From assembly GCA_039096225.1 (NCBI GenBank), contig JBBPEB010000015.1:1451501-1515500 (forward strand): DNA of 64,000 bases, in the 5' to 3' direction. A program made the position numbers and the translations under genes. Shown one piece after another: positions 1 to 64,000 of the stretch. This stretch comes from Blastocystis sp. Blastoise. Its lineage: Eukaryota; Sar; Bigyra; Opalinata; Blastocystidae. The notes beneath the pieces are model-generated. The model saw nothing but the letters and a program-made list of their open reading frames with translations, was not told the DNA's origin and searched no databases. How positions within the stretch are numbered: position 1 is the first letter of the stretch; each line of letters begins with the position of its first letter.

Positions 1-630
1 CAGATTGAGAAGTAATAACTTTGATTAAAATTAAAATGAAACCAAAACAACAAACCATAGAACCAAGAGTTAATAAGAAAGAGAAATCACCATCAGAGAA
101 GAAATGGAAGGCAAACATGATAAAAACAATGAAACTCGTCCATAATAATACATTAGCTCTATTTTTCTTGACAAAACGCTTTAAGTTTCTAATAAAATAA
201 AATAAAATAAACTTGAACAAAATGAAAATATATATAATCTTCCAGCATAATCACTAACTGAAGAAATCATTTTATTCTTTTGACTAGAGATAATGGAATA
301 AAATATAATTGAAAAATAAGATAACAATACCTTAAAAAACAACAAAAAACGGAAAGAAATGTAACTTTTGTTATTTTCAAAGGGAAAATGTCATAGAGGA
401 AATAGTTGAACAATCTCTTGACGTAGTCAGTCGACCAATAGAAATGTCAAAACAGAAGTTTGTGCTTTTCCCATGAGACACCGACTTTTTCTGGGAATTC
501 CACTTTTCTTGCAGTAAATTATGATTCCGTTCTTTTTGAAACATTTGATGAAAAGTCGTGTTTATTTTAGGTTTTTTGTTTGTTTTAAAAATAAGATCAT
601 TTCTATATTAACATAAATAATATACAAATA
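1..630. other. AT-rich non-coding stretch upstream of LC8
   Basis: No convincing exon was found here on either strand. The sequence is A-rich with scattered T runs. The last ~80 bases before the LC8 start codon are especially AT-rich and probably hold its promoter and 5' UTR, but I see no specific element. Confidence 0.4.
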
Positions 631-909
631 ATGAGTCGTAAAGGTGAACAGGTGATAGAGAGTATTGATATGTCTGAAGAGTTAAGAGATGAAATCGTTG
701 ATCTTGCTCGTAAAGCTCTTGAAAATAAGGAATTCCATGAAAATAAAGATTATGCTAAGTTTTTGAAAGAAGAATTAGAAAAAACTCATACTGGTTCTTG
801 GCATGTTATTGTAGGTAAAAGCTTTGGTTCTTCTGTAACACACGATAGAGGCTATTTTATATATTTTTATATTGATGATTTAGCATTCCTCGTTTTCCGT
901 ATTAATTAA
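631..909 (+). CDS. DYNLL: Dynein light chain, LC8 (DYNLL) type
   Basis: This 92-residue protein matches the LC8 family over its whole length (family members are about 89 residues). LC8 is a homodimeric hub that binds short linear motifs and is a light chain of cytoplasmic and axonemal dynein. Visible hallmarks are the DMSEE start of helix 1 (residues ~13-17), the central GSWHVIVGKSFGS segment (about 55-67) that forms the dimer and ligand-binding strand, and HDRGYFIYFY near the C-terminus, followed by a hydrophobic last strand ending LVFRIN. The gene has no intron, unlike most genes here. It starts at the first ATG of the open frame and ends with TAA. LC8 is among the most conserved eukaryotic proteins, so the call is secure; whether it serves axonemal or cytoplasmic dynein cannot be told. 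Confidence 0.97.
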   Translation: MSRKGEQVIESIDMSEELRDEIVDLARKALENKEFHENKDYAKFLKEELEKTHTGSWHVIVGKSFGSSVTHDRGYFIYFYIDDLAFLVFRIN

Positions 910-1108
910 TTGTTTCATATAAATTAGTAAAATAACACTGTTTCTATTTTTGTTTTGTTTTTCTTAATTAATAAATAACAAAAGAAAGTTAAATAGCGTA
1001 GCAATCACTTTTTTTTATTATAAAAAAGATACATCATTAATATAAAAAACAATGAAAGTATTCAATAAGTAACACAAAGAAAACAAGTGGTCTAAATGAT
1101 GATAATTG

Positions 1109-1226
1109 ATTTCTTTTATAAATCAGCAAGATGAATTATTTCTTTTATAAATCAGCAAGATAAATTATTTCTTTTATAAATCAACAAGATAAATGATTTC
1201 TTTTATAAATCAGCAAGATCGTATAA
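1109..1226 (-). repeat. 29-bp tandem repeat (4 copies) duplicating the TXNDC17 stop region
   Basis: Four copies of a unit containing ttcttttataaatcagcaag occur at exact 29-bp spacing (the ttctttt motif starts at 1111, 1140, 1169 and 1198). Read on the minus strand, each copy repeats the last codons and stop of the TXNDC17-like gene (...CTT GCT GAT TTA TAA). Only the copy nearest the gene is used as the end of the protein; the other three lie in the 3' UTR. Copies differ by a few bases. Confidence 0.85.
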
Positions 1227-1929
1227 CATATCTTCATTGTTACAGTTAAGTTCTACAACTCTACCTTTTTCAACACCATCATGATAACGGATAAGAGTAG
1301 GAATCGATTGAAGTTTAATAAGAGGATTTACTCTGTAAGCATGTTCAGGATGTCCCTATATAAATATAAAGGTTAATAAAATATAGATGATCTAATTTAA
1401 AATAGAAATAAAACATAAATATATATATATATATACTTTATATTCATCTCTAATACAAGTGCAAACTAAAACTTTGATATTTTCTTGATCATCAAGGAAA
1501 GAATCAATGTTATGTTCACATTTTTCTATATTATAGAATATAATTAATATAATAATGAAAAGAAACTTGTAAAAAAAAATAGTATTATAAAAAGAAAAAC
1601 TAAAAATGAATTTTTAAATATTCATACATGCAATCAGGACACCTATATAAGACATATTATGAATATATGAATAAAATAAAAGAGTAAATTAAAAAAAGAA
1701 ATGAAGAAAAAAAAATTATGACAAAAAAAAACAAAATTATTGCAAAAAAAAACTTACCAAGATTTACCAGTAGATTCTTCAATAGCACCAGTGAATAAAC
1801 AATATAATTCACCTTCCTTTTGAGCTTCAAAAGCAGCAGCGAAATCAGCAGTATTTCTTATAACAGTAATAGGGTATCTATATATATATATAAGATACGA
1901 ATGACATGTATCATTTACTTTCTAGCCAT
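1203..1929 (-). CDS. TXNDC17: TXNDC17-like thioredoxin-related protein (Clot/TRP14 family)
   Basis: A small thioredoxin-fold oxidoreductase of the TRP14/TXNDC17 family, cytosolic disulfide reductases with a WCPDC active site. Exon 1 is only 11 nt (1929-1919, M-A-R-K with a split Lys codon). Exon 2 (1877-1758) encodes PITVIRNTADFAAAF..., then ELYCLFTGAIEESTGKS-W. Exon 3 begins at 1642 and completes SW-CPDC, the catalytic motif. Later exons encode KCEHNIDSFLDD...VLVCTCIRDEYK (about 1531-1437) and GHPEHAYRVNP...IPTLIRYHDG...LADL (about 1355-1203), including the conserved cis-Pro in SIPT. The junction after exon 3 does not keep frame with a simple GT-AG intron, so a few residues or a tiny exon between 1628 and 1530 are unresolved. 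The rest aligns naturally with the family, whose members are about 120 residues. Confidence 0.85.
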
Positions 1930-2771
1930 GCCAATATGGAAATATTCAAATTAATTAAAAATGCAAATAAAGAGAAATGAATAACCTATCATCTACGTCT
2001 CTGCTACCAAATGACCCTAAAAATGATTCTTTTAGAGGTTTTTTTCTGGAATAAATAAAAAGTTTCCACGATTCTTGTTTTGAAGATAAACATAAGTTTT
2101 TCTTATTTCTTATCATTTCGAATAAAACAAGGACTGGACTTATTTTATTCATTCTATTATGTGTTCTTAATGCAAAGCATGACAGGCTGTGTGATACATT
2201 TTTATGTTGTATAGTATTCATTGATTATCATCAAGTATTTCGAGTTATTATTAGTGAACAATTTAAATCATAAGGATATTATATAGCATAGAATTTGAAG
2301 ATCACAAACATATCGATAAAGATGAATATATACATTACTTAATATTTTTTTTGTGTTTTATGTAAAACTAATAAAAATTAGCAATGCTGCTGATAAGACA
2401 AAGTTATATCATTTGATAATTTCATACATGACTAGCTTTATTAAGATAATATTTTTAATAATCAATGAATTCGGTTAGTATTAGTAGAATATCATGAGAT
2501 TGATCGTTTAAAAAGAAAGTTAACTCGTGTATCTCATTATATTTTTGTCTTTTACTTCACAATATTGTAAAAAAACATTAAAAAATGAAAAATTAAAAAA
2601 TGAAAAATAAAAAACAGAATTCTTCAGTTTCTTGATGCATTGAATCCTGGGAAAAATGGTTTCATGCCACTTTTTTTTATACAGAATTAATAAAGAAGAC
2701 TTTGGTTTGTTTGTTCTTTATTTCATTAAATTTTAATATATATTTATTGAAAAACTTACAAAGAAAACAAA

Positions 2772-3195
2772 ATGTGGGGATTTTTACGAATGCCTAGTGA
2801 AGATAAATCGAAATCCAATTCGATTGAAAAAGAAGATGATGATCTCTTTCCTGAGGAAGAAGGAAATGCTTTCGGAATAGATGATGGTATTTATTTTTAT
2901 TTTTAAATAGTGATTACAATGTTTTAGATTTGGATTTAGATGATATAGATATTAATTCTAAACAAACAACTTCAGATCTGACTCCTAAGAAATCTGAAGT
3001 ATCTTCAACTTCAGATTCTAAGCAAACATCAACATCTACAAAAGAATCACTTCCAACACATTCTGGTACTGATATAGAAAATGAATATGTAGAATTATTA
3101 GCTCAGAAAACTGATCAGATTCGATCTCTTAGTATTGAACTTCAGAAAATTAAGGAACATGTATATTTTATGAATCATTATCATTCTCTTTAATA

Positions 3196-3229
<34 letters not shown>

Positions 3230-6200
3230 ATAATAATAAATATTTCTAGAATGATACATTAACAAATCAAATGAATCATTATGAATCACAGATATCGAAT
3301 ATTGAAAATGAAAAGGAAACTATAAAGAATAATAATGATCGAATCATTTCAAAACTTCGATTAGAAAATAGTAATTTACAAAAGAAATTAGCAACAAAAA
3401 CAACTACTTGTATATATATATATATATATTAATTAATTATATATATTCATGGTATTTATATATAATATATAGCTTCTACTGATGATTTTTTCAATTTTAA
3501 TCCTGCTGTAAGTATTGGATAGTATTATATTATTATATATTATTATATATTATTATATATTATTATATTTTATTATATATTATTATATTTTATTATATTT
3601 TATTATATTTTATTATATTTTATTATATTTTATTATATTTTATTATATTTTATTATATTTTATTATATTTTATTATATTTTATTATATTTTATTATATTT
3701 GTTGAATTTAAAAAGGATAACTCTATATATATGTTTATCTTATTCTAGGTAGATGAGATGAAAGCTGAGCTTCAAAAGTATAAGGATGCACTTCAAAAGG
3801 CTGATAAGATGAGAACAGAATATAAACAGCTAAAAGAGAAATATCAACGTACTTTCCAAGGAGTATATATATTATTATTATTATTATTATAATTTATATA
3901 ATAATAATAATAATTTATATAATAATAATATATAAACTCTATAGACAGTTCAAGATAAGGCAAAGATAGTAGATTTACAATATCGTATTCAGGAATATGA
4001 AGACGAATTTAATTCAGATCCAAATCTTATCGATCAACGTATTAAAGAACATATTCAAACTATTGGATCTCTTAAAGAACAAGTATATATATTATCTATC
4101 ATCTAAAGTTATTCATTTAAATTCTATAATATATATAAATTCTTTCCATTTCTATTATGTTTATAATCAATTATATATATTATATATACTACTTATATTA
4201 TTCTTTTAGTTATTCCAAGAAAGTGAATTACGTAAAAAACTTGAAGAAGAATCCAAAAATTCTACTTCTACTTCTTCTTCTTCTACTTCTGATAATTCTA
4301 AGAAATTAGAGGAATATACTCAACAAATACAAACACTTGAAAATGATTTAAATAAGAAATCTACTGAAATAACATCATTAACTGAATCTTATGAGAATGA
4401 AAAGAAGATGAAAGAACAATCAATTACTTCTTTAGAATCTACTGTAAGTACACTTCGTAATACTATACAAGATCTTCAATCACAAGTTATGAATTTATCT
4501 GAAGAAAATAATAAACTTCAAGTATCATCCTCCACACCTGAATCAACTAATACAATTGATATTCAACAGAATGAAGAATATAAATCATTAGAAACACGTT
4601 ATAACACATTGAATACAACTTATTCAGATCTTATGAAGTCTATGAAACAACTTGAAGAGAATTATAATCATATAAATCAAGAAAAAGAGAGTATTCAACA
4701 TGATTATGATGTATATAAAGATCAATTTACTGTTGTAGAAAAAGAAAAAGAAGATTCTGAATTACGTTGTCAATCTCTTTTAGAAGAACAAAAGAATCAA
4801 TTAAATGATTTTAATAAACAAAAACAAATATTAGAAGAAAAATTAACATTAATTGAATCTCAAAAAGTCACTATACAATCCTATATAGACAAAGAAACAG
4901 AACTATCATCTCAATTTACATCGCTTCAACAGAATTATAATACTTTAAAACAAGCATCTGAAGGAAATAATGAATTGAATAAACAATATATATCTCTTCA
5001 AGAAGAAAAAGATCAATTATCTTCTCAATGTTCTACTTTAGAAAATCAATTACAAATACAAATATCTCAAGTTTCTTCACTTGAAGAGAAGAACAAACAA
5101 TTAATTGACTCGCAACAAGAATATACTACCCTTCAAGAATCTTTAGAAACCTTAAAGAAGACTTATAATGATGAATGTGAGAGAAATACTACTCTTAATG
5201 AGACATGTAAACAATTAGAACAAGAATTGAATACTCTTTCTGCTACAAAGGAAGATATGGAGAATAAACTTCATGGATATGAAGAAGAATTAAAAGATCT
5301 TCAAGCAACTAATGAATTATTGACACGTGAGCGTCGAGTATCTTCACGTCATAGTAGTGAAGATCATACAAATGATACTATAAAGAATAAATTAATCGAG
5401 ATGGAAGAATTAGTAAATGCAAAGAATGAGACAATAGTTCATCTTCAGGAAGAAAAGGAAAAGATACAGAAAGAGAAAGAAATACTTCAATCTACTTTTG
5501 ATTCTTATAAGGAAACTAGTGAAAAGAATAACGTATCATTAGATTCATTTAATACTATGAAAGAAAAATATCAGAAACAAATAGAATCTATAGAAATAGA
5601 ATCTGATCAATTAGCTGATATGATTGATAAAGAGAAAGAACAAAATAAAAAGTATATAAAAGAAATTGATGGATTACAAAAAGCAAATCAAATTCTTACT
5701 ACAGAACGTAGTGAGATTGGCAAAGCATATGATATGTTAGAAGAAGAACATGAACAATTATTAAAAACACAGGAAACTATGAAAGTTTCTTTAGAAACAT
5801 TGAAGAAAGAAAAAAATAATTTAATGAAATCTCTTGATGATAATAAAATGATTACTAAAGATATTGAAGAATATAAACAATTACTTCAATCTAAAGAAGA
5901 TGAACTTGCTGTTCAAATAACTAAAGTACGTGATCAAGAAGAAGAAATACAAAAACTTAATATTCAAAATGAGGAACAGGAAAAACAATGGAATATAATT
6001 ATATCTAAGAAAGATGATGAATTAAATGAATTAAAAACTTCTCATGATTCACTTTTAGAAACACAAAAGAATATTTTAGAAGAGAAACAGAAATTAGAAG
6101 AATCCTTAAAAGATTCTTTATCTAAAGTATCTGAAGAGGAAATAGCATCAATTATGAATAAGAATACAGAGATAGTTCATGCTTTAGAAGAAGAGAAGAA

Positions 6201-8178
6201 TCAGATGATGAGTTCACTTACTGCTAAAGATACGAAGATACATGAAATGGATACTATTATCCAAGAGAATGAATCTCTTATTATGAACTTAAAGAAAGAA
6301 AAAGAAGAATTAGTATCAGTATTAGATACAAAGGAGAAAGAGAAACAAAATAATGAAATAGTATATAATACTACTATTCATGATAAAGAAAAATCTATTG
6401 AAGAATTAACTACTGCTTTATTAAAGAAACAGGCTGAATTGAAGAGTGAAGTTGAATTGAGTACTAAGAAAGAACAGAATTTTATAAAGCAAATGAAAGA
6501 GAATGAGGATCAATATAAACAACAACTAAAACAATTAAATCAGAAATTAGAATCTACAATATCCGAATGTAATAATGTTATTAATAAAGAAAGAGATGAA
6601 ATAGAGAAGAAAAAGAAGGATTATGAAGAAGAAATATCTCGTATACGTGCTACATGTAATAATCAATTAAGTAAAGTAAATCAAGGAGAACAACAATTAC
6701 ATAATGAAATTACACGTTTAACAGAAATTAATAGTAAATATAATTATGATATTCGTTCTTTAAATGAGAATATCAAAGATATTACTCAGAAATATACAGA
6801 GGCTCATCAAGAACAAGAAGGATTAAAGAGTCAATTAATAGAATTACAACAGAAATATGAACAGATTGAGAAGGAATATACTGATCTTCAAGATATTGAT
6901 GTAGATTTGAAACAGGAGAAGGAAAAGATATTGAAGGAAAAAGATACTCTAGTTAATCAATTAAAGCAACAAGTATATATGAATAATAATAATATACTAT
7001 GAATTCACTATCTATTTTATTATTTTTTGCTTATTATATACTATATAGGTAGATTCTCTTACTACAGAGCATGCGTCATTAGCTTCGTCATTAGAAGAAA
7101 AGAATACTATTGTAAATTCTCAAATTAATGAAATTAATGAACTGAAACTAACACAAGCTAAGCTTGTCTCTGATATAACAACTCAAAAGACAACAGTTTC
7201 TCAATTAAATAATCAAATACAATCTTTAAGTCAAAAGAATGAATCTATACAAGTGATTAATACTAATGAAGAAGAACGAAAACGTAAATTTAAGTTAATT
7301 CAAGTTAAATATGAAAAGGAGAATAATGAATTAAAGAAACAAATTGAAGATTTGAAGTCACAATTATTAAATGCATCATCATCAAAAACTTCTGAACAAG
7401 ATAAGACTATGATTCAACAATTAACTCAACAAATAACTGATCTTCAAAGTGTTATTTATACGTATAAGACTGCTGAAGCACATGTTCAAGAGATCGAGTC
7501 ACGTGAGACTAGTTGGATTATGGAGAAAGAGCAGATGACAAAGACATTAGCTATTAATAAGACTACTATTGATGAATCTCAACATAAAGTATCAGAACTT
7601 CAAGAAATGTATACTGTTATTATATATATATTCATATTCACATGTTTTATTATTATAATTATATTTGCTATTATTATTCTACGTTTATTTCTTAGTGATA
7701 CTATTACATAATATCATATATATATAGTATTACAAAACAGAATGAAGAATTAAAGAAATATACTCTTCAAGAGACTCCTGGAACATCAACACCTACAAAT
7801 AAAGATCTCCTTGAAGATCTATCTAATGAAAATACACAATTAAAATCACTTATTGAGTCCCTTCAAAAGAATAATGTTCGTTATGTCAATGAAAATAGCT
7901 CACTCACAACGAAAAACACGAATTTACAACGTGAAGTTGATGATCTTAATGATAAAATAGCTACTATTGCTTCTCAACCAGTTCAAAAAGAAACTGATAT
8001 TGAAATAGGATCCTTTGTTGATTATAAAGATCATGCACCAACACTCTCTACTCAACTGAATAATATGGTTAAAGAAGTATCACGTGCACTCAGTAAAATG
8101 TCACCTGTCGTTAAATATGCACTTCTTGGATATTTTGTGGCATTACATCTCCTTATATTACTTCTTATGTTTATTTAA
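2772..8178 (+). CDS. Long coiled-coil, tail-anchored golgin-like protein
   Basis: A multi-exon gene for a coiled-coil protein well over 1,400 residues. Exon 1 (2772-2886) starts MWGFLRMPSEDK and is followed by an acidic stretch; exon 2 begins at 2928 with DLDLDDIDIN. From about 3100 nearly all sequence is heptad-like, rich in Glu, Lys, Gln, Asn and Leu; the largest exon runs from about 4210 to 6971. The last exon ends with a single hydrophobic segment, KYALLGYFVALHLLILLLMF, and stops one residue later. That C-terminal anchor preceded by a giant coiled coil is the layout of Golgi tethers such as CASP, golgin-84 and giantin; which one cannot be decided. Introns are short, e.g. 3161-3249, and the one at about 3509-3766 is filled by a (TATTATATTT)n repeat. 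A role in vesicle tethering at the Golgi is inferred from architecture only. Confidence 0.75.
3539..3700 (+). repeat. (TATTATATTT)n intronic minisatellite
   Basis: About sixteen near-perfect 10-bp units fill most of an intron of the golgin-like gene. It is open in one frame, but the Tyr/Ile/Phe-only translation is an artefact. Confidence 0.9.
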
Positions 8179-8608
8179 TTATTCTTTTATATATATATAT
8201 ATTTCTTAGTCTTCTTAATCTTTTTATTTAATATTTCTTTTTTATAATTATTTCTGTTATTCTTTTTTGATGGATCAATCATCTATATATATACATCTTT
8301 ATATTATTATCAATCGTTGTTGAATATTTTTATTACATATCTAATAAATAATTATCTATTCTCATTTCTTTTACTCTTGTAAATTTTTCATATTTTCATT
8401 TTTTTTCTTGACTTCTCTTTTATTAAAGTAAAATTGTTATAATTTATTATTTGTTTTCAATTTGTTGGTTAAAAAATTAATTAAATATATATTTATGAAT
8501 TCTTATAAACAATAGGATTCACAAATCATTCAAATGAATCATTAAGATAAACATATAACATCAATAACTATTCTATAGAAACAAATAAAAGACTAACAAA
8601 CAGCATTA
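8179..8608. other. Convergent 3' intergenic region
   Basis: T-rich then A-rich sequence between the ends of the golgin-like gene (+) and the zinc-ribbon gene (-). It should hold both 3' UTRs and poly(A) signals. No exon was found. Confidence 0.4.
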
Positions 8609-9958
8609 TTATTTAGATAAATCTTTGATAAGCACAGTATATGGATCTTTCTCTGCTCCTAAAGGATAATGACAAACACTACATTTATGAAACCTAAAGA
8701 AAAACAATGAATTATATATTTTTATTTATATTTATAATTATATTTATAAACGTAATATTTAATCATTAATCATAAAATAGAGAAATGAATACGCTTTCTT
8801 TCCATTATCGCTAACTAAACTATAAATGCCTCTAGTCATAAATTTTCCAAATGTGATTCTAAAATCTACTTTCGACAGTGTATTCTTATGGCAATTTGAA
8901 CACCAACTTAGTACTTGTCTATATAATCATAATATATTATGAATAATATCATAAATATAAAATAAATATAATAGAATTATAATAAACAATACAGAATACA
9001 TAAAAAAATGTATATATTGACAACAATAATAATATAAACAAAAAACTAATAATGTGTCAATTAATATCTATATAATAATATATATACTCTCTTCCTAGAA
9101 TTCTTTTTAAAAGTACATATTGTTCTGTAGGAGGAAGACGATTATCTATAAATGGAAGAACATCCTTTTTATTTAATAATATCTTAAAGAATTTATTTGT
9201 TTTTGTACTTAGTTGATTCACATTTACTAGGGGTATCTGACCAAAAAGAGGGTGAACTAATGTATTATTTTGAATATAAGGTTGAAACATAGGAGAAACT
9301 GTATTGATATATTGATTATTAATCTCTTGAGGAATCATAGCTGTAGGAATCGATTGTTGATATGTTGGAGGAGCTAGAGTAGCAGTAGGAATAGACAGTA
9401 TATCTGAAGATGAAGATATTACTATATGAGAGGAATCAGTTGAATTATTTAAAAATGTTCTAGAATCAAAAGGTTCAGATACAGTCACATAAGAAGATGA
9501 CTGAACAGAAGGAGCTGATTGTAATGTTGTTGTAGTTGATGCTACAACAGGCATTTTTTCTATTCGTATATCATTAGCTGTTTCCGATAAATCTGATGAT
9601 TTCTGGGAATTCTTATCTTGATATAAAGGAATCTGATGAACTGAATTATTTTGATTGGTTTCAATAACAACAGGTTGTTGAGGAGGAGTAATTAACGGTT
9701 GAATTGGTATATTTTTAGGATTATCCATAGGAAGAACATCTACATGTGGAAATATCGGCTGGATATCATTCACAGAATCATTTTGAGTATTTGGAGCAGT
9801 TAGAGGAATTGCTTCAACTGGAATAACTTCCACACCTTGATAACTACTGACTGCAGAAATGGATTGTCTATTTTGATTAGATACAGTCACAGGTTGAATT
9901 GGTATTATATCTTTAAAGATATATATATATGATTCATAAAGAACAAACCTGATTGCAT
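8609..9958 (-). CDS. Pro/Ser-rich protein with C-terminal zinc ribbon (LITAF-like layout)
   Basis: I join a 10-nt first exon (9958-9949, M-Q-S-D) to the main exon starting at 9910, giving MQSDIIPIQPVTVSNQ. The long N-terminal half is disordered and rich in Pro, Gln, Ser and Thr, with repeated motifs such as EVIPVEAIPL and IPIQPL. The C-terminal half is ordered: ...FIDNRLPPTEQYVLLKRILGRE, then after an intron QVLSWCSNCHKNTLSKVDF... and, in the last exon, AFHKCSVCHYPLGAEKDPY. The CxxC...HxCxxC pairs look like a zinc ribbon. The order of a Pro-rich N-terminus and CxxC/HxCxxC recalls LITAF/SIMPLE proteins, and the LITAF gene at 17531-18328 shares the EAIP(L/I) motif. However, the hydrophobic insert between the Cys pairs that defines LITAF is absent here, so only a zinc-ribbon call is safe. 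Confidence 0.65.
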
Positions 9959-10446
9959 TCTTTGCGTATTAAAATGTGTTTTAAAAGAGTGTTCAACTAG
10001 AATAAATATGAAAAAAACATAAACTTTTTTTTTTGAAAATGTGTCCAGTTTCATCTCATTCGAAAAAACTATTATTGATTGAATAAAATATCTTCATATT
10101 CAAATAGGAACATAGAGCTATTAAAATAATGCTTTGATTTAAAAAAACTAAAAAAAAAGTAAAAAGTAAAAACAAAATTGTAAGTTTTTATACATAGGTC
10201 ATGCTTGTTTAATAATGGTATGCTCTTAAATGTTTCCTTAAAACTAAATTAAAGATAAATATCATAATTGAATCAATAATAATGGATAAACTCTCTTTTA
10301 CAAAATAAAAACAGAAGTAAACAAAAGAATCTTGGGAATCGCATTTTATTGCCTATTTTTCATGAATAATCAGAGGAAAAGCGAATGACCATTTTTTGTT
10401 TTATTTTCATTAAAAGACTTGATATATAGTTTTTATTATTGAGATT
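9959..10446. other. Divergent intergenic region (probable shared promoters)
   Basis: This stretch separates two genes transcribed away from each other (zinc-ribbon gene on minus, HRD1 on plus). It should contain both promoters. It has A and T runs but no element I can name. Confidence 0.4.
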
Positions 10447-13400
10447 ATGATCACTTTATTGTATTCTGTTGTCAGTTATTTGATTATAGCAGGAATCTAT
10501 GCCTATTACCGTAATCAATATACTGATCTACTTGATGTTGTGACTCGAATGACTGATTCGACGGCTTCACTCATTGTAACAATAATTAAAACATCATTTA
10601 GATAATATATTTGCTTATATAGGCTCTTTGTAATTGTGGACTTGTGACTTTCTTTTTGATTCTGAAGTTATTTCAATTGATATATATTGGAAAAATGAAT
10701 GATCAAGAGAAAGAAAACTTCAATTCATCGCTGAAGTATATCTAATTATTAAAATTATTGTTTTTATTCTCATTAGGAAAGAACTCGGTCGTCTTATGAT
10801 TATATTCATGCTTATGACACGTTCGTTATCTGTTGTTTATGTATTCCCTATAGCTCTCTGTATATTCAACAAATATATGATCTCTATGTTATATTGTCGT
10901 GTGGAAACTGTATTTATTGATTCTTTTATTTTATATTTTTGATTATTAATATTTATATTTCTTATTACCATATCTATATAATTATGTTATGATGATCATA
11001 TATATTAATCACATAAATAATAGTATTATTCTATTATATACTTATTTATGACTATATAGTTTGGAATGATTCGTGTTTCTTATTTCTCTCTCTTTCGTAC
11101 TTTAGTATTTGGACAATTTATTCTCTGGTTTAATCTTATATTTATATATGGAAATTGTCTTAAATATAGTATTTATATGGATGATATTGATACTATGGAA
11201 TTATTCTTCTTAAATCAAGTATATACATTATAGTATCAACTTAATATATATATAGTATTTCCTATATTTTGTTGAAGGTTTCTTTTTATGTTTAAACATA
11301 CTTCTCATTGCACTCAATTATATGAATGTTGTATATATATATTATAAACTAGTGATTATAGATAAATATGTTATATTGTATTTTCTTTCATTTATATGTT
11401 ATTTATATATATAGGTATCTATTCATAATGTTTCCTTTGTCAGTCTTCTCTTCAAATGCTCCGAAAAAGCTATCATTCTCTTTGTTTATGTTATATATAT
11501 ATAGATTTTATTTATATATATATGTATAGTGTTTCTTTTTATTTAATATTTCTTATATATATAGATATATATGTTGTTAACTTCTATTGGGTCGTACAGT
11601 GAACTATTAGCTTATCCACAAATGGAAATCATGTTCACATTTAGTGTATATTTTTATTTTTATTTTTATATTTATTTTTATATTTATTTTTATTTTTATA
11701 TATTTTTATTTTTATTTTTATTTTTATTTTTATGTTTATATATTTTTATTTATATTCATATTTATATATTTTTATTTATATTCATATTTATATATCTTTA
11801 TTTATATTCATCTATATAAATATATGATTATTTTATCATTTCTCCTTTTAGGAATTAAATAATTATCGTAATAAAATCAGTGTATATATGACTCTTCGAA
11901 ACCGTATTCAAACAGCATTCCCAACGGCAACAGAAGCACAAATACAAAATGACAACATGTGCGTCATTTGTCGTGATGATATGATTGCCGAAGAAGCTAT
12001 TGTGTTACCCTGTGGTCATATTTTCCATGTAGATTGCATCAAAACATGGATTCTTGAACATAGTGTATATATATATATATACTTATATTCATCTACATCT
12101 CCTATAATTATTATTCTATAAAGTATTCTATAAATATCATTTTTCTTTCCTTTCCTTTTTATTTATTAATATATATATATAGACTTGTCCTACATGTCGT
12201 TTCAATCTGTTAGATCCTTTGACGAATAACGCAGCCCCTCGTCACAACATGAATCCCCCCAATCCCCCTGCTGATGCCAATCCTCTCCCTCCTCCTCTCC
12301 CTGATAATGCTCCTATCCCGCCACCTCTTCCCGCCTCTCCCTCGAATAATATGGATACAACATTACCTACTCCTTCTCCTTCTTCTTCTTCTCATCCTCA
12401 ACAATCTATACATAGTATGACAGGTAGAGATATTCCTTATAATAATACAGATTCTCTATATCAATATACTAGTGAAGATGAACCCTTCTTAAAACCTCTC
12501 TCTCCTACAACTGCAGTGGAACAACTAAATAAAATTAGTGATGAAGAACTAGAAAAGATATTAAGAACTATGTCACCCGATGAATATATTATTCGAATGA
12601 AACTGTTGATGAATTATTATCAGAAATATAATGAATATGTTGTTCAGTATGATCAGTATTATCGTGATTATCTTGAAGCATATTATAGTTATTTAATAGA
12701 TTATCTTTCATTCTTCAATAAGGATCTAGATAATCTCCCTGATGAGCCATGTACTGATCTTCCTGCTCCTATTCCTTTCTCTTTCACTCCTTCTACATCC
12801 AATCCATTCGCTAATAACCCTCTACCTACTGCTCAATCTCTTAAGAATCATTCCTCGAAATCTCCTTCTCCTCCTCCTCTTTCTACTATATTTAATAATC
12901 AATCTATACCCTCTATGAATAACTTTGATGGAAATACAAAACCTTCGCAATCAACCACTCTCTCTTCTATAGATAATAATAATAATAATGATGTTATTCC
13001 TATAAATAGCACTACTATATCTCCTTCATTGTCTTTTACTAATAACACAAATATATCTTCCCCAATGTATCCCATGAATATTACTACTTTAGATAAACTT
13101 AAAGAAGAACAGAATACTAAAGAAAGCCAGTCTAAACAATTAAATACATCCTTTGAGAAGTCTACTATTTCTTGTTCTAATACTTCTATTCCTAGCATGT
13201 CTTCTCCTTCCCTTATTAGTGGTATTCAGTCATCACCTACTTTAATAAAATCATCTCAATCACATAATACCATATCAACTACGAATAATAATACTATTCC
13301 TACTAATACTACTGTTATTCCTGTCAATGATAACAATACATCTACTTCTCCTTCTTCTACTACTATTGCTACTACAAATATATTAGGTAAATCTCTCTCT

Positions 13401-13832
13401 ATGTCTATATCTTCATCTCAACATCCTATACTACATTCAAGTCTCTCTACTCCTCCTAACACATCATTTGTGGATAAATATAAACAAGCACAACAAGCAT
13501 ATCAAGCTAAAACATCATCTACACCCAATTTGACTCGTACTCCTTCAATATCTCTTTCTACTTCTATTTCTCCTCTTCCTACGGCATCATCACCAAATGA
13601 CATACTTCGAACTTCATCATCTACAATCTCTGAAAGTATTCTTTATATTATAATCATAATCATAATAATCATAATAATTATTATTATCATTCTATATTTA
13701 TTCTATATTATGACATATATAGGTGCTGAAATTCGTATGAAACGGTTGCAATATCTTGATTCTAAAGCTCTTAATGTTCAAAAAGGATTAACGGAAAAGA
13801 AAGAAACAGATAATTCTAAAGACTCCGAATAA
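10447..13832 (+). CDS. HRD1: HRD1/synoviolin-type membrane RING E3 ubiquitin ligase
   Basis: An ER membrane ubiquitin ligase of the HRD1 (SYVN1) family, the central ligase of ER-associated degradation. Exon 1 (10447-10575) encodes the first membrane segment, LLYSVVSYLIIAGIYAYY; exon 2 (from 10623) encodes ALCNCGLVTFFLILKLFQLIY followed by an acidic linker, matching the start of HRD1. Further membrane exons follow to about 11860. The RING-H2 domain is split by an intron: CVICRDD, then LPCGHIFHVDC (exon ending near 12066), then TCPTCRFNLLDPL from 12182. All eight zinc ligands are present in C-x2-C...C-x-H-x2-H-x2-C...C-x2-C order. Downstream is a Pro-rich then Ser/Thr/Asn-rich cytosolic tail, as in other HRD1 proteins. 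I place a last intron at 13636-13722, which removes an all-Ile stretch and joins SE to SAEIRMKRLQYL. The stop is TAA. Confidence 0.9.
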
Positions 13833-14539
13833 TTCTTTTATATACTTTTATCCATTGTATCTCTTCTGTAATCTTCTATAGTTTTCAATGTTTTTAATTA
13901 TATTTGTTGTTCATGCAAATGTTTATTTATATATCTTTTCTAATATTTAAAATATATGTTGTATATTTGATTTATAATATTTATTACTTCATTTGTATTG
14001 TATCTTTTTTTTAAACTGATTGATATCAAAATAACTATTGAATGAGAACTATTTTTTTTTTCCAATTAATTCCATATATATATGATGGTAAAGAATAATT
14101 ATATAATAATTGCTTGATCATAATATATTAATAATTTATAATAATAACGAGAACACTATATATTTAAAAAAATTACGAAAAACAGTGTATTCTGACACAA
14201 AGAGATGAGCAACGATAGTAAAGAGTCGATATGATATGTTTCAGTATTAATATATTATTCCCAACATATATATATGCTATGAATAACAAAAATAATTACG
14301 CATCTCTTCAATACGATTTATAATCGACTTCAAACTCTATGATCTTTTGCTTTTAACATCTAATACTTGTTGTTCATCTACTCATTGACTTTATAAGTTT
14401 TCTAAAAGAAAAATAATGGATAAATAACAAAAACAAATTTTTTGGAAATTGAGTTTTGGGAAATAATGTTAAATCCAGCTTCATTTTATTTATTTTCGTA
14501 ATTGTTTTTCAAATTTCTTTTTTGTGTTAAATCTATTAG
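13833..14539. other. Intergenic region between HRD1 and the WW/PH-like gene
   Basis: AT-rich sequence with no exon seen. It should hold the HRD1 3' UTR and the promoter of the next gene. Confidence 0.4.
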
Positions 14540-16100
14540 ATGAACGGGTCAATGATCAACTCAAGGTATATTTATAATAGACATGATTTAATTTGCAATG
14601 TAAACTTATTATTAGATCGAGGAGTGTATATCAATCTTCATATCAAGGACAATCTATGAATTCAAGAGACCACTCCTATTCGTATTCACAAAACAAGACT
14701 CCAGGAGTATATTTCTATCATTACTTTTATTTATAATATTATTTTTGAGCAATGTACACATTTTCTTTAGATATTTTTTTATTATTGAATAAAATATATA
14801 TTCAAATAATAACTCAATATTATACAAATACATTAATTTATTATTTTTTTCAAAATCTTAGTCATTAACTGTTATTTGTTATTATATATTATCATTCTAG
14901 AATTACTCATTATACAATACTGTGAATGCATATCCGAGTCCTTCTCAACATTCTAGTAGTTATGAAAAAGAGTTGTCTGGTAGTTTATATGGTTCAATTA
15001 GTGGATCTTTTAATGAAGGATCATTTCATCAGATTAAGCCTTCGGAAACCCAGATGAGTATGGCTGATTATTCTACTCAAGCAACACGTAACATCGATGC
15101 GGATGACATAGTTAAAGAACGTAGTCTACAGGAAACAGCTGATTTTCAATCGTATTCGAAAAAGGAACTTGTTTATTGGCAGAAAAAAACTGATTGTATA
15201 TCTTTTTTATATTCTTATATATATTTTTTATTATGATTTTATTATAAAAATATATAGTGTATTTCAATTATTATTATTTTTTTAATTATATTATTATTAA
15301 TTAAATATATTATTATTAATTAAATATAACTACTTTTTTGAAATCTTTATTCTATATATATGTATATATATATGTATTATATATAGCAAAAGGTATGACT
15401 TTTTATATTCATAAAATCACGGGGGAAGTCAGTTATGTTCGTCCGCCAGATGTTGATCCCACTCCCGAACGAAGAAACTATCTACATTGCCCAGATGATG
15501 TATATATATATATATATATTATATTGTTACTTATTAATATATATATATATATGATTTATTATATGTATTTATCTTTATAATGAATATAATATATAATATA
15601 TAATATATAATATAGGCATTAAGTGTAACTCAAGAGGAATCAGGACGAATTCTAAGTTTAAAAGAAAGATTTGCAGGTATATCTATATATATGTATATTA
15701 ACATATATATATATATATATATATATATAGATTTAACTCCAACTCATAATCTTGATGGGGAGCATGTCATATCGACGCAGCAAGCGGGAGGAACACTATT
15801 CCAAACCGAAGATATACTCAAACAGAAAGATATTAAATATATTGTTAAATGGAAAAAGAATTTTTTTATGTATTTATATAAATTATTATTATTATTATTT
15901 GATTTTTTAGTATATATGTATATATACAAATTTTTATTATATTATATTTTCTCTGTATATATATATAGTACAAAAGTATGTCGTCTCTTGGTATCCCCTT
16001 TAAATGCATGTATGGAATTAAAGAATAATAAAGTATATTATATTTATATATATAGAAAGGATTATAATATATTACTTATAATTATATATATCTTATTTAG

Positions 16101-16190
<90 letters not shown>

Positions 16191-17040
16191 AGAACATAGG
16201 TAAATTTGAGATTACTCAGATAAAGAAAGTAGATTTATATCGAAACAGAAATGATACTGTTATTATTACATTCTCTTTAGCAGAAGGTCTTTCTATGTAT
16301 ATATATAACATATATATATATATATAGAATTGTTTTCAATATATATGATACTTATGTAATATATATATATATATATAGTTCAAAGGCTGTTGAATCTAAG
16401 GTTCATCCTCCACTAATAATTACTTTTGAAAGTTCTAAAGATAGAACTATATTTATGCATACTATTAATCATATAAAACGAGCTAAACATGATGAACTTA
16501 TTAAATCAATTAAAGATAATATAGAGAAAGAAGAACGGGAAAAAGGTATTATCAAATGGAATATTGCTGAAGTATATATATAGATAGATTATAACTATTT
16601 TAATCTATATATATAAATGATGACTCTTATAATATATGTACATAATCTTATCTAGTTAACTTATAAGGGTAGTCGTCCTTTGATTATTTCGTTTCATTTG
16701 CCTCATTCCGCTGTTGATTCAGGGAGACTTCGAATTGAAACTAGACAACATGTTATTTAGTATATATATATATATATATTAATCATTTTAGAATAATATA
16801 ATCATTTTCAACACATATTTCGTTGTTTATTTAGATATATTATTATTTATTATATATATATATAGTAAAGAAGTTCTTCTTGTTGATATTAAGAATATTA
16901 TCAAAGGAAATGCACTTGAAAATGGACTTGCATCTATATATTTAATTTTAAGTGATAATTCAAAATATTTGTTTTTATTTAATGACGTTAAGGCACGTGA
17001 TTCATTCTTAACGATTATGGATGCTTATAGAAGACAATAA
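14540..17040 (+). CDS. WW-domain protein with C-terminal PH-like region
   Basis: A gene of about a dozen short exons. Exon 1 (from 14540) encodes MNGSMINS; exon 2 begins at about 14618. Exons to 15197 encode a Ser/Tyr-rich disordered N-terminus (e.g. NAYPSPSQHSSSYEKE). Next comes YWQKKTDC joined to AKGMTFYIHKITGEVSYVRPPD (15387-15499), a WW-like domain in which the TGE turn, the aromatic pair and the terminal Pro are kept but the second Trp is Tyr. The C-terminal half, over several exons, has alternating strands and ends IYLILSDNSKYLFLFNDVKARDSFLTIMDAYRRQ. This strand-then-helix ending is typical of PH/GRAM-type folds; an upstream block around 16195-16550 (GKFEITQIKKVDLY...TIFMHTINHIK) has the same pattern. 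A membrane- or proline-ligand-binding adaptor is a guess; I do not recognise the orthologue. An intron at about 16099-16186 is almost pure (AT)n. Confidence 0.65.
16099..16186. repeat. (AT)n microsatellite forming an intron
   Basis: About 40 uninterrupted AT dinucleotides lie between two coding exons of the WW/PH-like gene and end in the ATATAG acceptor at the exon junction. Confidence 0.9.
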
Positions 17041-17530
17041 TTATGATATACATATTTTTGAAAAGTATCAATTCTTTTCAATTTCTGTTATTATTAATTT
17101 TATTTTTATTTTCAATAATCATTTTTTTTATTCATATGCTATCATTATTTTTTTATTTTCTACTTTTTATTCATGATACAATGTTTTTTCTCTTTCTTTT
17201 GATGATAGTCTTTTCTTGTATTCTATTCTGTTACTGTTTCATTCATATTAATATTCTATTTAGCTTTCTCCTATCTCTTTTTTATATCCTTATTGAATAC
17301 ATACTCACTATATTATAAATAATCAACGTAAAGAAACTAAACTTCTATTAAAAAACTAACTATTTCTTAACATAAAATAAGACAATTGCATTAAAATAGT
17401 TCAAGTAAAAGAAAGCATATAAAAAGAAGATTTGTATTTTTATGACATGAAAAAAAGGTCAATGAACGTATTGTATGCATAAGAAGATATCTTATATATA
17501 ATGTATGGTTATTTAAATAACAATAGCAAT
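17041..17530. other. Convergent 3' intergenic region
   Basis: T-rich then A-rich sequence between the WW/PH-like gene and the LITAF gene. A hydrophobic open frame here is low-complexity Phe/Leu/Ile and is not supported as a gene. Confidence 0.4.
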
Positions 17531-18328
17531 TCACGTTCTATGAATAATATCTTGTGATGGTTTCTTATTCTGATAATAAACATCTCCTTCTTTTCCTATT
17601 AACGCTCCACAATTAGAACACTTATGCTCACTAATAGAATTAATAATAGAATTAGCATTATTCTTTAGTAATAGAGAGATATAAATGTTACATATATTCT
17701 TTGTTATATATTTTATATATATATATATATTATTTATTATATATATATATTATATATTATATATACACAACTTTACACCAATCACAAATAAGGAAGAATA
17801 ATGAGAATGGACCAATAAGAAAGAAGAATACTACTGTTAATAAAATAGTATATAATTAAGGTTATATCTATTATTGATAATACTCTTTAACATAATATAT
17901 ATATATGAATCTAAAAGATATCAGAAGAATCCTATTTTATGATTAATATGTGTTGTATTCACAACATCACAGTTATTACAATGAATAAATACACTCCTAA
18001 TATATTATTTTATCATTTAGTTAAATGTATATTGAATAATTCTTATTTAAAAATTATGATATAATATAAATATTTACGATCGTCCAAGTGTGAGAGGATA
18101 CTTTTCATTCATGGATTCTTGTTGAATAAGAACAACAGAATTATGAGAATTTTGACTTCTTGGAGGACCTTCTATAGGAATTGCTTCTACATACGTTTTT
18201 TGAGGTGCTTGAGGAACAACACTTTCGTTTTCCATAATTGGTTCACCTTGAGGTAATATTGGAACTGGCTTTGTATAAACTGGCTCTGAATTTCCTTGAG
18301 GTACAACATATACTTTAGTATCACCCAT
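17531..18328 (-). CDS. LITAF-domain (SIMPLE-like) membrane protein
   Basis: LITAF proteins are monotopic membrane proteins of late endosomes and lysosomes; a zinc-binding domain with a hydrophobic insert sits on the cytosolic face. Exon 1 (18328-18078) encodes a Pro/Glu-rich N-terminus, MGDTKVYVVPQGNSEP...YVEAIPIEGPP. The next exon gives VFIHCNNCDVVNTTHIN (first CxxC, about 17996-17940). Then comes a hydrophobic segment, VVFFFLIGPFSLFFLICDWCKVV (about 17840-17770). The last exon gives EHKCSNCGALIGKEGDVYY (the HxCxxC pair) and ends ...DIIHRT with a TGA stop. This order (CxxC, hydrophobic insert, HKCxxCG) defines the LITAF domain. The donor site after the first CxxC exon is not resolved. It shares the EAIP motif with the zinc-ribbon gene at 8609-9958. 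Confidence 0.85.
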
Positions 18329-19097
18329 TTTCCTTTAAATTGATAAGATTGACTTTAATAGATCTTAGAAACTCTATAAATAGAATGAAAAAGATAATTG
18401 AATCTTGTGACAAAAATGTCTTTCTTTTTATATCCTTTGTATTCAATTTGCATCCATATAATTCTGAATATCATATCATACTTGTATATGATATAAAAAT
18501 AATAGATCCCATGATATTTTGTAAAATATCCTCATTTAAAACTATTTTTAAATATATATGTGTATTCTGAGATCCATTACTTGTTCAATGAATCAGGATA
18601 TAAGTTTTATATATATTTTAGAGTCATGATAAAAAGATTTTCTATTCATTATCCCATTTATTGTAAAATCAACAAAAAGAAACAACATATGTTTCTAAAA
18701 ACTAGTTATTTGCTATTCACATTATTTTGTTTATGTTAATAAATGATATTCGTTAAAATTAAATAAAGTGACAGGATATAAATCAATTATTCTTTTAAGA
18801 AACCATTTCCATATTCTATAAAATAGAATTCTAATAATATAGACAGAGCATTTCGACAGAGTTTAATAAATGATTTATAATTTAAACAAGGATTCAAATG
18901 AAAATTTTTTTTTTAATTTTTTAAGAAGGAATGTGTTCTCATTTTCTGAATTCACATTATTGCAACTTTTCTTCTACTTAATATTCGGAAGAAAAGTCTG
19001 AAAGATCTGAATAGTTCTCCTTTTTATTAAACACAAAAACACTTGAATAACCAAATGAAGTTGTATATAGTATTTCCTTTTTATTTCAATAGATATA
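18329..19097. other. Divergent intergenic region
   Basis: Lies between the LITAF gene (-) and the sulfatase (+), so it probably holds both promoters. No exon was found; open frames are short and low-complexity. Confidence 0.4.
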
Positions 19098-20094
19098 ATG
19101 AAAACACAAATAGTTCTAGCTTTATTTTTATTTTGCTATGTATACGCAACAAATAAACCTAATATTGTTTTTATAAGTAAATGAGAAAACTTTCGACATA
19201 TATTAAATCCTATTAGTTGCCGATGATATGGGTTGGAGTGATGCAGGATTTCGTAATAATGATCAGATCCATACTCCAACATTAGATTCATTTGTTGATA
19301 ATCGTATTATCTTAGAACGTTATTATGCTCAAGATGTTTGTAGTCCTACTCGTGCTGTACTTATTTAATGTATTGCATATGTATATCAAATAGTCTATTT
19401 TAACTGGGCGATATCCATCTCATTATGGAATGCAACACAATGTACTCTTACCAAAACATGCTTATGGTGTACCATTGAATGAAACATATCTACCTTCTGT
19501 GCTAAAGGATTCTGGATATAATACTCATGCAATTGGTAAATGGCATCAAGGTTTTTATAAATGGGAATATACACCAACATTCAGAGGATTTGAAACTTAT
19601 TATGGTTATTGGAATGGTGCTCAAACTTACAGTTCTCATATGAAACTTGATGGGTATATATATATACATATATATATATATATTATTTTATTTTTTTATA
19701 CAATAGATAATTGTGAATTATGACCAAAAGAAAGGATCTGGAGTCGCGGTTATTATATATAAACAGTGGAAGTTATTACTTGGTCCTGCAGGTTGTCCTA
19801 ATGGCTGACAGGATATGGAGGGAAAACAAATTAATCCTACAGATATGGGGTCTAGTATTTATTATATATTTATTATATATTTATTATATATTTATTATAT
19901 ATTTATTATATTATAAATATATAATGAATATATAATATATACATATATATAGAAGCTAAAACAGAGGAACAAAAAGAATTAATAAAACAACTTGGTTTTG
20001 GTGTTAATAGTATGCTACAACTATTTAATATTATAGATGATGAAGGAGAAACAAAAGAATGTAGTCCAGACTATAATGATGTATATCTATCTAT

Positions 20095-20160
<66 letters not shown>

Positions 20161-20387
20161 CTTTTATATATAGATTGTTGTATTATTATTAAATAAACTA
20201 CTTGAATACAAAAGTATATAAATTCATTTATTATTATATTATAATTATTATCATTAGTATGAATATAAATAATATATATATATGTATATATATAGAAGGA
20301 GTAGTAGCTCCATTTGATCAGTGTGATGACCCTAAAGCTGATCCAGCCCTTCATAATAATACATGGGTACCGTGGGGAAGTCTGTAA
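19098..20387 (+). pseudogene. Arylsulfatase-family gene with deleted middle and in-frame TGA (likely pseudogene)
   Basis: The N-terminus has a signal peptide (MKTQIVLALFLFCYVYA), then KPNIVFI-IADDMGWSD with the metal-binding Asp pair. An intron splits the formylglycine motif, which reads CSPTRA-SILTGRYPSHYGMQ once joined; Cys and Arg of CxPxR are present, as is the Lys-x-His of GKWHQG. After ...YSSHMKLDG the sequence jumps across one short intron to a stretch (YDQKKGSGVAV...QWKLLLGPAG) that lies near the C-terminal third in arylsulfatase B-type enzymes. The part holding the remaining metal and substrate residues (distal His and Asp-Asn) is missing, and the splice phase across the gap does not match. 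Within CPNG-[stop]-QDMEGKQINP a TGA occupies a place where Trp is expected. Downstream exons still match the family (MLQLFNIIDDEGET; APFDQCDDPKADP). Alternative: undetected exons or assembly error. Confidence 0.75.
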
Positions 20388-20993
20388 TTCTTATTAAAAT
20401 AAAGAAGACATGATATATATTCTATCTATATATACTTGTACTACTTTGTAATTATTTATATATAGAATAGTTTTATAAATTGTATTTTTAACTTTTTTAG
20501 AATTAAGAGTACTTTTTATATTCACAAATTATTTTTATTACAATGTTGTTTTATCTTAATTATTTTAATTTAAAAACAGTTACGTTATCTTATGTCCTGT
20601 TTTATTATTATATCGTTCTCAAATCTGATTTATATCTTATTCATCATACAATAGAAATATGCATGTTTCAGTTGTAATAAACTCTTCTAGAATATTCTAA
20701 AATTAAAAAAAACCATTCTAAAAATTAAATACTCTTTAGCGTATTTTGTTTTTTATTTTAATATGTCGTTTAGAACTAATGTTTTAAATTCAAATACAAA
20801 CTAAGAAGTATAGTAAAGAGTATATATATAAATAAACATCCCAAACAATCAAGAAAATATATATATATATGATAAACAATAATTGAAGAAAAAGTGAAAA
20901 AGAATGAAAGTTTATAGTTGCACCCAAATATATGATATTAGTAATATATATATAATGAATATATGAGTAAATTAATGATATATATATATATAT
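20388..20993. other. Convergent 3' intergenic region
   Basis: AT-rich, with TATATA runs. No coding exon was seen between the sulfatase and PPR-like genes. Confidence 0.4.
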
Positions 20994-22047
20994 TTAGAAT
21001 TTATGTTTATAGAATGAAGAAAGCCATTGTTGAATAGAAGAAGAAGAAACTTTAATAATACCATTCTCTTCCTATATATATATATATTAAATAATAATAA
21101 TCATAGTTACAATAATATATATATATACTGTATAAGAAACAGCAGGTCGAAGTTCTTCTTTTAGAATTCTTGTGATTCCCATTATTTTTTCATATTCTCC
21201 AGAAGTCGTGATTTCAACAGATGGATAGAGAACTGTAGGTCTATTATTAGTAACAAGATTTGTAGAAGTAGAATATGAAATAGAATTAGAAAAAGAAGAA
21301 GATGAAGAGGACGATGTGTAATTCTTTTTGATTTTTGAGAAAACAGAAAGAGTATTAAAACGTGAAACTGATAAGGGAATTGATGTATAATCAATATCTA
21401 TAATATATATGTATATTAGAAATAGTATTTTAAATATATATGAATATAATATTGAAATGAATAATAATAAATAATAATAAATAATAATAAATAATAATAA
21501 ATAATAATAAATAATAATAAATAATAATAAATAATAATAATATTATTATTATATATATATACATATAGTTCCTTTTCGTTTGACTTCAGGAATGACGTAT
21601 TTAGTGACTGTGATCATTTCTCTTAATAGCCACAGGCCCTGTTCGCGCTGCTCGTCAGAGATATGACGACTTAAACATGAACGACTATATATATTATTAG
21701 GTTTATTTATTATAATGTTTATTATTATTAATATATTATTAATATGTTATACATATAGACTTATTATATTATCATTAAAAAATATTATTTATTATTATTA
21801 ATATTATGATATACGTATCTACAGTTGTTTGTGCATTAATATCTTCTGATAATTGCATAATATAATTATATACACTACTATACACATTGGACTGGTCATA
21901 TAGCTATATATATATAATAAACATTATTATTTCCTTATATATATACAGTAATCATATCAACGTAGACACCAATAGTAGGAGAGATACCTCGAGCACGCAT
22001 ATCGGTATATATAGCGATACATTTATCATACTGATGTAACTCCAATA

Positions 22048-22087
<40 letters not shown>

Positions 22088-22375
22088 CAATAATAATAAA
22101 TAGAATAAATAGAATTAGTAAAATAAGTAATAATTATAATAATAATAATAACATTATATATATACCTATGAATATAACATTGATAGGCTATATCATTCAT
22201 TTGAGATCCCTCTTCTTCGAACTTCTCAAACACGTGGATACATTCATGATACATGTGACGACCTTGTATACCTATATATATATATATATAGAGTTATATA
22301 ATAATATAATTAGAATTTAATATATTTTCAAAATTATTCTTTATTACTCATCCAAGAAAATATATAAAATAAAAA

Positions 22376-22436
<61 letters not shown>

Positions 22437-23510
22437 TATACCTGTAAGAATAGAAGCTACAATGGCAGGTGAAATGTATTTTCTCTTGGGTTCTACAAGT
22501 GTATATATATATAAAGCTGTTTGTAAATCATTATAATGAAATACACATTCTAAATAAGCACCTATATATATATATATATACAGTAAATAAAGAATAATTC
22601 ACCAAAAAGAAAATAATAAATAAAAACATATATATATATACATAACAAAGGTTCACTTTTAGTTATATATTTATTATTAATTTCACTCCAAATATCTTTC
22701 AATTTATTTTCACAATTTCCCTCTTTTAAGGCTTTTAATGTATATACATAGGCATCTTCATTAAATTCTTCCTAGACATTATAATAATTATTATTATTAT
22801 CACTATTATAATTCGCTATTATAATTAGAACAATTCATTATTATAATTATTTAGCGAATTATTACAATCACAATAAATATAATCAAATATATAATATATA
22901 TACAGAGTCATGATATTTTTCATATATAAATAATGATAATCTCCATAAATGACGCGAATTCATATGCTTCATTATTTCATTAATTTCCTATAATATATTA
23001 TAAAGATTATATATAAGTCTATTTATATACAATAGAACGAAGTTCTGTATTATTATCTAATAACATCGAAATAAGTTCGTAGAACTATAGAAGAAAAAAA
23101 ATAATAAGCACTAATAGTGAATATATATAATAATAAAAATAGTTAAATACTCTAGAAACAGATGTTGATGTTTTAAAGAGTTGGAATAAAATATGAGCTT
23201 TATCTAATGCTTTCTCATTATTCTGCTTCATATTTTCTTGGTCTTCAGACTTAGTTTCCGTAATAGACACATCTTTTATGGAATTCTGAGGTTTCGAAAG
23301 AGAATTACTTAATCCAACTTTTGTAGATCGAATAGATATTCCTTCTTTCTTCAGATGCTCATTACTTACAATATCATAATATCGTAAACCAACGAATTGG
23401 CTACAAGCCCAAACTGATTTCGATGCAAAACTTGGTAAAGAGGAGGATCTACAAAGAATATTTGTATATCTCGATGCATTCTTTAGATTCTTTAGTATAC
23501 TCAAACTCAT
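20994..23510 (-). CDS. PPR-like, probably mitochondrial RNA-binding protein
   Basis: Starting at 23510, the first exon encodes MSLSILKNLKNASRYTNILC..., a Ser/Arg/Asn-rich amphipathic N-terminus without acidic residues, as in mitochondrial transit peptides. Downstream exons carry helix-turn-helix units like pentatricopeptide repeats: FYELISMLLDNN, EEFNEDAYVYTLKALKEGNC, HMYHECIHVFEKFEEEGSQMN, LLELHQYDKCIAIYTDMRARG followed by ISPTIGVYVDMI. The last of these reads as a clear PPR (degenerate 35-residue unit with Y/A helix faces). The C-terminal part is Ser-rich and then ends ...GIIKVSSSSIQQWLSSFYKHKF with TAA at 20994-20996. PPR proteins bind organellar RNA; the target here is unknown. There are about eleven exons separated by short AT introns, several holding (AAT)n or (AT)n repeats. 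Confidence 0.7.
21466..21547. repeat. (AATAATAATA)n-type microsatellite in an intron
   Basis: An AATAATAATA 10-bp unit repeated about seven times, in an intron of the PPR-like gene. Confidence 0.85.
22376..22436. repeat. (AAT)n microsatellite in an intron
   Basis: About 20 uninterrupted AAT/ATA triplets inside an intron of the PPR-like gene. It is the same motif that encodes poly-Asn when it falls in exons. Confidence 0.85.
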
Positions 23511-24355
23511 TCACCTATATCTACAAAGAATAATTATTTTTATTACTAAATCATAAAACTCTGATTATTTTCTATTTCTTACTTGAAAGGAACAAAAAGT
23601 CGTGAAAGGCTTTTCGTTTTTCTAATCAAAACTTTATTATTCAATTTTGTCTAAAATACTCTCATATTTCAATATTATTTTAAGCATTCTTGTCAATCTT
23701 CATATAACTCATGGGTAAAGAAGCATTTCAAGTACATAAGCATATTAACAGAGTCTATTTAGAATATCAAGATTGTCAAAATGTATATAACGAGTTCTTA
23801 ATATAATGTATGCATTGTTGCATACCTGAAAAAACAGTAAGAAAAATATTCAAAGTCATATTGATTGATTTCAAGATTATTTCCACTAATACTCTTTAGA
23901 TTTTTCTAGAAACAAAACAGTGTTAAAGAAAGTACATAAATATAATTTTTTATTGCCACATTCAATATATTAGTTATAATCTTTTGACGGAAATGTACGT
24001 GTTTGTATAAAACTGGTCATTAACATATTAGATATGTATATATTATTTGCTTTTGTCTTTATACTTTAGTTTTATACTATTATCAATGTAACGGATGCAG
24101 TTTTTATTCATTTATACTTGTTGAACTACAAATAATTTTTCTTCATTGTTATTAATTATTTCAAATACTTAATTATTTATACATTCTTTAATGTGTCAAA
24201 TAAATTATGAAGTTACTTCAGTTGATTATTTTTAAAAAAATTAAAAAAAAAACATTATTTATTATGTGGATAAAAGAAAATCACATTGAAATATAAAAAA
24301 TAATAATATAAAATCAATATACTATTAGTATATTGTGAATAAAAAGAAAAAGAAA
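23511..24355. other. Intergenic region
   Basis: AT-rich sequence between two minus-strand genes (promoter of the PPR-like gene and 3' end of the BTB-LRR gene). No exon was recognised. Confidence 0.4.
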
Positions 24356-26195
24356 TTAGAGATTGGAAGATATATTGTTTTTAATTGAATCATAATTATG
24401 ATTCTCTGAAGAATTCTCATTATTTGTAATATGATTTTGATTATTTGAAGTTGATAAAGAATGAAGAGGAGGTACTGATAGATTATTCTTCATAGCTAAA
24501 AGAGAATGAATAAGAGATATATCACTAGAATTAACACTATACGGAGAATTAATTATATTATTAGTAGATTGAATATTCGATTGATTTGAAGGAGAAGGAG
24601 ATGAAGTTGTTATTTGTTGTTGAATCGATTGACTACTAGAATTATGATGTTTTCGATGACTATGTTTATGTTGAATATGATGATGTTTATGATGTATATT
24701 TATAGGGGATTGTGATATTATTTTATTTGAAGGAACATCATCTGAAGGAGATACAATAGAATTCGAATCACAAGATATAGGGGAGTGATGATGACGATGG
24801 ATATGACGATGATGGCGTCGATGATGACGAGGACTCTGTGAGTGATGATTCGATTGTTTTATTGGACTATTTATGTTTGTAGAAGAAAATAAGTTCCATA
24901 TATTCTTATTACTTTGAGTAATGTCCATAATATTATTCTCTTCATTTAAAGAATTCTTATGATTATCATTATTGTCAGAGTTATTATCTATATCTATATT
25001 CATATCTTGTGAATTATAACCATGTTTATCATTACTTTTATTATAATCATTTATATTTATGGTCTCTAAATCTATAATATTATTATTTCTATTTCTTTTT
25101 TTCTTCTCTATAATAGAATTAGTCTCTTTTGAAAGAGGATTTGTATGTATATCTCTTTGAAGTATTTCATTATAAGATAAAGAATCTTGTCGACAAGAAC
25201 TATTCTCATATGACACATCATCTAAAGACTCATTATCATTATTCTTCGAATTCTTTTGTAACACCTGTTTGGTATTTAATATATGTTTCTTATTTTTTAA
25301 GGAATTCATATGTTGAATATCATGATAACATGATTTGGGAGAGTTAGATAAATATTTATTATTATTATTATTATTAACATTATTATTATTAACATTCTTA
25401 TTATTAACATTATTAGCATTATTGTTAACGTTATTATCATTATTATTATTACTACTATTGTTGTTAACATTATTATTATCATTATTATTATTAACATTAT
25501 TATCATTATTGGATGATAAATGTAATGTTTCTTTTGAGGATAATGTATTTTGATTATTCTTATTTATAGACGTTCTATGATTAGTATTTATTTGTTTTGA
25601 ATGTATTTTTGAGGCGATAGGATTGGAAGTAGATGAAAATGGAGAATGGATATAAGAAGGAAAAGAGTCATCTATATTATGTAGATTATATGAGTGTTGC
25701 ATACTATTAGAGGAATCAGAATGATTGTGATAAGAAGATTCTTCTTCACCCATTAAAGAACGATTTTTGTAAGAGTTTTCAATATCACTATTATCATCAA
25801 TATCAATATCATTATTATCATTACTATCATTATCAATATCAATATCATTACTATCATTATTATCATTATCAATATCAATATCATTACTATTATTATCAAT
25901 ATCAATATCATTACTATTATTATCAATATCAATATCATTATCACTATTATCATCACTATCAATATCAATATCACTATTATCAATATCATTATTATCATCA
26001 ATATCAATATCACTATTATCAATATCATGCCTACACATTATATTATTGCCACGTAAACTTGATTTCAACGAATTACTACCAGTATTCAATATATGTTTTG
26101 ATTTCTTCTTATTGATGATACTATTATTCTTCATTTCATTCAATTGATCTATAGAATGCTTAGATTTGCTTCCTGCCACAGTAGTAGTAGTAGAA

Positions 26196-26241
<46 letters not shown>

Positions 26242-28641
26242 CATTATGATTATGATTATCATTATTATTATCATTTGTATTCTTTAAATTATTTGTGTTA
26301 TGTAGAGCATGTGTAGCCATCATATTATTCAAATTATTCATATGTTTAACTATATCAAAAGACTTATTATTACTATTATCAATATCCATATATTCATCAT
26401 TATTATTAATAAAAGGACTACGTATAATATCATTACTAGTTGATCTAGTTTTCTCCATATTATTAGATATATCACTATTATTTTTTTTCTTTATCTTACT
26501 TAAATCATGTTTATTAGGGTGTAAACGGTGATTTCTCAAAAATATATCCAACATATCCAATGAGTGTTGATCAGATTCCTCTTGATTATCTTCACTACTG
26601 AGATCATTTCTCTCTTCATTACTACTATCCGATGTGTCATGATTAGGGTTCACATGATCATGTGGATGATCAATCGAATTGAAAATAGAGAATGTATTAT
26701 TATGATTATTTCTATGATTATGAAAAAAACTATTAGCATCATGCATATCATCATCATTACTATTATTCATAATATCACTATCATCCATAATATCACTATT
26801 ATCATCATCACTTGTATCATTCATAATATCACTATTATTCATAATATCACTATTATTCATAATATCACTATCATCCATATGGTCATTAATATCATCGTTA
26901 TTCATATCATGAAACAACATATCATCAAAAATATTACCAAATAACATTTCATCACTATCATGATAAAAAGGATTAATATGTTCACGAAGGATACTCTTGT
27001 AATAACTTGATTTCTCTATACGTATTCTTCTATTTGCATTATATATATCTTTATACTTCTTCTTCTGTTCACGATGAACTTTTTTTTGAATATCATAAAA
27101 AGAAGCATTTTGTTTTGTTTCTATACATTGAATAATACGATCTCGAAGAATTCTTTTTGTTTCTTTATTAATCTCTTTTAACATTGATTTTACATAAGAA
27201 TTACTAAGCTTATGGGTAGTAGAATTCGAAGAATCATCTGTATCACGTGGAGAAATGTTTTCAATCATAGGTCGATGAGAATTAATATTATTGATTGATA
27301 TAACAGGATTCATAGTAGAAGTAGAAGAAGAAGGAAGTAATGAATTCGATATATTCTCTTTGGTTGTAGATAGAGAGGTAAATAAACTATCATTATTATC
27401 ATTATTATTATTATCATCACTATTATCATCACTATTATCGATATCGCCACAATAATCATCATCCGAAGTATCACTTGTAAAATGTTCATTAAATTTATTC
27501 AATTCATCTTCTAAATCAAGATGTTCTCTTATTACACGACGTAATAAAGAATTAAAAAATATTTGTTTATTCATTCTTTTTCTAGATTTTATATCTCTCA
27601 TATCTTTAAAATCATATATTGGAGAGTCTGTCATCATATAAGCAGATCTATCCATAGTATCATTAAGATAATCCTGAATCTGATCGAATAAAGAATCTTC
27701 TTCTGTATTATAATAAAACTTACGTACTATATAATATATAGAGAGTAGTGGTATAATCAATAGAATCGAATTATATATATATATATATATATACTAATAT
27801 ATGCAAATTTAACTAAAGGCATGTAATATTGACGAATAACACCTAATAAAGGAATTATTATATACTCTAGATTCACATTTGTAAGAAGAGAACCATCAAC
27901 TAAATATATATTTATATATCTATATATATTTATATATATACATCCATATGCAAAGAATTCAATATATCTAAATAGTCCTTCTCGTATTCCCGTGATTATC
28001 GCCTCTATTCTTTTAGAAATAGTAATAATATTCTTATCATGAGATAAGTCAGAAAAAATTTTTTGTCCATAAATAAAAGAACAATCTATACATATACATG
28101 AAAATATTTAATATATATGATAATTCTATACATATATATATATATACTAAATTCTAGTTTCTTAATATGTTTATTTTTGGGGTCTCGAAATATGTCGAAT
28201 AATTGACTGAAGAACAAAGAAGAGCAAGGCATGTCTATAATATAGAATGTTATATATAATATATATAATTTAATAATAAGTATATTAATAATAATAAATA
28301 TGAAAGTATAATTTGTAAATGAATATGATATATATATACTAACGAAAGATAATGATACTAGATTTTCAGGAACAGGATTAATACTTAAAATATCCCTTTG
28401 AAATTGTTCAACATAACTATTATTATCTACATATATATAGTTTTATAAGTATATAAATATATTCATATTTATATATATATACTTATAAAACTAAGAAATA
28501 ATAATTTGGGGAAAGAATTTTGATTGATTCCCGCGGTTAATGAAGAAAGGAAATAATAGCTATCGTTGTCATTTGCAGTAACAGATTGAAATGGAGACCG
28601 ATTGTGAAAATATTCATCTATATTTATATTTGTATATAAAC

Positions 28642-28680
<39 letters not shown>

Positions 28681-29005
28681 CCTTCTATAAAGTATAAATA
28701 CTTGACAGATGAAAACACGTTTCGAGTAAATAACGATATAATTGTGGGAACAATGTCCTGACAACATTTTGCATCTTTATAAAACAAACATAATAATATA
28801 TATATATATATATATATAATTAACAATTAATATGATAATACATAATTGATTTAGAATAGAATATAATATATATATATATATATATATACATTTCTTATAA
28901 ACAGAATCTCCATGAGTAAATGCGTCTTCTCTCATTTTCCCAAGTGTTTCTATATATTCACATTCATATGCATACACATTATTACAAACTATATATATAT
29001 ATAAT

Positions 29006-29046
<41 letters not shown>

Positions 29047-29136
29047 TATTTTAAGTGTATCTAGTTGTTTAAAATATCCCTGTTGAAGGAGAGATAAAGA
29101 GCGGGAAATTGAATGAATAGTATGGTTATCAAGAGT

Positions 29137-29175
<39 letters not shown>

Positions 29176-29636
29176 AGAGTTCTAATTTTTCAATATTGCA
29201 CAATTCTCCTTTCTGAATAAGAGTAATAAACTGTTTATAGTAATCCATACACCCTATATATATATAATTAATGATTCTATATAATAATATACATGTAGGT
29301 TTGAAAACGAATGTTTTAACAGATTTGAGAGACATCTTTTCAAGAGGAAGAACATGAATATGTCCCTCTGGTATATCACATACTGTTGAATCTATATATT
29401 ATATTTATAAGGAATAACATAGATTGTAATTGAAAATAAATAGTATATATATATAATAGATATATAGAATTGATATATATATAAATATATATATAATTTT
29501 AAAATCTATATATACTAACTAATTTTAAAGTATCTCCAATAAATAAACGATTTTCATTTATATATTTTATTAATATATCCAAAGAAGAATTAACATTTGT
29601 TGTATAATCTATATAAATAATATTAATATTAATAAT

Positions 29637-29674
<38 letters not shown>

Positions 29675-30955
29675 TTACCTAGAGTAAAATCATTTATAAA
29701 TAATTTGACATTTTTCTTTTCATATAATTGAGTAATAAAACTAATAAACAGTTTTTCCATAGTAGATTCTAAAAGAATATATATATAAGGATATATAAGA
29801 ATATATAAGAATATATATATATATAAGAATATATATATATAAGAATATATATATATAAGAATATATAAATATATAAGAATATATATATATAAGAATATAT
29901 AAATATATAAGAATATATATATACCTTGGATATGGACTTCTTCAAGATGAGGGAAGGAGGTGTGAAATGAGCCACAAATATAAGGAGTATAAGAATGAAT
30001 ATCTATATATTATTATATTAGTAACATAATAGTAGCAGCTGAATATAAAATATTATTATATTATAATTGTATTTAAAAGTTAATATATTTAAAATAATAA
30101 CAATAATACTACTAATAATAATAATATATATATATACTTAGGTAAATAACTTTAACCATTTGTATATAGGGTTCATTTAATAATCTTAATTGTTCTTTTA
30201 ATAATAAATTCCTTGTATTCTTATCTATACCCCAAAGATGACTATTCTCTAAACTATATACATCTATAAAGATATACATATATATATAGAAAGAAATATG
30301 TATTAGTATATAGAGTATATTATATATTTACATAGAATAATATGTAAAGAAATGTATATATATATAACAACTAATAATTATTAAATAAGGAATATTATCA
30401 ATAAACAATATATATATATAAGATTACCTAAATGTAGTGTTTCTAATAATGAATAATACTCTTCTTTATATATATCTGTTAAATAGTGAACAGTTTCAGA
30501 ATCGAACGAACTGAAAGCAGAATCATCTATTAAGATATTATTAAAAACTATATATATAGTAAAATGTAGTAAAATAATGAGAATGTAAAAAAAATATAAT
30601 AATAAGAAATAAATTTAATAATAATGGCACCATTATTTTTATAATATATGAATATATAATGAATAGATCAATATAAATTATATATATATATATATATATA
30701 TACAACTTAGTTCAATATATATATCTTTTAAAAACATATAATGCTTTTTTTTCATTAAATCTATAAATTTTGGATTTATACCTATCAAACAATTATCTAT
30801 ATATATTATTATTATTATTACTATATATATGATGTTATTATCATATTCTATACAAAAAATATATATTTATATACATATATATTCTTGCATAAATAAATAA
30901 ATATATATGTATATACATAGACAAATATATATCTTATAATTATTAAATAAATATG

Positions 30956-30999
<44 letters not shown>

Positions 31000-32656
31000 G
31001 CACACGTATGTATTCAATATATGCATCCATCTGAAGATCTTCTAAATATAATACTACACTCTCATCATATAATCCTTGTCTATATATATATATATAATTA
31101 GTAGTGAATTCATATATAGACTAATATATATATATACATAGAAATTCCATTAATATAGAAATTTGAGTATTTATCTATATATATGTATTATATTAATAAG
31201 AGAAAAGAAAAAAATTACATAATATCATTATAATAATATATAACAAGAATTATTATAATTTATTATATAATAATAAACATAATAAATAATAATAATAATA
31301 ATATTAATAATAATAAATAATAATAATATATTAATAAATATATATATATATACATAAAGGATCGTCATGTGTCCCTCGTTTAAGGAAGAAAGTGATTGTA
31401 AACACGTCCGGTCTGAATGAACCCTCTTTATGAATAATATATAGAGAATTATATATATATATATATAAAAGAAAGAGATAGAAAGATAAATTTAAATAAA
31501 ATATATAACATATTGAATAAGTGATATCTAGCTTTATATAAGTATATATATACTAATAAGGTTTATTGACTTCACTTTTGGGAATATTTCTGGGATTTTC
31601 ATATTTAGATAATTATTAATGTTATTTGAAGAATTTAAATTTCCAAATGACTTTGATTCATCAACTATATTATCATTATTAGTTAATAATAATATAAATA
31701 ATTCATAACCATAATAATCATAATAATCATAATAATCATAATATAATCATAATAATCATAATAATCATAATAATCATAATAATATATTATTAAACATAAT
31801 AATAAACATAATAACACTATATATACCTCTTGATAAAAATGAATGTTCATATTTTAAGAAAGGAAAGGATATAAACATTCCCATAATATTAATACTACTT
31901 ATATAACGTTTATAATAACTTAAAGTGATTAATAAATCATTACTCAAATAATCTATATATATATATATAATTTAAAACTGATAAAAATTCAAAAAAAAAA
32001 CTTATGAAATATTATTTTTTATTAATAAATAATTTCATTAATATACATATATATATATACTTGGACTATAAATACACACAGGTAATTGAAAATCAATTAA
32101 TTCAAAAGAATCAATTCGATATGGAAAAATAGAATACGAATCATTATATGGATATATTTTTATATTATACATATCACAAATCCTTTGAAATCGATATCTA
32201 AATTCTGTTGAAATTTGTGCTTCTAATTGAATTTCATGAGGAAAAAACGTAATTAGACAGTCTTGGAAATAAGATAATGTTTGATCAGAATATTTCAAAA
32301 ATAGATTTGTTTTGGATTCATAATCTGGGTCTTGTTGCATTTCTTTAAACAAACCAAGAATAGTAACCAGACACATCTGTGGGTAATCAACATACCAGGC
32401 CAAGTCGTCTTCAGCAAAATTATCTTCGTTCTTCATTATATCTTCAAATAAAGAATCTGGATGACAATCAAGAATATCCTGTGGAACATCAATGACCGTT
32501 TCATCCTGAAAAAGAAATTTAACTACATAAATATAATATAAAACCTTCAATTTCATTTATCAAATAATATACCCATTTATTTATAGATTTTGAGCGAGAA
32601 ATGGATCTGTTACTGATAAAAAGCACTTCTAATGTTTTAAGTAAATAATGCAACAT
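24356..32656 (-). CDS. Giant BTB-like/LRR protein with Asn/Asp-rich C-terminal tail
   Basis: I read this as one gene of more than 20 exons. Exon 1 starts at 32656 (MLHYLLKTLEVLFIS...KSINKW) and is joined to DETVIDVPQDILDCHPDSLF...LAWYVDYPQMCLVTILGLF, which has the order of a BTB/T1-type domain (strand, helix, P-x-S-L-F, D-Y-P-x-x-x-x-x-I-L). From about 31680 down to 27800 there is a string of 20-40 residue exons, most ending in an LRR-like strand just before the donor: LPSLNEGHMTILY, LLETLHLG, YIQMVKVIYL, HLEEVHIQ, LCNIEKLEL, FKQLDTLKIHC, VKYLYFIEG. The last exon (ORF to 27760) starts with helical, charged sequence, then becomes more than 700 residues of Asn, Asp, Ser and His tracts. Function unknown; protein interaction or ubiquitin-ligase adaptor is only suggested by the BTB-like start. 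It could instead be two genes, with the Asn-rich exon separate. Confidence 0.55.
25783..26030 (-). repeat. ATC/AAT minisatellite encoding (DID)n/(N)n repeats
   Basis: Units such as atcaatatcaatatcatt recur about a dozen times and encode DIDIDNNSND-type repeats in the tail of the BTB-LRR protein. Frame is kept throughout, so expansion appears to be tolerated as protein. Confidence 0.85.
26196..26240 (-). repeat. (ATT)n tract encoding poly-Asn
   Basis: About 14 consecutive AAT codons (minus strand) giving an uninterrupted Asn run in the BTB-LRR tail. Confidence 0.85.
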
Positions 32657-33388
32657 AATCTGAATAGTTTATATACTAAATATGTGATTGAATTAAAAAA
32701 TAATAATGATTATGTGATAAAAAAAATATAAAAAAACAAAAAAAATAAAATACTCTAAATCTTCTCAAGTTCAAATATAAGGCTATCACAATCTTATCTT
32801 CTATGCACAACATTGTTAGTTTAAGCCATATCATTACTAAGATAGATGAATATTATTCTTTTGACGTTTCATAAGAATGATATGTGACTTGATGTATCAT
32901 AATTTCTTGAATATCGTGTCTCTATAAATATACATATATGATTTATATTGATTGAATAGCATTCTTTCTTTCGAAAAAAACAAATCTACATTTTTTCTCC
33001 TGAATTCCTGGTTTTAGCTTACTCATATATGCGTATTATAACATATGTTTATTGTTAATATTTTTTATATATATTTAAACGATTCTTATTCGTTTATATG
33101 TTATTAGATACATTAATGAGGTAATAATTTAATTTATTTATCAAATTGAGAATTCACATTATTTAGTAAAATAATAATAATTATTATTATTATAAAGAAG
33201 TTCTCTAAATTTATATAATTCTAGTAGAACATATAATATGGTGAATTCGTGTAAATAGAAAAAAAAATAAATCTTAACACAACAAATTGTGAATTGGAGT
33301 ATTATTATTCATATTTATATAAACATATAATAATAATAATGGAAAGATTAATAAAATTAATTCATTGAGATATTTTATTATATATAAT
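32657..33388. other. Intergenic region
   Basis: Lies upstream of the BTB-LRR start and downstream of MEMO1, both on the minus strand. AT-rich; no exon seen. Confidence 0.4.
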
Positions 33389-34215
33389 TTAATTAATATG
33401 AGATGATATTCCACAATAAGAAACAGAAGTATCATAAACAGAAGTCACTTGACTTGATTGAGCATAATCCATTAGTGTAGTTGTCATAGAATAACCTGAT
33501 TTCTTAATAAGATGAAGGTATATCTATAGAAACAGAGAACATAGGTTATATATATAATAATATATATAATAATAATATACATAATATACATATATATATA
33601 ATAACATATATATTATAATAATTAATATATATAATTCTATATATACAGCGATAGGATTCTTGCCACAAATAGTATTTTCATATTCATCAATATAATCATT
33701 AAAACCCTAATAAAACAAATAATATACATAATATTAATAAAATAATAAAATATATTATAATTATATAAATACTTTAGCATCATTATTACATATATATTGA
33801 GCTCCTAGTTTATCAAGCCATTCTATAGATTCATATATTTTCCCTTTACTCTTATTATATAATGTATATTCAAAGTCCATTCCCCAATGACAGAAATCAG
33901 AACTGATCACGAATAATGTATTATCATCTTTCATATAGGGTAATAATACACTATATACAGAGGGAGATAATATATAGTTTAAGAAATATCTTTATGTATA
34001 TATGCTTATAGTATTTTAATATAGATATTTTAAATATATATATATGATTTTTTAAATAGAAATGATAATAATAATAATCATATATATATATATATATACT
34101 CTGCATATTGTTCTTGTTGTTGGTTCGTAATGTCACCAACCATAATAAATATACACTTAAATTCATTTGGAATCGCATATTTTAAGAATGGAAGCATTAA
34201 TTCTAAACTAAACAA

Positions 34216-34252
<37 letters not shown>

Positions 34253-34861
34253 ATGTTCTTGTTGTTCCACTTTCATAGAAGCCGTCTTAAATAGATTCTA
34301 TATATATTGATATATATATATTATTAATTAAATTTATACAAAAATTAAAGAAAAATAATTTTTATAAATAGAAATGAAATATTAGCAAATTAACAATTCT
34401 TTTGAATATTTCATATATTCATATATAAAAAGCATACAGAAGATTTTAATTTATTAACAGCATCAACATCTACTTTTATATTACCAAGGGGACATTCCAA
34501 CTCTGTAGCTTGAGTTAATAAGCATGAATCTGTGTAATAACGATGGCAAGGTCCTAATACGATGACTCGATCATAATGTTTTCCGAGAATTGTAGAAAAA
34601 CCCTTAGAAGCTACTGGTGCTGAGTAGGTATAACCTGCGTGAGGAGAAATAATTCCTTTGACTATTTTTTCTTCAATAAGAGATTTGTCAAATTTCTCTA
34701 TAAATCATTGTTAATACTTTCACATCAAGAATACAGTCTTACTATCAAAAAGAGATATAATTTCTTTTGCTGTTCCCGGATACCTAATTCATTGTAACAA
34801 ATGCATATAGTAAAAAATACCAAGATCCACAAAATGCGGCTCGACGTATAATACTTTGCAT
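33389..34861 (-). CDS. MEMO1: MEMO1 family protein
   Basis: MEMO proteins have a fold like class III extradiol dioxygenases and bind metal or copper; in animals MEMO1 acts in cell motility and redox. The N-terminus MQSIIRRAAFCGSW joins YPGTAKEIISLF, matching the family start (A-x-x-A-G-S-W-Y). Then come KGIISPHAGYTYSAPVASKGF and VIVLGPCHRYYTDSCLL (the PHAGY and LGPxH metal/ligand motifs), QEHSLELMLPFLKYA (E-H-S-x-E-x-x-L-P), FVISSDFCHWGMDFEY (SSDFxHWG), NTICGKNPIAIYLHL (CG-x-x-P) and DYAQSSQV near the end, stopping at TAA. All hallmark blocks are present in order, so the gene looks intact. About seven exons are divided by AT introns. Confidence 0.95.
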
Positions 34862-35506
34862 AATGACTAAATAGCAACTATATCAAAAAAAGTAACTAAT
34901 ATCGAAAAAGAAGAAATTATTATTGTTACAAAGATGGAACTAGCAAAAATTTCTGGAAATTTGTCTACAAATTAATTATCATGGGAATAAGAAGTAATTA
35001 AGTATAAATATATATATTACCGTGAATAGGTGTGTAGATTTATTTTTTTCAAAATAATAAGAAATATTGCTTCATTGTAATAATAACAAATGCTCGTATG
35101 TTCATTCGCTTGCGTGAGAACTTATGAAAACAAATTATTATCATTTTATGCCAAAAAGTAGTTGAAAATGCCTTTATCAGTCTTGCTGATTGAATAAAAA
35201 TAAAATATTTTTATGTATTATAAATTTGCATATTGAAATAATATTTTAAAATCTTCTTTGTAAGGCATTCAACTGAGAAAACGATTTCAAATTCTATTAT
35301 AATAAAAAAATAATTGATATTCATAAACGGTAATAGTTATATATGAAACAACATTTTAAAATACCATATATATATTTAAATATGACAACAAAATTTGTAT
35401 TTAAAAAAGAATATATAATAAGAAACAATCAGTCAATTTTCAGTCAGAATAATTCTTTTTCAATTTGACTCATTTCAATACATTTATTAATAATAAAAAT
35501 ATAGCT
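34862..35506. other. Divergent intergenic region between MEMO1 and RFC5
   Basis: The two genes point away from each other, so this region should hold both promoters. A and T rich; no named element or exon seen. Confidence 0.4.
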
Positions 35507-37212
35507 ATGGAGATTGAAAAGAAGTATATAAATTGAGAATGATCATATAAATGAATTTTAAATAGTTTAAATGATGAAGTGAGCGCTAAAAATGAGAAAG
35601 ATGTTCAAGGTTTTCCTTGGGTTGAGAAATATAGACCTACTGAATTCGAAGAGATTGTATCTCATGATGATATCCTTTCTACAATTAATAAATTGATTGA
35701 AAATAAGAAATTACCACATCTTCTATTTCATGGTCCACCAGGAACAGGAAAAACAACAACTATTTTAGCTTGTGCTCGAAAGATGTATGGTTCAAACTAT
35801 AAATCAATGACTTTAGAATTAAATGCTTCAGATGATCGTGGTATTGATGTTGTTCGTGATCAAATAAAAAACTTCGCAGGAACTCAGAAACTCTTTAGGT
35901 ATATTGAATAGATAATTTTTTTTCTATAATAAATATAAATATTATTGATTATATTATATATAGTTCAGGTGTTAAATTGATTATATTAGATGAAGCTGAT
36001 AATATGACAAATGTAGCACAATTTGCACTTCGTAGAAGTATTTCTATTGTTATTTTTTTTTATTTATTTTTTTATTTATTTTTTTTTTATTTTATTTATT
36101 TATTTATTCTATTGATTTTTATTGACTTTTTTCATTATTAATCTTTATTATTATATATACTATTATATATATATATTAGTTATTGAGAAATATAGTCAGA
36201 ATACTCGTTTTTGTTTAATCTGTAATTATGTGAGTAATATTATTCCTGCACTTCAAAGTCGTTGTACATATCCTTCTCTATATATTATATATGAATTTTA
36301 TTCTGTTTATATATATATATTATTTTATTATTATGAATATATTTTATTGAATAATAATTGTCCTTTATTTATTGACTCGCTTCCGTTTCGCACCGTTAAA
36401 TGTCACAAAAATACGATCTCGTGTCGATACAATTATTAATCAAGAACAGTATGAAACTTATAATTCAATTGGCCCTATTTATTTTATTTTTCAATATTTA
36501 TAGTATATATACTATGTTCTATATAGTATAAATATTACAGAAGATGGTATCAACGCGTTATTAGAATTATGTGAAGGAGACATGAGAAAAGTCATCAATC
36601 TTCTTCAAGTATATATATTTATTATATTTATTATATTTATTATATTTATTATTCTATTTATTATTATTAAACTTATTATTATAACCATATATAGGCAACT
36701 CACATGGCTTTTCCTATAGTAAATCAAGAGAATGTATATTTATGTTCAGGTTCACCTTCTCCCGTGATTATTCAAAGTATTATGGATACTTTATTACAAT
36801 CCTCTTTCAATGAAGCAATGAAGAGTAATATTTATAGTTTTCTCAAAATCAACTTATTTATATTTATATATATTATTATTATTATTATTTTATATATAGA
36901 AATATCAGAAATCAAAGAATCACATCAATTTGCACTTCAAGATATAGTTCCATTAATTAGTAAAAAAGTTCAACAATTAGAATTACCTCCTCAAGTTCAA
37001 ATCTATTTATATAAACAACTAGCAGATCTAGAGTATATATATATATATATTGTTTTATATATAATTATTTATGAATATATACATTTTTATACTATTCTAT
37101 CTATTATACTAGATATCGTCTTGCTTCTTCATGCCAAGAGTCTATTCAATTAGGCTCTCTAATCAGTATATTTATCCTTTCAAAACCTATGTTAGAAAAT
37201 AATACACTATAA
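35507..37212 (+). CDS. RFC5: Replication factor C small subunit, RFC5 (yeast Rfc3) type
   Basis: A clamp-loader ATPase subunit that helps load PCNA on primer ends. A 17-nt first exon (35507-35523, MEIEK plus split Asn) joins at 35566 to NLNDEVSAKNEK..., giving an ATG start; the main exon alone has no in-frame ATG. Motifs: GFPWVEKYRPTEFEEIV (RFC box II), LLFHGPPGTGKTTTILACA (Walker A), LELNASDDRGIDVVR (RFC box IV), LIILDEADNMT (Walker B with DEAD), ALRR joined to VIEKYSQNTRFCLICNYV (sensor 1 region), and PALQSRCT with the SRC arginine finger. The C-terminal collar exons (EDGINALLELCEGDMRKVIN; QIYLYKQLADLE; YRLASSCQESIQLGSLIS) follow. FPWVEKYRP and NYV...ALQSRCT match the RFC5/Rfc3 subfamily better than RFC2 or RFC4. 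About eight exons; stop at 37212. Confidence 0.93.
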
Positions 37213-38437
37213 ATATGTTGATATTATTATTCATATGTTTTATTTTATATGAATTATGAGTTTTTTGTTATATATTGTATATTGATATGAATAGAATGAT
37301 AACTGATTATAATATATTTTTACTTTCTAATTAATTAAGAATATTTCAATGATTATTATACATATATACAAAAAAGTATTTATAAGAGTAATCAATATTG
37401 AAATATGTTTTTAAAATATTCATTTTATAGTTATTTAGATTCCTTTCTATACTAATCACAATGTTCTATCTCTTTAATAAGCAGCAATCACCATTTATGC
37501 AAATTTTTCATTATAATATGAATATTTTTAATCAAAATTTTATGAATTATAAATTATATTATTTCTTTAATATTCAAAATAGCAATAATAACGTTCAATA
37601 CATATAAAAGCACGGATAGCATCATATAAAATCAGTTATAAATCATTCAATATACATTTATTTGAAGCAACCCGTATTTTATCTAAAAATTATATTGAAA
37701 AATAAACTTTATATTGATTATATATCACCAAACTACTCAAAATATGAAAATTTTTTTTGCGTGAGAAAAATACAATCTTCACAGTAATCATTCAGAATCC
37801 CGTTGGAAATATGTAAAAACATATAAAATTTGTTTTTCATTTATTATAAACAATAAACACATTTAAAATATTCTAGATATCTCATTCATATTCTGAATAT
37901 TAAGTAAATAGATCTGTTATCTTAATCAAGCCAACAACATAGATTTCGTATCTTCCTGTTGAAAATCTGTTTCAATAGCAGCACAAAATATCTAGAAAAT
38001 TCACATCAGCATATATATGTGTGGTAATGTGGCCCATCTGAATCTGAATATAAGTGACATATGATAATTGAGTATTCAATTCCATTTATCGCTATTTCAT
38101 TTACATAATCTTATTAAAAATTGCATTGAATCGCTGCAAACACTCTCAATTCATGATTATACTAATATATATAAGAAAAATATAATGTTTTTTCGATTTC
38201 TGAAAAAGGATATATATAATAATGATGATTCTTTCATTCCTTCAATGTCAGCCTATTATTATGATTCATTTGACAAGATAAAAGGATTTGAATTGGATAT
38301 ACGAGTGTCTGTTCTTTACATTTGTTGTTAAATTAACTAATAATATTGTCTATAATGTCGTCAATAGTATATAATTATTTTAAATGAATCTATTATTATC
38401 ATGTAGATTGTTACTGACATTGAATTACACAGTCTTG
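37213..38437. other. Intergenic region with a possible unassigned exon
   Basis: Mostly AT-rich non-coding sequence. At 38185-38307 an ATG-started stretch (MFFRFLKKDIYNNDD...FELDIR) has protein-like composition, and 38407-38451 reads IVTDIELHSLDEAAN in another frame than the rhomboid start. These may be pieces of a small gene or of an alternative 5' end of the rhomboid gene. I cannot join them with convincing splice sites. Confidence 0.3.
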
Positions 38438-40131
38438 ATGAAGCAGCAAATGTATTTTATTATTATTATTATCGCATAAATAAATAAAAATACATTAGTT
38501 AAATCAAGAAAGGAAAATATTAAAGAAGAAGAATGTAAGAAACGTTAATAAATCAAGTATATATATATATAAATAGTAAATAAATTATTCATGTAGTTGA
38601 TAGTAATTCTTCGTCAATTAATTCGTCTCCCAAGAAATCAGCATGGAATACAGCCTATCATATATGTGTTCTAAGTTATTTATTTGGATTAAAAAGTAAT
38701 TTATTTCTCTTATTTCCTAAAATATTGTTATTAATATTTATATATATATTTATAGAAAATAAGAGATATGTTGGTTTGCTTAGTATTTTTAGTTCAATGT
38801 TTATGATAGCAGTATATATTGATTTTTTTCATTTATTTTATTTATTATTCTTCTTATCATTATTCTTCTTTCTAATATTTATAAACAATTGCTATTTCTA
38901 TATAATTTATATAATAATAACATAATATGTATATATATATAGATATATATTGTATTGACATTCACTGTTGGTTCATGTCCCTTGTCTCTATATACACAAT
39001 CACATACTTATTTACCTTGTTCTACAAACTATCAATGTCAAACAGTATACTATATAGATCAAGATAAAGTAGAAGAAGTTATTTTACCTGAAACTGGAAC
39101 AGAATATAAATATTGTGACCTTCAAGCAGGTGGATATTGCAGGTATATATTTATCGTGCTCTATATATTGTTATATTGATATTGATACATATTAATTATT
39201 ATTATATATAATGATAAAAAGAATAAATATATATTATTTTAATTAATATTATTCTATTATATTACTATTATTATTCTATATAGATATAAGAATTATGATT
39301 CTATTTGTTCATCAATTTTCTCTACAATCACACTTGGGGGTCTAGAAACAGGAAATGTATCTATGTCTTATAAGAATATAGTTATGTAGATAGTTAAAAA
39401 TATATTAAATGTAGTTATATATATTATTAAAATAGATGTCTATTTCTTTATATATATATTAATGTCTTTTCTTTATCATTCGATCACCTTCTTCATCTTA
39501 TAGTATTATTATTATTATATTATTCTTTAGACTCCTTCTCGTCCTCTATCTCTATATACATATTCATGGTACCATTTGAATCTATTCCATATATTCACAA
39601 ATATACTATTATATATACCTCTTTCAATATCTATGGAATCTATTACTTCAACTCTTCTTTCTATTCCGATTCATCTGTGTACATCTCTCAGTGGATCTCT
39701 CTTAATTTTAACTCTATATAAATATAATACTCTAGTTATTGGCTGTAGTGCCATTGTTTATGGATTCATCGGCTTTATTTGTATTTTTAGGGTATCTATT
39801 AATGGCTTTTTATATTAATATATTCTTATTTATTAGTATTATTCTTATTCATTCATTTACTTTTGATTAATATTATTTTTTATATTGATATATTCTTATT
39901 TATGAATATCATTCATATTTATTAATACAATATATATATATTTATTATGAATCACAACCACTATTATATCATCTATTTCATATTATTATAATATTTTTAT
40001 TTCTATAGTTATTCAACCCTTTGTATACAATTCACTATTTTTTATCGATACTACTATTTATATCTGTTTGCATATCCTTCTTTATTGAGTATTATTATAT
40101 AACTGGAGTCTCTACAGAAGGTCATGTATAC

Positions 40132-40178
<47 letters not shown>

Positions 40179-40570
40179 CTTTATATATATATATATAGAT
40201 TGGTGGATTTATTGGTGGAATTATTCTTGCTTTTATGTATACAACAATTGAAGACTATACTAATTGTATATTCAATTATCTATATATAACATATTCATAA
40301 CTATTATTCTATTTATTTCATATATATATATAGTAAAAAAAGATTATGAACAGTATCAAATGTATTGGATTCCAAAAGTTATTGTGAACTTCCTCCATAA
40401 GTATATTAATATATATATATATAATGATATAATACATGTGTTGATATATTATACTATAAATGATATATAGGACTAAATGGTATTTTAGATCTCTCGGTTG
40501 GCTTTTATTCTTCATTTATTTCTGTGGATTAATATCTTTTCATTTAGTCTATATTATATATACATATTAA
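38438..40570 (+). CDS. Rhomboid-family intramembrane protein
   Basis: Rhomboids cleave membrane proteins within the bilayer using a Ser-His dyad. A 14-nt first exon (38438-38451, MKQQ) joins at 38597 to IDSNSSSINSSPKKSAWNTAYHICVLSYLFGL; the next exons add a membrane segment (YVGLLSIFSSMFMI), a Cys-rich luminal loop (CPLSLYTQSHTYLPCSTNYQCQ...AGGYCR) and the core. Core hallmarks: SWYHLNLFHIFTNILLYIPL (the W-x-H-x-x-x-x-H-x-x-x-N element on TM2), VIGCSAIVYGFIGF (active-site Ser in GxS), and GHIGGFIGGIILAFMY (catalytic His in GHxGG). The usual GxSG is GCSA here; loss of that Gly occurs in some active and some inactive rhomboids. The extra N-terminal part and a C-terminal TM ending LVYIIYTY complete it. 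Start choice is less certain than the core. Confidence 0.85.
40139..40174. repeat. (AT)n microsatellite in rhomboid intron
   Basis: An AT run of about 36 bases in the intron before the GHIGG exon. Confidence 0.8.
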
Positions 40571-41617
40571 ATATTATGTATTTTTCTTAACAATATACGC
40601 CTTCTATCTCAAATTAAAGAGGAAAATATAAGAAATTATTAAATATACACTTATTGGTATTTACTTATATACACACAGTGTCATATGTATCCTTAAACTT
40701 ATTGTTATATTACATATCAATTCTGTTTTTTTAAGTGTTTTTTGACTGTTTAAACTATACATATATTAATTCTAATAGAGGTTCTTGTCTTGTTATCTAT
40801 CATAAATACATTAAAGAATTAATAGAATGAAAAAGGTTATATGAATCATAAAAACTGAATGTCAACATAGTGTAAAAACTTGTAATGTTCATATATCACA
40901 GTAAACACTAAAGCAACTCGATATCGAATTATTATACATAGATTTACTCATATAATATAATTCTATTAATACACTATAAAATCATATACTATAATCAACT
41001 AATTCATGAATACAGAATTCTGATTATTCTTTCAATTCAAATATATATACATATTTATTATAAAATATTATAAAAATATTTTAATCAATCACCATTCAAT
41101 TAATTATCGTTTTCTAATTAGTCTTGCTAGTACAGCAATCATTTTGTTTATTAAAAAATATTTTCTAGAAGATAGCATATGCATCAATCGTTGGAATATC
41201 AATTGGGTAGCTCAACAGTATTCTTATTTCGTTAAGAAGCATAATAAAAAAGATGGATCATACAATATATATACCATTTTATATTAAATCTTGCTTATTA
41301 TATTGAATTAATACTAGAATACTATTGCACACATCTTTCCAACATATCTGTATTTATATTTCTTTTTGATATACGCATTAACAAATAATAATTTTAGTAT
41401 ATCAGAGACTCCACATCAAGTAGTATTATTTGTGACGCCACATTAGTATCCGATAACGAAATATTATATTTCTTTATATATAGCAAGTTATTTCAGAGAA
41501 ATCTTAGAATCAATCTAACCAAAACTATAATCGTTTAAAAAATTGAAATTACAGTTCTAATAAATGAAATAAACGTGATAAATTTTATTCTTTTTGATTA
41601 CACTGTTTTTCCTTAGG
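40571..41617. other. Intergenic region
   Basis: AT-rich region between two plus-strand genes. No exon was recognised; it should hold the rhomboid 3' UTR and the promoter of the BTB-LRR gene. Confidence 0.4.
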
Positions 41618-45443
<3,826 letters not shown>

Positions 45444-46010
45444 ATATATTGTAATCAAACGAGTATGAAAGATATTGTTATCTTCTTTTTTTTTGTATTT
45501 TACTATTAAAGAACTAAAATATTAGTTTATATATTATTTTTTTAAATTTTAAAAATATATACTTATTTAACGAGAAAAGAATAAAAATTAGATTTTAATA
45601 AGATATAATAACTCTAATATTAATAAAATGTAACTAAACAGCAAATATTTTCTAACAAAAACAGCTTTGAACGCATAATACCAATAGAAAAGATGAATAA
45701 TATTAATAAACCTCTTTAATATAGAATATACAAGTATTTCTTTGAAATATATATATATAATGATTTACATATATATAAGAGTATAAAAAGGCATACTGTT
45801 TACATATAAAAATGAATAATCATTTAATAAAAAAGAGAAATATAATAATATAAAAGGAAATTATTTTTAAAAATCTAAAAGAGTTGCATATGAATAATAC
45901 TATATGTTCATGCTTATAACAAAAGATAGTAGATATATAAATAGGCTATTTGTAATGTATTTTAATATATTTATAATTGTATTGACTAATATATTGATAT
46001 ATAGTATGAA
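45444..46010. other. Convergent 3' intergenic region
   Basis: Between the 3' ends of the BTB-LRR gene (+) and the transporter (-). AT-rich, no exon. Confidence 0.4.
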
Positions 46011-46951
46011 TTAGAATTCTATAAAAAGAGTAACAACTGATAATACTCCGACAACAACAGAGAAAACCAGTAATAGCCAGCAAGATATAGTAAGGAAAGT
46101 AGAGAGTCTATAGAAGAAGAGAAATAGATATTTGAATAGAAATAGATATTTGAATAGAAATAGATAGTTGAATAGAAATAGATATTTGAATAGAAATAGA
46201 TATTTGAGTAGAAATAGATATTTGAATAGAAATAGAGAAGTAGAATAAAAAGAGAAATAAAATAAAGAAACGAACTCTTTCAATAAGACTCATTGTAGTA
46301 GAAAGATATATTTATTTAAAGAATAAAATGATAATAAATGCATAAAGAAATTCAGAATACAATAATAAAATAATGATGATTTATATATTAAAGAATAAAA
46401 CTATATTTATATAAATAAACATATACTAACATAATATATTAAAGAATAAGAATAAGAATAAAGAATATATAGTGAAACATACCTTAATAGTTTTTTGTGC
46501 TTGAGATATAAGCAGCATATAGCAGGGAAGGCAAAGCAAAGAAGTGTAGAAGCAACACCTATATATATATTAATAGACTTGTATAATAACATAAAATAGA
46601 TCATTGAAAAAGGCACTGAGAAATAATATGTTTTAAATTGATATATATAGATAGCTTATTAAATGCAAAGAATTATTTATTAATAAAATATGATTTATCC
46701 TTATAATAGGAAATAATATATATATATATATATATACCTCCAATAAAATTGAAAACGACTGACAAATCATCGACAAGAGATCCCACAATAAGGCAACCTA
46801 TATATAAGATATATATATTATTATATATATATATAATATATATAACATTCTATATATATTATTATTATATATATTATGTATAATATAATAAGCTAAAGGA
46901 AATAAATATAAGAAAAGAGTATATGAATATATTATTATTCTATAAAGTAGT

Positions 46952-46982
<31 letters not shown>

Positions 46983-47572
46983 AGAGAGTAAGAAGCTGAT
47001 GATATAGTGACGAGCAATTTCACCTTTTGTCGTGGCCTTCTTTTCAGCGGCTTTTGTGCCCCAAATCATGGAAATAAGCGTAAATCTAGAAGAAATAATA
47101 TATAGAGAGAGAGAAATATATATATAAATGAGAAATAACTAGGGTTAAAATGTAAATAATTATATTAACATATAAATAAATATAATAAATAATAAATATA
47201 TTGAATAATATTTTGTATTCTAAAAAGTACATAAAAAGAAAATTTTGTTTAAATGAGAATAAGTAGAATTCATATATATATATATATACCTAGCAGGGAA
47301 TATATTAAGAGGGAAAGCCATAATAATAGTAAATGTAATAGCAAAGAATCCAGCAATAACATAAGGTTCAGGAGTAGATGCAAAATTAAGTAGAATATTA
47401 CCCTTAATATCATTTCCATAAGTAAGAAATCCAGAAACACCCATACAGATATATATAAGAGAAGAAATAGTCATTCCATAACGAGCTACAGGCTTCATCT
47501 CTATATATAGATATATATATAGATATATATATAGATATATATATAGATATATACAGAGAGAAAGAGAGGAAA

Positions 47573-47612
<40 letters not shown>

Positions 47613-48993
47613 ATTATTAATCTAATTATGATTACTACTATAATTATAAGAGATCATAATATATAAAATAGTTTATTGTTTAAGCATATAATATGAAAAT
47701 AGGATATCATTTGTAGATGATTATGATAATATTTATAATATTATAATTAATAAATATATATACTTTTATCTTTATCATTTCCAAGTTCTGTTTGAATTTC
47801 ATAAACATTAACTTGAGAAGAAAAAGCAAAGAGCATAATAGGAATAGCATTTAATACCTTTGAAGAGAAAGAAAAGGCAGGAATTGAATTAAATTTCTCA
47901 GCTGAGAAATTAACAATGCATAATATAATAGAGACTATAGCTAAATAAGTTACAGTAATGATACCAATAAAAGAAGAGAATCTTAAATTATCCATAGATC
48001 TTAATAAAGAAAGAGGAAGCATAAGAATAAGCCAGAAGAGAGATGTTAATAAATATTTATTATTCAGAATATCAGGTAAAAACCCGAATCCAATAACATT
48101 ATCCATAATATCACGAATAGCAATAATATACCTAGATGAAGAAGAAATAATAGCATATGATAATTTATATATATATATATTTATGTATTTGTTTATTTAT
48201 TTATGTATTTGTTTATGATATATACATATATATTTATATATATATACCCGATAGCAGTACCTAAACAGAAAACTAAAACACCAATATTAACAAAAAATAA
48301 TGCAATTTTTCCAAATAATCCCAACTATAGAGAAAGAGAAATATATAGAAATAAATATAGAAAATCATATTAATCAAATATATAGAATAGTTCATATAAT
48401 TCTATGTAATTTGAATATAAATATATAACATATATGAATTAAATTATAATAAGAAAAAATAAACGATGCAATATATATACAGCAAGTGATTCATATGAAT
48501 CAAAATGAGAAGCTTTTCTAGCTAAAATCATGAGATCAATAGTGAAAACAGTAACAAAAGCACCTATAAGAAGAAGAATTGCACCAAGAGCCCAACCTGT
48601 CATTTGACAAGCACTTGCTAAAGATAATGCACCTGCACCTAAAGTAGCAGAGCAAAGATTAAAAGTAGCACCACGAATAGATCCAGGAGCAAAAAAACGA
48701 GTGAAACAATTAGGTGAAGGATGAGCTTCGAGATCTTCATCTTCCTTTTTTTCCTCAGTATCAATGATAATACTGCTATTATCAACTTTAACTTCGTCTC
48801 CCTTTTTCTCCTCAGAATTAGACTGAGTTAACTTTGATTCACTATTTAATTCATCAATTTCAGTCATACCTATACCTTGCATAACCTGGTCAGTAGTCAT
48901 AGTAGGAGTTTGTTGAATCTCTACAGAACCAGAGTTTGTGCTGAGTTGATAATCTTCAACAGGTAAGTCTACTGGAGTAAGTCTGTTGCTCAT
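46011..48993 (-). CDS. Amino acid transporter, AAAP/SLC38-AVT family
   Basis: A secondary transporter of the amino acid/auxin permease family with about eleven membrane segments. The N-terminal ~100 residues (from 48993) are hydrophilic and Glu/Ser-rich. TM1 follows in SIRGATFNLCSATLGAGALSLA, the family signature (N-L-x-x-A-x-x-G-x-G-x-L-x-L) for substrate and Na+/H+ binding. Later exons add LGLFGKIALFFVNIGVLVFCLGTAIG, YIIAIRDIMDNVIG, SLFWLILMLPLSLLRSMDNL (P-L-S-x-L-R-x-x-x-x-L), AIPIMLFAFSSQVNVYEIQTEL (typical F-x-C-x-x-x-x-P-I/E motif region), GYMTI-equivalent YGMTISSLIYICMGVSGFLTYG, then AITFTIIMAFPLNIFPAR, GGVASTLLCFAFPAICCLYL and a final TM, LSTFLTISCWLLLVFSVVVG. Substrates and organelle (vacuole or plasma membrane) cannot be told. 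Stop TAA at 46011-46013. Confidence 0.88.
46120..46235 (-). repeat. 18-bp tandem repeat in last transporter intron
   Basis: Units of aatagatatttgaatagaa recur about six times between the KHKKLLR exon and the final TM exon. It is intronic in my model. Confidence 0.8.
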
Positions 48994-50473
48994 TTATACA
49001 AACACGTTTATTGAATACTAAATAATAGAAATATAATCCTTTTTATGACGCAATTGACGAAGAATCCTTTAAGACAATTGTATTCTTTATAGAATTATTT
49101 GTCCTATAAATTTTGTTGTCAGTAATGAGCCAATCATGACGAAGTTCTCCTAACTTAAAAAGAGAAACATTTCTCCTTTGTTATTCTAATTCGCGGGAAA
49201 TAGTAAATATTCACTCGGAATTTGGAATTCTTATTCAACCTATTTCTCCATAAAGCATACACATTATGGGGTACTTCCCACCATTCAATAAAACAGAATA
49301 CCGAATATTATTGGGTCACTAACAAAAGGAGAATTCTATCCGTTTTGCCAATAAAAAAGTGAGAAAAGAAAAGAAAAAAGAAACAACCATTCAAAGAACA
49401 AACAAGCCTTGATGAAAAAATGATCTTTTTTAGCACATATCACAGTTATTCCTAATAATAGTTTTATAATATTCTGCCAACATGATGCAAAGACATCCTA
49501 AAACAACTTAAATATAAAAAAGAGTGAGCAAAAACCGTCATTTTCCACAAAGCAGCTTCAAAAACTTAAAGAAATAGATATAAAATAACTGAAATATAAA
49601 TCAGAGACAAAAAGCTATATTGGAATATTGAAATTAGACGATTTCTAATGACAAAAAGAAAAACAGAAACGAATTAACAGCAGAAAATAGAAACTTTAAA
49701 ATTCATTAAATGCTAGTGGGCTGAAATACTTCATAATACTATTTTGATTCAGTTTTAGCTGGAAAAAAAAATATAAATAAAATTTGAAATAAATTAGTAA
49801 AATAAATACAAACTATATGTATATTTTACATTATAATACATATATGTGAAACATATTTGTGCCTAGAAAACTTAAATTTTGGCAAATGTCACTCAAGTTA
49901 TACATAAATTTGATGTTTTCCTTATTTTTTTGAGTAAATTATTTATGTTCTGTACGTGTTAGTCTTAGTAAACGCATTTCTAATAATAATATATTAGAAT
50001 AAAGAATGAGATACACGAAAAAAAACATGATATTTCTAAAAGAGTAGTAAATCTATAATTCTGTGCAGCGCCCAATTCAAAATATATAATAATAGTAAAA
50101 ATAGAATAAATATATTAAAAATTTTAAGAAATAAAGAAAACCAACAAAAAATATAACGTTATTTTTTGTGAAAGTATAAACTTCGTTAGATTATTTATTA
50201 TTGGACTTTTATTAATAGAAAAATAAATTTTATACATGACAAGAGATTATTTCTTATATGAGATAAATATATTTACAATATTAGAATGATTTCAGAATGA
50301 ATTATAAAAAAAATTAATCCTTTTTAACAAATATACTACATTACAGCTATATCGAATTATTTAAAAGGCAGCACTATATATGATTTACAATTTAAACCAA
50401 TATAAAAGCAAATAAAAGAATATGGAAAAAATGGATATCCTGAAAGAAACTCATAAATGGAAGAAAAACATAA
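48994..50473. other. Intergenic region upstream of tRNA-Phe
   Basis: About 1.5 kb of A-rich sequence between the transporter start (-) and the tRNA. No exon or repeat of note was found. Confidence 0.4.
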
Positions 50474-50546
50474 GCCTCGATAGCTCAGTCGGGAGAGCGT
50501 ATGACTGAAGATCATAAGGTCCCTGGTTCGATCCCGGGTCAAGGCG
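50474..50546 (+). tRNA. tRNA-Phe (anticodon GAA)
   Basis: A 73-nt cloverleaf with no intron. The acceptor GCCTCGA pairs with TCAAGGC with one C-A mismatch. The D arm is TAGCTCAGTCGGGAGAGC. The anticodon stem TATGA/TCATA encloses loop CTGAAGA with anticodon GAA. The T arm CCTGG/CCGGG encloses TTCGATC. The internal A box (TAGCTCAGTCGG) and B box (GGTTCGATCC) for RNA polymerase III are both clear. CCA is not encoded, as in eukaryotes; a T-rich run (attttatttttg, 50550 on) follows as a terminator. It lies 32 nt before the ATG of the next gene. Confidence 0.96.
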
Positions 50547-50578
50547 TAATTTTATTTTTGTTTATTTTTTTAGATTCT

Positions 50579-52826
50579 ATGAAGCATAAGGATCATAATG
50601 GTGGTCCTTTGGAGTTCAAACTCTACACCAAAAATATTTTTCCTAAATGGGAAAAATATCTTTATAGATTTCAAATTTGGAAATCTCAGTTCAGAGATGA
50701 TGGTCTACAACAACTGTATCAAAAGTCGTTGTCAAACTATCATTCTTCTTCACTGAGAAAACTGAGTTTAAAGAGATCTACTCATGTATTCAGCTGGAAG
50801 TTTACTCAAAATAAAAAGTTTCAAATTTGCAGTCAAAATTCAAAAATAATCAGAAAAATGAAAAATTCAAATTTTTCATGTTCTTCTTCTACCCCTTTTT
50901 ATTTCTCTAATAGAGAAATTAAGAATTCCAAAGCTTCTAATAATGGAATCTACACGTCTTCCGCCATTGAATCTCAAGATCCAAACCACAAAAATTTTGC
51001 TCATTTACTTAATCGGCGAAGTGAAGTGGTTCGAAAATTGGCTTCTAAGGTTCCATCTACTACTGATAAGGGTCCTCATTGCAAAAAACCATGTTTCAGC
51101 TCAAAAGCTCAGAAACAAGAGAGAATGGTGAAATACATTATGAAAAAGGTCCTTTCCAAAAATATCAAAATTGGTATTCGTGATGGTTCTTCTTACTCTA
51201 CATCAAATAATGGTCTTCGTTTAGATTCTTCTATGGTTTCCAAAAACAGAGAGAATGGTGACTTTAAAGAAGTTTCAAAAAATGATGAAAATGGTGTGGA
51301 AAGCAAGATAAAGATGAATACGAATGGCTGTGATGATATTAATAATTCAATGGCTTTTAATGAGAGAAAAGAAGCCAAGAATGCTGATGAAAAATATATA
51401 TATATAGATGTTATTAATGAGAATACTAATATGAATAATAATATAATAGATATCAATAATGATGAAAATAATATAAATATTAATTATATAGATAATAATA
51501 ATGACGAAAATAATATAGTCCATAATTATGTAAAGAATAATAAGAATATAGATAATAAGAATATGGATAAGAATACTAATGAAATTGGTACTAATATGGA
51601 AGATAATGATAATAATTATATAGAAAGTGATGATTCTTCATATGTTCCAGATTCTGAAATGGATGATGTTGATAGTTATACCTCTTCTAGTTATTATACA
51701 TCAGATATGGATGAAAGTGAAGATATGAATGCATTCCAGAAAGATGAAATAGTGAAGATAGATGATATAAGTAATGAAAATAATAATATAAATAATCCTC
51801 TAAATATACTTATGAATGATCTTCTTAATGATGTTAATAAGTATATAGATAAAAATGAATATATAGATAAATATAAATATGAAAATAAAATATCAAATGA
51901 TATAGATAATAAAAATATGAATAATACTCCTATTACTCCTATTACTTCTAATAACACTATAACTCCTATAACTCCTATAACTCCTAATACTTCTATAACT
52001 CCTTCTATTCCTATAACTCCTTCTACTCCTTCTACTTCTATAACTCCTTCTACTACTATATCTCCTAATACTCCTATAATTCCTTCTACTCTTATAACTC
52101 TTATAACTCCTTCTACTGCTAATACTTCTATAACTCCTAATACTCCTATAAATGTTTCTACTCCTATAACTTCTTCTACCCCTATAACTTCTGGTACTTC
52201 AATAACTCCTATAACCCATATTACTTCTATAACTCCTATTACTCCTATAACTCCTCTTGATCCTATAACTCCTATAACTCCTTCTACTTCTATAACTCCT
52301 ATAAACCCAATAACTCCTATTACTCCTATAACTCCTATTACTCCTATAATTCCAATAACTACAATAACTCCTATAAATCCTATTACTCCTATAACTCCTA
52401 TAACTCCTTCTACTCCTATAACTCCTATTACTCCTATTACTCCTGTAACTACTATTAACCATTTATATATTAATTCTCATCTAAATGTTAATACTAATAA
52501 TAATAATAATAATAATAATACTATTAACAGAGATACTGACATAAATAGATTTAATAATATTAATAAATTGTCTAACAATAATAATAATAATAATAATAAT
52601 AATTCTTTAGATATTAATTCCTCAACTAATATAAATGAATCTACTAATATTAATAATAATATGATAATAGATTCTTCTTCTTCTGATAATAATAATAATA
52701 ATTCTACAGATATCGATATTAATAATACTAGTATATATGATAATGATATTGATTCTACTGATATTAATATTATAGATATTACAGAAGATGAAACTGATGC
52801 TATGAATACCTTTGATGATCATGAAG

Positions 52827-52903
<77 letters not shown>

Positions 52904-52969
52904 CATTACTATTATAAAGCAAATAGGCAAAAAAATTCCCATTGGTCAGTTTTTGGAAAATGCATTTGA
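50579..52969 (+). CDS. Low-complexity Asn/Thr-Pro-rich protein, 5' part, cut by a Helitron
   Basis: The open frame extends upstream into the tRNA gene; the first ATG past the tRNA is 50579 ([16 protein letters not shown]). About 250 N-terminal residues are basic and of mixed composition, followed by Asn/Asp/Ile-rich sequence and acidic Ser patches ([14 protein letters not shown]). From about 51940 to 52455 a 9-bp unit (act cct ata) encodes a TPI/TPS repeat array. Poly-Asn follows, last and longest at 52828-52902. At 52903 the sequence switches to a transposon, so the final residues [15 protein letters not shown]... are encoded by element DNA and end at its stop. The frame of the last AAT codon continues exactly in the AAT repeat beyond the two elements. 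I do not recognise the protein. Confidence 0.6.
51936..52455 (+). repeat. Minisatellite encoding Thr-Pro-Ile/Ser repeats
   Basis: Units of 9 bases (actcctata/actcctatt/acttctata) repeat about 55 times in frame within the low-complexity CDS. Confidence 0.9.
52828..52902 (+). repeat. (AAT)n tract encoding poly-Asn; target of the Helitron insertions
   Basis: Around 25 AAT triplets run directly up to the first element. The same repeat resumes at 56065-56067 (one unit) and 59029-59114. Confidence 0.95.
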
Positions 52970-53569
52970 TTGGCTAATGTATACTATAGTTTGTGGACAC
53001 AACTCCTCTAAACTTACGGGAAGTTAACTTTTGGGTGAAACACAGTTCAATAGGATATAACCTGTAGTTGTGCACCATATATTTGGTTAAGCGATATTAT
53101 TTATAATTAAAAAGTTATTAATAAAAAAACAGAAAACATGATTTTTGAGTCGTTTTTGATTGGCTCTTTGGGATGACCCCGATAAAAATTGTTGACCAGA
53201 CAATTGAAAAATAAACATGGGGTAAACTTGATTTTTTCTCAATCCCACAATATACGTTATCCGTGTTTATTCTTTATATTTATCTATTTTTTAATACTTT
53301 TTCATATTGAACACGTGAGGCCTTAACGGTCAAATTTAGATTGTCAATTTGACATCATATTCTGATTCAGGAGGTCAGAAAACCTAGGTGTACCAATTTT
53401 CAGCTCCTGAGAACGATTTTTGAGTGATCGATATTTTCTTCGATCTTCTTATAATCGACTAATATTACAGTATTGTAATTAATAGGTCCTCAAACCACTA
53501 TAGTCAAAGCAGAGTCTTAAAATAATGAGTTTAAAAGTGACAATTTTGAAAAATGTGAATTAAGTGGTC

Positions 53570-54830
53570 TTAGAGTGAGAGATTCAATATAATAACTTTT
53601 GTTTAGTATACTTTAGATATTACTCTATTCTATGTTAAAAGGAGAGTCAAAATTATGATGGTCAAAGTGTATGACCAAATGACAAAATGTGTCTTAAAAA
53701 GTAAAAGGGTGTCTATATGTGTTTCAAATGTTAAGTCAAGTCAATTCTATGAATAATAGCTTTAAATAAATAGTTTAAGGTTGTCAAATTTAAAAGAATG
53801 TGTAAAACATAGTCTTAAACTGTGAATAAAAAATTTAGAGATATTAATTAGTATACAGTTGTAGTAGCTCTACAACATATCAAAAGTATAAAGAAAATAA
53901 TTTTTAGAGAGTGGATGTGTGAAGGGTTGTGAGAGTTATTAAAAATTTATTTTTACGTCAGTTTGAGCAAAATCGTGAATTTCGTGCACTGTAGAAAAAT
54001 TGAGTCAAAAGGTCAACTCTAAGGGTCTTAAATTTAAAAAATGTAAAAATGAGTGACTTAGAGGACGAGATTCAATATTTGAGTGTTTAGTCATTAAACT
54101 AGAGTGTATGAGCTATATTATGTTAAAAGGAGGGACAAAAATATGTTGATCAAAGTGTATGACCAAATGGTAAAGTGTCTTTAAAAAGTCTAAAGTGATG
54201 ACTAATATGTTTATAGAGTCTTATAAAGTCTACTATGAAAATATTAGCTTTTAAAAATATGTTTAAGCCTTTCAATTAGTAAAAATATGTTCAAAGAGAC
54301 TCATAAAATGAGAGTTTTAAGAAACGAGATATTGTTCAGTATACACTAAGAGACACTCTACAACATATCAAAAATCTAGCAAAAACTATTTTTAGAGAGT
54401 GGATGTGTGAAGGGTTGTGAGAGTTATTGAAAAAATATTTTTACTTCAGTTTGTGTAAAATCGTGTTTTTGGAACACTGTAGAAAAATTAACTTCAGAAA
54501 TCAACTCTAAGGGTCTTAATTTTGAAAAATGTGAAAATGACTGACTTAGAGGACGAGATTCAAAATTCCCCCTCACTTTCATATAACTAGAGCACACACT
54601 CTATATTATGTCAAAAGAAGGGACGAAAATATTTTGGTCGAAGTAAATGAGCAAATGCAAAAGGTTTATAAAATGTCTTAAAGTGATGACCAATGTGTAG
54701 CTAACGTTATACTGAGTATAGTGTGTAAATATTAGCTTATAAAAATGATTTTAAGTGTGTAAACTTTTCATAATGTGTCAAGAAGGGTCTTTAAGAAAGA
54801 GATTCAAAACATTTGCTTTTATTTAATAAA
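53570..54830 (+). repeat. Diverged ~245-bp repeats in dimer (~489-bp) register inside Helitron copy 1
   Basis: The motif gagattcaa occurs near 53580, 54069, 54556 and 54794, with weaker forms near 53835 and 54325, giving ~245-bp spacing. Longer blocks recur at ~489 bp: agagagtggatgtgtgaagg near 53907 and 54396, aactctaagggtcttaa near 54018 and 54503, and ctacaacatatcaaaa near 53870 and 54359. The same array is present in copy 2, 3,165 bp further on. Confidence 0.8.
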
Positions 54831-55414
54831 TTGTATAATAAACTCTATACTATATCAAAAGACTGAAGGAAATTATTCTGATACAGTGGATCTTGAATGT
54901 GTAAAGTCTCTTTAAAAGTTACATTTTTGAGTTATTTATGATTAAAATCATTAGTTGAAATTAATATAAAAATATTAACTTTTTAAGTAATGTTTTAGTT
55001 GTCAAAGTGACAATGAATGTTGACTTTGTTATACTTAAAACTTCAAAATTCTTTTAAAAAGTATTGAAATGAGTTAAAATTATTATATTATGCTTATTTA
55101 AATGAATTTTATGACTTAAAAATACTCAAGAGTACTTCACATTGTGACTCATTTCTAAAGTTGTTGACTTTAAAAACTCAAAAAATGCTTAAGAAAGTTG
55201 TTTAATTATTAATAAATACAAAATATATTTTAAAAATAATAAATAATATGTATAGTGATTCAAAATAGTTTTTTAATTTTCTTTCAAGTATTGTTTTTAG
55301 TTTTTTTGATATCATTTAAAGAATTTATTTAATTCTTATATCAGGAATTGAACCTGATTACAATCAATAAATGATTGTAACTCTCCATATAGAGTATAAG
55401 AAGTGTTATTAAAG

Positions 55415-55934
55415 TAATATATAATATATAATATATAATATATAATATAAAATATAAAATATAAAATATATAATATATAATATATAATATATAATATATA
55501 ATATATAATATATAATATATAATATATAATATATAATATATAATATATAATATATAATATATAATATATAATATATAATATATAATATATAATATATAAT
55601 ATATAATATATAATATATAATATATAATATATAATATATAATATATAATATATAATATATAATATATAATATATAATATATAATATATAATATATAATAT
55701 ATAATATATAATATATAATATATAATATATAATATAATATATAATATATAATATATAATATATAATATATAATATATAATATATAATATATAATATATAA
55801 TATATAATATATAATATATAATATATAATATATAATATATAATATATAATATATAATATATAATATATAATATATAATATATAATATATAATATATAATA
55901 TATAATATATAATATATAATATATAATATATAAT
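55415..55934 (+). repeat. (TAATATA)n 7-bp microsatellite in Helitron copy 1
   Basis: About 520 bp of a 7-bp unit with a few aaatata variants. The Tyr/Ile-only open frame across it (minus strand) is an artefact of a 7-bp unit with no stop in the register read. The equivalent array in copy 2 is about 200 bp shorter. Confidence 0.95.
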
Positions 55935-56017
55935 AGATAATAAATACTAATATATAATAGATAATATATAATAATGAAAAAAAGAAAATAAAAGCCAAAC
56001 TGTTATTATTTTATGCA

Positions 56018-56054
56018 GCCGCGGTCCGGTGCCGTTAGGCCCCGGACCTGCGGC
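56018..56054 (+). other. 3'-terminal hairpin of Helitron copy 1
   Basis: GCCGC-GGTCCGG pairs with CCGGACC-T-GCGGC around a 12-nt loop (12 bp of stem with one bulged T). Ten bases later the element ends at CTAG. It is the strongest GC-rich island in the window apart from its twin. Confidence 0.9.
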
Positions 56055-58579
56055 GTGACCCTAGTAATCATTACTATTATAAAGCAAATAGGCAAAAAAA
56101 TTCCCATTGGTCAGTTTTTGGAAAATGCATTTGATTGGCTAATGTATACTATAGTTTGTGGACACAACTCCTCTAAACTTACGGGGAGTTAATGTTTGGT
56201 TGAAACACAGTTCAATAGGATATAACCTGTAGTTTTGCACCGTATATTTGGTTAAGCGATATTATTAATAATTAAAAAGTTATTAATAAAAGAACAGAAA
56301 ACATGATTTTTGAGTCGTTTTTGATTGGCTCTTTGGGATGACCCCGATAAAAATTGTTGACCAGACAATTGAAAAATAAACATGGGGTAAACTTGATTTT
56401 TTCTCAATCCCACAATATACGTTATCCGTGTTTATTCTTTATATTTATCTATTTTTTAATACTTTTTCATATTGAACACGTGAGGCCTTAACGGTCAAAT
56501 TTAGATTGTCAATTTGACATCATATTCTGATTCAGGAGGTCAGAAAACCTAGGTGTACCAATTTTCAGCTCCTGAGAACGATTTTTGAGTGATCGATATT
56601 TTCTTCGATCTTCTTATAATCGACTAATATTACAGTATTGTAATTAATAGGTCCTCAAACCACTATAGTCAAAGCAGAGTCTTAAAATAATGAGTTTAAA
56701 AGTGACAATTTTGAAAAATGTGAATTAAGTGGTCTTAGAGTGAGAGATTCAATATAATAACTTTTGTTTAGTATACTTTAGATATTACTCTATTCTATGT
56801 TAAAAGGAGAGTCAAAATTATGATGGTCAAAGTGTATGACCAAATGACAAAATGTGTCTTAAAAAGTAAAAGGGTGTCTATATGTGTTTCAAATGTTAAG
56901 TCAAGTCAATTCTATGAATAATAGCTTTAAATAAATAGTTTAAGGTTGTCAAATTTAAAAGAATGTGTAAAACATAGTCTTAAACTGTGAATAAAAAATT
57001 TAGAGATATTAATTAGTGTACAGTTGTAGTAGCTCTACAACATATCAAAAGTATAAAGAAAATAATTTTTAGAGAGTGGATGTGTGAAGGGTTGTGAGAG
57101 TTATTAAAAATTTATTTTTACGTCAGTTTGAGCAAAATCGTGAATTTCGTGCACTGTAGAAAAATTGAGTCAAAAGGTCAACTCTAAGGGTCTTAAATTT
57201 AAAAAATGTAAAAATGAGTGACTTAGAGGACGAGATTCAATATTTGAGTGTTTAGTCATTAAACTAGAGTGTATGAGCTATATTATGTTAAAAGGAGGGA
57301 CAAAAATATGTTGATCAAAGTGTATGACCAAATGGTAAAGTGTCTTTAAAAAGTCTAAAGTGATGACTAATATGTTTATAGAGTCTTATAAAGTCTACTA
57401 TGAAAATATTAGCTTTTAAAAATATGTTTAAGCCTTTCAATTAGTAAAAATATGTTCAAAGAGACTCATAAAATGAGAGTTTTAAGAAACGAGATATTGT
57501 TCAGTATACACTAAGAGACACTCTACAACATATCAAAAATCTAGCAAAAACTATTTTTAGAGAGTGGATGTGTGAAGGGTTGTGAGAGTTATTGAAAAAA
57601 TATTTTTACTTCAGTTTGTGTAAAATCGTGTTTTTGGAACACTGTAGAAAAATTAACTTCAGAAATCAACTCTAAGGGTCTTAATTTTGAAAAATGTGAA
57701 AATGACTGACTTAGAGGACGAGATTCAAAATTCCCCCTCACTTTCATATAACTAGAGCACACACTCTATATTATGTCAAAAGAAGGGACGAAAATATTTT
57801 GGTCGAAGTAAATGAGCAAATGCAAAAGGTTTATAAAATGTCTTAAAGTGATGACCAATGTGTAGCTAACGTTATACTGAGTATAGTGTGTAAATATTAG
57901 CTTATAAAAATGATTTTAAGTGTGTAAACTTTTCATAATGTGTCAAGAAGGGTCTTTAAGAAAGAGATTCAAAACATTTGCTTTTATTTAATAAATTGTA
58001 TAATAAACTCTATACTATATCAAAAGACTGAAGGAAATTATTCTGATACAGTGGATCTTGAATGTGTAAAGTCTCTTTAAAAGTTACATTTTTGAGTTAT
58101 TTATGATTAAAATCATTAGTTGAAATTAATATAAAAATATTAACTTTTTAAGTAATGTTTTAGTTGTCAAAGTGACAATGAATGTTGACTTTGTTATACT
58201 TAAAACTTCAAAATTCTTTTAAAAAGTATTGAAATGAGTTAAAATTATTATATTATGCTTATTTAAATGAATTTTATGACTTAAAAATACTCAAGAGTAC
58301 TTCACATTGTGACTCATTTCTAAAGTTGTTGACTTTAAAAACTCAAAAAATGCTTAAGAAAGTTGTTTAATTATTAATAAATACAAAATATATTTTAAAA
58401 ATAATAAATAATATGTATAGTGATTCAAAATAGTTTTTTAATTTTCTTTCAAGTATTGTTTTTAGTTTTTTTGATATCATTTAAAGAATTTATTTAATTC
58501 TTATATCAGGAATTGAACCTGATTACAATCAATAAATGATTGTAACTCTCCATATAGAGTATAAGAAGTGTTATTAAAG

Positions 58580-58898
58580 TAATATATAATATATAATATA
58601 TAATATATAATATAAAATATAAAATATATAATATATAATATATAATATATAATATATAATATATAATATATAATATATAATATATAATATATAATATATA
58701 ATATATAATATATAATATATAATATATAATATATAATATATAATATATAATATATAATATATAATATATAATATATAATATATAATATATAATATATAAT
58801 ATATAATATATAATATATAATATATAATATATAATATATAATATATAATATATAATATATAATATATAATATATAATATATAATATATAATATATAAT
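58580..58898 (+). repeat. (TAATATA)n 7-bp microsatellite in Helitron copy 2
   Basis: Same array as in copy 1 but about 320 bp long. Flanking variants (aaatata near the left end, tagataataaatac at the right) are shared. Confidence 0.95.
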
Positions 58899-58981
58899 AG
58901 ATAATAAATACTAATATATAATAGATAATATATAATAATGAAAAAAAGAAAATAAAAGCCAAACTGTTATTATTTTATGCA

Positions 58982-59018
58982 GCCGCGGTCCGGTGCCGTT
59001 AGGCCCCGGACCTGCGGC
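58982..59018 (+). other. 3'-terminal hairpin of Helitron copy 2
   Basis: Identical in sequence to the hairpin of copy 1, again ten bases before the CTAG end. Confidence 0.9.
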
Positions 59019-59027
59019 GTGACCCTA

Positions 59028-59028
<1 letters not shown>

Positions 59029-59112
<84 letters not shown>

Positions 59113-60256
59113 TAGAAGAAATAGATCTGATTCAATTTCTTCTTCTTCATCTTCATCTTCATCTTCCTCTTCCTCTTCCTCTTCCTCTTCTTCTTCATCT
59201 GGAATGGATATAGAAGAATCAAATATTAATAATAATAATAATGATATTGATATAGATAATATGCCTTCTATTATTCCTTCTATTATCAGAAATTTAAATA
59301 GAAATACAAATTCTATTCAACAAATTAATAATAATAATAATACTTCTCCTCCAAATAATAATCAAACTATAAATCAATCAATTCCTAATAATAATATTAA
59401 TAATACTATAAATGATATTGATTTAGATTTATCTCTTAATAATCATATAAATAATCCTATTATTCCTAATTATCTTCATATTCCTATTCAAGATAGAATA
59501 TATCCTTATAATTTAGATAATCTTGATTTACCTACTGGAATAATAGAAAACAATATGATGAATACATTATTTAATTCTAATAGAAGAGTATTAACATTAG
59601 ATTCTTCTATTTATTCTATAAATTCTATTCCTAATAATATTCCTAATTTTCCTACAGAATGTAATTGGATATTTCCTTGTAAACCAGATTTCTTTATTGG
59701 TTATAATGAAATACGAAATCATGAGAAAGGAAAAGTATGGAAATATTTAAATGAAATACGTGAATGTTTTAATCATATAATATTAATGTTATCATGGAAT
59801 AGATCTATTAATCATTCTAATTTAACAAGATTAGATGCATTCACTTTATTCTTTCCTAATATAGAAAAGAATGCTATAGATTCATTATTACGTAAGATAA
59901 GGAGTAATTATAGACAAATAAATAGAGATACTAATATTCCTACTTTAGGTAATAGAAATAATAATCGTATTCCAAATAATCAAAGATTAAGAAATAATCA
60001 AATACAAAATGGTTATATTAATATTAATAATAACAAGCGTTTCACGACTGGCTACGCCAGCCTACGCTTGAGTTTTGATAGTTGTCATCTCTTAATTGTT
60101 ATATTTTATGTTGTTTTTTTTTTTAAATATTATGTTTATTTTTATGTTTTTGTTATTCATTTCTATTTTTTTATTTTTAGGATGAAGACTATTTCATATT
60201 TTATAAATTATTATTTCAATTGTTTTAGTTGTTATCTTCTATTGTTTAGTTATTAG
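59029..60256 (+). pseudogene. 3' part of the Helitron-split Asn-rich gene
   Basis: The AAT repeat resumes after the second element and stays in frame with the 5' part. It leads to a Ser run (about 59139-59196), then MDIEESNIN and Asn-rich sequence. From 59660 there is a compact block that looks folded: NWIFPCKPDFFIGYNEIRNH, KVWKYLNEIRECFNHIILML, then NLTRLDAFTLFFPNIEKNA and IDSLLRKIRSNYRQI. I do not recognise the domain. Plausible coding sequence stops near 60033, where another AAT-rich run meets a hairpin; the remaining open frame (Phe/Tyr/Val-rich) to 60256 is probably foreign or non-coding. With the elements in place, translation from the original start would end at 52969, so this part is likely not expressed unless the element is spliced or an internal start is used. 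Confidence 0.6.
60034..60070 (-). other. Hairpin resembling a second rolling-circle element end
   Basis: CAAGCGT (60034-60040) pairs with ACGCTTG (60064-60070), and CTGGC pairs with GCCAG inside (48-52 with 56-60). It is GC-rich in an AT background and abuts another AAT-type tract. Read on the minus strand, it could be the 3' end of an element extending rightwards. Confidence 0.5.
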
Positions 60257-60446
60257 TTTAGTATATTCTAAATAATTTAATTCACACTTTATTGATAATT
60301 CCTATTTAACATTTTATATTACATTTTTTGAGTATTATTTCCTTTTTTATTTAGTATTTTTTTAGCTATTTTTATTATTGATTATATATATTTATTGTTT
60401 ATTAATAATAATTGATTAGCTCTTGTGTTTTATTTTTGATCGTATT

Positions 60447-60638
60447 CATATTTCTATTTCTATTTCTATTTCTATTTCTATTTCTATTTCTATTTCTATT
60501 TCTATTTCTATTTCTATTTCTATTTCTATTTCTATTTCTATTTCTATTTCTATTTCTATTTCTATTTCTATTTCTATTTCTATTTCTATTTCTATTTCTA
60601 TTTCTATTTCTATTTCTATTTCTATTTCTATTTCTATT
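60447..60638 (+). repeat. (TTTCTA)n hexamer array
   Basis: About 32 near-perfect copies of a 6-bp unit followed by a short (TTTAGA)n variant to about 60670. Open in several frames; not a gene. Confidence 0.95.
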
Positions 60639-63600
60639 TAGATTTAGATTTAGATTTAGATTTAGATTTCTATTTAGATTTAAATTTATATTTTAGTTTT
60701 CTATATTAATTCACTTTTCTTTGTTAATTTATTTATAACTGTTTTTGTAATTATAAATTCATTTAGTTTTATAAATATTTTATACTTTAAACAATATTAT
60801 TATGATTATAAAATATTTTTTCTTTTAAAACTTATTATCAGTTATTTCTTATCTTTAAGAATTTATTTTTTATTTTTAATTATTCTATATAATTATTATT
60901 ATGAGAAAGAACTTACTCTTTTGTCTAAAAAATATTATTTATTCTTTTATAAATTTTCTCATATATTATTTTATTCCATTTTAAATTATTATCATTTTTA
61001 TCTCTATTTGTTTTTTTTATTCTATCATTTCTTTTTATATATACTATTATATATATATATTTAATATTTTATTATACCCCTTTTTCGTATTAATAAATGT
61101 TTAATTATATGTAATAGTTACTATATTTTAATACTATCAGATTCAAATGTTTATAATATTATTCTTTTTTTATTACTCCTATTTCAATTTGGATTTTTAA
61201 AAACAAAAAATATTTTTAATAATTAAAAAATATATATTATTCTATATAATCGATAATAACTCATAGAGTTCTTTCTAAATATTTATCATATATAGAATTT
61301 TTTTATAAAAGAAAAAAAGAATTATTTTTAAAAATTATCTATTCAATTTTTATAATGTTATCATAATCATTTCATAACTAAAAACTAAAAACTAAAATAT
61401 AAACCAAAAATTACATTCTATATCATAAATAGATTTAGTACTTTAAAAACTGTAACTATCATACATAAAATATAGCTTCTAAAACAAATAAGTTATCATA
61501 AAAAAACTCTAAAAGACTTTAACGTTTTGAAATACACATATCCACTTTTATTTTAACTAATTTTATGCTAATATACATATATATTGAATTTATTATTTAA
61601 TTTGTAAAGAATAACTTGAATCTCTTTTGTTTTAAGTCACAATTACAAAAAATGAGTTCTTTTGAAAGACAAAAAACATTCTTTAAACAATAATAATTTT
61701 GTATTTAGTAAAGAATAAACGTATTATACTGTTTTAGAAACAATTAAAATCTTTTTACCCATTTTAACACTCCTATCAAACAGTCAACCATGTTTAATTA
61801 AACTAATTTTTAGTATTTTATATTCTATTATAAGTCTATTTATTATTATTACAAAAAGTGACTTGAATCTCTTGACATAACTATTGTAATTCTAAAAAAA
61901 TAATTTTTTGAACAACTTAAAATATTTATTTATTGTAGATTTTAATATAAAACACTCATAAAACACTCTATACATACTTATTACAACCATTTTTTAAAAA
62001 TAGACTCATTTTAACATTTTGGTCAAACACACAACCACCTTTATTTCAAACAATTCTTTTATTATTATAAACATTAAACACTCTAATACTCATTTTTACA
62101 AAAAGTGTATTGAATCTCTTGACTTAAGACAGTCAAACAGACAATTCAAAATTATTTTACCCTTTAAATTCATTATAGAGTGATAATATTTTCAGAATTG
62201 TCCTAATATGTGATTTAGGACACATTTAACTACTTTTTATAAAATTATGAGCCAACATGTGCATATACTCATACACTCGTCTAACCCAATTTTGACCATT
62301 TTTTTGAGAAATGCAATACATATAAGGTCTAGTTTTCAAATATATAAAAATTATTTGTCAAATATGAATTTGATTTGTCAACTTTCTGAAAATTTTGAGA
62401 AAAATGATTTTTCAATTTTCAGTTTTTTAACATGTTATACTATTGACTCTACTGAACTCATTTTTTTATTAATTTCAAATATTAAAATTTATATTGTTAA
62501 TATAGTTTATTCTCTATATTTATTTGTTATAATTATATTAAATAATTAAATATTGACTGAGAAATTAAAACGATAAACTATACCCTTTTTTCAAAAATTT
62601 CTATTTTTATGTTTTGCATATATAATTTTTTTTCTCAAAAGTTATTTAATATTTTTATAATATTTTTATAAATATATAAACCATATGTTGTCTAGTTTAT
62701 AAATAGGTTTTATTTATTTTTTAAAAATTAATATTGATGGAGAAATTGTCAAAACAAACTATAGTATCAAAAATGTTTTCTTTTTTTTAAACAATTTATT
62801 TCACTGATTAAAGACAATTAAAAACAAATTTATTTATTTAAAGCTTATTTATGACATTTAACACTTATTAAGACTGATAACTGACTTTTTAAAGCAAACA
62901 TTGTCAGTATCAGTTCAACATGTTGTCTTAACTTTTGTGAATGAGTGATGTATAGTGTTTATGAATGTTTATATATAGTAATTGAAACATTTTAAAGTTT
63001 ATTGAGTTGACATTATTTGGTGTTTTTTCACATTATAAAAAATAATATCATTATTTAATACCAATACTTTATATCTGAGTATTACATGATCATATACACA
63101 GAAATAATACAAAATTAAATTGTTTAAATAGACTTTAACATTTCGAGATACACTCGACCTTTTTTATTTCGTCTGTTGTTTTGATATGTTATACTATTGT
63201 GTCAGTAGTGTAATAAAATGTACTTAATATATTGAATCCCTTATTTTAAATAAATGAAAAAAAGGAATTATTTGTAAAGTGAGTTTAAAAAGATTTAAAA
63301 ATTTAAAAATACAACTTTTATGACTATATTAAGGGTCAATACATTCAAATATCATGTTATTAAACAAAATAAAAAACAAATCTGTAACAACATACAGTGA
63401 ACTTGAATTTATATTAAGAAATTCTTGTTCTAATCTAGATATTACACTTATATAATACTCATAAATACCGTTTTAAAAGAAAATAAGAACAAAAGTTACG
63501 CATCCAATTCTTAAAAGTGTGAGTTTTGACAAAATAAAAAAATGAATTTAGTTTAACATTATATTAATACAAAAATAAATTTATTTTAATTTAAAAGTCA

Positions 63601-64000
63601 TTAATGAGTGAGAACGACGAATCACAAAAATAAATATGTTGATTTTTTCATTTTATTTTTATGTTTTTTACTTTTATTTGAATAACTTCGTCAAAATTTA
63701 TTATTTTTTCAAAAAAAAAAATTATGAATCGAGTTTAACTAATATAGATGAGTAATAAATAAAATAAATATAAAAAAGACTCTTTTATCAATATAAATTA
63801 TAAATCACAAAAGTAAGTATAATGAATGAAAAAGTAAGATAAATATAATTGGATGCACCAAAACACAATTTTTAATGGCTCCACAAAACTGTTTATGTCG
63901 AATATTCTTTTTTCTTAAAAGTCGTTTTTCTCCTTGGATTTTCAAAATTGACCAATCAAATTTTGAGTATCAATTTTTGTCATAAGTATCTTGTAAATTA

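Follow-up and report, generated by a model that had tools for sequence, protein, structure and literature searches.

A tandem pair of near-identical Helitrons in an AAT tract of Blastocystis and how it may have arisen

Introduction

How do two near-identical transposable elements come to lie three bases apart in a single microsatellite? The question is raised by a 64,000-nt stretch of the genome of Blastocystis sp. Blastoise (C4:1451501-1515500 of a 33.3 Mb, 34-contig assembly), called the window throughout. An initial annotation of this stretch described two Helitrons on the same strand within one AAT tract and read them as two insertions at neighbouring sites or as a re-insertion beside an existing copy. 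We compared the pair with its host gene, with other family copies in the genome and with a duplicate of the whole locus.

Results

The pair interrupts a copy of a multicopy gene

The two near-identical same-strand copies, with TAA between them in one AAT tract, lie to the base where the initial annotation placed them, and the presence of the pair in the assembly is confirmed. Positions count from the first letter of the window:

50501-52902, + strand: 5' part of an Asn/Thr-rich host ORF that has about 8 near-identical copies, broken by the array (ORF and copy comparison)
52828-52902, + strand: left target tract, (AAT)n, 25 units (sequence and paralogue comparison)
52903-56064, + strand: predicted non-autonomous Helitron copy 1 (w1), TC...CTAG, 3162 nt
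53569-54675, + strand: three diverged internal repeats at 488-nt spacing in w1, also present in w2 (families D4 and D6, 61-73% alike)
55420-55935, + strand: AATATAT microsatellite of w1, limits approximate
56018-56054, + strand: 3' hairpin of w1, stopping 10 nt short of the element end (folding)
56065-56067, + strand: TAA spacer, one unit of the AAT tract
56068-59028, + strand: predicted non-autonomous Helitron copy 2 (w2), TC...CTAG, 2961 nt
about 58580-58900: AATATAT microsatellite of w2, shorter than that of w1
58982-59018, + strand: 3' hairpin of w2 (folding)
59029-59114, + strand: right (AAT)n tract of 18 perfect units, one AGT and further units, end approximate
59204-60033, + strand: 3' part of the host ORF, in phase with 50501-52902

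Both elements begin with TCATTACTATT and finish with an identical hairpin followed by GTGACCCTAG. Apart from the AATATAT microsatellite, which differs in length, they are separated by 9 substitutions: 8 are clustered at nt 119-225 and one is at nt 951. No ATG-started ORF of at least 150 aa was found inside either of them. The array of w1, TAA and w2 measures 6126 nt, which equals 3 x 2042.

Seven other copies of the 5' part of the host ORF are present in the genome at 95-99% identity. The 3' part has seven others at 98-99% over 823-827 nt, as well as two partial ones and the sister locus described below. Three paralogues were fetched as empty sites, and in each of them the (AAT)n tract runs on unbroken at the corresponding position, so the array interrupts the Asn-coding tract of a multicopy gene. 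In all three the empty site is a plain A|T with no visible target-site duplication, although within a repeat tract a one-unit duplication looks the same as a change in repeat number. A Pfam search with the host ORF returned no match. A tRNA gene at 50474-50546 covers roughly the initial 15 codons of the ORF, and the true start is therefore probably further downstream.

The host ORF is homologous to its paralogues as far as about 60033, where a further repeat sets in, and this copy of the gene may be altered at its 3' end. The repeat (60034-60250 in the window), whose start at about 60034 adjoins an AAT-like stretch, recurs at 16 further places with 93-99% identity and at 13 with 82-87%, among 40 scored of 205 candidates. 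On the - strand it has a hairpin-like GGCTGGC...GCCAG end followed by CGCTTG and host TTATT, and it is possibly a further rolling-circle-like family.

Both elements belong to a Helitron family with an A|T target

Judged by their sequence, w1 and w2 fit canonical non-autonomous Helitrons, with a TC start, a hairpin, a CTAG end and an A|T target. The last 53 nt of the elements fold at -19 kcal/mol (z = -5.7; 0/200 shuffles as good), and the hairpin itself, 37 nt long, finishes 10 nt before the element end, a canonical Helitron feature. The 18-nt 3' end has 137 matches in the genome at up to 2 mismatches (83 forward, 54 reverse), and its reversed control has 0 in the 33.3 Mb, which excludes chance. 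For the 17-nt 5' end, which represents one 5' subtype, 40 exact matches and 8 more at one mismatch were found; matches at two mismatches are background, the whole counts being 124 + 118 against 159 + 152 for the reversed control.

Flanking bases were tabulated for 30 5'-end loci and 30 3'-end loci picked by exact end motifs, of which C4 array units make up 5 and 6, respectively. TC and CTAG are built into these motifs, and the flanking bases are the actual test: a host A precedes the 5' TC end in 30/30 sampled loci and a host T follows the 3' CTAG end in 30/30, in agreement with the earlier description of TC...CTAG Helitrons that obey the A|T rule. The genome-wide end search and flank table that had been proposed with that description were carried out in part, and yielded these A|T flanks as well as the over-use of AAT at 3' ends reported below. 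We also considered the TAA as a part of the element and rejected it: 3' flanks start with TAA in 12/30 loci, with TAT in 9/30 and with other bases in 9/30, and 8 of the 12 that start with TAA are at the C4 array or at two loci named i1516 and i1549.

The RepHel domain (PF14214) has 51 matches in this genome and 0 in 14 control genomes. An open frame of at least 1000 aa accompanies 48 of the 51, and four have one TGA inside the match. Many share identical scores, which suggests several young autonomous Helitron groups in this Blastocystis. Comparison of the 51 matches with 100 of the 137 family 3' ends gave no clear case of a RepHel element that carries the end of the w1/w2 family. Among those 100 there are four pairings with a family 3' end at most 9 kb downstream of a RepHel match on the same strand: two lie in the sister array with its nested RepHel element, one is a separate copy on C14 and one is 7.3 kb off. 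The one RepHel element that was read encodes Helitron_like_N and a PIF1 helicase and has another 3' end, GCATCGGCGAAGCCGATGC-CACCCGCTAG.

AAT tracts are over-used at 3' ends

Family 3' ends run into TAATAATAATAA in 11 of 137 cases; with duplicated loci counted once the number is 9, because two stem from segmental duplication. A|T sites that precede such an AAT tract number 159,673 on both strands of the genome, and within the window they are 168 of 19,982 oriented A|T sites. If the AT-dinucleotide density of the window is assumed genome-wide, about 1.9 of 137 ends are expected in this position, against 9 independent ones observed (P about 1e-4). On the 5' side, AATAATAATAA precedes 1 of 25 sampled non-array 5' ends (L023). 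The family has a modest preference for AAT tracts. The proposal that an AAT microsatellite may serve as a landing pad is supported on the 3' side; the 5' sample is thin. In the passages of PMC4778049 that deal with flanks, Helraiser favours AT-rich ones, most strongly on the 3' side.

One AAT tract on C24 holds a 2682-nt copy, (TAA)8 and then a 6504-nt stretch with a family-like start and end in the same orientation, its 3' end being taken as the next CTAG end on the same strand. Over the first 1.4 kb the two are 90.7% alike, and beyond that they are about 72% alike or unalignable; from this divergence they most likely arrived separately, as a double insertion in one tract. The second stretch (L090, C24:255343-261846, 6.5 kb) has a long non-family middle without a 250-codon stop-free run.

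A duplicated locus carries four units with the same joint

Joints between family members were sought with two exact searches: CTAG-N(0-30)-TCATTACTATTATAA, which represents one 5' subtype, and TCATTACTAT, with a spacer of up to 61 nt. The first returned four joints genome-wide, one in the window and three at C4:1533817-1540190; all have TAA as the spacer and all belong to a pair of sister loci on C4. One further joint, that on C24 with (TAA)8, came from the wider search. None of the four exact joints with a spacer of 0-30 is a precise CTAG-TC joint.

The sister locus, 33 kb off, is a tandem duplicate with 99.0% identity across 16,886 nt; its right end includes 5277 nt with 0 mismatches. The right limit of the segmental duplication is at about C4:1524949. 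A minisatellite of TATATATAGATTCAGGATCAAAGC-like units (C4:1523854-1525900) is located at this right break and may have mediated the duplication. The sister array has four units: a remnant, of which only the final 226 nt are left, and the full units a2, a3 and a4. Where the front of the remnant is missing, a RepHel Helitron that has an end of its own takes its place. This element (C4:1528549-1533602; L073, L054) contains an open frame of 1590 aa, differs from the family in its 3' end and is nested at an A|T in the AATATAT microsatellite of the sister unit. The sequence upstream of a2, "a1", was examined as an autonomous partner with a common end and rejected, as it is a different Helitron inserted at an A|T in the microsatellite of the remnant unit.

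Tandem units that are nearly identical and contain long microsatellites pose difficulties for assembly, and the pair could in principle be an assembly duplication of a single copy. We regard this as very improbable: w1 and w2 can be told apart by substitutions and by the length of their microsatellites, and the same arrangement is found again at the sister locus, with variants of its own.

At nt 951 and in the microsatellite, w1 and a2 have A and the long form, w2 and a4 have G and the short form, and a3 has G and the long form. The variants shared by w1 with a2 and by w2 with a4 indicate that the dimer arose before the segmental duplication; a3 is the mosaic expected from crossing-over between a unit of one type (Y) and a unit of the other (X). 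The number of units may have changed either from 2 to 4 or from 4 to 2.

The recurrence of one and the same TAA in all four joints is also what a rolling-circle product with late termination would leave. The cut would fall at the next A|T, which in an AAT tract is exactly three bases past CTAG, and a circle or concatemer would then carry TAA in each joint; the bat element is reported in PMC4778049 to be read through at its 3' end. Circles of that element, however, are described there as joined precisely, CTAG to TC, as are the Myotis head-to-tail pairs cited in PMC2267711, and all TAA joints here may be recombination copies of one joint. We consider late termination very unlikely. A broader form, in which AAT tracts are registers for rolling-circle transposition and circles with an extra TAA recombine with or land beside a resident copy to build arrays with TAA joints, strikes us as an equally long shot. 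The initial annotation had argued that host bases between the copies speak against a rolling-circle product. It was right that the joint is not a perfect CTAG-TC, but its reasoning is weakened by a maize pair with precisely such a CTAG-TC joint which the relevant part of PMC2267711 judges to be two consecutive insertions, since its members differ.

In another account, a new copy of the resident element would have landed one AAT unit from its parent, at the next A|T site. Such self re-insertion accounts for the near identity and for the in-rule A|T site of each unit. Family 3' ends over-use AAT tracts, and closely spaced Helitrons are on record elsewhere: a Fusarium FoHeli4 is 2 bp from another FoHeli4 (PMC5148889) and two maize Helitrons directly adjoin (PMC2267711), to take what the portions of these reports concerned with such pairs describe. 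It requires, though, a landing at the very next site, and the portion of PMC4778049 that treats insertion sites gives no local hopping for the reconstructed bat Helitron. Self re-insertion alone also leaves the four-unit array and the mosaic unit unexplained, and we hold it to be unlikely, if quite conceivable.

The units are far closer to each other than to other sampled copies

Pairwise comparison of the array units w1, w2, a2, a3 and a4 gave 0-9 substitutions in their first 1.4 kb. They were compared with 25 of the 35 non-array copies that have exactly the same 5' end, and with i1516 (C4:1516727-1519672), a copy about 6 kb downstream that has an AAT tract on its right. The closest sampled non-array copy to w2 over the first 1.4 kb is L021, with 78 differences; i1516 has 80. 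Beyond nt 500, the smallest divergence among the sampled copies is 57/900 (6.3%), between w2 and L021. For the first 201 nt, no non-array copy exceeded 96% identity among 40 scored of 141 candidates.

The relationship to i1516 is uneven. It is identical to w2 over nt 20-549, has seven differences at nt 11-19 and shows about 9% divergence in nt 550-1400. In a comparison with w1 as far as nt 520, its differences are confined to those seven positions (nt 11-19) and the eight sites of the w1 patch. From this pattern, the stretch common to i1516 and w2 is read as a gene conversion tract, and the 8-SNP patch of w1 (nt 119-225) falls inside it. The patch is best read as a short later conversion. It could instead be a relic of an originally different element, a reading that keeps alive the model of independent insertions. 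No donor identical to the patch was found among 25 other sampled 5' ends and i1516.

According to that model, different family members would have inserted at neighbouring A|T sites and been homogenised later by gene conversion. C24 holds just such a pair in the same orientation (90.7% alike over 1.4 kb, separated by (TAA)8), w1 differs from w2 at 8/107 positions in nt 119-225, as between unrelated copies, and gene conversion is active in the w1/w2 locus. The homogenisation would, however, need to extend over nt 1-118 and everything from nt 226 on while sparing a 107-nt island, nt 951 and the microsatellite. With 137 copies, chance should produce about 0.03 pairs arranged head-to-tail within 61 nt, and yet the C24 pair exists. 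On balance we find independent insertions followed by homogenisation improbable. Two independent landings, one of the readings first put forward for this locus, are not supported for this pair: w1 and w2 differ by 9 substitutions outside the microsatellite, compared with at least 78 in 1.4 kb for the other sampled copies, the TAA joint recurs in the sister array and unit mosaics point to unequal recombination.

Discussion

The account that we place first, and to which we give about an even chance, is one insertion, duplicated in place by misaligned exchange or template switch across TAA repeats and then subject to recombinational turnover. A single non-autonomous Helitron would first have entered the (AAT)n tract of an Asn-rich gene copy at an A|T site. 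The TAA repeats on its two flanks would then, most likely, have allowed a misaligned exchange or a template switch that duplicated the element in place and left one TAA between the units. The dimer would then have been copied within the tandem segmental duplication of the locus, homologous recombination between units would have shifted the copy number (2 in the window; in the sister locus 4, counting the remnant) and gene conversion would have patched the array units.

We favour local duplication because of the near identity of the units, compared with at least 6% divergence from the sampled others (beyond nt 500), the recurrent TAA joint and the unit mosaics. The comparison covers the sampled copies, a minority of the family, in one assembly. 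We infer from this evidence that the first dimer was made by recombination and not by re-transposition. Several points count against the model: if the register were random over 25 left and 18 right units, a single-TAA spacer would result from about 0.4% of events, the w1 patch could be a relic of a different element, and on C24 two different copies did insert in one tract.

Canonical Helitrons (Helitron1 type, RepHel) have the same TC 5' end, hairpin with CTAG, A|T insertion and lack of a visible target-site duplication, but w1 and w2 are without RepHel. Among non-autonomous families, the Mothra Helitrons of rice (1.3-2.7 kb) are also AT-rich with internal repeat blocks and a TC...CTAG structure with a hairpin. 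For variation in their repeat number the authors invoke unequal crossing-over or slippage; the variation reported in the sections of that paper used here is inside the elements (PMC4683698), whereas in the Blastocystis array whole elements are the unit.

Tandem Helitrons as such are already known. They are cited for Myotis, Drosophila, rice and maize in PMC5148889, and Myotis tandems with perfect joints are cited in PMC2267711. As presented in the parts of these two papers that concern them, the tandem or adjacent Helitrons of Myotis, maize, rice, Drosophila and Fusarium are likewise head-to-tail and zero to few bases apart. Relative to these descriptions, the Blastocystis locus differs in having a host-type TAA in every joint, near-identical units and a sister array with a recombinational change in copy number, and it is notable mainly for its host and for the clear trace of recombination.

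For the host, a gut stramenopile, the results suggest that its Helitrons are a young set, with recent activity suggested by the 51 RepHel matches, many of them identically scored. The non-autonomous family over-uses AAT tracts; AAT encodes poly-asparagine in the ORF studied here, and insertions can therefore break genes at such places. A tandem Helitron array that appears traceable to local duplication and recombination, and not to a rolling-circle concatemer, is a warning against reading every tandem as a product of transposition. On C24, by contrast, one tract appears to have received two genuine insertions.
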